Notes: generated by a model not told the origin, from the letters alone. DNA of 40,047 bases from a virus (IMGVR_UViG_3300015374_000024:1-40047); one strand, 5' to 3'. Shown: positions 1-40,047, counted from the stretch's first letter. Translations and numbers: made by a program.

Positions 1-618
1 GAACTCCGCCCCTACGTGAACGATAGCCTGCGCGGACTTGGGCAGGTCATCCACCACCCGCTGATTATTGAACTGTTCTATGACCCGGATCGGTGCGGGC
101 TGGTCAACGCCCGCTATGCCGCCAAGGTTGAGGAACGGCAGCGCGCGTTGGATAATAAAAAGTGGACCACTTATGTGTTCGTGCATGAGCGGCCCTACCG
201 AGTGCCCGCCTTGCTCAAGGCGATGCATCTTGGCTGCGATGATCCATCGCTCGTGGCCAACGTGTGGGTCGATAGCGAGAATATCTGGCAGCATAAAAAG
301 ACGTGGATTCACATCTGGACCAAGATGCCTGATCCGCGCCTGACGATGGATGCCAATGAGCGCACCGTCTACAACTGTATGCCGGATACGGTGACGATCC
401 ACCGGGGCATCAAGAACCCAAGACACAACCGCATCGGCCTGTCGTGGACACGCGACAAGGAACGGGCGGTCTGGTTCGCGCACCGGCTGGCAATGAAAAC
501 CGATAAGCCAACCGTGATCGATGCCACCGTCGAGAAGCGGCACGTTCTCGCGTTCTTCAACGGGCGCGGTGAGGAAGAAGTCGTGGTGTTGCCTAAGCAT
601 GTGAAGGTGACGCCATGA
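1..618 (+). CDS. Putative ADP-ribosyltransferase-fold protein (5' partial)
   Basis: The frame is open to the left edge, so the true start lies outside the window; the first possible start inside it is a GTG at 16 (200 residues counted from there). Counting from that GTG, the C-terminal half carries three spaced signatures reminiscent of R-S-E class mono-ADP-ribosyltransferases: an HRG (R130), an LSWT block (S143-W-T145) followed by a KERAVWFA helix, and a GEEEVVV strand (E186-E188) fitting the ExE catalytic turn. The order and spacing match the ART fold. The N-terminal half is unrecognised. It overlaps the next gene by 4 bases (ATGA). The enzymatic role is inferred from motifs only; it could be an inactive ART-like phage protein. 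Confidence 0.55.
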   Translation, partial: ELRPYVNDSLRGLGQVIHHPLIIELFYDPDRCGLVNARYAAKVEERQRALDNKKWTTYVFVHERPYRVPALLKAMHLGCDDPSLVANVWVDSENIWQHKKTWIHIWTKMPDPRLTMDANERTVYNCMPDTVTIHRGIKNPRHNRIGLSWTRDKERAVWFAHRLAMKTDKPTVIDATVEKRHVLAFFNGRGEEEVVVLPKHVKVTP

Positions 619-1100
619 CCGGCCTGCTCAAGCAACCGCGCTACAAATGGCAACCGCTGCGCGAGGCATTCGTGTACGGGCCACAACCTGAGCCGGTCAT
701 CGCCGAACACATGCGCTTCTATAATTCAACGCGTGAAGAAGCGATTGCCGCGCTGGAAAAATATGATGAGGGCTGTACCTATTGGCGCAATGATATCTAT
801 CAGGTGCAGTTACGCGACTGCGGAGACAACGTCTTTCATATCAATATCCGCCGCCGCGATGGTGGACCGATCATGCGAGACTGGCGACATTTCCAGCAGA
901 TCAAAAACGAACTCATCGGGCCTGAGTGCGAAGCCATCGAACTCTATCCCGCCGAGAGCCGCTTGGTTGATACGTCGAACAAGTATCATCTGTACGCGGT
1001 GAAAGACCCCACGTTCCGGTTTCCCGTTGGCTTCACAAACCGGGACGTGAACTACGAGACTACCGGCGACGCACCGGGCCTGCGTCAACGATCCCTGTAA
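615..1100 (+). CDS. Conserved phage hypothetical protein
   Basis: 161 residues, starting at an ATG that overlaps the previous stop. The segment MRDWRHFQQIKNELIGPE, followed by EAIELYPAESRLVDTSNKYHLY, is a pattern I know from a widespread phage family of unknown function (possibly the DUF7694 type), in which a W-x-x-x-Q-x-I-K-N-E-L helix precedes an acidic strand and a DT-x-x-Y-H-L motif. No catalytic residues are evident. It belongs to the rightward operon of small accessory genes. Confidence 0.7.
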   Translation: MTGLLKQPRYKWQPLREAFVYGPQPEPVIAEHMRFYNSTREEAIAALEKYDEGCTYWRNDIYQVQLRDCGDNVFHINIRRRDGGPIMRDWRHFQQIKNELIGPECEAIELYPAESRLVDTSNKYHLYAVKDPTFRFPVGFTNRDVNYETTGDAPGLRQRSL

Positions 1101-1115
1101 AAATGGAGACTGAAC

Positions 1116-1574
1116 ATGGGACTCGATATGTATCTGAATGGCCGCGCGTTTCTCTGGAAAGAGGAAAGACGCGACGGCTACCGGCTTCGCGAAGTTGAAA
1201 TAGAACTTGGCTACTGGCGCAAGCATCCGAACCTGCACGGCTACATCGTGCAGCATTTCGCTGGCGGTAAGGATCTCTGCCAAGACATTCCGCTGACCGC
1301 CGAGAACATGATCCAGATCGTCGCCGCGATACAGGACAAGGCGTTGCCGGAAACCACCGGCTTCTTCTTCGGCTCAAGCGACGGCAGTGAGGATGAAGAG
1401 AGCATCGATATTTTCCTGAAGGCCATCAAGTGGCTGGAAGGTGTAGCGGTGTTCAATCCGCTGAGTGAGCCGGCGGTGCCGATTGGCGGCGGCATGGCGA
1501 TCCAGAAGGTCGACATCGAGGCCGTGCAGCAACTGAAAGAAAGCCGCACCGTCTACTACCGCGCTTCATGGTGA
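1116..1574 (+). CDS. GLDMYL-type phage hypothetical protein
   Basis: 152 residues, with the SD-like TGGAGA upstream of the ATG. It opens with MGLDMYL, then an acidic/aromatic stretch, an ELGYWRKHPNLHGYIVQ segment and a TTGFFFGSS motif. Proteins beginning GLDMYL followed by a YWRK motif are common in tailed phages and have no established function. No transmembrane segment or catalytic triad is visible. It is co-directional with its neighbours and probably co-transcribed. Confidence 0.7.
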   Translation: MGLDMYLNGRAFLWKEERRDGYRLREVEIELGYWRKHPNLHGYIVQHFAGGKDLCQDIPLTAENMIQIVAAIQDKALPETTGFFFGSSDGSEDEESIDIFLKAIKWLEGVAVFNPLSEPAVPIGGGMAIQKVDIEAVQQLKESRTVYYRASW

Positions 1575-1578
1575 CAAC

Positions 1579-1797
1579 ATGAAAAAGCAAACCGAACCAC
1601 GGCGGATTTTGCTGCCGTGGTGGGGCGTACTGATCGTGCAGGCAGTTCGCGCTGCCTATGTCGGCGTACTCATGATGGTGGCCGCGTGTCTGCTCTGGTG
1701 GATCACCGGCAACCAGCCCGACCTAGCCGCCATCGGCTGGCTCACCGCTGCCGGTGCCTTTGTGTATCAGCAAATAGATGACCCGCCGCTTGCCTGA
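1579..1797 (+). CDS. Small two-helix membrane protein
   Basis: 72 residues with a basic N-terminus (KKQTEPRR), a first hydrophobic segment around residues 13-41 with the Trp pair LLWW, and a second around 48-63. This is typical of a small inner-membrane protein with two helices and both termini on the same side. It starts 4 bases after the previous stop. The function is unknown; a holin-like role is possible but nothing specific supports it. Confidence 0.55.
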   Translation: MKKQTEPRRILLPWWGVLIVQAVRAAYVGVLMMVAACLLWWITGNQPDLAAIGWLTAAGAFVYQQIDDPPLA

Positions 1798-1821
1798 TTT
1801 TACAGGCGGCGATCAATATGC

Positions 1822-1858
1822 GACATAAGTGTCGCGCCCTAGGGCGCGCAAATGGAGA
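1822..1858 (+). promoter_or_regulatory. Paired palindromes directly before an RBS
   Basis: GACATAAGTGTC (1822-1833, 4-bp arms, 4-base loop) abuts a perfect 16-base palindrome CGCGCCCTAGGGCGCG (1833-1848). The SD GGAG (1854-1857) of the next gene follows within 6 bases. This could be an operator or an RNA hairpin limiting ribosome access. There is no experimental basis; the symmetry itself is direct observation. Confidence 0.45.
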
Positions 1859-1864
1859 AACTTG

Positions 1865-2644
1865 ATGAAAGCAAAACCTGAGACTAAGAAAAAATCTACC
1901 GGCAAGGTGATTGCCGACAAACTCGTGGCCCATGCAAAGCCACAGTGCACCCTCGATCACAGCGCCGAGGGTGGCGTACCGAAGGCCCTATGCCGTATCT
2001 GCACCCCGCCGTCCCTCGACCCCGCCGCCAAGGCGAAGGTGGAGGAAAAGATCGCAGCGGCGCGCATGACACAGGATGAGCGGCGTGACCCGCGTATCCC
2101 CAAGGGCATGTCCACGCAAGAAGGCAATGCCATGCTGGCAAGGCGTCACGCCGAGAAGGCGGATAAACGCAAAGCCGCGCTGGCATTGCTTGAAGAGAAA
2201 CAGACCGCGGAGTTCGCCCGCATCAACGGTCTGCGTGAAAAGAGCGGGATGGAGAAACTGCCGGATCAATACCGGCGGTCCATGAAAGTCGATCCCGCAC
2301 GAAACGACAAAATGTTTCTGCGGGCAGATGCAAACCCTGAAAAAATGGAGAGTGACATGAGTGCGAAGGCAAAGACCGCCAAGGCGGCAAAGACGAACGG
2401 CAAGGCGAAAGCAAACGGCACCGGACGCAAGGGCGCGTTCACCCCGGAAATCACCAGCGCGGTTCTCGCCATGCTGAAGAAAGGCACCACGGCCAAGGCG
2501 ATCATCGACGCGGCCAAGTGGGGAAGCTGCCCGAACCCGGTGAAGCGCGTGAACCGCTTCGTCACGGACGTGGCTGAGAAAATCCACAAGCTGAAGATCG
2601 TGATTGACGGGCGCGGTGAGGACGCCGCATACAAAACCGAGTAA
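1865..2644 (+). CDS. Lys/Ala-rich hypothetical protein, possibly two fused products
   Basis: The ATG at 1865 is chosen because GGAG sits 7 bases upstream; an in-frame GTG at 1829 lacks this. The product is 259 residues. The N-terminal part is basic and contains a HxxxxGVPKALCRICTPP segment that may bind metal. The C-terminal 95 residues start with a Lys/Ala linker (AKAKTAKAAKTNGKAKANG) and continue as a compact domain (FTPEITSAVLAMLKKGTTAKAII). Between them lies an in-frame ATG at 2357 with its own SD, so a short C-terminal product is likely. It is the last gene of the rightward operon before a terminator. Function unknown; nucleic-acid binding is a guess from the charge. Confidence 0.65.
   Translation: MKAKPETKKKSTGKVIADKLVAHAKPQCTLDHSAEGGVPKALCRICTPPSLDPAAKAKVEEKIAAARMTQDERRDPRIPKGMSTQEGNAMLARRHAEKADKRKAALALLEEKQTAEFARINGLREKSGMEKLPDQYRRSMKVDPARNDKMFLRADANPEKMESDMSAKAKTAKAAKTNGKAKANGTGRKGAFTPEITSAVLAMLKKGTTAKAIIDAAKWGSCPNPVKRVNRFVTDVAEKIHKLKIVIDGRGEDAAYKTE
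2346..2359 (+). promoter_or_regulatory. Internal RBS and in-frame start
   Basis: TGGAGAG (2346-2352) precedes an in-frame ATG at 2357 inside the 1865-2644 gene. The string AAAATGGAGA matches the RBS context of other genes in this genome (before 1116, 1865 and 10612), which suggests that this was, or still is, a real gene boundary without an intervening stop codon. Confidence 0.5.
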
Positions 2645-2660
2645 CCCCGACTACCCAAAC

Positions 2661-2700
2661 TCCGCCGCATGGGCCGCGCGCCCGTGCGGCGGATTTTTTT
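2661..2700 (+). terminator. Rho-independent terminator
   Basis: Perfect 9-bp arms TCCGCCGCA / TGCGGCGGA, extended by TGGG/CCCG, with loop CCGCGCG, followed by a run of seven T. It closes the rightward gene block ending at 2644. Confidence 0.9.
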
Positions 2701-2895
2701 GTGCCTGACCGGCCCCCCGGCGAGACCGCTCTGCCGGGGACCTGTGGGATAGGGCTATCCGGGGACACCCTATACGACTGGCCAGAAACCGGGTTTTCCG
2801 TGGGGGTATGGATGGGGGCGCTAGGGTGGCCTACCCCCGCCACCGGGAAGCCACCGAGCGGCCATTTCTAGGCCCCCGAAAAGCCCGTCCTGTGA
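2701..2895. other. Structured non-coding interval between convergent blocks
   Basis: No credible gene is seen. The GC-rich segment holds a 7-bp hairpin CCCCGGC/GCCGGGG (2715-2721, 2733-2739) and a 5-bp hairpin GGATA-gggc-TATCC (2747-2760). Both strands' reading frames here look like shadows. It lies between the rightward block ending at 2644 and the leftward block ending at 2937. Confidence 0.5.
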
Positions 2896-2916
2896 CCCCT
2901 GTCGGACAGGGGTTTT
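2896..2916 (+). terminator. Possible terminator hairpin
   Basis: CCCCTGT-cgg-ACAGGGG (2896-2912) is followed by TTTT. It may back up the terminator at 2661 or act on the convergent leftward operon, although the minus-strand T-run is weaker (CTTTT further on). Confidence 0.45.
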
Positions 2917-2936
2917 CACGTCTAAAAAATGCCTGT

Positions 2937-3089
2937 CTAACAGCCGCTTCCGACCGGGGCGTCGGCCTTGGACGGTGCCGCCCGGTTGGTGCAGGCATCG
3001 GCATCCGCCGCCTGTTCGAGGTCGGCATCGGTCGGCTGCTCGATGATGTCATCAAGGTCTTGCACTTGCTTCTTCGGGTACATTGTCAT
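2937..3089 (-). CDS. 50-aa acidic small protein
   Basis: A 50-residue frame starts at an ATG overlapping the preceding ParB-like gene's stop (ATGA) with GGAGAA directly upstream, so it looks translated as the last gene of the leftward operon. The product begins MTMYPKKQVQDLDDIIEQP, is rich in Asp/Ala and ends in Gly-Cys. No family is recognised. Confidence 0.5.
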   Translation of the reverse strand: MTMYPKKQVQDLDDIIEQPTDADLEQAADADACTNRAAPSKADAPVGSGC

Positions 3090-3601
3090 TTCTCCAATTC
3101 ACTCGGTACCCAACCGTTTGCGAAACCCTCGGCGCTGCCGCGCTTCAGCATCCCGCCCGTGTCGAGCAACCGTTCCACTTCCTCGTCCTCCATGCCAAGC
3201 CGCTTCATGATTTCGGATTCCGGCAGCTTGAATTCAACTGACAGCCTACGGACGATATCCGCCATTTTGAGGACACCGTGCGTTCCCCGTGCGCGATTAT
3301 GCCGGATGGTGCTCATCATCTGATCGGCGTTACTGCGCGGAGTGAGGCGAACCACCGGCACCATTCCTTTGGTGAGCGCCGCCACTTCCCGGTCATGGGT
3401 GGCCAGATAGAAGCGATGATAGCCATCGACAATCTCGCCATCTTCGCGCGCCACGATTGGTTGCGTCCAGCCATCCTCCAAGATCGACAGCTTGAGCAAT
3501 TCCAGTTCAGGCGGCGCTACGTGATTTGGATTGTAGAAATTTGCGCGGAGCGTTTTTGGATCGGTCCATTCTACGGATGACACGGGCTGAGTTCTGTCCA
3601 T
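3086..3601 (-). CDS. ParB/Srx-domain protein (IbrB-like)
   Basis: 171 residues. The N-terminal ParB-like fold shows PKTLRANFYNPN, then LSILEDGWTQPIVA and the hallmark IVDGYHR (57-63), the phosphate-binding loop of ParB/sulfiredoxin domains. The C-terminal part has an RHNRARGTHG motif and a short helical region. Such a ParB domain next to a PAPS-reductase-like gene recalls the IbrB/IbrA pair of enterobacterial prophages. The ATG at 3601 is preceded by GGAGGT at ideal spacing, although it lies inside the 76-aa gene (95-base overlap). The role could be nucleotide-dependent regulation or DNA modification; the assignment to the fold is firm, the function is not. Confidence 0.8.
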   Translation of the reverse strand: MDRTQPVSSVEWTDPKTLRANFYNPNHVAPPELELLKLSILEDGWTQPIVAREDGEIVDGYHRFYLATHDREVAALTKGMVPVVRLTPRSNADQMMSTIRHNRARGTHGVLKMADIVRRLSVEFKLPESEIMKRLGMEDEEVERLLDTGGMLKRGSAEGFANGWVPSELEK

Positions 3602-3737
3602 CGGGTACCTCCGAAACGTAGATGCAGTGCAGCCGGTGGCGACGGAGCAGCGTCTTCAGTCCGGCGCGCAGGGCGTGGATGCCGTCGACATTAGGCCCCG
3701 GTCGTAAGTGCACGATGTAAGTAGGTCTATCAGTCAT
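3507..3737 (-). CDS. Conserved 76-aa phage small protein
   Basis: It starts at an ATG overlapping the stop of the PP-loop gene (ATGA). The sequence MTDRPTYIVHLRPGPNVDG followed by IHALRAGLKTLLRRHRLHCI matches a small protein I have often seen in alphaproteobacterial phages (pattern V-D-x-I-x-A-L-R-x-x-L-K-x-L-L-R-R-x-G/R-L), of unknown function. Its last 95 bases overlap the downstream ParB-like gene in another frame. Because the recognisable domain lies before the overlap, I regard the gene as real. Confidence 0.7.
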   Translation of the reverse strand: MTDRPTYIVHLRPGPNVDGIHALRAGLKTLLRRHRLHCIYVSEVPDGQNSARVIRRMDRSKNAPRKFLQSKSRSAA

Positions 3738-5017
3738 GCCACCAACTCCGATACCGGCGTCACTGCCATTTCCTTCTCGTACCGCTCGCGCGCCTTGGCC
3801 ACGGTCAGGCCGTGCATTCCCGGTTGCTTGCGGTCCTTGTAGTCGCCGCGCATGGCGATGACCAGAAGGAATTGCCATGAGATCCCGGTGATCGGATGCG
3901 GGGCGCGCGGCGCGATGAAGTCTTTGGTCTTATCATGGTGGCCGTCGATCCAGCGTTTCACCCGAGCGGCAATCTCTCCGCGATACGGTTGCGGGTGCTT
4001 CTCGATCCACTGCCGGATGAACGCTGGCCACGACATGCCAGCCGGTTTATCGGGGACGCCGCCGTAGGCGTAGAGCTCGGTCTGCGAATACCGCGCTGCG
4101 GTGGCCGCGCCGGGGACGCGGTTGCTCATCTTGTCCCAAATCTCGGGGAAGCAGATGGCGAACGTCCACAGTCCGCGCATCGGTTCCTCGCCGTAGGGCG
4201 GCGCGCAGCGTTGATCGTTATGGCTGATGCCCGCCGCTTCCATCACGTCATAGGCCGCGTTGTGATCCCAACCGAACAGCTTAGGCGCGGTCCAGACGTC
4301 AGCCGTCGACCAATCGTAGATCGGATAGACCTTGACCAGATTCTCCGCCCACGGGCGGATATATGGTCGCGTATCGGAGTGGCGCATGAGGATGGCGCGC
4401 GTCCGCGTCAGGCTCTCGTCAGCGCGAATGCCCATGACCATCGCGGTCCTGCCGTACTGAAGTTTTTCAAACAGAAGCGGGACACTGTCCGGCATGGTCG
4501 GGCGCTTCTCTCGTTCAGCGGGGAAGCCCTCGACCTGATCGAACGTGATGGCCTCGGGCGGTAACGGACGAACCCACTTAGCCTCGTCCTCCGGAGCCCA
4601 CGGATACCAATAGGGCTGCTTGCGGGTGCAGGCGTTGCGGTGCTGGATCGGCAGACAGTACCAGCGCAACTCGAGCCCCGGCATGGCGGCGACCCGGCGA
4701 ACGTAATCCTCTGTTTCGTATGGGATGGCTTCCTCGTCGTAGTGAAACACGATGAGGTTCTTGCCTCTGGCCTGCGCCGCATCCAGAGCCAGATGGAGAC
4801 AGACCGTCGAGTCCTTGCCGCCGCTGAAGGACACCGCCACCGTGTCGAACAATTTGAACGCCTCGTCCACGCGCTCGCGCGCCAGATCAAGTACGTTCTT
4901 GTCGATGGCTTTTTTCTTGGCGATCTTTCCGGTGGAGAGCGACGCGCGATCGATATCCGGAGCAACCAGATCGTCGCCGGAAAAGCCCTCATCGGTTACG
5001 GTAACTGTTTCCTTCAT
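3734..5017 (-). CDS. PAPS-reductase-superfamily PP-loop protein (IbrA-like)
   Basis: 427 residues. The PP-loop SGGKDS (65-70) in VSFSGGKDSTVCLHLA binds ATP or an adenylylated substrate, as in PAPS reductases and related adenine-nucleotide alpha-hydrolases. It is followed by FHYDEEAIPYE, RADESLTR and a YPIYDWSTADVW segment, which are typical of phage and prophage members. It is much longer than assimilatory CysH (about 240), with a C-terminal extension containing HPITGISWQFLLVIAMRGDY. Two bases separate it from the cupin gene upstream, and it overlaps the 76-aa gene downstream. The pairing with ParB domains suggests an IbrA/IbrB-type regulator or a nucleic-acid or nucleotide modification system; sulfate assimilation is unlikely. 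Confidence 0.85.
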   Translation of the reverse strand: MKETVTVTDEGFSGDDLVAPDIDRASLSTGKIAKKKAIDKNVLDLARERVDEAFKLFDTVAVSFSGGKDSTVCLHLALDAAQARGKNLIVFHYDEEAIPYETEDYVRRVAAMPGLELRWYCLPIQHRNACTRKQPYWYPWAPEDEAKWVRPLPPEAITFDQVEGFPAEREKRPTMPDSVPLLFEKLQYGRTAMVMGIRADESLTRTRAILMRHSDTRPYIRPWAENLVKVYPIYDWSTADVWTAPKLFGWDHNAAYDVMEAAGISHNDQRCAPPYGEEPMRGLWTFAICFPEIWDKMSNRVPGAATAARYSQTELYAYGGVPDKPAGMSWPAFIRQWIEKHPQPYRGEIAARVKRWIDGHHDKTKDFIAPRAPHPITGISWQFLLVIAMRGDYKDRKQPGMHGLTVAKARERYEKEMAVTPVSELVA

Positions 5018-5019
5018 GC

Positions 5020-5760
5020 CTACTGCCGGATTTCCTTGGTCCGGATTTCATCAATGTCCTTGGCGCTGACGCCCTCGACGATTGTTCTATTCAGCATGGG
5101 ATGGTTCTCGTGCGTCGGGCCGAAGTCGGTGTCCGGATGAAACACAGTTAGGTCCATGCCGCTGCCGTCCGTCACGAAGGCATGGATCGCATCGGGCGCT
5201 AGGATGAACACGCGACCGGGAGTGAGATCCTCGGTGCTGTCAGCCGTGATGCATTTTCCGCGACCACCGTGGATCAGTCCGGCCCGCACGGTCGGATGCG
5301 TATGCTTGGTTTGCGTGATGCCTTGCGGAAAGTGCAACAGGTTGAAACACGGATCGCCCTTGAGCGGCGGCGCGATGAGTAAGGTGTCACTACATCCGTC
5401 GATGTACCGCAACCGGCCCACGTCTTCTACGGGACCGCCCAAGTGGCGCAGGCCCATAAATCCCAAGCGGTAGACGAAGAACGCCATCGCGTCCTTGCTG
5501 GCGAAAATCTTGATGCCGTTCTTTCCCGGCGCGGAGAAGTATTCATACTGGCGAACGGGCGTGACGAACGAGCCGCCGTGTCCGGCACCGACCACTTCGA
5601 TCTGTCCGCTCATGACAAAGCCGTAGGCGGTCCCCATAGCGCCGACCGACATTCCGGCAATATCAGAGCCGATGACGCCGTACACCGCGCAGGGAAATTC
5701 CTCGTCGCTGAAGTCGGCCATGAGGCCATGCTTCAGGTCCATGATGGTCGCGTCCTTCAA
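5020..5760 (-). CDS. Cupin-domain protein
   Basis: 246 residues. A cupin barrel lies in the C-terminal half: motif 1 H153-T-H155 within GITQTKHTHPTVRAG and motif 2 around GRVFILAPDAIHAF (H193), giving a plausible His-based metal site. The N-terminal half (VIGSDIAGMSVGAMGTAYGFVMSG) is unassigned. The start is a TTG overlapping the preceding ParB stop (TTGA) with GGAGG 7 bases upstream; the alternative is an ATG at 5742. Its place between ParB and the PP-loop gene implies a shared pathway. The substrate is unknown. Confidence 0.75.
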   Translation of the reverse strand: MKDATIMDLKHGLMADFSDEEFPCAVYGVIGSDIAGMSVGAMGTAYGFVMSGQIEVVGAGHGGSFVTPVRQYEYFSAPGKNGIKIFASKDAMAFFVYRLGFMGLRHLGGPVEDVGRLRYIDGCSDTLLIAPPLKGDPCFNLLHFPQGITQTKHTHPTVRAGLIHGGRGKCITADSTEDLTPGRVFILAPDAIHAFVTDGSGMDLTVFHPDTDFGPTHENHPMLNRTIVEGVSAKDIDEIRTKEIRQ

Positions 5761-6407
5761 GCCTTCCTCCCGTACTCGTCGGCTATTGCAATCAGTGCCT
5801 CGGCTGTGGTGCGCAATTTCCGGTTATCGCGCTCGGTGGCCAGCCATGCGATCACCTTGTCCCGGTCGGCTGGCATCATATCAAATTTCAAGGACACCCC
5901 GCGCGCCCCCGGCACCACCGCACTGCTTTCCTTCACGTCAGCGCCGATGATATCCGCTAGGAAACCGCCGGGGTTGAGCAGCATCAATTCCTTGTCGTCA
6001 AATCCGAGGTCGGGGATATCGAAGCCGTTGAGTTTCAGATCGTCTATTTCCAGACGGAGCAGCGCCTCATCCCAACCAGCGAGCAAGGCAACCTTGTTAT
6101 CGGATATCCGCAGCCCGCGCTTGTCAGCCTCGGACAGACCCCGGTGAACGACCACGGGGAATTCCGTGAAGCCTGCCTTGAGTGCCGCCAATCGCCTGCC
6201 GTGACCCTTGAGGATGACGCCATCCTCATCGACCACGATGGGCTGGTCGACGCCATGCTTGAGCATCAGCTTGGAGAGTAATTCCACCTGTACGTCTGGA
6301 TGCTCGCGGGCATTGCGGTCGTATGGCTTGATCTTTTCAAGCGCCCATTTCTCGACCACTTCGGCAGGCCAAGCGGTTTTGGAAACCGCAGCCGTCGCTT
6401 TCGCCAA
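5757..6407 (-). CDS. ParB-like N-terminal domain protein
   Basis: 216 residues. Shows IKPYDRNAREHPDVQVELL, GVDQPIVVDEDGVILKGHGRRLAALKAG (GHGRR at 68-72) and LRISDNKVALLAGWDEALL, the standard ParB domain as found fused or adjacent to phage DNA methylases. Here no methylase follows. The C-terminal 60 residues (LKFDMMPADRDKVIAWLATERDN) are typical of the same subclass. The start is TTG: an in-frame TAG lies five codons upstream, no ATG is available near, and AAGGAGA is well placed. First gene of the overlapping ParB/cupin/PP-loop operon. Confidence 0.85.
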   Translation of the reverse strand: MAKATAAVSKTAWPAEVVEKWALEKIKPYDRNAREHPDVQVELLSKLMLKHGVDQPIVVDEDGVILKGHGRRLAALKAGFTEFPVVVHRGLSEADKRGLRISDNKVALLAGWDEALLRLEIDDLKLNGFDIPDLGFDDKELMLLNPGGFLADIIGADVKESSAVVPGARGVSLKFDMMPADRDKVIAWLATERDNRKLRTTAEALIAIADEYGRKA

Positions 6408-6423
6408 GCCGTTCTCCTTCTAA

Positions 6424-6551
6424 GGCAATGGCGGGCCGTGCGAAATGGAGTCAACACACGGCCCGCACTGTGGCTCCTGAAAAATCACCGTCGCACCCAT
6501 GTCTACTGACCACGACGTTCCCTGAAACTCAGGAGCCGGGAGGAACCTAAC
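6424..6551. promoter_or_regulatory. Intergenic leader with two inverted repeats
   Basis: This 128-base gap precedes the ParB/cupin/PP-loop operon. It holds a 10-bp inverted repeat GCGGGCCGTG (6431-6440) / CACGGCCCGC (6457-6466) and a 9-bp one GGCTCCTGA (6472-6480) / TCAGGAGCC (6529-6537). These could be a terminator/attenuator for the upstream gene, a 5' leader structure or operators. No U-tract follows, so a simple terminator is doubtful. Confidence 0.5.
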
Positions 6552-7181
6552 CTATTCAGGCTTCGGAGCCAATGTCGCAATTGTCTCCGGACGCAAGGTC
6601 AATCCGCTGATTTCTTGACCGGCTTTCTTGGCGCTTTCGATGAACGCTGCTTTTTCGGCTTCGGTGTAGATTTTCTTGGCCGCTTTCCCATTCGAAGTCT
6701 CCCCTGATAATTGCCGCGCCTGAGTATCGGTTCTGTCAAGCCATGCGCGGCCCATAGCTTTCAGCCTTTCTGTTGGGGGACCGTCAGCCTCACGTTCCGC
6801 GAACTGCTTCCTGATACGACGCTCGCGCTCGATGGACTGCTGATGCTCCCCCGCCCTTATCTCACATGCTTCGCATATCTCGGCAACCGATGGCAGAAAC
6901 TTGGACCTGCTGGCGATGCCTACGCGCGGATCAGCAACATAGTCGGTAACAAACGGCGGGTACCGGGACAGCACTGCCGCCACAGCGGCAGCATACATTT
7001 CAGGATCGTGAACCTCATCTTTTCGGTAACAGGAGAAAATCTGTTTCGCTTTCTGAAGGTCGTCCTGTGGGGACCGGCCCGAAGCTGAACTCTCCACGGC
7101 TGGCGGCTTCTGCGAGGCGCGCAGCGGCACGGCTGACGCTGCGGCTATCGTCCTGAAATGCTCTTGGTCTTCCTTGTCCAT
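6552..7181 (-). CDS. Putative phage replication accessory protein
   Basis: 209 residues from the ATG at 7181, chosen because TGGAG lies just upstream; in-frame starts further upstream lie deeper inside the previous gene. The centre reads AAAVAAVLSRYPPFVTDYVADPRVGIASRSKFLPSVAEICEAC, a pattern commonly encoded just downstream of phage HTH replication proteins and reminiscent of replisome-organiser or helicase-loader partners. The remainder is helical and charged. The first 167 bases overlap the 3' end of the HTH gene in another frame. Function inferred from context only. Confidence 0.65.
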   Translation of the reverse strand: MDKEDQEHFRTIAAASAVPLRASQKPPAVESSASGRSPQDDLQKAKQIFSCYRKDEVHDPEMYAAAVAAVLSRYPPFVTDYVADPRVGIASRSKFLPSVAEICEACEIRAGEHQQSIERERRIRKQFAEREADGPPTERLKAMGRAWLDRTDTQARQLSGETSNGKAAKKIYTEAEKAAFIESAKKAGQEISGLTLRPETIATLAPKPE

Positions 7182-7818
7182 AGTTGGCTCCATTTGATCT
7201 GGCGCGTTCTGCTTCACGGCGCAGCCAGCCCTCGAACGCACGGGACCAGTTGCGCTTACGACCTATCGGCCTGTCGGAGTTTTCATCGGCCCAACTCTTC
7301 AGCGTTTCAGCAGCATCAAGGACTTGCTGCTCGGTCAGGCCGCGCGATTTACCGTAACTCATGAGTTCAGGGGAAACCGACCAACCGGACGGCAAAACAG
7401 TTTTTGGTGCCGCCCCCCTCCTACTATTACTAACTGAGGGTTCTATTGAGGGTTCAAGGGGGGTCAGCAGTGACCCCCCGGGGGGGTCTGTAGTGACCCG
7501 GGGGTCTATTAGACCCCCCCCGGGGTGTCCATTAGAAGACACCCCCCCTCCTACCAACACCGTGAACATGCTGGACGCCTGACTGCCGTTATCCCGGTAG
7601 CGATCCTCACGCTTCAGGAAATTGCTCGCCACCAAATACCGGATCGCCCGCTTAACGGACGATTCGGATAATTCGCACCGCCTGCCAATGTTACCGAGTG
7701 ACGGCCAGCACCGTCCGGTTTCATCGTCGGCACTATCTGCCAGAGCGATCAGCACGATCTTGGCCTTTGGTTCACCGACCACGGCGTCAAAGGCCCATGT
7801 CATTGCGCGTATAGACAT
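7015..7818 (-). CDS. HTH replication protein (lambda O-like organisation)
   Basis: 267 residues; the ATG at 7818 has GGAGGGGG upstream. Residues 1-75 form the widely found phage winged HTH (MSIRAMTWAFDAVVG, ALADSADDETGRCWPSLGNI, LSESSVKRAIRYLV). Residues 90-130 are a Gly/Pro linker ending LEPSIEPSVS whose DNA encodes four tandem hairpins. The C-terminal domain has WSVSPELMSYGKSRGLTEQQV and RNWSRAFEGWLRREAE, typical of phage replication initiators and helicase loaders. It is transcribed divergently from the 8086 block. Likely role: binding the origin inside its own gene. Confidence 0.8.
   Translation of the reverse strand: MSIRAMTWAFDAVVGEPKAKIVLIALADSADDETGRCWPSLGNIGRRCELSESSVKRAIRYLVASNFLKREDRYRDNGSQASSMFTVLVGGGVSSNGHPGGGLIDPRVTTDPPGGSLLTPLEPSIEPSVSNSRRGAAPKTVLPSGWSVSPELMSYGKSRGLTEQQVLDAAETLKSWADENSDRPIGRKRNWSRAFEGWLRREAERARSNGANYGQGRPRAFQDDSRSVSRAAARLAEAASRGEFSFGPVPTGRPSESETDFLLLPKR
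7458..7545. repeat. Four tandem hairpin iterons, candidate replication origin
   Basis: Four successive dyads about 22 bases apart: GGGGGGTCA-gcag-TGACCCCCC (7458-7479), GGGTC-tgtagt-GACCC (7484-7499), GGGGGTCT-att-AGACCCCC (7500-7518) and GGGGTGTC-cattagaa-GACACCCC (7522-7545). The first three share GGTC...GACC cores. They lie in the linker of the HTH replication gene, as the iterons of lambda lie within gene O. A 12-base direct repeat containing TGAGGGTTC flanks them (7435, 7447), next to a more A/T-rich stretch. Confidence 0.6.
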
Positions 7819-7880
7819 AGGTTGGCCCCCTCCATTGGAGCGATCAGTTGTCCGGTAAAACGCTGAACGGGAAATCGGGA

Positions 7881-7937
7881 CTGTGCACGGTACGCGCAGA
7901 GTTGCCGGAAACAAAATCACCTGTGCGCGCTGTGCAC
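7881..7937. promoter_or_regulatory. Repeated CTGTGC operator-like sites in a divergent promoter region
   Basis: CTGTGCAC occurs at 7881 and 7930, and CTGTGCGC at 7921, in the 267-base gap between the leftward HTH gene and the rightward 8086 gene. TGTGCAC contains the palindrome GTGCAC. The position suggests binding sites for a regulator controlling both directions. No repressor gene is identified in the window. Confidence 0.4.
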
Positions 7938-8023
7938 AATTCAGTGGAAAGTCGGTCAGTGGTGCTGACGCACACGAGCGAGCGACTATCCGCGAATCAC
8001 GTAACATCGAGCAAATAAACTGA

Positions 8024-8051
8024 TGGCGCGCTCCATCGCCGGGGGTATGCT
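8024..8051 (+). promoter_or_regulatory. Putative promoter of the 8086 block
   Basis: TGGCG (8024-8028), a 17-base spacer ending in GGGGG, then TATGCT followed by GCC. It resembles the 9434-9462 site in both hexamers, spacing and G-run. The predicted start lies about 30 bases before the ATG at 8086. Confidence 0.4.
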
Positions 8052-8085
8052 GCCCTATTCAACAAATCGGAAAGGGACTGACGCA

Positions 8086-8847
8086 ATGAGCAACGAACTC
8101 AAGCACCCTAGGGCGCTGGCCATCGCCAAGAAAGGTGAGAGCGCACTTTGGGATATGGGCGACTACCTGATTGAGATCGGCGGCAGAGACGCGAAGCTGG
8201 CGGAGGTTTCCGAAGAACTGAGTGAGCACGGATACCCTCAATATACCCCGCAGTATATGGGGATGCTCCGTGGGACTGCTCTGGCATTCAATCCCGTAAA
8301 CCGGGTTTACGCTGTATCGTGGACCGCTCACTACGTCGCTGGATCGTCTGAGGTCCTTCAGGCGGTAATTGCCGCCGCTAAAGCGCAGGGCCGTAAGGGT
8401 GTCTCCAAGCGGTTTGTCCAGCAAGTGATGAACGGCATGGATGCGGATCACCGCGCCAAGCGTAAGGGTCTTTCGATCAGAGCCGAAAAAGCGGCTGTTC
8501 GCGCTGAGGCCAAGGGTGACAGAAAAGCCGCCGAACGTAATCGCGAACGCGCTCGTAAACTGAAGGGCGCGCCGCAACGCGATCCGTCTAAACGTATCGC
8601 ACCGAAGCCGGAAGATACTCCGCTGTTGGTGATCAAGTCTAAGTTCATGGCTGACAGTTCGGAGGCGCTGGCATTAGTCAAGCGCATGGATAAGGAAATC
8701 AGCCCGCACATTGATGACCTGTCGAAGGCGTTCATCACCGGCAGCGTCGAAGAACTTCTGGAAATCGCTGAAAACTTCCGGAAGCTGGCTGCGAAGCTCA
8801 ATCGCAACCAGACTAATAAGCGCTCGCATTTACATGCGGTCGCTTGA
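8086..8847 (+). CDS. Putative DNA-binding / regulatory protein
   Basis: 253 residues; the ATG at 8086 follows AAAGGGA and matches the start of the conserved part (MSNELKHPRALAIAKKG); an in-frame ATG at 8023 gives an unlikely N-terminus and overlaps the promoter. The order SALWDMGDYLIEIGG, YTPQYMGMLRGTALAF, SWTAHYVAGSSEVLQAVI resembles phage and plasmid proteins in which a helical DNA-binding region handles a WxxGDxL motif. A basic middle (KAAERNRERARKLKG) and an acidic helical C-terminus follow. First gene of the rightward block. Function not recognised. Confidence 0.65.
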   Translation: MSNELKHPRALAIAKKGESALWDMGDYLIEIGGRDAKLAEVSEELSEHGYPQYTPQYMGMLRGTALAFNPVNRVYAVSWTAHYVAGSSEVLQAVIAAAKAQGRKGVSKRFVQQVMNGMDADHRAKRKGLSIRAEKAAVRAEAKGDRKAAERNRERARKLKGAPQRDPSKRIAPKPEDTPLLVIKSKFMADSSEALALVKRMDKEISPHIDDLSKAFITGSVEELLEIAENFRKLAAKLNRNQTNKRSHLHAVA

Positions 8848-8866
8848 GCATAACGGAGGGCATTGT

Positions 8867-9367
8867 ATGCCTGATAAAATCCAAACGTGGCGGGACCAGA
8901 TCATTGAAGCGATGTTCGATGCGCTGCCTGCCACGAGTTATTATGAGTTGATGAAGAAGATTAACTCCGCCAAGCGGTGGCACATAAGCATTGGTGACGT
9001 GAGCAACGCACTCACGCATTTGCGCCGCAACTCGGCGGAGTATGGATGGAGCGTCCCGCATATCAAGCGCGGGATGGCTGGCCGTAGAGACAAGAACCGG
9101 CTCTTTGCCTTGCTGGTTGATCGCGACGGCCACTATGAGCTGGACAGCAATCCAGAAGCTAAGGTCCATCTAAATAATGGTGCTATGGCGACAACGCAAC
9201 ACGCTGCCACGATGCTGAGCAATGAGGCAGCGGCACTGCGTATCGCCGCCACGGCGACGCGCTCGCTCAGTGCGAGGGCGCGTATGAATGATCTTTGCGA
9301 CGACTTTGAGTACGTCGTCCGTAAGGCGAAGTCTCTGTTGGCAGAGATCAAGCGCGACGCCGCATAA
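8867..9367 (+). CDS. Hypothetical protein, possible winged helix
   Basis: 166 residues; the ATG at 8867 has CGGAGGG upstream, so I reject the longer frame from 8711, which overlaps the previous gene. The N-terminus (WRDQIIEAMFDALPATSYYELMKKI, then ISIGDVSNALTHLRRN) has the helix pattern of a winged HTH. The C-terminal half is helical (NDLCDDFEYVVRKAKSLLAEIK). Ends just before a clear terminator, so it forms a two-gene unit with 8086. Role unknown. Confidence 0.65.
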   Translation: MPDKIQTWRDQIIEAMFDALPATSYYELMKKINSAKRWHISIGDVSNALTHLRRNSAEYGWSVPHIKRGMAGRRDKNRLFALLVDRDGHYELDSNPEAKVHLNNGAMATTQHAATMLSNEAAALRIAATATRSLSARARMNDLCDDFEYVVRKAKSLLAEIKRDAA

Positions 9368-9381
9368 GGCGTTACGTTGAG

Positions 9382-9412
9382 AGCCGGGGCATCATCGCTG
9401 CCCCGGCTTTTT
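9382..9412 (+). terminator. Rho-independent terminator
   Basis: 9-bp arms AGCCGGGGC / GCCCCGGCT with a 9-base loop, followed by TTTTT. Separates the 8086-9367 unit from the recombination block. Confidence 0.88.
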
Positions 9413-9433
9413 CACAGCCGAGTAAAATCTGTG

Positions 9434-9462
9434 CTGGCGATATTTGGACGTGGGGGTATTAT
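9434..9462 (+). promoter_or_regulatory. Putative promoter of the 9500 block
   Basis: CTGGCG (9434-9439), 17-base spacer ending GGGGG, TATTAT (9457-9462) then GTCC. It is just after a terminator and 38 bases before the ATG at 9500, a strong positional argument. Shares its motif with sites at 8046, 10570 and 16010. Confidence 0.55.
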
Positions 9463-9499
9463 GTCCGCACTGTAACTTCATCAAAATTGGAGCAGTGCT

Positions 9500-10171
9500 A
9501 TGTCAGCAACGCAGCTATTCGAACCATGCCAAGTTGAGTACGGCGGTAAGCCATCGCGCGGCCTACGCATCGATTGCGGTAAGTGCGGAAAAGTTCACAA
9601 GATACCAATGAACCAACTGGCGCACGGCCAGAAGGAAGATCAGCAGAACCGTATCGCCACTCGTAAGTTCGAGCAGTCCGGCTGGCTCATAGGCAACCGC
9701 ATTAAGGACCATCGTTGTCCTGAATGCTATGCCGCCGAGCGACCAAAGCCGCAATTGCATGTTGTCGCGGATGAAGGCAAGGCGCGTGAACTGACCAAGG
9801 AAGATCGCCGCATCATCTTCGCTAAGTTAAATGACGTCTACGTGGATGAGCAGACCGGCTACTCGGCATCATGGTCTGATACTGCGGTGGCAAAAGACCT
9901 CGGTGTTATGCCGGAATGGGTCAAGCAAATCCGCGAAGAAAACTTCGGCCCGCTTGGGGTCAATCCTGAAATCGCCGCGCTGATATCCGAGGCCCGTCTG
10001 ATCAATGGACAGGTCAAGGAAAAGGGCGCAGACGCCAGCCGCCTCATGTCAGAGATCGATAAGGTACGCGCCGCCGCGCAGACCATTGCCGGTGATATAC
10101 AGCGTTTGGCCGCGCGTACTGAGGTGATCGAGCGTAAAATCCTTCAGATAGAGAAAGGGCTGCGGTCATGA
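9500..10171 (+). CDS. Zinc-ribbon, coiled-coil phage protein
   Basis: 223 residues. The N-terminal zinc ribbon is formed by CGKCGK (about residues 26-29) and HRCPEC (about 72-76). A central part with DVYVDEQTGYSASWSDTAVAKDLGVMPEWVKQIREENFG resembles an HTH that reads DNA. The C-terminal 60 residues are a likely coiled coil (SRLMSEIDKVRAAAQTIAG, ending in a charged helix). RBS TTGGAG. It overlaps the next gene by 4 bases. Seen in related phages upstream of recombination genes; exact role unknown. Confidence 0.7.
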   Translation: MSATQLFEPCQVEYGGKPSRGLRIDCGKCGKVHKIPMNQLAHGQKEDQQNRIATRKFEQSGWLIGNRIKDHRCPECYAAERPKPQLHVVADEGKARELTKEDRRIIFAKLNDVYVDEQTGYSASWSDTAVAKDLGVMPEWVKQIREENFGPLGVNPEIAALISEARLINGQVKEKGADASRLMSEIDKVRAAAQTIAGDIQRLAARTEVIERKILQIEKGLRS

Positions 10172-10395
10172 GGGTCTTTCCGTGGGACAAGGTCGTGGCT
10201 GATGCCGACGCCAAGATGAAGGCTTCTCCGCACGTTCACATCTACCAGCAATTCAACTGCGAGCATTGCGGTGCCAAGCAGACGATGGACACGCCGGACA
10301 TTTTCTACGAAACCGGCACTTGCGAAGAATGCAAGAAAATCACTAACATCAAAAAGAACGGCATGAACTTCATGATGCACTTGGGCAGGCAGTGA
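10168..10395 (+). CDS. Small zinc-ribbon protein
   Basis: 75 residues with FNCEHCGAKQTM and TGTCEECKKITNI, two CxxC pairs of a zinc ribbon, 28 residues apart. ATGA overlap with the upstream zinc-ribbon gene suggests coupled translation and perhaps interaction. No further domain is visible. Confidence 0.7.
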   Translation: MRVFPWDKVVADADAKMKASPHVHIYQQFNCEHCGAKQTMDTPDIFYETGTCEECKKITNIKKNGMNFMMHLGRQ

Positions 10396-10550
10396 TATTG
10401 AATGAGGGTTGGATATACGCGGTAGCCTGCATTGTTTACGTGATTTACTTCTGCGCGGTGTGGCGCTACCCGCCGTTAACCTTTCTCCGTCACATTGACC
10501 GCACCATTGACCGCGCCTGCGCCCTGTTGACGAGGCAATATTTCCGCTAG
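10392..10550 (+). CDS. 52-aa single-span membrane protein
   Basis: A GTG start overlaps the previous stop (GTGA). The product begins MILNEGWIYAVACIVYVIYF: one transmembrane helix with aromatic residues, then a basic tail (RHIDRTIDRACALLTRQYFR). The SD is weak (GGCAGG). Supported by overlap geometry and a sensible membrane profile rather than by similarity. Confidence 0.5.
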   Translation: MILNEGWIYAVACIVYVIYFCAVWRYPPLTFLRHIDRTIDRACALLTRQYFR

Positions 10551-10569
10551 AAGTCTCGCTGCCATAGGC

Positions 10570-10575
10570 TATTAT
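10570..10575 (+). promoter_or_regulatory. Putative -10 element before the ERF gene
   Basis: TATTAT followed by GCCC, 37 bases before the ERF start, in the intergenic gap. It matches the TATTATG-YCC motif of the other intergenic sites; a matching -35 element is not obvious. Confidence 0.4.
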
Positions 10576-10611
10576 GCCCGTGGTTACGTCATTCAAGAAA
10601 TGGAGAATCCA

Positions 10612-11412
10612 ATGGCGACAAGAACCGCTCGCGTGGTGAAGATACCGCGCGCCAAATCAGTCGCGGTGCGCGAGCATCCCACGAACATTCTCAGCATCAT
10701 CGCCCACGCTGCGGCTGATCCAGCCGTGATGCCGGACAAGATGCGCGCCCTGCTCGATATGCAAAAGGAAATAATGGCTGAAGAAGCCCGCATGGCCTTC
10801 ACAGCCGATTACATCAAAATGTCCGGTGAGCTCCCCGTCATCGACGCCACGGGCCGTATCGAGATACGTGAAAAGGTTGGCGGCGAGCGCACCGGACGCA
10901 TCATGCAGGCGACGCCCTATGCGACCTACAACGTGATCTGGAAAACCGTCAAGCCGATTTTACAGGAGCATCACTTCGCACTTTTGCATAGCAATGAAGC
11001 ATCAGCCGATGGGCGCGTGATCGTCAGGTCGACGCTCATGCACGACAAGGGGCATCAGAGAGAAAGCGTCATCCCGCTGCCGTTGGAAACCAGCGGCTCC
11101 AAGAACAACGTGCAGGGATACGGCAGTTCTACGAGTTACGGTAAACGCTACAACACCGTGCAGTTGCTCAATCTGATAAGTGAAGCGCCGGAAGAACGCG
11201 ACACTGATGGCGTTGAAGTCATCGACCAGAAGCAACTGGAAGAACTGATCGCGCTGGCTGATGAAGTCGGGGCCGATAAGCGCCGGTTCTGCGAATCCAT
11301 GAACATTCCATCCATGAAGGATTTGCCGGTCGCTCGCTTGGCTGAAGCCAATGCGCTCCTGAAGCTGAAGGCGGCACGGGCCAAGCTGAAGGAGAATACC
11401 GATGCAAAGTGA
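10612..11412 (+). CDS. erf: ERF-family single-strand annealing protein
   Basis: 266 residues; the ATG at 10612 follows TGGAGA (the ATG at 10600 is part of that SD). The ERF core is recognisable: AFTADYIKMSGELPVIDATG, TPYATYNVIWKTVKPILQEHHF, GSKNNVQGYGSSTSYGKRY and an acidic end of the domain (APEERDTDG). ERF proteins form rings on ssDNA and anneal complementary strands in phage recombination and circularisation. The C-terminal tail is helical. An 11-base overlap with the exonuclease gene makes the standard annealase/exonuclease pair. Confidence 0.9.
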   Translation: MATRTARVVKIPRAKSVAVREHPTNILSIIAHAAADPAVMPDKMRALLDMQKEIMAEEARMAFTADYIKMSGELPVIDATGRIEIREKVGGERTGRIMQATPYATYNVIWKTVKPILQEHHFALLHSNEASADGRVIVRSTLMHDKGHQRESVIPLPLETSGSKNNVQGYGSSTSYGKRYNTVQLLNLISEAPEERDTDGVEVIDQKQLEELIALADEVGADKRRFCESMNIPSMKDLPVARLAEANALLKLKAARAKLKENTDAK

Positions 11413-12058
11413 GGATCTCATTCAAGGGTCGCAGGAATGGCTCGACTATCGCTGCGGTCGGGTCACTGCATCCGGCATCGTCGCGCTCATGGCCAAAAGC
11501 TCTACGACCGGTAACTGGTTGGCCAGCCGTGCAAACTACATGGCGGAGAAGGTGGCCGAGCGGTTCACCAAAACGCCAGCCGCTTCCTACGTGAATGACG
11601 CCATGCGTTGGGGATTGGAAAAAGAGCCTGATGCGCGGCGCGTCTATTCACTGTTGCTGGACGTGGACGTGAAGGAGGTCGGCTTCGTGAACCATCCGAC
11701 AATCCCGCTGAGCGGATGCAGCCCTGACGGTCTGGTCAGTGACGATGGCCTCATTGAAATCAAGTGTCCGTATACGGCCACGCATATCGAAACTCTGCTC
11801 ACACAGAAGATAGATCACAAATACATCGTACAGATGCAATGGCAGATGGCCTGCGCCGACCGGCTGTGGTGCGATTACGTTTCCTTTGATCCACGGCTTG
11901 AACCACGGATGCAGTTGTTCGTGAAGCGTGTGCGGCGTGACATGAACATGATCGAGGATATGGAAAAGCACGTCATCCAATTTCTCTATGAGCTTGATGA
12001 TGTGATGGCCAAGTTGAACACGCTGTATCCGTATCCTGAAGAAGCGGTGGCTGCATGA
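11402..12058 (+). CDS. YqaJ-type phage recombination exonuclease
   Basis: 218 residues. The PD-(D/E)xK nuclease core: LIQGSQEWLDYRCGRVTAS at the N-terminus, MRWGLEKEPDARRVY (Glu of motif I region), GCSPDGLV (catalytic Asp) and LIEIKCPY (ExK). YqaJ/lambda-exo enzymes degrade the 5' strand of dsDNA and load the annealase. Length is normal for the family. RBS AAGGAGA. Operonic with the ERF gene, as in many siphoviruses. Confidence 0.92.
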   Translation: MQSEDLIQGSQEWLDYRCGRVTASGIVALMAKSSTTGNWLASRANYMAEKVAERFTKTPAASYVNDAMRWGLEKEPDARRVYSLLLDVDVKEVGFVNHPTIPLSGCSPDGLVSDDGLIEIKCPYTATHIETLLTQKIDHKYIVQMQWQMACADRLWCDYVSFDPRLEPRMQLFVKRVRRDMNMIEDMEKHVIQFLYELDDVMAKLNTLYPYPEEAVAA

Positions 12059-12327
12059 AACCGCATTTCCTGTCTGAAGGAATAGAAATGCCCCCGGCTG
12101 AATGTCCGAACTGCGGTTTTGTCAGCGATATGGCGTCTGCCATCGATAATGAAAATGCAAAGCTAAAGCCGGGGGACGTGTCGATCTGCATAGCCTGCGG
12201 ACACCTGATGGTTGCCAAGGATGACCTGACCTTTCGCAATCCCACCGATGATGAAATCAAGAATTGCGCGGGCGATGAACGCATCGTTGCGATCATGACC
12301 GCGCTGCATCATGTGAAGTCAAAATGA
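12055..12327 (+). CDS. Zinc-ribbon small protein
   Basis: 90 residues. CPNCGFV (about 17-20) and CIACGHL (about 45-48) form a typical four-Cys zinc ribbon; the C-terminal part is a short helical domain (NPTDDEIKNCAGDERIVAIM). ATGA overlaps at both ends show translational coupling within the recombination operon. Confidence 0.7.
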   Translation: MKPHFLSEGIEMPPAECPNCGFVSDMASAIDNENAKLKPGDVSICIACGHLMVAKDDLTFRNPTDDEIKNCAGDERIVAIMTALHHVKSK

Positions 12328-12845
12328 ACGCCCCGCTGTATTTCCGTTGGTACGATGATTATGCCATGCATCCGTTGCCGCGCCATTTACCGCTGGCGCG
12401 CAAGCAGTTCGAACTCGGCAAAGTCTACCGGCTGGAAGTCATCGAGGAACGATCGGGCTCGGCGCATCGCAGATACTTCGCTGCGGTGCGTGAGGCGTGG
12501 ATGCAGTTGCCGGAAGCAAAAGCCGAGACATACCCGACACCGGATCATCTGCGCCGATGGGCGCTTATCAAGACCGGCTACCATGATGAACGCGCCATAG
12601 CCTGCGGCAGCGAAGCCGAAGCGGTGAAGGTGGCCAGCTTCATCAAGCCGATGGACAGCTTTGCCGTGGTCACGCTCAAAGGTGACGTGGTGAAGGTCTA
12701 CACCGCCAAGAGCCAGAGCATGAGGCGCATGGACAAGGATACGTTTCAGAAAAGTTCGCAGGCGGTTCTCGATTGCTTGAGTGAAGTGATCGGCGTGAAG
12801 CGCAGTGAATTGGAAAAGGAGGGCGAGCGTGGGGCCAACACTTGA
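12324..12845 (+). CDS. Conserved phage recombination-block protein
   Basis: 173 residues. The pattern RSGSAHRRYFAAVREAWMQLPE, then YPTPDHLRRWALIKTGYHDER and KVYTAKSQSMRRMDKDTFQK, belongs to a family often found beside phage exonuclease/annealase genes. It is basic and likely nucleic-acid binding; a NinB-like role is conceivable but not shown. It overlaps its neighbours on both sides. Confidence 0.65.
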   Translation: MNAPLYFRWYDDYAMHPLPRHLPLARKQFELGKVYRLEVIEERSGSAHRRYFAAVREAWMQLPEAKAETYPTPDHLRRWALIKTGYHDERAIACGSEAEAVKVASFIKPMDSFAVVTLKGDVVKVYTAKSQSMRRMDKDTFQKSSQAVLDCLSEVIGVKRSELEKEGERGANT

Positions 12846-13125
12846 TTCCAAAAATGCCGCCATGAGAGCATTGAAAACATCCAGAGAAATACAGCCATTG
12901 CTAGCCGGTCTTGGTCCCGACATTCAGGGGGCGGTGCTGGCAGACCTCGTATCGCTGTGGGTCGCCGGTCACGCCCCCGAGTTAAGAGAGACTATGATGC
13001 ACGATTGGTTTGATGCCATGAAGGAACTGATCGCACCGAGTGAATTGCAGATCATGGAGCAGTTGGAGCAGTTGGAGCAGTTGGGACTTAATCCGTGGAG
13101 GAATCCCGATGGGAAGAATGTCTGA
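12829..13125 (+). CDS. Small helical hypothetical protein
   Basis: 98 residues from the GTG at 12829, preceded by AGGAGG at ideal spacing (the longer frame from 12805 has none). Contains an LLAGLGPDIQGAVLADLVSLWVAGH helix and a tandem Gln-Leu-Glu repeat near the C-terminus. Overlaps the previous gene by 17 bases. No family recognised by me beyond the look of phage proteins of this size. Confidence 0.6.
   Translation: MGPTLDSKNAAMRALKTSREIQPLLAGLGPDIQGAVLADLVSLWVAGHAPELRETMMHDWFDAMKELIAPSELQIMEQLEQLEQLGLNPWRNPDGKNV
13056..13082 (+). repeat. Three copies of a 9-base unit
   Basis: GGAGCAGTT is repeated three times, encoding the Glu-Gln-Leu repeat of the overlapping gene. Slippage could vary the copy number. 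Confidence 0.8.
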
Positions 13126-13474
13126 TGCTGCCTTCGGTGATGATCTGTTCAGTGCGCCGCCGCCGCCGCGCGATAGCACGAAGGCGCGTGAGGCGCGTGA
13201 TGCAGGCATCGCGCAAGTCCTCGATCACAATGAGGCATGGCGGATTGCCGCCTTGGCAGAAATGGAGAAATTGTTTCGCGGATGGGTCGGCACCGCCGAG
13301 GACATTCGCATCAACATCACGCCCAAGGTCGGCGTTCCCAAGCATCCGAATGCGTGGGGTGGCCTGATGAACGCGGCCCTCAAGCGCGGCTGGTTCACGC
13401 CGACTGGAAAGTGGATTTCACCGACTGATGTTAAGAGCCACAGCCGACCAACGCGCGAGTATAGGCGCACATGA
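13109..13474 (+). CDS. Conserved phage hypothetical protein
   Basis: 121 residues from the ATG at 13109 with GTGGAGGA upstream. A motif-rich centre, AGIAQVLDHNEAWRIAALAEM, GTAEDIRINITPKVG and HPNAWGGLMNAALKRGWFTPTG, recurs in tailed phages with the same order, ending KSHSRPTREYRR. The conserved His/Asn/Trp suggest an enzymatic or metal site, but the function is not established. It overlaps the previous gene by 17 bases. Confidence 0.7.
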   Translation: MGRMSDAAFGDDLFSAPPPPRDSTKAREARDAGIAQVLDHNEAWRIAALAEMEKLFRGWVGTAEDIRINITPKVGVPKHPNAWGGLMNAALKRGWFTPTGKWISPTDVKSHSRPTREYRRT

Positions 13475-13486
13475 CCGGAGAGCATT

Positions 13487-13663
13487 ATGGGCACCGATAA
13501 TCCGATAATCGAACCGCAAATGCTGAAACTGGTCAAAGCTGACCGGCTGGTGACCATCGAACGCTGTGCGGAAGTTGCTGAACGATGGCGTGAATGGGAT
13601 GACAGACCACCTTCGCCGGAAGCGATCGCCGCCGCCATCCGCAAGCTGAAGGATACGGCATGA
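13487..13663 (+). CDS. 58-aa small protein
   Basis: Starts at an ATG with CCGGAGAG upstream and ends overlapping the next ATG (ATGA). The product MGTDNPIIEPQMLKLVKADR continues with a charged helix and REWDDRPPSPEAIAAAI. Both flanks and the RBS support translation. No family known. Confidence 0.55.
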   Translation: MGTDNPIIEPQMLKLVKADRLVTIERCAEVAERWREWDDRPPSPEAIAAAIRKLKDTA

Positions 13664-14124
13664 GAGCATATCGCCCCTACATTCCCTATAGTGTGCGCGC
13701 TCTGGTCGCTGAGCGGCAGGCTGACGCCAAGGGGTTTCGTCCTGACCCTAAGCTGCCAGCGAACCTGCGCCTGCGCTCTTGCCTTATATTCTTGTTCGGT
13801 ACGGCCAAGGTCCATCTTGATCATGACCCGGCGCTGGAAAACCGTACCAAAATCATGCGACGGGATGGCCAGATCGGCGGATACATTCCGCCCGCAAATG
13901 ATCCGAACTTTCTAATTTATCGCATCGCCGAAGATCACAGGATCAAGACCTATGTCCGTGGCGACGGCGCTCTCCGCAGTGACGTATCGCAGCATCGCTA
14001 CCTCAAGCGCGTCGCCAGCAACCGCAAACCCAAGGCTGCTTTCAAGCCGCGCCGTACCAAACACATCAGGAGATTTCCTAATGATGCAACCGTCATTCGA
14101 GGACATGATCAGAAAGCTAAGTAA
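13660..14124 (+). CDS. HNH-like phage protein
   Basis: 154 residues. YIPYSVRALVAERQ, FGTAKVHLDHDPALENRTK and PPANDPNFLIYRIAEDHRIKTYVRG, with a conserved His-Asp-His (HLDHD) and a later Asn/His, recall HNH-type nuclease proteins of phages. The C-terminus is strongly basic (KPKAAFKPRRTKHIRR). The nuclease assignment rests on this pattern alone. ATGA overlap with the upstream 58-aa gene. Confidence 0.55.
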   Translation: MRAYRPYIPYSVRALVAERQADAKGFRPDPKLPANLRLRSCLIFLFGTAKVHLDHDPALENRTKIMRRDGQIGGYIPPANDPNFLIYRIAEDHRIKTYVRGDGALRSDVSQHRYLKRVASNRKPKAAFKPRRTKHIRRFPNDATVIRGHDQKAK

Positions 14125-14476
14125 ATTGCAGCGGGATTTTCTAGTCGATCACGTCGACGGCCTGCGTCCGTTCGTGGACCAGCCCATTGAAAATCAAACA
14201 CGCGAGTCGCTCGTGGCGCGCAAGCTTGTGCGCTATGAGCCGCTCGCGCGGTCACAGTTGGGAGCGCCCAATGGCACGATGCTGACGGATGCAGGCAGAG
14301 AGGCGCTGTGCTGGCTGTTGGGGCAATACGCTGATGCCCTGATGCGCGGCATAGCGGCCCGCTGTTTAGATCAAAGGAGTGAGGCTGAATTGCTGAGGGT
14401 ATTAACCGAGAGTGCAACACATTGGAGCGTCTATGACAGAATCGCAAGAAACACGGATGCCGCCGCCGCCACCTAA
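14081..14476 (+). CDS. Putative winged-helix protein
   Basis: 131 residues from the ATG at 14081 (SD AGGAGA). The N-terminal 70 residues fit a winged HTH: MIRKLSKLQRDFLVDHVDGL, TRESLVARKLVRYEP, then TMLTDAGREAL, like MarR-type recognition helix plus wing. The rest is helical. It overlaps the HNH-like gene by 44 bases. Target unknown. Confidence 0.6.
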   Translation: MMQPSFEDMIRKLSKLQRDFLVDHVDGLRPFVDQPIENQTRESLVARKLVRYEPLARSQLGAPNGTMLTDAGREALCWLLGQYADALMRGIAARCLDQRSEAELLRVLTESATHWSVYDRIARNTDAAAAT

Positions 14477-14738
14477 CATAATGGCTGAGCGCCCGCCGCT
14501 GGCAGAACCATTTTCTGAAACTGATCCGCCGCCCTATACGCGGACACCGGAGCGGCTGTCGCGCGGTATGCCGCCGCCACCGGATGAAACGCCGCTGGCC
14601 ATTGACCGGCAATGGGATGAAAACCGGAGGTACGAGCGTAACCTGATAATGGCAAGCTGCGTCGTTGCCGTGCTGGCGTGTTTCACAGCGGCCACGCTGG
14701 CGATGATTGCTTTTTCTTTGATACGAACAGGGGGATAA
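14433..14738 (+). CDS. Proline-rich membrane-anchored protein
   Basis: 101 residues: a Pro-rich N-terminal two-thirds (MPPPPPNIMAERPPLAEP, GMPPPPDETPL) and a single C-terminal transmembrane helix (SCVVAVLACFTAATLAMIAF). This is a tail-anchored topology with a cytoplasmic Pro-rich arm. RBS TTGGAG. Spanin- or host-interaction roles are possible, but unsupported. Confidence 0.6.
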   Translation: MTESQETRMPPPPPNIMAERPPLAEPFSETDPPPYTRTPERLSRGMPPPPDETPLAIDRQWDENRRYERNLIMASCVVAVLACFTAATLAMIAFSLIRTGG

Positions 14739-14739
14739 G

Positions 14740-15177
14740 ATGACACATGAAATTCCGACTGCCACCATTCCGAGGAAAGCGCCTATCGCGAAATCAATCG
14801 TGCGCGGTAATGGCACTCCTGAAATAGCGGAGCCGACATTGCCTGAACATCGCCAGAAACAAGTCGAAGCCGGATTGGCAACGTACCAGACGGTGTTGGC
14901 TGAACGTGATGACCTCGAGCGCAAGCTGCATCAGGCCAACCTGAAGATTGAGGAAATGAGCGTCCAGCTTAACTCGCTCAACAGTCTGACCAACATGCTT
15001 GAGTCCGGTTTCAAGAGCAAGGAACTGGAAATGGAGGGTCGCCTCGCGCGCCATCAGCGTGAGCGCGATGAAGCGGTAACACGCGCGGCCAAGCTGGAAG
15101 CCACGCTCGCGAATATGTTCGCCATGCTGGCTGACGCCATGAACGGGGGAATTAATGAGAGCGACCATAGAGGTTGA
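14740..15177 (+). CDS. Coiled-coil hypothetical protein
   Basis: 145 residues. A short unstructured N-terminus, then heptad-rich helices from about 50 to 135 (AERDDLERKLHQANLKIEEM, GRLARHQRERDEAVTRAAKLE). No catalytic motif. Overlaps the next gene by 23 bases. Probably a structural or scaffolding component of the early block. Confidence 0.6.
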   Translation: MTHEIPTATIPRKAPIAKSIVRGNGTPEIAEPTLPEHRQKQVEAGLATYQTVLAERDDLERKLHQANLKIEEMSVQLNSLNSLTNMLESGFKSKELEMEGRLARHQRERDEAVTRAAKLEATLANMFAMLADAMNGGINESDHRG

Positions 15178-15433
15178 GGATCGCGAAGAAGCGAAACTGA
15201 TCCGGCGCGGGTTGGCCGATAAGGAAACCCGCGCATTAGTCAAGGTTATGGGGGCGCTCGACAAACTGCCAAATAAAAATATGAAAATCCCGACGATGAA
15301 TTTTATCAGGGATTATTTCCGGGCAGTACGCGGCAATGAACAAAACCGTATGATGCATGAAGGTAAATCAGAACGTGATCCGAACATCATCTATCCCGGC
15401 AAAGACCCTGACTTCACGTTTCCGGAGGAATAG
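15155..15433 (+). CDS. Conserved small phage protein
   Basis: 92 residues starting MRATIEVEDREEAKLIRRGL, a pattern I know from small phage proteins in which a beta strand is followed by an EAxxIRxGLxD helix. It continues LVKVMGALDKLPN and ends in an acidic PGKDPDFTFPEE. GGGGA precedes the ATG. Function unknown. Confidence 0.6.
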   Translation: MRATIEVEDREEAKLIRRGLADKETRALVKVMGALDKLPNKNMKIPTMNFIRDYFRAVRGNEQNRMMHEGKSERDPNIIYPGKDPDFTFPEE

Positions 15434-15436
15434 TCC

Positions 15437-15985
15437 ATGAAAAACTACAGCGGAGCGTTCACCCCGCCGGTCATCATCATGGTGCTGTTAGTCGGCTTGG
15501 GTCTTTTATTTCTCCTGTGGGTCGCCATAGACTATGCCTTCGGCGCGGACGTCAATGAAACCTGTCTGACGCGCGAGCAGGCGAGGGTGAAATATCCCGG
15601 CCAGTGGCTCTACTGGCACACAGCAAATCGGTGTTGGGATAACGTCAACGTGCGCAGCACTCACGCGCGTTCCGTCGCGGCAGCGGTCGTCAGCCGCCCC
15701 GCGACGTGGGGCAAGCAGAACAGTCTCAAGTTGCCGAAGCCAATCCCTGACGCCAACGGCAACGCTGCCCATCACAGCGGCAGGCCCGTCCTGCCAGAAA
15801 TGGCCGCTCGTGGGCCTACCGTATTCTACCCGTCACTGATGGCGGGTGGCGGCACCGATGATGGAATGCTGAGAGCCGAAAGCATGACCATGTGGCCGAC
15901 CATTGCGGATTTCGATGTGGACCCTCCGCAATTTATCCCGTGGCAACAACGCATTGCCGCGTTATTCGACCAAGCCCAAAAGTAA
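15437..15985 (+). CDS. Membrane-anchored protein with Cys pair
   Basis: 182 residues. A hydrophobic segment at 11-34 (VIIMVLLVGLGLLFLLWVAI) serves as an uncleaved signal anchor. The exported part begins with CLTREQARVKYPGQWLYWHT then NRCWDN: two Cys able to bond in the periplasm. The remainder is low in motif content. Last gene before the promoter of the PEP-CTERM pair. Similar proteins occur in alphaproteobacteria and their phages; role unknown. Confidence 0.65.
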   Translation: MKNYSGAFTPPVIIMVLLVGLGLLFLLWVAIDYAFGADVNETCLTREQARVKYPGQWLYWHTANRCWDNVNVRSTHARSVAAAVVSRPATWGKQNSLKLPKPIPDANGNAAHHSGRPVLPEMAARGPTVFYPSLMAGGGTDDGMLRAESMTMWPTIADFDVDPPQFIPWQQRIAALFDQAQK

Positions 15986-15986
15986 A

Positions 15987-16015
15987 ATGACACCTGCCGA
16001 ATAATGGGGCATTAT
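15987..16015 (+). promoter_or_regulatory. Putative promoter of the PEP-CTERM genes
   Basis: ATGACA (15987-15992), 17-base spacer, CATTAT (16010-16015) followed by GTCCCC. Begins right after the stop at 15985 and ends 33 bases before the ATG at 16048. It is the best sigma70-like match of the four intergenic sites. Confidence 0.6.
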
Positions 16016-16033
16016 GTCCCCGTGGCAACAATA

Positions 16034-16045
16034 GGAGAATTCTCC
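16034..16045 (+). promoter_or_regulatory. Palindromic RBS
   Basis: The SD GGAG lies within the perfect palindrome GGAGAATTCTCC, 3 bases before the ATG at 16048. It may be an operator or a weak SD-masking hairpin. Confidence 0.4.
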
Positions 16046-16047
16046 CT

Positions 16048-16821
16048 ATGAAGAAACTCGGACTGCTCACGGGCATGGCCATGCTCTTGAGTTGCGGGAC
16101 AGGTCAGGCCGTCACGCTTGGCGGTCAGAACTGGACCTCTACTGGCACCGTATTGACACTGTCTCCGACAGTGCCAAGCGGCAATCAACCACTGAACATT
16201 CAGTGCATTATCTGCGGTGATAATCAGCCGCAGCAACAAGCGGACTTCGGCTACACCAACTTCCACAACACTGGCTCGATGAGTGACATTCTGTACTTCT
16301 CGACCAATGTGGCGGGAGGCGGCAACCCCGGAGCAGACACGGTCGGCATCGGCTATGATGGCTCATTCTTACGCGACTACATCGCCGCTCACGGCAGCGT
16401 CAATCTGACCTTTCAGGTCGGCATCGACGTGAACGACGCCGGTAAAACACCGCAGGTTCTGGAAAGTTTTTATCTCCTGAACCTGACGCAGCATAAGGTC
16501 TTGGCATCGTTTCAAGGGCCAGCAGACATTGGCTCGCAGAACAACGGGACCGGCTTTCCTGACTTCATCTTGGAAGGCTTCGACCTCAACTTCGGCACGG
16601 ACTTCGTCCTTGGCGATCAGTTGATCTTCTTCGCTCGCATCAGCAATGCGAGCGATGGTCCGGACTCATTCTTCTTGATTCCGAATCAGGAAATCGTCAC
16701 GCCGATTCCAGCAGCCGTATGGCTGTTTGGCAGCGGCTTAGCTGGCCTCGGCGTACTCGCGCGTCGTCGGCGCAAGCAGAAGCAAGTTTCCACACCTGTT
16801 GATGCACCGCTCGCATCATAA
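16048..16821 (+). CDS. PEP-CTERM-type secreted protein 1
   Basis: 257 residues. Signal peptide MKKLGLLTGMAMLLSCGTGQA (an alternative lipobox reading LLSC is noted). The mature region is Gly/Asn/Asp-rich and beta-predicted, with Cys53 and Cys56 in an IQCIICGD motif. The C-terminus is a PEP-CTERM-like sorting signal: TPIPAAVW (218-225), hydrophobic FGSGLAGLGVLA, then RRRRK (239-243). Exosortase normally cuts at this motif for export to the envelope or extracellular matrix. An unusual 14-residue tail follows the Arg cluster. Own promoter upstream. Expected outcome: host-dependent sorting of a phage-encoded surface protein. Confidence 0.8.
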   Translation: MKKLGLLTGMAMLLSCGTGQAVTLGGQNWTSTGTVLTLSPTVPSGNQPLNIQCIICGDNQPQQQADFGYTNFHNTGSMSDILYFSTNVAGGGNPGADTVGIGYDGSFLRDYIAAHGSVNLTFQVGIDVNDAGKTPQVLESFYLLNLTQHKVLASFQGPADIGSQNNGTGFPDFILEGFDLNFGTDFVLGDQLIFFARISNASDGPDSFFLIPNQEIVTPIPAAVWLFGSGLAGLGVLARRRRKQKQVSTPVDAPLAS

Positions 16822-16868
16822 GGTGTCCAAAGCCCGTTATCCGGTGCGGGTGGGAAGAACACCGGGTG

Positions 16869-16884
16869 CTTTCTAGCTAGAAAG
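16869..16884 (+). promoter_or_regulatory. 16-base perfect palindrome before the second PEP-CTERM gene
   Basis: CTTTCTAGCTAGAAAG immediately precedes the SD AGAGAGG and the ATG at 16894. Further upstream CCGGTG/CACCGG arms (from about 16840 to 16863) form another hairpin, so expression of the second gene may be adjusted separately. Confidence 0.5.
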
Positions 16885-16893
16885 AGAGGCAAT

Positions 16894-17601
16894 ATGAGAA
16901 AGCTGTTACTTGCTACTGCCACCTTGCTGGCCATGTCGGTCAGCGCGATGGCTGGCACCATGAACCTGATGCTTGATCAGGATAGTGGTGCGTTTACCCA
17001 AACGTTCTTGGGAGCGCCGGGTCAATCGACCTTCAACGCTACCAATGCTTCATTTGGTAACTTCAATATCGTCAACATCACCGGCAGCACGACACCCACT
17101 ACGTCTGCTCCGATCCTGTTGACGAGTAATACGCTTGATGTGCAAACCACGACTACAACTGCGCACACCTTGCAAGTGTGGATCACAGCGAATGATCTCA
17201 CCAGCCCAATTCAACTGGTCGATTTCTTCTCTGGCTTCACCAACGTCGCCCTGTCGAATGGATGGTCGGTCACGCTCGAAAGTCTCGTGAGCACGACCAA
17301 TCAGATGTTCGCAGGAACGCAACTCGCCACCGACACCTTTGTCGGCGGCGTCATCCCCACCGTGTTCGCCTCCAACTTCAACGACCAATTCGATGTTGGC
17401 GACGGACCTTATTCACTGACCGCGCACTACACCATCCTCACGGATGGGCTTGGTCAGGCGAATAGCGGCATCACCGTTTCAGGCGTGGAGGCAACTCCGC
17501 TTCCTGCGGCGGTGTGGATGTTTGGTGGCGGGCTTGCTGGCCTCGGCGCTCTGTTGCGTCGTCGCAAGAAACAGCAGTCTGCTGAACCGCAGGCGGCATA
17601 A
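16894..17601 (+). CDS. PEP-CTERM-type secreted protein 2
   Basis: 235 residues. Signal peptide MRKLLLATATLLAMSVSAMA with AMA cleavage site. The mature domain is Thr/Asn/Ser-rich and low in charge (GSTTPTTSAPILLTSNT, DVQTTTTTAHTL), as in extracellular matrix proteins. Sorting signal TPLPAAVW (201-208), FGGGLAGLGALL, RRRKK, then a short tail. Similar in design to the upstream protein but not an obvious duplicate outside the ends. Followed by a terminator, so the two form one unit. Confidence 0.8.
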   Translation: MRKLLLATATLLAMSVSAMAGTMNLMLDQDSGAFTQTFLGAPGQSTFNATNASFGNFNIVNITGSTTPTTSAPILLTSNTLDVQTTTTTAHTLQVWITANDLTSPIQLVDFFSGFTNVALSNGWSVTLESLVSTTNQMFAGTQLATDTFVGGVIPTVFASNFNDQFDVGDGPYSLTAHYTILTDGLGQANSGITVSGVEATPLPAAVWMFGGGLAGLGALLRRRKKQQSAEPQAA

Positions 17602-17608
17602 AGGCAAT

Positions 17609-17645
17609 ACCCGGCGCGGTGTGTGGCATCCGCGCCGGGTAATTT
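17609..17645 (+). terminator. Terminator after PEP-CTERM genes
   Basis: 11-bp perfect arms ACCCGGCGCGG / CCGCGCCGGGT with a 10-base loop, followed by AATTT. A short U-tract makes termination probably partial, which would allow read-through into the tiny membrane-protein genes. Confidence 0.6.
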
Positions 17646-17660
17646 AACAGGGGGCATCCC

Positions 17661-17753
17661 GTGCAAACTCAAGATGAATACAGTGGTCCGTTCATAATGC
17701 TGGCCTGTACGTTGGCTGGAGTCATAGGTGTGCTGATCTTCATGTTTGTGTGA
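17661..17753 (+). CDS. 30-aa membrane peptide
   Basis: A GTG start with AGGGGG 7 bases upstream. The product MQTQDEYSGPFIMLACTLAG continues VIGVLIFMFV: one transmembrane helix occupying most of the peptide. Short but with a good RBS and hydrophobic profile. A holin-associated or regulatory micropeptide is possible. Confidence 0.45.
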   Translation: MQTQDEYSGPFIMLACTLAGVIGVLIFMFV

Positions 17754-17759
17754 ACAATC

Positions 17760-17990
17760 ATGTTCAAGCCGATGAAAGATCGAACGGTGCTGGCGTTCAT
17801 TTTCGGATTTGGCCTCTGCTATCTCACCGGGGCCGGTCTTTGCTTCTACATGCTGACGACATTCAAATTCCAGCCGCAAGACGCCGCCTACCGCTCAGCC
17901 ATGTGGATGTATACCGCGTGGACCATGACCGATTGGGCTGATCGACGCCTTGCCAAATATCCGAAAGGTTTATTTTCTAATGCGCGCTAA
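17760..17990 (+). CDS. Small membrane protein
   Basis: 76 residues. N-terminal KPMKDR, a transmembrane helix at about 9-35 (VLAFIFGFGLCYLTGAGLCF) and a Trp-rich amphipathic C-terminal part (SAMWMYTAWTMTDWADRRLA). Starts 6 bases after the previous stop. Candidate holin on size and layout only. Confidence 0.5.
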   Translation: MFKPMKDRTVLAFIFGFGLCYLTGAGLCFYMLTTFKFQPQDAAYRSAMWMYTAWTMTDWADRRLAKYPKGLFSNAR

Positions 17991-18108
17991 AATAATGAGG
18001 GATTTGCGAACCGCCGCCGCCTTTACGGCCTTGTGGCTTGGCGTCAGTTATGTATTCGCATTGATCTTTTTTCCGTTATGGATCGCCAGTAATATGGCGC
18101 TGAGATAG
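17980..18108 (+). CDS. 42-aa membrane protein
   Basis: The frame begins with an ATG overlapping the previous gene by 11 bases: MRAKIMRDLRTAAAFTALWL, then GVSYVFALIFFPLWIA. Basic N-terminus and one transmembrane helix. Its stop codon lies in the first stem of the structured region downstream, which could couple translation to RNA folding. Confidence 0.45.
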   Translation: MRAKIMRDLRTAAAFTALWLGVSYVFALIFFPLWIASNMALR

Positions 18109-18279
18109 TGAGGTAGATATAACCTCACTACCCTGCACCGGGGATTCTAGACGCCTCCAAAGGCTACCGAATCGCCACACACCCGGTGCAGGGACTTTAT
18201 TGGAGAAGGCCCGTGAGGGATAAGCATAAGGCCAAGTAGGATACCCACCTTCAGGTATTGCAAACACCTACCCTTCTCC
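18106..18279 (+). ncRNA. Candidate structured RNA / 3' UTR element
   Basis: Nested helices seen directly. P1: TAGTGAGGT (18106-18114) / ACCTCACTA (18122-18130), 9 bp. P2: CCCTGCACCGGG (18131-18142) / CCCGGTGCAGGG (18182-18193), 12 bp, enclosing GATTC/GAATC (18143-18147, 18169-18173) and GCCT-ccaa-AGGC (18153-18164). P3: GGAGAAGG (18202-18209) / CCTTCTCC (18272-18279), enclosing CCC-gtga-GGG with a GNRA-type loop, and GTAGG/CCTAC with ATACC-caccttca-GGTAT inside. No gene fits. It could be a ncRNA, a processed 3' UTR or a protein-binding DNA element; the strand is inferred from the GNRA loop. Confidence 0.5.
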
Positions 18280-18298
18280 GACTTCATCAAAATAAAAA

Positions 18299-18327
18299 CG
18301 GGCGGCAGATCACTCTGCCACCCGTTT
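18299..18327. terminator. Bidirectional terminator between convergent blocks
   Basis: CGGG-c-GGCAG-atcact-CTGCC-a-CCCG with flanking AAAA on the left and TTT on the right. The minus-strand U-tract (TTTTTATTTTG) is better, so it mainly ends the leftward structural operon, whose last stop is at 18362. Confidence 0.8.
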
Positions 18328-18361
18328 CCCGTCCCCTTGCCACTAGGGAGCGGCGCTGGCG

Positions 18362-18958
18362 TCATTCATTCCATATGACACCGATGCCGTAATAATTGCC
18401 GGGAGCATACAATTTGAATTCCTTATAGCGGCGGTTTCGTTTTACCGCTTTCCAGATTTCCGGAGCGCCCATCGTGGAACCATCGGCTGGCGGCGTATTG
18501 TTTCGCGCACTGACCCATGTGTTATTCCAAGCGATATCGTGGAAGCCGACGACCTTCGCCATAGGCCCGTAATTCTTCCAATCTGATAGGACGTATTCCG
18601 GCGAATGATTACCGTCGATGAACAGCGCATCATAGGGACCGAGCGCCGCCGCTCTGAGGATTATTTCCGGTTCGATGCTGTCACCGTAAATGAAATGCGC
18701 GTCATAACCGAGCGCGATAAGTTCTGCGATGCATTGCTCTAGGCTATCGCGCGCGTCTTGCCGGTCAACCATGTTATCGATCGCGACAAGACGAGATCCC
18801 TTGGGCAGAGTTTTGGCTACGGTCCACAGCGAGCGCCCGTACATGGAGCCTATTTCCAGATAGGACATGACGCCTTCATCATGCAGGATATTAAGAAAGG
18901 CTCCCCATTCGCGTGGCTCTTGCAACGGTGGTTGCGTGTAGCTTGGCTTGTCCATCAT
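18362..18958 (-). CDS. SAM-dependent methyltransferase (class I, Methyltransf_24-like)
   Basis: 198 residues. SYLEIGSMYGRSLWTVAKTL is the SAM-binding motif I, followed by GSRLVAIDNM, YDALFIDGNHSPEYVLSDWKNYG and KVVGFHDIAWNN, as in the methyltransferase-24/cephalosporin-hydroxylase-like group acting on sugars or small metabolites. It is paralogous to the 34074-34646 protein (same SYLEIG...SLW, IDGNH, FHDI/LHDI pattern). Last gene of the leftward operon; ATGA overlap with the upstream methyltransferase. Confidence 0.8.
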   Translation of the reverse strand: MMDKPSYTQPPLQEPREWGAFLNILHDEGVMSYLEIGSMYGRSLWTVAKTLPKGSRLVAIDNMVDRQDARDSLEQCIAELIALGYDAHFIYGDSIEPEIILRAAALGPYDALFIDGNHSPEYVLSDWKNYGPMAKVVGFHDIAWNNTWVSARNNTPPADGSTMGAPEIWKAVKRNRRYKEFKLYAPGNYYGIGVIWNE

Positions 18959-19488
18959 CGCCTCGACCTAAACAGCGCCACAAACTCCGGTAGCTTGCTG
19001 GCAAAAACAGACTCTAGCACACAGCCTCTGTCCTCGAATTTCTTCAGCCACCATCGGTCATCCTTGATAATCAAATGCGCGTTGCGTCCGTCACGCAATG
19101 AACGGCCCGCCACCTTTCTTGATATGGCGATGAACATATACTTGCCAGCCAATGACCGAAGGTGATCGAGAACATTATCAAGGTAGTCCGGCTCGATATG
19201 CTCAAGCACGTCGAGGCACACGACCATGTCAGCCGCTATCGGCAACCGGGAGAACGCGGGGATTGCGGGGTCATAGCACTGGACCGTGATGCCGCCGCCT
19301 AAATGCTTTGCCAGCAATCCCTTGCCGCAGCCGTAATCCAGAATCGTGAAGCAGTCGCGCGTGATGGCAATACGCCTGATGGTGTCAGCCCATTGCGGAC
19401 CGCCGCTACCATACTTGTGTTTCTTCGGATGCTCGAAGTGCAGATAGTGTTGCTCTGCCCGATAGGCATCACTTATCAGCGGCATCAT
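18955..19488 (-). CDS. SAM-dependent methyltransferase
   Basis: 177 residues from the ATG at 19488, chosen because it overlaps the endolysin stop (ATGA); a GTG at 19497 is an alternative. Motif I ILDYGCGKGLLAKHL, then YDPAIPAFSRLPIAADMVVCLDVLEHIEPDYLDNVL, a classic UbiE/Methyltransf_11-like fold. Substrate unknown; the neighbourhood of a second methyltransferase suggests sequential modification, perhaps of glycans or of host molecules. Confidence 0.85.
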   Translation of the reverse strand: MMPLISDAYRAEQHYLHFEHPKKHKYGSGGPQWADTIRRIAITRDCFTILDYGCGKGLLAKHLGGGITVQCYDPAIPAFSRLPIAADMVVCLDVLEHIEPDYLDNVLDHLRSLAGKYMFIAISRKVAGRSLRDGRNAHLIIKDDRWWLKKFEDRGCVLESVFASKLPEFVALFRSRR

Positions 19489-20087
19489 GCGATCCACGGA
19501 GTGACCGCTGTCTCACGTTGATACTGCGATGGCGGATTAAGCCGATGCACGGCATAGAGAACCCCGCAGCATCCCGGTTGCTGATCCCAAGCATCTTCAT
19601 CGAATTTTCCATCAGCGACATATTTGCCGGGTTGCTGAATGGTCGTGCCCGCCCACAGATACGGCGAAGGCAGACCTTTATTGTGATAGCCGGTACCGTT
19701 GTATTTTTCCAAATGAAACAGCATTTTCTCAAGACGCCAGTCGACGACTTCAGTCAATCCGTCATAGGTCAGCGCGTCTATGGCACCCTCCTCCCAACTA
19801 TCAAACGGACCTCTGCCCGCCGGTACCAGCGTCGTCACTTCATCGAGTGGCTCACCGTTTCCGAGATAGGTGTCGAAGTCGCAATCGCTTTCGCGTCGAT
19901 GGATGGCAGCTATCATCATCCACGGCACGTTCGTTTCGAGTTCGACGCCGAGGTATCGCTGCTTGTTTGAGATCGCGTGTTCGCCTAGCTGACGAAACGT
20001 TGCGATCCAATCGTCGTCAATGGCCTCCATCGCGTCCCATTGTTTCGCGTAGATCGGCCACTTCGTTCCGTAGGAAAATGAGGTCAC
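19485..20087 (-). CDS. Endolysin (lysozyme-like)
   Basis: 200 residues. TNVPWMMIAAIHRRESDCDF (with E66 as probable catalytic Glu), LGNGEPLDEVTTLVPAGRGPF, SWEEGAIDALTYDG, EKYNGTGYHNKGLPSPYLWAG and GKYVADGKFDEDAWDQQPG are the marks of a phage lysozyme family that cuts peptidoglycan glycan strands. No signal peptide, so a holin is required; candidates are the small membrane proteins at 17661-18108. Co-transcribed with two methyltransferases. Confidence 0.85.
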   Translation of the reverse strand: MTSFSYGTKWPIYAKQWDAMEAIDDDWIATFRQLGEHAISNKQRYLGVELETNVPWMMIAAIHRRESDCDFDTYLGNGEPLDEVTTLVPAGRGPFDSWEEGAIDALTYDGLTEVVDWRLEKMLFHLEKYNGTGYHNKGLPSPYLWAGTTIQQPGKYVADGKFDEDAWDQQPGCCGVLYAVHRLNPPSQYQRETAVTPWIA

Positions 20088-20093
20088 GGCTAT

Positions 20094-20354
20094 TTATCTC
20101 CCGTGTTCTGAAACCGTCTGCAAGTTACGATGCTGGCCGCACCATTCCTTGCCAGCGACTTCCGGCCACCATGAAACGAAATTAAATTCAGGTGATTTGG
20201 CATCAAGCGCGTTGTTCGCAATCTGCGGCGGATCGTGTCGGCATATTCCCGCTTCCGTATCGGTCGTGGAATATGACCAGAAATAAAAACAGTTCTCGCA
20301 ATAGTCCACTGGCGCTGCGCGCGGATCGGTTGCCTTCTGCGGTGATTCAGCCAT
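20094..20354 (-). CDS. Cys-rich small protein
   Basis: 86 residues with CENCFYFW, GICRHDPP and WCGQH: four Cys and two His able to bind a metal ion. This C-x-x-C...CR-x-x-PP...WCG pattern is common among small proteins near phage tail-fibre genes. Function unknown; it sits between the endolysin and adhesin genes. Confidence 0.65.
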   Translation of the reverse strand: MAESPQKATDPRAAPVDYCENCFYFWSYSTTDTEAGICRHDPPQIANNALDAKSPEFNFVSWWPEVAGKEWCGQHRNLQTVSEHGR

Positions 20355-20367
20355 TTGGGTTCTCCCT

Positions 20368-21582
20368 TCAGTTAAAGAAATACCACCATCCGCCTTTCGG
20401 TGTGTACGTCACAACAATGATGCCTTGGAAACCAACAGCACCGGTTGATGCCGCGCCGCCGCCAAACGGTATGCCGCCGCCGCCGCCCGCGCCGCCGTAG
20501 CCAACCGATGCGCCGCCATTGCATCCGGCCAATACCCCGGTGGTGCCGCTGCCACCGGCACCGCCGCCGCCGCCTGATCCGTGCGTGGCGTCAAATTCCG
20601 TACCCATAGAACCGGCACCCCCGGTGGGCGCATTCGTGTTTGTAGTGGCACCGGCACCGCCGCCACCGCCGCCGCCCGCGCCGGGGCTTCCCGATGTGTT
20701 AGCAGGACCGCCCGCGCCGCCACCGCCGCCGCCGAATTTGTTGCCGCCCGTGCCGCCGCCCGCCCCTGTGGCGTTGCTTCCGCTACTGCCGCCACCGTTG
20801 CCGCCGCCGCCGCCACCGCTGAAATTGCCGCTGCCCGACCCACCGCCAGCGCCGCCATTGCCGTTGGGACCACCGGCACCGCCGCCCGCGCCCGCGCCCG
20901 CGCCGGTCGCATTGGTGCCACCGTTGCCACCGGAAAATTTTGTGCCGCCCGATGCCGGAAGCCCGTTTGCCGCCGCGCCACCAATCGCCGTGCCGCCCGG
21001 TGTGGTGCCGCTGCCGCGCTCCGCGCTGACGCTTGCTGAATTAAGCGCCGTGCCGTTGAACCAAGTATGCCCGCCATTGCCCGACGTGCCGGAAGTCGAC
21101 GCGGTGCCGCCGACGCCAATGGCAACTTGCACTGACGCGGCGGGGGTCAACGCTAGATTATTTCCTTTGGAATATGCGCCGCCGCTGCCACCCGACCCCG
21201 GTTGCGTTCCGTTATTGCCGGTGCCGCCGCCGCCGCCGCCAATACACTCCACGGAATTTGCGTCAGCGGGCCAATCAGCCGGAACGGTGTAAGAGGTTGT
21301 CCCCGTGCTGGTGATGAACGTGACGGTGGCAAAGTCGTAACGTAACTCATCGCCAATATCCGGGTGCCAATTTGGCGTGGGGAGCCGCCACAGATCGCGT
21401 TCATAGTGAAGCGATCCTATGGCCATCGCCCATAAAAAAGCATCGGCATCATCACGATCATCGAACCAGCCGCGCCATTTAATGAAGCCGTCATTCAGCC
21501 GCGCCGTCAGACGAAAGCGCGTCTTATCCGTCCCCTGTGACGGTGCCCATTGCGAACGCGATACTTTTGGCAGAATAAGCAT
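20368..21582 (-). CDS. Glycine-rich tail adhesin/fibre protein
   Basis: 404 residues from the ATG at 21582 (ATGA overlap with the fibre gene). The N-terminal 110 residues form a small domain (RFRLTARLNDGFIKWRGWFDDRDDADAFLWAM). After a TVPADWPADANSVECIG strand the protein becomes almost pure Gly/Ala/Ser/Thr with poly-Gly runs and NGG/GAGG repeats, ending in GGWWYFFN. This is typical of phage Gly-rich tip domains such as the polyglycine-helix adhesins that bind outer-membrane proteins. The low-complexity DNA could recombine to change host range. Confidence 0.8.
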   Translation of the reverse strand: MLILPKVSRSQWAPSQGTDKTRFRLTARLNDGFIKWRGWFDDRDDADAFLWAMAIGSLHYERDLWRLPTPNWHPDIGDELRYDFATVTFITSTGTTSYTVPADWPADANSVECIGGGGGGTGNNGTQPGSGGSGGAYSKGNNLALTPAASVQVAIGVGGTASTSGTSGNGGHTWFNGTALNSASVSAERGSGTTPGGTAIGGAAANGLPASGGTKFSGGNGGTNATGAGAGAGGGAGGPNGNGGAGGGSGSGNFSGGGGGGNGGGSSGSNATGAGGGTGGNKFGGGGGGAGGPANTSGSPGAGGGGGGGAGATTNTNAPTGGAGSMGTEFDATHGSGGGGGAGGSGTTGVLAGCNGGASVGYGGAGGGGGIPFGGGAASTGAVGFQGIIVVTYTPKGGWWYFFN

Positions 21583-22430
21583 CAGGCTTCCGTGTTCACG
21601 GCGACCACGTCCCACTTTGTATCGGTGGCGTTATAAATACAGGCGACATATGTGATCTTATTTATCGCTGTCGTCGTCGGAATGACCGTGGCGATGGCGC
21701 GAAAGATTGCGTTCCAGTTCAATGCCCGCGCTGTGCCGTTATCCTTGAAACGAAACATGAGTTTGTTGCCGCCGAGCGGTGTGCCGGTCGGCGCATTGAT
21801 GGCGCAAGCTGCCGCCAGCGCCGTGCGGACATAATAATCAGACGTGGAAATATCCGGCGACACATCACCCGATGCCGCTGACGATAGGCGAGGGTCAATA
21901 CGACCCGTAATCGCACCGCTGTTAACCGCGAAACCGCCCGTTAGTGAAATGTTGCCGCTGATGACATAATTGCCCAATGTAAGCGTGAGCGTGTTGGCTG
22001 AATGCGTCAGCAATACATCGCCGTTATCCCAATTGATGACGCTGCCAAGCGCCAGATAAAGATCGGAAAATGATTTCGTTGGCGAACCGAGCGCCGCTCC
22101 ATCATTGACGGTTGGGACAAGGCTGCTTACGACGCCATCAGTATAAATATTGTCCAGTTCGCCCATCGTGCCGATGGCGACGTAGCGCCAGATACGTTGC
22201 ACGGCACCTTTCGTGACCGTGATCTTGTAAGCGCCGCCTGCGACGTGAAATGCAAACGATCCATCGGCTTCGCCTGTGAAAGAATTGCCGAGAGCAACCG
22301 TGCCAGCCCTGTCGGAAAAAATATTGGCGGGCAAGCCCGTACTTTCCAGCCGTACTTCCACGTCTGGCAATGTTAGAATATTTCCGGCGTCGTCCGTCGC
22401 CGTCGCTTGAAACCGTGCCAGCGTTGCCAT
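21582..22430 (-). CDS. Tail fibre protein
   Basis: 282 residues. N-terminal MATLARFQATATDDAGNILT and VEVRLESTGLPANIFSDRAG, then ADGSFAFHVAGGAYKITVTKG is the standard N-terminal domain of phage tail-fibre proteins attaching to the tail tip. The centre has beta-helical LGSVINWDNGDVLLTHSANT repeats typical of fibre shafts. It follows the tip protein gene. Confidence 0.8.
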   Translation of the reverse strand: MATLARFQATATDDAGNILTLPDVEVRLESTGLPANIFSDRAGTVALGNSFTGEADGSFAFHVAGGAYKITVTKGAVQRIWRYVAIGTMGELDNIYTDGVVSSLVPTVNDGAALGSPTKSFSDLYLALGSVINWDNGDVLLTHSANTLTLTLGNYVISGNISLTGGFAVNSGAITGRIDPRLSSAASGDVSPDISTSDYYVRTALAAACAINAPTGTPLGGNKLMFRFKDNGTARALNWNAIFRAIATVIPTTTAINKITYVACIYNATDTKWDVVAVNTEA

Positions 22431-22442
22431 CTGGTTTCATCC

Positions 22443-25400
22443 TTAGTTGATCTGTGGTCCTAAAATGCTTCCGGCCACGGTGCCGGTGACGGTGAATATC
22501 CCTGTGGCGGCGTTCCATGTGCCTTTGCTGACAAAACTCAAACCGTCGATTGCGTTACCTGCCGCGCCACCGGGAGTGGAAGCACCACCACCGGGGTATC
22601 CCGCGCCGCCCGCAGCTCCCGGTCCGCCACCCGCGCCGCCCCATCCGTTGCTGGCACCGCCCGCCTCTGTCGTGCCGGGGTTGCCGTTGGGTCCGGTATT
22701 AAATCCCGCGCCGCCGAGACCGAAGTCAAATCCAGCGCCACCACTCCCTGCGGGGCCGACGCCAAAGCCTCCAACAATCGCTCCGGTCGTGCCCCATCCG
22801 CCGCCGCCGCCGCCGCCCCAAAGCTGCCCGGTGCATGACAGGTTTATTGGGTATCGCGTATAGATCGCGGTGCCGCCATTTTTTACGGCGGTGCCAGCAG
22901 TTTGATCTCCGTTTCCGCCCTTGCCCTGTATTCGACCGATGATGTGGACAATAATAGTAATGCCAACCGGCCAGTCGCCAATCGTCAATGAAGGCGTGGC
23001 TCCTGCCGTTGCACCGAGTTTGACGCCGCTGTTAACTGTAATGATGATTTTAATGCCAGCGGTCGGTTCTGGATAAATCTGGTCGTGCGCCTCCCGTAAA
23101 TTCAGATTGTAATTGTTGGCATCGACAATGATATTCCTGACCGACAAATCTTCCGCCGCAACAACGGTCATTAAAACTTCTTCTGTTTCAATTTCGATAA
23201 TATCTGGATTTGGACGCATACGGGTGACTTGCACGTTGACCAGTTCTTGTTCGCCGGTATCATCCTGCAACGGCCATGATTGCACCTGATAGCCGTTGGC
23301 CAGAATAATTTCGTTGGTCGTAGAGTTGCGCAAAGAATTGAAGGCAATTTTGCGCGGCGCATCTTTAAACCGCGCTAACTGGATGCCGCCCAATCGATCT
23401 GCCACTGACCGGCCAAGCTGCGGTATCCAGCGCGAAAAAATTTCCTTGATTGCTGGTGATCCGTAATCGGCTTCCGACTGTGCATCGGAAATAATTGATG
23501 AACTTCGATAGTTAGCCTTATCAGTCAGTGACGTGAGCGGATTGATTTGCCCGAAATAGGTATGCACCTGAGAAATTCTTTTGTCCGGCTGATCATTAAC
23601 CTGAAGCGAGTCAAGAATGATATTATCCTCATTGAACAGATAATTAGTGAATACCATGCCGCGCAAAACCATCAGGCCGATTTCCTGATCGCGGTCATTC
23701 CACCACATCGCCAAGCCAGCCTGTTCAATCAGTTCTGAAATGAGAATATTGACTGCCGTAGGCTGTGCAATCGTTGCGGTATAGAGGCGATTAAGATGCG
23801 AATGGATTTCAGTTTCCCAATCATCGACAGGAATATAAATCGATTCCACCGCCGCATAGGTCTGCAACAGATCGGCAATGATAAGGTCGGGCGACACCCC
23901 GGAATAGCGGAGACAAAGCTGCACACGATCTTGCGCCGAGTGCGTGGAAGCAACCGTGTTAAGTTGCCCGCGCGTTATGGTCAGAACATCGGATGCGATG
24001 GTGCTGCCGCTTTCATACGGCGCTGTCGGCGGTGTGAAAGCGGCTGTCCAGCGGGCAATGCCTTTTGATATTCTTATCTCGTCCATGTTGCCGGGCAAAA
24101 TGGTGCCAGCGTAATTGCCCACACTAAGTGCGGCGCTACTCGCCAATAGTGCTGCCGCCGATGACCAAGTGTTGGTCAGCACTCCGTCCCGAAAACTTCT
24201 GAACGTCGAACCGGAGCGAGTGATTGCCCAATGGTGCCACACACTTAATTCAATCGCCCCGATGACCAATGCGTTTGCAATATTCCAAGTACCAGCGGCG
24301 GAAGTCATGTAGGCAGTAAGTTGCGTTCCGTTTGAGTACCCCAATAAAAATGCCTGATTGATGCCAGCCGCATCGCGTGAAATCGCTGGCGCTCCTGACG
24401 TTACCGCTGATCGGCGCTCCCACCATTCAATCGTAAAATCGGCGGAACCCATTTCCCAATCCGCATGATTCGGAAATGTTATGCCGCCCGTGCCAAACAA
24501 CATTGATGACGTGCCGAATTTCTTAAAGGCTGTATCAATTTGGGTTGTGCCGCCAACAGTGCCAGCGCCGTGATTTGCCGGTGACGTATCAATGGCGGCT
24601 GGCAATCCATCCGGTCCCTCAAAATGCAGCAGTAGTTTTGTATAAGGGTCAGTGTCGGTGCCCTCTATCGCCTGATGCGAAAAGCTACAAATTTCAGAAC
24701 CGCCGATGGCGACGTAGCCGGTGGCTGGATAGTCGGCACCCGCGCCGGTTGGCGATAGCGTCAGCGTCGTTTGTGCCGCCGTCATATCGGCAACCGTGTA
24801 ACCCTGACTTACTGCCGGTGCCAAAGCGCGGTCGCCGTCAGCCAGCTTCAGCATATCCTTGGCGATAATCTTGAACGCGCCATTATTGTCGGGACCGGAA
24901 AAGCTGTCGATGATGTAGTGGCGCGTTTCCATGTCGGCCAACGCCTGGTCGGTATTGCCGACAATCCAGCGCATCGGACGCCCGCGCATGAACGGTTGCC
25001 GCGCCCTGAATTTTCCCCAAAACGTTCCCTGTGAATATGGATCATAGGCGCGTTCGGCATAATATTTGTCAAAGCCCGCGCCCGTGTCGGAATGCCTGTG
25101 ATCGTCAAACGTGACGGTCAGCGTGGCGCGTTGGCCTAGGTCTTTGCCAAGCGAAATAACTGCCGGATCAAACGCGATTGATTTGATGTTGGGGATACAT
25201 TCGATGTTGTCCGGCAAATAATTTGTCGGCACCGCAAAGCGCAACGTGACCGGTGAAGTCGTCAGATGCGCGCGGTCCTGACAAGTGGCAATCGTGTTGA
25301 AACATTTCTTCGTGCCGGTCTGTGATCTGTCCGCAGTAGTTGGCGGCGTAAATGCGGAAGTCCAACGCGCCACGCCCTTGGAAATTCTCAGCGCGTCAAT

Positions 25401-26720
25401 GCAGGCATTCAAATTGTTGACCCACCGGCCAAGCGTCAGCGCGCCGCTACTTGGAAACAATGCAAGTGATGACGTAGTGCTGGCCGTCAACACACCATTC
25501 TTGAACGCATACAATTGATTAAGATTTCTGACCACCGCCCAATGCGTCCAAGCGCCAACGTCAATCGCGCCAATGGCGGTGGCCCAAACATCCCACCCCG
25601 ACCCATTGCTGGACATATAGACTTCCTGTTGACCGGCTGCGGAAGCGTGGCCTAACAGAAATGCTTGCGGCGCTGTAGTTGCGCCGTCACGGCGGATGAT
25701 CGCGGCGGCGGCGGTGGTATCAAACCGGTATTCCCACCAATCAATCGTGAAATCACCCGCACCGAAATCCCAATCGTCACTGTCTGGAAATGTGAGATAG
25801 GATGTGGTGCCGGGAAAATAGATTGATCCGTCACCAAACCTTTTAAGGCTAGTCACCGTCATCGCACCGGCAATTGGTATCGTGGCATCGCCGTGCGCGC
25901 CCGGTGATGTGTCGGTTATGATGACGCCGCCCTGTGCGCCGTCGCCGTTCAACAACAATCTGTTGTAAAGGCTGGCATCCTCTGCCGGGTATTGCGCAGT
26001 TGGCGGTGTAAAATTGGCAGTCCACCGCGCAACGTTGCTGATACGAAATTCGTCAAGATAGGCACTCAGAAAATAATTGCTGTCAGCCCATACGCCGATT
26101 TGCAGTACCCCGGTTATCGCGGGATTGATGACCGTGGCGACCGGCGTTCCGCCGACACCATTGACATAAATTCTTTGCGTGTCACCGGAACGGACAAGGG
26201 CGATGTGCGCCCAAGTCCCAACGACAAGATTTGCTGACGACCCAATAGTAATAGGTTGCTGCACACCGCCGATAACTTGACTGAAAACCACCGTCCCGTT
26301 TTCATTGTAATAAAGTATCCAGTAATTTGTGACATCGGCAGAATGCCGCGTCACGATGGCTCTTGCGCTTCCTACGGGCGCAAGCGCGTTAACATTTATC
26401 CAGCAATCAATGGTGAAGTCGCCGCTGAAATCCCAATCAGTGTGCGTGGGATATTGCAGATAACCGGTGGTGCCGTTGAACAACGCCGACGCACCGAAAA
26501 ACTTGTATTGCGCCGTTGAAATGGAAACCCCGCCGACAACCGTGGCCTGATCGTGCTGCGCTGGTGATGCGTCCATGAACGCTGAAAAGTCCAAGTGCAT
26601 AAGCAGCTTGGTATTGGAAACCGGGTCCGCTTCAAGTTTCGCCTGACACGGCTCAACCCCGTAGGTCAGGCTGCAAACATCAGTATCAATCTCGACATAC
26701 TGCAAAATCTTCTGCGACAT
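22443..26720 (-). CDS. Tail tip/host-specificity protein with three inserted LamG domains
   Basis: 1425 residues. The core resembles phage tip proteins: YGVEPCQAKLE (21-30) continues at KKCFNTIATCQDRA (471-484), and GYVAIGGSEICSF (668-680) continues at LTITRGQLNTVASTHSAQD (913-931). The intervening blocks at about 36-244, 253-461 and 692-900 are three related concanavalin-like (LamG) domains, each with KLLLHF-type start, F-T-I-x-W-W and a final ISKGxARWTxxFTPPT. The C-terminal 130 residues are Gly-rich and beta, likely a receptor-binding tip. Located at the distal end of the tail operon, just after the 26720-27550 gene (1-base overlap). Confidence 0.8.
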   Translation of the reverse strand: MSQKILQYVEIDTDVCSLTYGVEPCQAKLEADPVSNTKLLMHLDFSAFMDASPAQHDQATVVGGVSISTAQYKFFGASALFNGTTGYLQYPTHTDWDFSGDFTIDCWINVNALAPVGSARAIVTRHSADVTNYWILYYNENGTVVFSQVIGGVQQPITIGSSANLVVGTWAHIALVRSGDTQRIYVNGVGGTPVATVINPAITGVLQIGVWADSNYFLSAYLDEFRISNVARWTANFTPPTAQYPAEDASLYNRLLLNGDGAQGGVIITDTSPGAHGDATIPIAGAMTVTSLKRFGDGSIYFPGTTSYLTFPDSDDWDFGAGDFTIDWWEYRFDTTAAAAIIRRDGATTAPQAFLLGHASAAGQQEVYMSSNGSGWDVWATAIGAIDVGAWTHWAVVRNLNQLYAFKNGVLTASTTSSLALFPSSGALTLGRWVNNLNACIDALRISKGVARWTSAFTPPTTADRSQTGTKKCFNTIATCQDRAHLTTSPVTLRFAVPTNYLPDNIECIPNIKSIAFDPAVISLGKDLGQRATLTVTFDDHRHSDTGAGFDKYYAERAYDPYSQGTFWGKFRARQPFMRGRPMRWIVGNTDQALADMETRHYIIDSFSGPDNNGAFKIIAKDMLKLADGDRALAPAVSQGYTVADMTAAQTTLTLSPTGAGADYPATGYVAIGGSEICSFSHQAIEGTDTDPYTKLLLHFEGPDGLPAAIDTSPANHGAGTVGGTTQIDTAFKKFGTSSMLFGTGGITFPNHADWEMGSADFTIEWWERRSAVTSGAPAISRDAAGINQAFLLGYSNGTQLTAYMTSAAGTWNIANALVIGAIELSVWHHWAITRSGSTFRSFRDGVLTNTWSSAAALLASSAALSVGNYAGTILPGNMDEIRISKGIARWTAAFTPPTAPYESGSTIASDVLTITRGQLNTVASTHSAQDRVQLCLRYSGVSPDLIIADLLQTYAAVESIYIPVDDWETEIHSHLNRLYTATIAQPTAVNILISELIEQAGLAMWWNDRDQEIGLMVLRGMVFTNYLFNEDNIILDSLQVNDQPDKRISQVHTYFGQINPLTSLTDKANYRSSSIISDAQSEADYGSPAIKEIFSRWIPQLGRSVADRLGGIQLARFKDAPRKIAFNSLRNSTTNEIILANGYQVQSWPLQDDTGEQELVNVQVTRMRPNPDIIEIETEEVLMTVVAAEDLSVRNIIVDANNYNLNLREAHDQIYPEPTAGIKIIITVNSGVKLGATAGATPSLTIGDWPVGITIIVHIIGRIQGKGGNGDQTAGTAVKNGGTAIYTRYPINLSCTGQLWGGGGGGGWGTTGAIVGGFGVGPAGSGGAGFDFGLGGAGFNTGPNGNPGTTEAGGASNGWGGAGGGPGAAGGAGYPGGGASTPGGAAGNAIDGLSFVSKGTWNAATGIFTVTGTVAGSILGPQIN

Positions 26721-27550
26721 TAAATGATCCCGGTCATTTCAAGCTGCATCGCAATCAAACCGTGCGGAGCTTCATTGATCGGCGTTGGATCATTCGTCAT
26801 GTGACAATAGCCGATTTCATCGGGATAAGTTTGCGGTCGCCATGCAATGAAAAACGGATTTTCTTTACTGTCGATGAGAAAGTCAGCGATGTGATCGCGG
26901 AAATAAGTCGGGCCTATCAGAGATAGCGGCATCGTGTCTCTGACAAATTCCTGCAACACAATCCTGCCTAGAAAATTACCCGCTTCACTTCTGCCGTTCG
27001 TGACCTTGGCTACTAGGCCGTAGGGAATAGGAGTAAAGCCCTGATATACCTTGCGCGGCAGCACCAAAAGCTTACCTGCATAGACAACGGCGATTTGCGG
27101 AATGTTGGCGCTTAATCCGAGCCGCATGCTCAAGCCGCCGACGATCTGCTCGGCAAAACGAAACAGCGCCGGTCCATCATCAGCCAGTAAATGTTCTTCC
27201 ACCAGATCATGCCAACCGGGCGGGCTATTGGTATCGAAGTATCCGACCGTTATCGGAATGGCCTGTGATCCGAGATTATGTTTGGCAATTGCCACATAAT
27301 CGATGGGCTCACCGCCCGAGCCTATCGTGACGTATTGATAGGATGCGGCTGACGTGCCGCATTTCCACGTCAGATGCGTTGCGGGATTTGCCATGTTGCT
27401 CGCGGGAAAATTTGAATTGCTGCTACTAGCCGCGATGGTGGATGGCGTGATGATGTTATGCCAGCCGATGATCGGATGATCGAGGGACAGCCCCGCTTCA
27501 TCGCCAGAAAGCGCGGTCAGAACCGGATTGCGCGTGATGATGACAGACAT
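26720..27550 (-). CDS. Tail-associated conserved protein
   Basis: 276 residues. Contains GWHNIITPSTIAAS, YQYVTIGSGGEPIDYVAIAKHNLG, and a late block IGPTYFRDHIADFL. Members of this family lie between the tape measure and the tip protein in siphoviruses and probably form part of the distal tail complex. No catalytic motif visible. Order-based assignment. Confidence 0.65.
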   Translation of the reverse strand: MSVIITRNPVLTALSGDEAGLSLDHPIIGWHNIITPSTIAASSSNSNFPASNMANPATHLTWKCGTSAASYQYVTIGSGGEPIDYVAIAKHNLGSQAIPITVGYFDTNSPPGWHDLVEEHLLADDGPALFRFAEQIVGGLSMRLGLSANIPQIAVVYAGKLLVLPRKVYQGFTPIPYGLVAKVTNGRSEAGNFLGRIVLQEFVRDTMPLSLIGPTYFRDHIADFLIDSKENPFFIAWRPQTYPDEIGYCHMTNDPTPINEAPHGLIAMQLEMTGII

Positions 27551-27553
27551 GAG

Positions 27554-29677
27554 TCAGGCCATTTTTATCTTGAGGCCATCACCGATGGCTTGATTAAGGT
27601 TCTCGACAAAATCACGCAGAACATCGCCCGTATAATAATCCTTCGGCTTGATGCCCTGTATCGTGAGCGTCCGCGCTGATTGAGAAGTATCCCCGTATTT
27701 ATTCTGATCAATCGTCACGCGCTCTCCCGGCGTCGCCATGATCGGCACCATCTGGCTGTCGATGCCGCCAGCGCCGCTCACTTGCATCGAGCCGCCGAGC
27801 GCCATGCCGGTCGGCGGTTTCTCCGCGATGATCTTGGCAACCGTCGCCATGCCTGCGGCCAAGACCGTCGCGCCCATTGCAATACCCAATACGCCGCCCT
27901 GAGCGATGGCCTTGGTCACACCGACGAGGACGTTGATGATGGCCTGTGAAATAGCCAGCGCCTTTCCGACAATGAACATTTCCTTGTTGCCCTTGCCGAG
28001 CGTTTTTGCCAGATCGGAAAAACTTCCCAACATATCCCCGATAGCCTTGCCGTAGGTCTCGATCATCGTCGCCGCCGCTTTAGCGCCAGCCTGTTCGAAT
28101 TCTTCAGTGCTGAGTTTCAATGCCTTATGCATTTCATTCAGCTTGACCATCTGTTTTTCATATTCCTGCCACGGCGTCAGGTTCGCCGCCGCTATCTTCG
28201 CTGCCTCCATTCCCCACAAGGCTTGGTTTAACTGCATCTGTTGCGGAGTGAGCGTGGCCAGTGTGCCGGTAAAGCCGTCACCGGTTTCCTTGATGAGCTT
28301 GAGGCTGGTGGCGGCTTGGATAAATCCCGGTGCCAGTTGATCGAACGCACCGCGCACTTCACGCGCCCGCAGTTCGATCTTCTTGATTTCATCGGCAAAC
28401 TTAGTGGCGTTCGCTGATGAACTAGGATCGAAGGCGGGTGGCGGCTTTATAGTACTGAGTGCTTTACCTGCTTCATCACCGTGCGCCTTGAGGCCGTCGA
28501 GGTTTCCACCTAATGCCCTCACGTTAAAGCCGATCGCTGCAAGACCAGCAGATATTTTTCCGCCAATATCAATGTTAGGAAGCATGACGCCAGCTTTGGC
28601 GGCAAACTCCTTCATCTTATCCATGAAGCCGTCTAAGGCTCCGGAAGCATATAAAAGTGCCGCCGTCATGGTGACAACGGTGACAACAACGTTTTTGCTC
28701 AAGACCGTATTGAGAACCGCGCCAGCCGTCGCGGCGGCATAGAGCGCTTTGGAAAATTCATAAATTTGAAGCGCCAATTGGACAAAGAACAGCGCCAGCT
28801 TGACTGCAATAAAGACGGCAATCACCTTGCCGAGAAACACCATGTTGTCTGCAACGAGAGCAATCACTCTTAGCAGAGCATCAGCCGCCACCCGCACAAC
28901 ATCGTTTTCCTTTGCCCATGCCACGAACCTGTTTGTGAGTTCGACAAGGATCGGCAATAACTTTTCCGCCATGACGTTGCCGACGCCTTGCACCATCGCT
29001 CCCATGCGTTTCAGGTTATCGTTGAAGTCCTCCGCCTGCCGCCCGGTCTTTTCCGAAACCACAAGGCCGAATGCTTCCGCTTCCTCGCGCGCCCGCTTCA
29101 ATCCATCCGCGCCCTGATTGAGAAGCGGGATCAGTTCACGGCCCATCCGCTGGCCGAAGATCGCGTTCGCCAGCGCGGTCTTGGTCGCGCCGTCCTGCAT
29201 CTGGGAAAATCGCTGCCCGATGACCTCCATCACCGCGCTAGGATCATTGCTCTTGAGCGTCTTCATCGAAATGCCAAGAGCCTGAAATGCCGACGCCGCC
29301 GGTCCGGTGCCGCCCGCTGCGGCGGCGACCATGGCCGAGGACATTTTCGACATGGACTTGCCGAGCGCCTCGACACTGACGTCAGATAAATCCGCCGCCA
29401 GCTTCAGGGCCGATAGCTTCTCAATGGGAACGCCTATTTTCTGAGACAGCTTGCTCAGATTATCCATCTCATTGATGGAGCTCTTGACGGCGACGCTGAT
29501 GCCGGTCGCCATCGCGGCAATGGCCGCGCCAGCCGCGAGCGATGCCTTACCGAGTCCGTCTGACAAACTGTTGGCGAACTTTTTGACTTGGCCTTCCGCG
29601 CCATCCAAGCCAGCAGAGAACGCCGCCGTGTCGACGCCGAGCAGAACCCGTAATGCGCCTATGAGGCCATCAGCCAT
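27554..29677 (-). CDS. Tail tape measure protein
   Basis: 707 residues. N-terminal LRVLLGVDTAAFSAGLDGAEGQ, Ala-rich helices, MDNLSKLSQKIGVPIEKLSALKLAADLS and FGQRMGRELIPLLNQGADGL are the signature of TP901-type tape measure proteins. A hydrophobic helix-rich centre (VIALVADNMVFLGKVIAVFIAVK) follows. Length would predict a tail of roughly 100 nm if the usual relation of about 0.15 nm per residue holds. Follows the chaperone genes as expected. Confidence 0.9.
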   Translation of the reverse strand: MADGLIGALRVLLGVDTAAFSAGLDGAEGQVKKFANSLSDGLGKASLAAGAAIAAMATGISVAVKSSINEMDNLSKLSQKIGVPIEKLSALKLAADLSDVSVEALGKSMSKMSSAMVAAAAGGTGPAASAFQALGISMKTLKSNDPSAVMEVIGQRFSQMQDGATKTALANAIFGQRMGRELIPLLNQGADGLKRAREEAEAFGLVVSEKTGRQAEDFNDNLKRMGAMVQGVGNVMAEKLLPILVELTNRFVAWAKENDVVRVAADALLRVIALVADNMVFLGKVIAVFIAVKLALFFVQLALQIYEFSKALYAAATAGAVLNTVLSKNVVVTVVTMTAALLYASGALDGFMDKMKEFAAKAGVMLPNIDIGGKISAGLAAIGFNVRALGGNLDGLKAHGDEAGKALSTIKPPPAFDPSSSANATKFADEIKKIELRAREVRGAFDQLAPGFIQAATSLKLIKETGDGFTGTLATLTPQQMQLNQALWGMEAAKIAAANLTPWQEYEKQMVKLNEMHKALKLSTEEFEQAGAKAAATMIETYGKAIGDMLGSFSDLAKTLGKGNKEMFIVGKALAISQAIINVLVGVTKAIAQGGVLGIAMGATVLAAGMATVAKIIAEKPPTGMALGGSMQVSGAGGIDSQMVPIMATPGERVTIDQNKYGDTSQSARTLTIQGIKPKDYYTGDVLRDFVENLNQAIGDGLKIKMA

Positions 29678-29686
29678 TTGTCATGC

Positions 29687-29956
29687 TCATTGTTTGTAGA
29701 TGATCTTCCCGCCTGCCGCCTGTACCCAATGTTTCAATCCCTCCAATTGATCTTCCAGCGCCACCGGCTTCCGCTTAGTTTGCAGCATCTTCTTGAGCGG
29801 AGGAAACCGGCTGGTACGTTGCAGACCGGCAACGTGCCATGCCAACCACGCCCGCGCATTATGCCGGTCTATTTGCAGATCATTGTAGGCTTCGAACGTC
29901 AGCGAAAGCGTGTGCGGCGTCTGATCCCAAAAGGCGTCGTGATCGTAGCCGAACAT
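29687..29956 (-). CDS. Tail assembly chaperone, distal part (GTA TAC-like)
   Basis: 89 residues from the ATG at 29956: GYDHDAFWDQTPHTLSLTFEAYN fits the rcc01693-type (phage TAC) signature, in which the chaperone begins with a W-x-x-L-L...G-x-x-P-x-x-F-W motif. The same frame continues upstream of the ATG as SESTDWDDLLKKWL, overlapping the end of the preceding gene, so the natural product may include those residues through a -1 frameshift, or restart by coupling. The stop of the previous gene is 12 bases before the ATG. Confidence 0.7.
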   Translation of the reverse strand: MFGYDHDAFWDQTPHTLSLTFEAYNDLQIDRHNARAWLAWHVAGLQRTSRFPPLKKMLQTKRKPVALEDQLEGLKHWVQAAGGKIIYKQ

Positions 29957-29967
29957 CAGCCACTTCT

Positions 29968-30333
29968 TCAGGAGGTCATCCCAATCCGTGCTTTCGCTGG
30001 CTTCTGAGGGTGTGCGGGCGCAGCACCGTTATCCTTCTTGACGACCGCAGACTCGAATGCCTCCTTGAAAATATCCGCTACTCTGTCGGCACCGAGTTCA
30101 TCGATCATATCCCCCACATCATCTTCCGTGACTTCGGGATGCTGACGCTGCAGACCGGCCCAAAAGATCATGCGGATTTCACTAGCGCCGAGGTTATCGA
30201 AACGCTTGATGAACTGCGGCATGGGCATACCGGCCTTGCTCTCGATCAAGACCTGCGCGTTCGTCCCCAACTTGAACGTCCACGCCTGCCCGCGCGCGTC
30301 AAAGTGCACTTCACCTTTTACGGGATTACTCAT
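29968..30333 (-). CDS. Tail assembly chaperone (GTA-gp11 family)
   Basis: 121 residues. NPVKGEVHFDARGQAWTFKL, LIESKAGMPMPQFIKRF and MIFWAGLQRQHPEVTEDDVG are characteristic of the gene-transfer-agent gp11-like tail chaperone family, which binds the tape measure during tail assembly. It lies directly before the second chaperone and the tape measure, the standard siphovirus order. Confidence 0.85.
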   Translation of the reverse strand: MSNPVKGEVHFDARGQAWTFKLGTNAQVLIESKAGMPMPQFIKRFDNLGASEIRMIFWAGLQRQHPEVTEDDVGDMIDELGADRVADIFKEAFESAVVKKDNGAAPAHPQKPAKARIGMTS

Positions 30334-30348
30334 TTGGCCTCTCCGTCA

Positions 30349-30774
30349 TCACACGATGGTAAATGCGCCGGGTTCTCCTGACGCCCTGAATTTCGCCTGC
30401 GCCGCCATCTTGTCTCCGACCGTGATGGGAGCATCCAGCCCGATCAGATAGGCGTTGAAAACGAAACTAGATCCACCGGGAAACACGATACGACGAGGCT
30501 TCAATGTTGTCGTGTCAAATTCCGCCAGAAGCAACGCGTATGTATCCGTGCGGAAGTTTAGGTCTACCGCGATCTCACCGCTATTATTGAGGCCAAGCAC
30601 GACCTCCCGCCATTCATTGGGCGCGCATTCGTGGCCAGCGTCGACCGCGTCGCGCGTCAATGGCGGCAAGGTGAGGGCCGTGACCTCCGCCAATGTGGAC
30701 CAGCCAATGGGACTGTTGCTGTCTCCCGTTTGAAACAGCGTCCCGTAACCGATCTTGGCGAGCGTGGTGACCAT
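30349..30774 (-). CDS. Tail tube protein (copy B)
   Basis: 141 residues; LAKIGYGTLFQTGDSNSPIGW and the later GDKMAAQAKFRASGEP match the tail-tube (Phage_tail_2) pattern. It is a paralogue of the adjacent 30782-31225 protein: both start MV-x-T-x-A-x-IGYGT and share W-x-x-L-x-EVT. Two tube-like proteins in tandem are unusual. Confidence 0.8.
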   Translation of the reverse strand: MVTTLAKIGYGTLFQTGDSNSPIGWSTLAEVTALTLPPLTRDAVDAGHECAPNEWREVVLGLNNSGEIAVDLNFRTDTYALLLAEFDTTTLKPRRIVFPGGSSFVFNAYLIGLDAPITVGDKMAAQAKFRASGEPGAFTIV

Positions 30775-30781
30775 TAACGGA

Positions 30782-31225
30782 TCACCCCGGAGGCGGCGAG
30801 GCTATCGTGATGGTCTGCGCGCCACCGACCTTGAACGTGCAGGTCGCGGTCATGCGGTCATCGATGGGCGACTCTGTCTCATAGCCCTTGACCAGACCTA
30901 GGAATTGCCAAGTCGTTCCGTTCGGCCAAGTGATGAGCACCGCCACCTTCGTGCCTGAAGTCTGCAAACCCATCAGCAATATTTCCGTGGCGCTGCCGGG
31001 GATGCGGTTCATGCCGACTGCGGCCTCACCACCCTCGATCAGCCCGGAAATATATTCGCGTGTCCGGTTGTCTGACGTGAAGTGCGTTGCCTCGACGTCA
31101 TCGACTTCCATGTTGGGCGGCGTTACTTCGGTGACTTCCTGCAACCGAGTCCATACCCCCGGCGAACTCCCGTCGCCAACATCAACGGTGGTGCCGTAAC
31201 CAATGATAGCCCGCGTAGCGACCAT
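30782..31225 (-). CDS. Tail tube protein (copy A)
   Basis: 147 residues; MVATRAIIGYGTTVDVGDGS, WTRLQEVTEVTPPNMEVDDVEATHF and DDRMTATCTFKVGGAQTI are typical tail tube features. Well-formed RBS AGGAGAGAGAG. Probably the main tube subunit, with copy B as a decoration, alternative tube or distal subunit. Confidence 0.85.
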   Translation of the reverse strand: MVATRAIIGYGTTVDVGDGSSPGVWTRLQEVTEVTPPNMEVDDVEATHFTSDNRTREYISGLIEGGEAAVGMNRIPGSATEILLMGLQTSGTKVAVLITWPNGTTWQFLGLVKGYETESPIDDRMTATCTFKVGGAQTITIASPPPG

Positions 31226-31246
31226 AGCTCTCTCTCCTATGTTGAG

Positions 31247-31798
31247 TTACTTGTTCATCAGAGCAAGCAGACGCAGTTGCTTCTTCACCAATCGAATCCT
31301 CGCCGCTTCTATCTGCGCCTTCAGTTCTTCCTGTATGATTTGCAGAGCGTTCATCTTATTGGTGTCCCACGATGGACGCATGAACGGGTGTGGTGCCTGA
31401 TGGATCGTGCCGAATTCAAATCCGTAGAACGCGCGCTTGGTCGGCCCAACGGCCATCACGCCAGCCGTCACATCGCCGCCCTCGCCGCTCTCCTTCGCGG
31501 CCTTGTTCGCTGAGCGCGCCGCCGCTCCCGCCTCTGCCTTGGTCGCGCCGCTGGCCATCGCTTCCGCAAACGCCTGCTTGCCTGCGCTGCCCTTGCCGCT
31601 GGTGAACTTGATCTTAGAAACCGATATTGGATTGGGGACGCGCCGCACCCGGATCAAATCACTGGCAACGCTGACAATCGGTCCCGCCGCCGCAATCAAG
31701 GCGCGACGAATACAGGCTTTACCGGTCGCCTTGGGTAATTCCCTGAGGGTTTCCTCAAGCTCCGATAGACCCTCGACCCGAACCATCTGCTTAGGCAT
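31247..31798 (-). CDS. HK97 gp10-like tail component
   Basis: 183 residues. MVRVEGLSELEETLRELPKA, ALIAAAGPIVSVASDLIRVRR, FYGFEFGTIHQAPHPFMRPSWDTN is the usual HK97-gp10 arrangement; the family acts at the head-tail or tail-terminator stage. An Ala/Lys-rich insertion lies at about 77-105. Overlaps the DUF3168 gene by 8 bases. Confidence 0.85.
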   Translation of the reverse strand: MPKQMVRVEGLSELEETLRELPKATGKACIRRALIAAAGPIVSVASDLIRVRRVPNPISVSKIKFTSGKGSAGKQAFAEAMASGATKAEAGAAARSANKAAKESGEGGDVTAGVMAVGPTKRAFYGFEFGTIHQAPHPFMRPSWDTNKMNALQIIQEELKAQIEAARIRLVKKQLRLLALMNK

Positions 31799-32222
31799 TG
31801 CGGTCCTCGTACCAGACGGAATAGTCCCGGCTCATGCGATGCATCCCTGTCGTATTATCAAAGTCATCGCGCCCGTTTACCAATTCTATCAGTTGCACGA
31901 TCACGAAGTTGAGCGGTGCCGGTGGATCGAAATCTATGCGCCCCCGGTAGCCGCCGAAGCATTCCTTCACAAGATCGGCCAGAACTTGCGCGCTATCCGC
32001 TGACTTTGACCATACATCGAATTGAAAGCGCGTGGACACCAGACCGGATGGCTGGACCATCGTGAGGGATTCAAATTCCGATATGCGGTTATAAACGATG
32101 CTGTCGCGTGTCTCCCCTTGCCGCATCATCACAGGAAAGACGCGGCCATTGATGATGGCATTGATGCTGGCATTGGAAGTTAATAGCTCGACCAGCCCGA
32201 AGCGCACATCGACCAGCGTCAC
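31791..32222 (-). CDS. Tail completion protein (DUF3168)
   Basis: 143 residues; GTG start preceded by GGAGGG. VDVRFGLVELLTSNASINAII, GRVFPVMMRQGETRDSIVYN and STRFQFDVWSKSADSAQ match the DUF3168/gpU-like tail terminator fold. Positioned between head-tail joining and gp10-like genes, as in HK97-type phages. Confidence 0.85.
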   Translation of the reverse strand: MTLVDVRFGLVELLTSNASINAIINGRVFPVMMRQGETRDSIVYNRISEFESLTMVQPSGLVSTRFQFDVWSKSADSAQVLADLVKECFGGYRGRIDFDPPAPLNFVIVQLIELVNGRDDFDNTTGMHRMSRDYSVWYEDRNA

Positions 32223-32237
32223 GTCAATCCCTCCACA

Positions 32238-32606
32238 TCAATGCAAATCATCCTGCCGGACGGCGGCGAGCAGGCGTAATCCGCTTCTGCGGCCCACTTC
32301 TTCTACGAGGATGATATCGTAAACCTTTGCGCCAATGATCGTATCAGGAGAGTTGCCCTGCGTCGGATAGACGATGCGATCCAGCGGCGTCACATCAGCG
32401 ATTGCAGCGGACCAGCGAACGGTGAACTCCACCTGTGCGCGGGCCACCAATTGATCGGACACAAACCGTTCATCACCTTGCAGCGGCATCATGCGCGCCG
32501 GTCGCGTCGATAACGTCACCCACGTCTCGATGGGTTCACCGGACGGCGATTGCGTGATGGTGTGCCGTTGAATTGTGATCCGTCTATCGAGTTGCCCGCC
32601 CCTCAT
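32238..32606 (-). CDS. Head-tail joining protein
   Basis: 122 residues from the ATG at 32606 (ATGA overlap with the upstream gene). GGQLDRRITIQRHTITQSPSG, RMMPLQGDERFVSDQLVARA and DRIVYPTQGNSPDTI are characteristic of the phage head-tail joining (SPP1 gp16-like) family, a ring at the neck. Marks the border between the glycan cassette and the tail genes. Confidence 0.85.
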   Translation of the reverse strand: MRGGQLDRRITIQRHTITQSPSGEPIETWVTLSTRPARMMPLQGDERFVSDQLVARAQVEFTVRWSAAIADVTPLDRIVYPTQGNSPDTIIGAKVYDIILVEEVGRRSGLRLLAAVRQDDLH

Positions 32607-33406
32607 TTGAGCATTCTCCACAGCGTCCCGTCGACCAGTTCGGTCTCATTGAACTGGCAATAGGCGAGTGAATGCAACCACTTATCCCGCTCCGGGTAGA
32701 TAGGACTTTCTACCTTTGAGAAATCCGTTTGCCCCATGAACTTCGCCGCCGAAATGTCATCGACGAAAACCGGGCAACCGAACACCACGGCCTCGACCGC
32801 AGCAACGCTGCCATGCGTCACGAGGCAATGCGCGTTTTTCAGTTCTTCATGCAGCGGCACTTTTGATTCCTTGCTGCGCAGGATGATCTTCCGATCGGTG
32901 TGCTTCTTCAGTTCATTGATCGTGTTCTGGCACCAGTTCTTGTCACAGAACAAATTCCAGTAATCCGGCAGCGTATCAGCAACGATGATATGCGAGCCGC
33001 TCTTATTCCACGGCTTAAGTGAACCGTTCAGCTTCAGGCTTTTCCAGCGATCATCGGGAACGTCATCGACCGATTTCATTTGAAACGCATTCAGGTGCCA
33101 GCGGTAGTAGCCGCCGGGAATTCCCATGTCGCTTCCTTTTGGAAGCCAAGTCGCGAACACGCGCCGCAAGTAACCACGGTCCCAATAGATGAAGTCGCGC
33201 TTGTTCTTGATCCATTTTTCATACCAAGGCCGCAGGAAGGGCATACAACCAACGATGGGAATGGTGTCGGGTGCGAGCTTGTCCAGTTGCGTTGGATCAT
33301 AGCGGATCACTTTTCCTATTTTGCCGCCTATGCGTTCGAACAGATCCAGCTTGAATTTCTTCAACCCCGGAGGAATGAACAGCACGGTTTTTTTAATATC
33401 AATCAA
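32603..33406 (-). CDS. GT-B-like capsule-type glycosyltransferase
   Basis: 267 residues from a TTG at 33406 that overlaps the previous stop (TTGA) with GGAGAG upstream; an ATG at 33433 is an alternative. The C-terminal part carries KIILRSKESKVPLHEELKNAH then CLVTHGSVAAVEAVVFGCPVFV, a pattern of capsule polysaccharide/GT-B enzymes where G-S-x-x-A-V-E contacts the sugar nucleotide. The N-terminal part (VLFIPPGLKKFKLDLFERIG) is Rossmann-like. Phage forms exist; acceptor unknown. Confidence 0.7.
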   Translation of the reverse strand: MIDIKKTVLFIPPGLKKFKLDLFERIGGKIGKVIRYDPTQLDKLAPDTIPIVGCMPFLRPWYEKWIKNKRDFIYWDRGYLRRVFATWLPKGSDMGIPGGYYRWHLNAFQMKSVDDVPDDRWKSLKLNGSLKPWNKSGSHIIVADTLPDYWNLFCDKNWCQNTINELKKHTDRKIILRSKESKVPLHEELKNAHCLVTHGSVAAVEAVVFGCPVFVDDISAAKFMGQTDFSKVESPIYPERDKWLHSLAYCQFNETELVDGTLWRMLK

Positions 33407-34083
33407 TGCTCTCTCCAATGCCGCTGCACCCATCCTAGGTGCCGATACATCGATGGCTTTTTCGCACCGATGAATGCGACAATGCGCGCGTCAGTCGGGA
33501 AAACCAAACCGGCAGGCCATCCCGGTTTCTGGAAAGCATAGATGCCGCTCGGGCTACCGCCCTTCCAGCCGGAAGCGTTCGGCAGCTTGTGCCATATCCA
33601 TCCCTGATCGTCGGGGAATTCATAGAATGGCGTCTTGCGCGCCTTCTCCACCGAGAAGTCATCCCACACTTCAGGATGCTTCCCCGCCCGCAGCATCGTT
33701 ACGCTGCCGTTGAACGGGTTAGGATTATTAGAATTCACACCTTGCAGGATCAGGAAGTCTTCCGGCCTGTCGAACAGCGGATCGAGCGGCCCCGTAATCA
33801 CCGCATCCAGATCGAGGCTAATGATCCTGCCACGAAAACCATTGGCTTCCTGCCAGCGTGGATGGAATTGCCGTAACCGGCAGAAGCAATGCCGCTGCGT
33901 CAGCACCGGATCGGCGATTGGCCGCACCACGATTTCAGTCGGTAGGCCGACCAGCGGTCCTTGCGTGAACACGTTGAAAGTGAACGGCTGCTTCAGATGC
34001 TTTTTGACGCCGCTGTAGAGCTTGCGGATATCCAGCGTCGTGTATTTGGTGCCCCAAATCCAAGTGATGATATCTAGCGCCAC
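33403..34083 (-). CDS. GT-A glycosyltransferase (GT8-like)
   Basis: 226 residues from a GTG at 34083 (a TTG at 34101 is an alternative). IITWIWGTKYTTLDIRKLY, GRIISLDLDAVITGPLDPLF (a DxD-type DLDA for metal and sugar nucleotide) and NPFNGSVTMLRAGKHPEVWDDFS form a GT8-like core common in phage and bacterial glycan clusters. Start choice is uncertain. It overlaps the upstream methyltransferase gene. Confidence 0.75.
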   Translation of the reverse strand: MALDIITWIWGTKYTTLDIRKLYSGVKKHLKQPFTFNVFTQGPLVGLPTEIVVRPIADPVLTQRHCFCRLRQFHPRWQEANGFRGRIISLDLDAVITGPLDPLFDRPEDFLILQGVNSNNPNPFNGSVTMLRAGKHPEVWDDFSVEKARKTPFYEFPDDQGWIWHKLPNASGWKGGSPSGIYAFQKPGWPAGLVFPTDARIVAFIGAKKPSMYRHLGWVQRHWREH

Positions 34084-34646
34084 AGCACACCGAGCCCGCA
34101 ATCGCGCTTATCGCCCTCACGTGTACCGTGGATGATTTCAGTGTGCCGGTATTCTTTCTTGATCTGGTCCCAAAACTTGTAAACCTCGATATGTTTCTTT
34201 TCTGGATGAGGCCGTCTGTGGTTGATGTCGTGCAATGCCACGATCCGCGCCATTCGTCCGTAGTTTTCAAAGTCTTTGGCGATATACGGCACGGTATGAT
34301 TGCCGTCGATGAGGCAGGCATCAAATGGCCCTAGCGGCTCGACTTGCTTGATGATTTCTGGATCGGTGCTGTCGCCAAGAAACAGGTGGACGTCATATCC
34401 TTTGGCCATTAGGGCTGCGGCGGATTCCTTCAGATGCGGCTCGCTATCCTTGAATGACCCATCCCCGCGCGGAAGATCGACACCGACAATGCGTGAGCCT
34501 TTCGGCAGACTTTTCCCGATATGCCAGAGCGAACCGCCGAACTTGCATCCTATTTCCAGATAGCTGCGGACTTTCTCGCGCTGAAACAGCACGATCAGTT
34601 CAAACAACTCACCCTTGTCTTGCAGTACCGCCGTTTCGCATTTCAT
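34074..34646 (-). CDS. SAM-dependent methyltransferase (paralogue)
   Basis: 190 residues. SYLEIGCKFGGSLWHIGKSLPKG (motif I), GDSTDPEIIKQVEPLGPFDACLIDGNHTVPYIAKDFENYG and IVALHDINHRR. Close in pattern to the 18362-18958 methyltransferase. Within the glycan cassette it may methylate a sugar. It overlaps the GT9-like gene by 38 bases. Confidence 0.8.
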   Translation of the reverse strand: MKCETAVLQDKGELFELIVLFQREKVRSYLEIGCKFGGSLWHIGKSLPKGSRIVGVDLPRGDGSFKDSEPHLKESAAALMAKGYDVHLFLGDSTDPEIIKQVEPLGPFDACLIDGNHTVPYIAKDFENYGRMARIVALHDINHRRPHPEKKHIEVYKFWDQIKKEYRHTEIIHGTREGDKRDCGLGVLWR

Positions 34647-35421
34647 CTTTCAAATATCCGAGTGCCGGTTCAATCACTTCGCCAACGCTGATCCTGCTCA
34701 TCGCCGCTTGGCAATGTAAACACGGCTTGAAATTACCGCAGGCTTCCGCGCCGCCCGTCAAAGCCGTCTGACCTTCATACCCGACCACTGCCGGGGGGAT
34801 GAAGCCGCCATACAGCACGACCGCAGGAACACCGACCGCCGCCGCCGCATGATGCAATCCACCTTCCGGTCCGATGTAAAGCGCCGCGCGTGACAGCGTC
34901 GCTATCGCCTTGCGGAAGTCGCCAGCATCGATGGTGAGTGCTTCCTTCAGAATGCGTCTGGAATTCATATGCCTGAATTGCGCGACCGCATAACCGCGCT
35001 GCGTCAGCATGTACGCGACCTCGCGGTATTTATGCTCGCCCCAATCCTTGTTGGGTGCCACGGTCTTTTGCCACGGCACGTTCGGCTCAATCAGCACAAA
35101 GCCGGGAGCGAATAGCTTACTGAAATTGATTTCCTCTGGAGAAAAATAGAATTCACCCGGCTTCGCCTTGAAGTCATAATGCCAAATCCACTTGTCGCCT
35201 TCCTGATGATTGTAAAGGCGATGGCCTTTGCAATGATTGATCCACTCTATGTTGTTATCGAACTCTGATCCCGGTGGCGCGATGTTGGGATTATGCTTGA
35301 ACATTTCCGCCGACCACGGCCCCCAAGTGATCCTGCGTCCATCACCGAAGGCTATTCGCTTCCCGCGCGAGGCAGCGCCCCGCGCGAGACCTGTTGCGAT
35401 GATATCGTCGCCGTAACCCAT
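34609..35421 (-). CDS. GT9-like glycosyltransferase (heptosyltransferase fold)
   Basis: 270 residues. MGYGDDIIATGLARGAA resembles the G-x-GD of GT9 N-termini; FVLIEPNVPWQKTVAPNKDW and YIGPEGGLHHAAAAVG followed by VPAVVLYGGFIPPAVVGYEG match the GT9/ADP-heptose:LPS heptosyltransferase sugar-nucleotide site. A conserved CGNFKPCLHC near the end is frequent in these phage proteins. Starts right after the upstream stop. Confidence 0.8.
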   Translation of the reverse strand: MGYGDDIIATGLARGAASRGKRIAFGDGRRITWGPWSAEMFKHNPNIAPPGSEFDNNIEWINHCKGHRLYNHQEGDKWIWHYDFKAKPGEFYFSPEEINFSKLFAPGFVLIEPNVPWQKTVAPNKDWGEHKYREVAYMLTQRGYAVAQFRHMNSRRILKEALTIDAGDFRKAIATLSRAALYIGPEGGLHHAAAAVGVPAVVLYGGFIPPAVVGYEGQTALTGGAEACGNFKPCLHCQAAMSRISVGEVIEPALGYLKDEMRNGGTARQG

Positions 35422-35889
35422 CTATCTTTTCTTCGAGGGCGTCGGCACCGCTCCGCTCGGGACCGCGATGACGATCCATCCGGTCGTTGCCGTCCATGCC
35501 GTTTTGACTTCCCATTTCATATCCGGGGAGGTCGGTGGAATAGGCAGCACAATCGGCGGCGTCGGGCGCGGATCGGTCGGCCCCCAAATATAGACCGGTT
35601 GCCAGCCGCCGCTGTCAGGCGGCAGCACGATGGGATGCGTCGGTGTCGGTGGCGGCACCGGCAAGCCCTGATCTGGATGCGTGTCAGGAACTCCGTAGTC
35701 CGGATCAACCGGCGCACCGGGAGGAAGCGGATAGTAAATCGGATGCTCCGGGTGCGGCAGATCGCCGGGAAGCGTGTGATCGGGCTTGGGCGGTGCGCCG
35801 GTTGGTGGTTGCGGTTGCGGCAACTCATGATCGGGGTGAGCGCCGCTAACGCCGCCGACCGGCGTAATCATTGCTAGAAACGATTTCAT
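35422..35889 (-). CDS. Proline-rich structural-type protein
   Basis: 155 residues from the ATG at 35889, 8 bases after GGAG. HPDHELPQPQPPTGAPPKPD followed by units of the form HP-(D/E)-(H/Q)-x-(L/I)-P repeated, then PTPTHPIVLPPDSGGWQPVYIWGPTDP and a C-terminal strand-rich segment with KWEVKTAWTATTGWIVIAVP. Such PIVLPP-repeat proteins are common among phage genes near the capsid module and may be a head decoration or fibre. No enzyme motif. Confidence 0.6.
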   Translation of the reverse strand: MKSFLAMITPVGGVSGAHPDHELPQPQPPTGAPPKPDHTLPGDLPHPEHPIYYPLPPGAPVDPDYGVPDTHPDQGLPVPPPTPTHPIVLPPDSGGWQPVYIWGPTDPRPTPPIVLPIPPTSPDMKWEVKTAWTATTGWIVIAVPSGAVPTPSKKR

Positions 35890-35902
35890 GGGCATTTCTC
35901 CT

Positions 35903-36712
35903 TTATGCTGCTCGCGCCCCGCCCCGCACAGCGTTGTAGGGACCGAACGCGACAGACGGAAGATATTTCTCGACGGTGTAGCCCGCTGCCTGCGCTTCAG
36001 CCCACAAACTATCAACGAACGGCTGCACGTCAGGGCGCTTATGAATTCCAGCGGCGGCTTGCCGGTTCCAGTGCTTCTGTCCGCTCAACTGCAAACGCGG
36101 CAGCGCATATTTCAGATGCGGCTGCGTCTCAACCTTGGTGAAGTGGATGATCTTGATATCGGGATCAGTCAGTGATGCGTAAGTCTCACCATCGAGGCAG
36201 TTCCAGTTATTCTTGAAGCGACCTGTCACCTTGGCGGCGGCTCCGCGGACTTGCCGATACATGCCCTCTGTTCGCCGCAGAGTCTCAAACGGTGGCAGAA
36301 CCTGTTTCATTTTTTCACAGTCGAACAGGATGACGCAGGTTGTCTTTTCATCTTTTGCCAGAAGCGCCTTGCCGTTCATAGGCTGATCCCACAACTCGGC
36401 AATGTCAGCCATCAGGACTTGATCCACGTCCATGTAGATCGCCTTGCCGGAAAAATTGCAGATATACGGAATAGCCCAACGGAACGCGGAGAATGGCGTC
36501 GCCCAACTGATCGTATTCCAGCCTTCGTTCTTGGCAGGATTGGAATACCACGGTGACGTTGGATCTCGAGACAGCCGCATCCATGTGAGCTCCACCTGAC
36601 GCGAGGCGTGTTTGCGTAATGTATATTCCAGCATCGCTGCCGCCTCGGCATCCTCGCCATTGGCGCTGCATCCCACGAACAGACGGATCGTGCTGGCATT
36701 CGGTATCGTCAT
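35903..36712 (-). CDS. GT-A glycosyltransferase (GT8-like)
   Basis: 269 residues from the ATG at 36712 (ATGA overlap). IRLFVGCSANGEDAEAAAML, FSAFRWAIPYICNFSGKAIYMDVDQVLMADIAEL (DVD motif) and the late NWNCLDGETYASLTDPDIKII with HFTKV are a GT8-like pattern. Divergent from the other GT8-like gene. Acceptor unknown. Confidence 0.75.
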   Translation of the reverse strand: MTIPNASTIRLFVGCSANGEDAEAAAMLEYTLRKHASRQVELTWMRLSRDPTSPWYSNPAKNEGWNTISWATPFSAFRWAIPYICNFSGKAIYMDVDQVLMADIAELWDQPMNGKALLAKDEKTTCVILFDCEKMKQVLPPFETLRRTEGMYRQVRGAAAKVTGRFKNNWNCLDGETYASLTDPDIKIIHFTKVETQPHLKYALPRLQLSGQKHWNRQAAAGIHKRPDVQPFVDSLWAEAQAAGYTVEKYLPSVAFGPYNAVRGGARAA

Positions 36713-37383
36713 AGCGTCCACCTTTTCAGAGCGTCATCTACGGTAATCTTCGGAAACGCATTCAGCGTCGAAGCCGGGGAGCAGTTCACCACGTCTATGT
36801 CCAGTGCTTTAAGCTTGGGCGCGATGCCTGCAAAGCAAGTGCGCCAGAGTTGGTAGTTCCCTTCCTGCGGATTCCATAGCGGCTCCGGATGGTTACCGTG
36901 CCAGTGCACCTTTCCCCCGATCGCTCGCATATCGAAGCCCAACAGCATGATGCCGGTTATGCCGAACTGCACCAATAGGTTCGTCATCTGGAAGCCACCG
37001 TTGCCGCCCGAGCCGACAACGCCGGGGGTGTCGACCAGCAAGTCATTGGAGTGAACGGTCGGGCTGTGCAAGGTCTGCACCGTGATCTTCTTCACGTCCG
37101 GAAACATGCGCGCGGCATCCTTGTCCTGCGTCAGCTTCAGGCCAGCGAAGTCTTTCGCGCCGTTACGCAATCGCCACCACTGAAGATCGCATGAGTAGAG
37201 TATCTCCGCCCACGGACATAACCGGTGACTTTCATTGATGGCGATGACGTGGATGCGATCCTTCAGTTTTTCCACGTCCTCTTTTTTCACGGACGGTCCC
37301 GCGCCGATGATGGCCGCGCATTCGCCGCGCCAATCCTGCCACCAATCGAACGTGGCCTTGCCTTTCTCATGCAGATCGATCAT
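36709..37383 (-). CDS. DUF115/GT42-like sugar-transfer protein
   Basis: 224 residues. CAAIIGAGPSVKKEDVEKLK, then HVIAINESHRLCPWAEILYSCDLQWW and GGNGGFQMTNLLVQFGITGIMLLGFDM, KVHWHGNHPEPLWNP are typical of a phage family related to MptE/DUF115 and sialyltransferase-like Rossmann folds. The G-x-GPS loop binds the nucleotide. First of the glycan enzymes, directly after the giant repeat gene (ATGA overlap). Family placement is tentative. Confidence 0.65.
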   Translation of the reverse strand: MIDLHEKGKATFDWWQDWRGECAAIIGAGPSVKKEDVEKLKDRIHVIAINESHRLCPWAEILYSCDLQWWRLRNGAKDFAGLKLTQDKDAARMFPDVKKITVQTLHSPTVHSNDLLVDTPGVVGSGGNGGFQMTNLLVQFGITGIMLLGFDMRAIGGKVHWHGNHPEPLWNPQEGNYQLWRTCFAGIAPKLKALDIDVVNCSPASTLNAFPKITVDDALKRWTL

Positions 37384-40047
37384 GCCGCATTTCGTCGTTT
37401 CTCTGAGGGCATGTCAGGTCTAGCCTCTGATGGCGTATCCGGTCGCCTGTCGACTGCCGGATTGGGCGAGGCCCGCGCCGAATTGGAAACCCCCGGATCA
37501 ACGCCGGTTGTGGGACGCCGCCGAGTGCTTTCACCGATCTGATGCCCTGCGCCGGTCCCGTAACCTATCCCGGCACCGCTCCCGAAGCAGCCGTAGATGA
37601 TCGCCGCGTTCGCCTGCGCAGTGCCGTTGCTGGTCGCACTGCCGGTGCCAACCCCGGCACCTAGCCCTATACCATTCGCCCTGCCCGTGCCGCTCGCTGC
37701 GCCGTTGGCCGTGGCCAGCGCCACCACTGCGCCGGTTGCCGTTCCCGCGCCAGCGCCCGCGCCTGTGGTGGCAGCAATGGCTCTGGAATTGCCGGTCGCC
37801 GTTCCGGTCGCTGAACCGGCCCCGATGGAAACCGGCAGATACGCCCCGGATCCAGTGCCGACACCTGAACCTGACCCGACGCTGCCCGCAATCGCTGAAG
37901 CAAATCCGGTCGCCGTGCCGTTGCCAGAGCCAGAGCCGGTCCGATCCACAAGCGCGTTGGCATTTGCCGATGCCGTGCCGGTACCATAACCGCTGCCGAT
38001 GCTCGCTGACGAACTGGCTGCGCTTCCGGTCCCTGCGCCTGACCCTGAACCAATACTCCCGGCAAGCGTCAGACTGTTGGCCGCGCCTGTGCCGTTGCCC
38101 AAGCCCGCGCCAACCGCGACGGACGGGCTGAGCGCCGCACCCGTCCCTGTTCCTGCACCGCTGCCGACGCTCGCGGTGACTGCCGGTGCAACGCCTGTGC
38201 CGGTGCCGGTCCCCGACCCTGATCCTATCGACGCCGATGAACTGGCGGCGGCACCTGTGCCGCGACCGCTGCCGCTGCCGACCGCCGCCGCGATGGTCGA
38301 ACTGTTCGCGGCAGCTGTTCCGACGCCCGCGCCAGCACCGACGCTCGCATTCAGGCTTTGAGCATTCGCGCTACCACTGCCGTTGCCAGAACTAGCTCCG
38401 ACGCTGACAGCCAGCCATTGCCCGATGCCAGTGCCGGTCCCGTTAGCAGAGCCAGCGCCGACGCTCCCGGCCAAAGCCGAGCTATTCGCCGCCGCCGTGC
38501 CATTCGCAGACCCGGCACCGATACTTCCGACAAGAGAAGCACCATTGCCCGTGCCGGTGCTGGTCGACGAACCAGCGCCGACCGCGCCCGCTGCCGATAG
38601 CCCGCTGGCACCGCCTGTTCCCGAGCCAGCACCGACGCTGCCAGCAAGTGATGCACCGTTTGCCGCGCCCGCGCTTGTGCCTGTGCCAGCGCCAATGCTG
38701 GAAAGGTTCGCGTTGGAATTCGCGTTCGCCGTTCCGGTACCGGAGCCCGCACCGGCAGCGGAGACATTCGCGTTCGAATTGGCGGCTGCGGTGCCGACCG
38801 ATGATCCCGCACCGACGGCGGTCTTGATCGCGAGGCTGTTTGCCGAGCCGGTGCTTGTTCCTGATCCGCTGCCGACATTGCCACCGGCAGATAGATCGAC
38901 TTCAACGCCTTCGACTTCGAACCATGAAACGGAAATTCTATTAATCGGCGCGGCATTGCCTGTTGCCGCACCGTTTCCCGAACCAGCGCCGATTGAGGCA
39001 GCAATAGCAAGACTGTTCGCCGCGCCTGTGCTTGTCGCCGATCCTGCGCCGACGCTCGCGCTTGACGCCAATCCTGATGCCGTGCCGGTGCCTGAACCGG
39101 CACCAACTGACGCGGCGATGGACAGACTGTTGGCCGCGCCCGTACTGGTAGCTGATCCGGCACCGAGACTTGCCGCGTTACTGTTGGCATTGGCTGTGCC
39201 GGTGCCGATGGCAGAACCGGCACCAACGCTGACAGCGTTGGCATTGGAGTTCGCGCTACCCGTACCCGTTGCAGAACCAACACCTTGAGCACTGAAGTTT
39301 GAACGACCGTTTCCGCTGCCGGTGCCGATTGCCGAACCAGCGCCGATACTCGCCGCAATTGCCGCGCTGTTCGCCGCCGCCGTTCCAGTGCCAGAGCCAG
39401 AACCGACGCCGCTTCCGGATGCTACTGCATCGGCCTGAACGCCTTCGACTTCAGTCCACGAAATGACAATGCTGGCGGGGATAGCTGCATTGCCGACGCC
39501 GGTTGCCGCGCCATTACTTGATCCAGAACCTACGCCATCTTTGACAGCGTTGCTGTTCGCCGCGCCTGTGCCGGTTGCCGATCCGGCCCCGGCAGTCGCT
39601 CCCATTTCCTTGAACGCGACATAGGCGCTGGCATAGATCGCCGAGACATAAGTCGGATCGGATGCCGAGTTCGTGCCGGTAAATATACGATGCTCGGCGC
39701 GAGCGCACATCTCGGCGGTCGTGCCGGTGGTCGCGCTATTTCCGTTCGCCCATGCCGTGAAGTTCGTCGTCGGCGTCAGATTGGTATTATTGCCGACTTG
39801 AGAGGCAATGCCGCGAACGCGCAATGTCTCGATGTTCGCAGTCGTTACATCTAGTGAGGCGGGATCAGCGCCGGTATTGTTGACTAACGTGCCGGGAGCG
39901 CCTTCGATAGCGACTGTATTGCCCGACCCGATAGAAAACTTACGCGCCGTCAATCCGCTGGCATCGACCAATGTGCCGCTGCCGAACGTCGCGCGGATCG
40001 TGCCGCCGCTGGAAAGCGCGCTCGTCGCCTTGCCGTACCAGATCGAA
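37380..40047 (-). CDS. Giant Gly/Ala/Ser/Thr-repeat protein (5' partial)
   Basis: The frame is open to the right edge, so the N-terminus lies outside; at least 888 residues are in the window. The visible N-terminal part (SIWYGKATSALSSGGTIRAT, RVRGIASQVGNNT, TAEMCARAEHRIFTGTNSA) resembles Ig-like domains of phage structural proteins. Then follow several dozen degenerate units of the type GAGSATGTGAANS, broken twice by a related module, ISWTEVEGV and VSWFEVEGV. The C-terminus is Arg/Pro-rich with a repeated PSE(A/K)RPD-type motif. It heads the operon of glycan enzymes. Role inferred as fibre, decoration or surface protein; the Ser/Thr content makes it a possible O-glycosylation target. Confidence 0.7.
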   Translation of the reverse strand, partial: SIWYGKATSALSSGGTIRATFGSGTLVDASGLTARKFSIGSGNTVAIEGAPGTLVNNTGADPASLDVTTANIETLRVRGIASQVGNNTNLTPTTNFTAWANGNSATTGTTAEMCARAEHRIFTGTNSASDPTYVSAIYASAYVAFKEMGATAGAGSATGTGAANSNAVKDGVGSGSSNGAATGVGNAAIPASIVISWTEVEGVQADAVASGSGVGSGSGTGTAAANSAAIAASIGAGSAIGTGSGNGRSNFSAQGVGSATGTGSANSNANAVSVGAGSAIGTGTANANSNAASLGAGSATSTGAANSLSIAASVGAGSGTGTASGLASSASVGAGSATSTGAANSLAIAASIGAGSGNGAATGNAAPINRISVSWFEVEGVEVDLSAGGNVGSGSGTSTGSANSLAIKTAVGAGSSVGTAAANSNANVSAAGAGSGTGTANANSNANLSSIGAGTGTSAGAANGASLAGSVGAGSGTGGASGLSAAGAVGAGSSTSTGTGNGASLVGSIGAGSANGTAAANSSALAGSVGAGSANGTGTGIGQWLAVSVGASSGNGSGSANAQSLNASVGAGAGVGTAAANSSTIAAAVGSGSGRGTGAAASSSASIGSGSGTGTGTGVAPAVTASVGSGAGTGTGAALSPSVAVGAGLGNGTGAANSLTLAGSIGSGSGAGTGSAASSSASIGSGYGTGTASANANALVDRTGSGSGNGTATGFASAIAGSVGSGSGVGTGSGAYLPVSIGAGSATGTATGNSRAIAATTGAGAGAGTATGAVVALATANGAASGTGRANGIGLGAGVGTGSATSNGTAQANAAIIYGCFGSGAGIGYGTGAGHQIGESTRRRPTTGVDPGVSNSARASPNPAVDRRPDTPSEARPDMPSEKRRNAA
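37540..39600 (-). repeat. Low-complexity repeat tract
   Basis: Degenerate repeats of about 45-60 bases coding for GAGSxxGTGxANS units. Codons vary between units, so it is a protein-level repeat kept under selection rather than a perfect DNA satellite. Proline-rich readings on the other strand are shadows. Confidence 0.85.

Follow-up and report, generated by a model that had tools for sequence, protein, structure and literature searches.

A putative late-gene glycosylation cassette of tailed phages and its loose link to a modular repeat protein

Maf proteins attach sugars to flagellin inside the cytoplasm. Among mycobacteriophages, Che8, Corndog, and Myrna modify proteins of their virions with glycans, those of the capsid and tail tube included (Freeman 2023, as cited in PMC12363180 and PMC11256854). 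A first-pass annotation of the locus described here, drawing on bacterial serine-rich repeat adhesins and the adjacent enzymes that glycosylate them, had suggested that a like design in a virion protein would be new; since mycobacteriophage enzymes already glycosylate virions, the principle is a known one. What is new here is how widely a DUF115-type cassette occurs and that its capsid-neck position is conserved, neither of which was seen described in the open papers searched, together with its loose tie to repeat fibers. The locus is best explained as one example of a widespread late-gene cassette of tailed phages with a predicted role in glycosylation.

Gene layout and predicted enzymes of the cassette

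The locus lies in a 40,047-base IMG/VR virus record (IMGVR_UViG_3300015374_000024:1-40047), called the window below; it is a genome fragment, with the capsid genes lying off the contig. A DNA-level similarity search of sequenced phages with the window recovered none, and the PADLOC defense models gave zero matches. On the minus strand, from 40047 down to 32238, follow a repeat protein (REP), a DUF115/GT42-like and a GT8-like glycosyltransferase, a proline-rich protein, a GT9 glycosyltransferase, a methyltransferase, a phrog_1962 glycosyltransferase, a GT-B-like glycosyltransferase, and Hc1. Neighboring genes from 32603 to 40047 overlap slightly or are separated by a few bases (the REP stop and the DUF115 start share ATGA), and the operon-like run described at first pass was borne out in its order, strand, and coordinates. 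Its downstream head-tail joining gene was likewise recovered as the Hc1/Phage_HCP head closure gene (32238..32621; PF05521, 1.3e-18; phrog_25), the first conserved head-tail gene past the cassette, with genes for the tail terminator, the neck protein, a pair of related major tail proteins, the tape measure, and the tail fiber situated 3' of it.

Family assignments are solid for the GT9, methyltransferase, DUF115, and Hc1 proteins and moderate for the remainder. The DUF115/GT42-like protein (36709..37383; 224 aa) matches the phrog_4603 "alpha-2,3-sialyltransferase" profile (1.5e-41), and its structural model (pLDDT 95.6) retrieves CstII as the top Foldseek match (E = 2e-4; TM 0.55). PF01973 is matched by 36 of 45 relatives, the window protein itself falling under the cutoff, and searches with the DUF115 profile gave weak matches to both GT42 enzymes and Maf (structure 5mu5). 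By both profile and fold, the protein is a predicted enzyme of the DUF115/GT42-like type. The GT9 heptosyltransferase-like protein (34609..35421) exceeds the PF01075 cutoff (8e-11) and shares 31-33% identity with homologs in CcrColossus/CcrPW. The SAM methyltransferase (34074..34646) exceeds the PF13578 cutoff (2e-7) and weakly matches the sugar O-methyltransferase NanM, so its role is perhaps sugar O-methylation.

Of the five glycosyltransferase-like proteins originally reported, the GT9 and DUF115/GT42-like ones are therefore well supported; the two GT8-like labels and the GT-B label are softer. The first GT8-like gene (35903..36712; probable start ATG 36712, longest open reading frame from 36721) matches PF01501 at 4.8e-4 with 20.2 bits, under the cutoff of 24.3, and aligns with a GT8 protein of the viral contig L004 that is 35% identical to CcrColossus gp129. 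The second gene so labeled (33403..34101) has phrog_1962 "glycosyltransferase" as its sole match (1.5e-9), and the corresponding role model also picks up P7 HdmD and a gene beside Hc1 in Tetraselmis viridis virus S20. The GT-B-like protein (32603..33433) matches DUF6716 below threshold (0.0034) and has homologs within the cassettes of other phages, including CcrColossus gp128 and its CcrPW counterpart (E down to 7e-18). Pfam/NCBIfam scans of the cassette yielded no GtfA/GtfB pair and no accessory Sec genes; its proteins include no sugar-nucleotide synthesis gene and no flippase, and their hydropathy reveals no multispan (polytopic) profile, the highest single stretch falling in the GT9 core.

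These assignments bear on two other possible targets. Bacterial GT9, GT8, and GT42 families work on LPS/LOS, and the GT9 protein is heptosyltransferase-like, which would suit alteration of a host surface glycan in the infected cell or the lysogen, serving superinfection exclusion or seroconversion; however, we consider this very unlikely given the location in a late virion operon, the lack of Gtr-like membrane genes, the presence of the cassette in large Caulobacter phages too, and the retention of its slot across phages. A T4-like or hypermodified-base modification of the phage DNA recalls other phages in which virus glycosyltransferases hypermodify DNA (Pyle 2024, as cited in PMC12619734). 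It seems extremely improbable here, as the genes are grouped with structural genes and the base-hydroxymethylating and base-kinase families were unmatched among the window proteins scanned (a subset of the open reading frames of a partial genome).

Distribution of the cassette in tailed phages

A DUF115 profile recovered at least 524 relatives in IMG/VR viral contigs, and role models built in this analysis were run on the best 80 of these at least 524 loci. Genes were called with a simple codon model that missed some of them (at 9 of the 80 DUF115 loci it called no glycosyltransferase), and the contigs are mostly incomplete with partly short flanks, making the locus counts approximate. Across these best 80, the recurring order is terminase, protease, portal, and capsid, then DUF115 and its companions, and then Hc1, tail terminator, neck, and tail; at most of these loci the DUF115 gene falls between capsid and head-tail joining genes, and the companions usually include further glycosyltransferases. 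Capsid or terminase genes upstream and tail-joining genes downstream are both present at 30 of the approximately counted 71 loci with a called glycosyltransferase, and 36 more have one side on the contig.

The same slot between capsid and head-tail genes holds cassette homologs in S20 and in D3/PMG1 (the orf7 region), where GT9-like and methyltransferase genes accompany them. The C1-controlled "head morphogenesis" operon of P1/P7 contains two DUF115-like genes, hdmB and hdmC, as well as hdmD, which is related to phrog_1962. In the Caulobacter jumbo phages CcrColossus/CcrPW, DUF115, GT-B, GT8, methyltransferase, and GT9 genes come immediately after a 1,665-aa tail fiber that is not a repeat protein. 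Across 84,980 species genomes, a tight DUF115 profile matched one alphaproteobacterial MAG. No relevant account of phage DUF115 proteins, or of phage sialyltransferases in connection with capsids, turned up in the open literature searched.

The proline-rich gene of the run (35422..35895; PDHTLPGDLPHPEHPI core) is present as first annotated, with the amendment that it probably starts at ATG 35895, which has a AAGGAGAA site, and not at TTG 36015. It occurs at 22 viral loci in many unrelated phages; tblastn found none in sequenced phages. As a constant partner of the cassette it was rejected, glycosyltransferases being absent at most of these loci. In two unrelated sheathed-phage contigs (L004 and L017), a near-identical core motif adjoins the cassette: the proline-rich gene stands directly 5' of DUF115, followed by GT8, further GT-B, and phrog_1962 glycosyltransferases, the glycosyltransferase genes being located between sheath and tube. 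Such neighborhoods would accord with the proline-rich protein being the specific acceptor of the cassette, but with no glycosyltransferase near most of its 22 loci we give that idea scant credence.

The repeat protein and its pairing with the cassette

REP (37380..40047) is open at the contig edge, which cuts its 5' end, and extends for 888 aa on the contig. Its residue autocorrelation reaches z = 13.9 at period 20, with a 99th percentile of ~3.6-5.3 for ordinary phage proteins, and ~30 diverged copies of ~20 residues (37602..39593) follow the consensus (V/I)G(A/S)GSGxGT(G/A)xA(N)..; the GAGSxxGTG repeat protein announced at first pass thus exists. It is long, but with only ~85 residues missing judging by homologs, "giant" is a generous label. 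No underlying tandem repeat was found at the DNA level, which implies that the copies are old. Its composition is 21% Gly, 21% Ala, 16% Ser (138/888), and 10% Thr; the combined Ser and Thr content of 26% (9-20% in five other window proteins) does not make it Ser-rich, and the proposed likeness to serine-rich repeat adhesins is not upheld.

Preceding the repeats is part of an all-beta N-terminal domain (39580..40046; by alignment ~residues 85-235 of homologs) that comprises ~230 residues in full. A model built on the L004 homolog (pLDDT 88.6) matched, in BFVD, proteins including the minor tail proteins of Tweety and Shauna1 (E = 5.6e-5 to 2.9e-4), with no significant match to folds in the PDB. 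Domain scans of viral contigs recovered homologs in 17 other contigs; tblastn against sequenced phages found none, nor did a search of the 84,980 species genomes with the patterns used. The C-terminal parts of these homologs consist of TEAADT-type repeats (L003, L004, and L041), LTNTAPVLGPA-type repeats (L024/L047), proline-rich stretches (L040 and L048), or nonrepetitive sequence (L034, L035, and L038) or are nearly absent (L005 and L006). REP itself ends in a basic Pro/Ser-rich tail (37380..37601), and similar basic tails terminate the repeat proteins of L053, L050, and L188. Given the varying C-terminal types and the resemblance of the modeled domain to minor tail proteins, REP is best read as a modular, presumably virion-borne adhesin or fiber with an exchangeable tail part.

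Checked for conservation in related phages, the proposed dedicated pairing of REP and cassette fails in both directions. Within the flanks examined, some of them short, 16 of the 17 other REP-domain contigs have no glycosyltransferases; the exception is L004, where the REP-domain gene is elsewhere on the contig, and its sister L017 carries the cassette but no REP-domain gene between its capsid and head-tail genes. Conversely, no repeat protein is found in 21 of the 30 complete cassette slots, including one with five glycosyltransferases (L049), and the cassettes of S20, D3/PMG1, P1/P7, and CcrColossus/CcrPW have no GAGSxxGTG-type neighbor.

A weaker, lineage-level association is nevertheless observed. 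In the lineage of the window, as defined by tail proteins, period-20 repeat proteins lie just upstream of the cassette in L050, L051, L052, L053, L139, L168, and L188. We also sampled 80 loci by their major tail protein (MTP), a marker blind to both repeat and cassette. Repeat proteins are present at six of the eight glycosyltransferase loci with visible upstream DNA (the window, L133 [=L053], L139, L167 [=L050], L168, and L188, the other two being L158 and L205, with one or two glycosyltransferases each) versus none of 36 complete loci that lack glycosyltransferases; Fisher's P of 4e-6 overstates independence, as the repeat-bearing loci are confined to two cassette-bearing clades of the MTP tree and thus reflect effectively few events. 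Among the DUF115 loci, repeat or collagen-like proteins are present in 6 of 11 slots with three or more glycosyltransferases versus 3 of 19 with one or two (P = 0.04, uncorrected).

This loose link, the overlap of REP with the cassette that it immediately precedes, and its elevated Ser and Thr content are what would be expected if the cassette mainly glycosylated the Ser/Thr-containing repeats, yielding a glycoprotein fiber like the serine-rich repeat adhesins. We nonetheless judge this rather unlikely because of the failed pairing in both directions and the restriction of co-occurrence to two clades; moreover, the repeats of the window and L053 have a common G-rich frame but do not keep their Ser and Thr positions, and those of L004, on a contig with glycosyltransferases, are Ser/Thr-poor (6% Ser and 11% Thr). 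The related notion that in one siphovirus lineage, probably of alphaproteobacteria, the capsid-neck slot houses a two-part surface display, with a quickly exchanging ~20-residue-repeat fiber and a glycosyltransferase/methyltransferase cassette coating it to give a mucin-like glycoprotein fiber on virions, appears quite unlikely. Instead, with related enzymes in this position in hundreds of viral contigs and in P1, D3, and the Caulobacter giants, mostly without a repeat protein, the probable task of the cassette is to decorate the virion at large rather than to serve REP as a dedicated partner.

Predicted role and comparison with known systems

From gene content and placement, we assign a probability of about 0.6 to the reading that the cassette glycosylates virion proteins in the cytoplasm. 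Soluble glycosyltransferases, with the DUF115/GT42-type enzyme leading, would act during particle assembly, drawing on nucleotide sugars of the host to add a short glycan, possibly O-methylated, straight onto one or several virion proteins; by position, the acceptor would be a head, neck, or fiber surface protein. REP shares the variable slot with the cassette and may be one acceptor, though not a dedicated one. A virion acceptor is likely because the glycosyltransferases sit, apparently cotranscribed, among virion genes, and it is this part of the originally proposed design, rather than the exclusive pair, that survives. Stepwise cytoplasmic transfer of host sugars to protein fits best with a cassette that contains no flippase, polytopic protein, or sugar-nucleotide synthesis. 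Counting against virion glycosylation, phage glycosyltransferases may alternatively modify DNA or host glycans, and no mycobacteriophage homologs of the five window glycosyltransferases were present among the tblastn matches listed for phages. The P1 virion proteome paper leaves glycans unmentioned, which also counts against it. Decoration fits better than assembly because P1 pmgO, pmgP, and pmgQ are dispensable, being nonessential for plaques (PMC10695390).

Should the cassette indeed glycosylate virions, such modification of proteins would be widespread in Gram-negative tailed phages, the model phages P1 and D3 included, with possible effects on phage stability, adsorption, and antigenicity. 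P1 pmgO, pmgP, and pmgQ and D3 orf7, "morphogenesis" genes without a known role, would then gain a function. A long-unexplained gene cluster becomes a question answerable with existing laboratory phages.

Compared with described systems, the cassette differs from seroconversion (Gtr) modules in having no polytopic membrane flippase/transferase. As in serine-rich repeat adhesin loci, long repeats adjoin glycosyltransferase genes; however, Ser amounts to 16%, a GtfA/GtfB-type pair and export genes were not recognized, the context is one of virion genes, and the repeat/glycosyltransferase pairing is not conserved. The DUF115 protein resembles CstII (1ro8) and Maf (5mu5) in fold (Foldseek E = 2e-4) and in the aligned GPS...SG...G(F/I)D motifs but at 13% identity and with 224 aa versus 666 aa in the Maf chain. 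The mycobacteriophage systems likewise feature phage-encoded glycosyltransferases, thought or shown there to act on virion proteins and predicted to do so in the window. They differ in that the tblastn matches listed include no homologs of the window enzymes, which form one operon of five glycosyltransferases and a methyltransferase in the capsid/head-tail interval. The operons of P1/P7, D3/PMG1, S20, and CcrColossus/CcrPW lack the adjoining GAGSxxGTG repeat protein and vary in glycosyltransferase order and number, and their function is putative too, but they share with the window homologous enzymes, a position among structural genes, and the mix of DUF115, glycosyltransferase, and methyltransferase genes.

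Long repeat proteins at the cassette slot

Repeat proteins with a period of 20 residues are encoded in three cassette loci of the window's tail-defined lineage (L050, 1-4091; L053, 8572-10002; L188, 1295-3277). They share with REP, the contig-edge-truncated repeat protein of the window, an identical period and similar basic C-terminal tails, and their N-terminal parts are unrelated to that of REP. In four further loci (L080, L082, L086, and L100), collagen-like (G-x-y) proteins of 690 to 910 aa are encoded in the interval from the portal gene to the DUF115 cassette; these are an alternative long repeat protein occupying the same slot as REP.

The Pro-rich protein

The Pro-rich protein (window 35422-35895) belongs to a family found in 22 viral loci of unrelated phages, whose core, PDHTLPGDLPHPEHPI, is nearly constant (21/24 residues) where the remainder of the protein and its neighbors have diverged.

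Tail genes and the PAPS reductase

The major tail proteins form a paralogous tandem pair (window 30349-31225; ~35% identity), an arrangement also seen in L053. A 415-aa Gly-rich protein (window 20368-21615), with a PF21722 match slightly under the cutoff and a weak period of 20, adjoins a 1,425-aa tail fiber combining three LamG domains with a Gp38-type adhesin domain. Finally, close to a ParB-like gene, the window encodes a phage moron-type PAPS reductase/DUF3440 protein (3734-5017).
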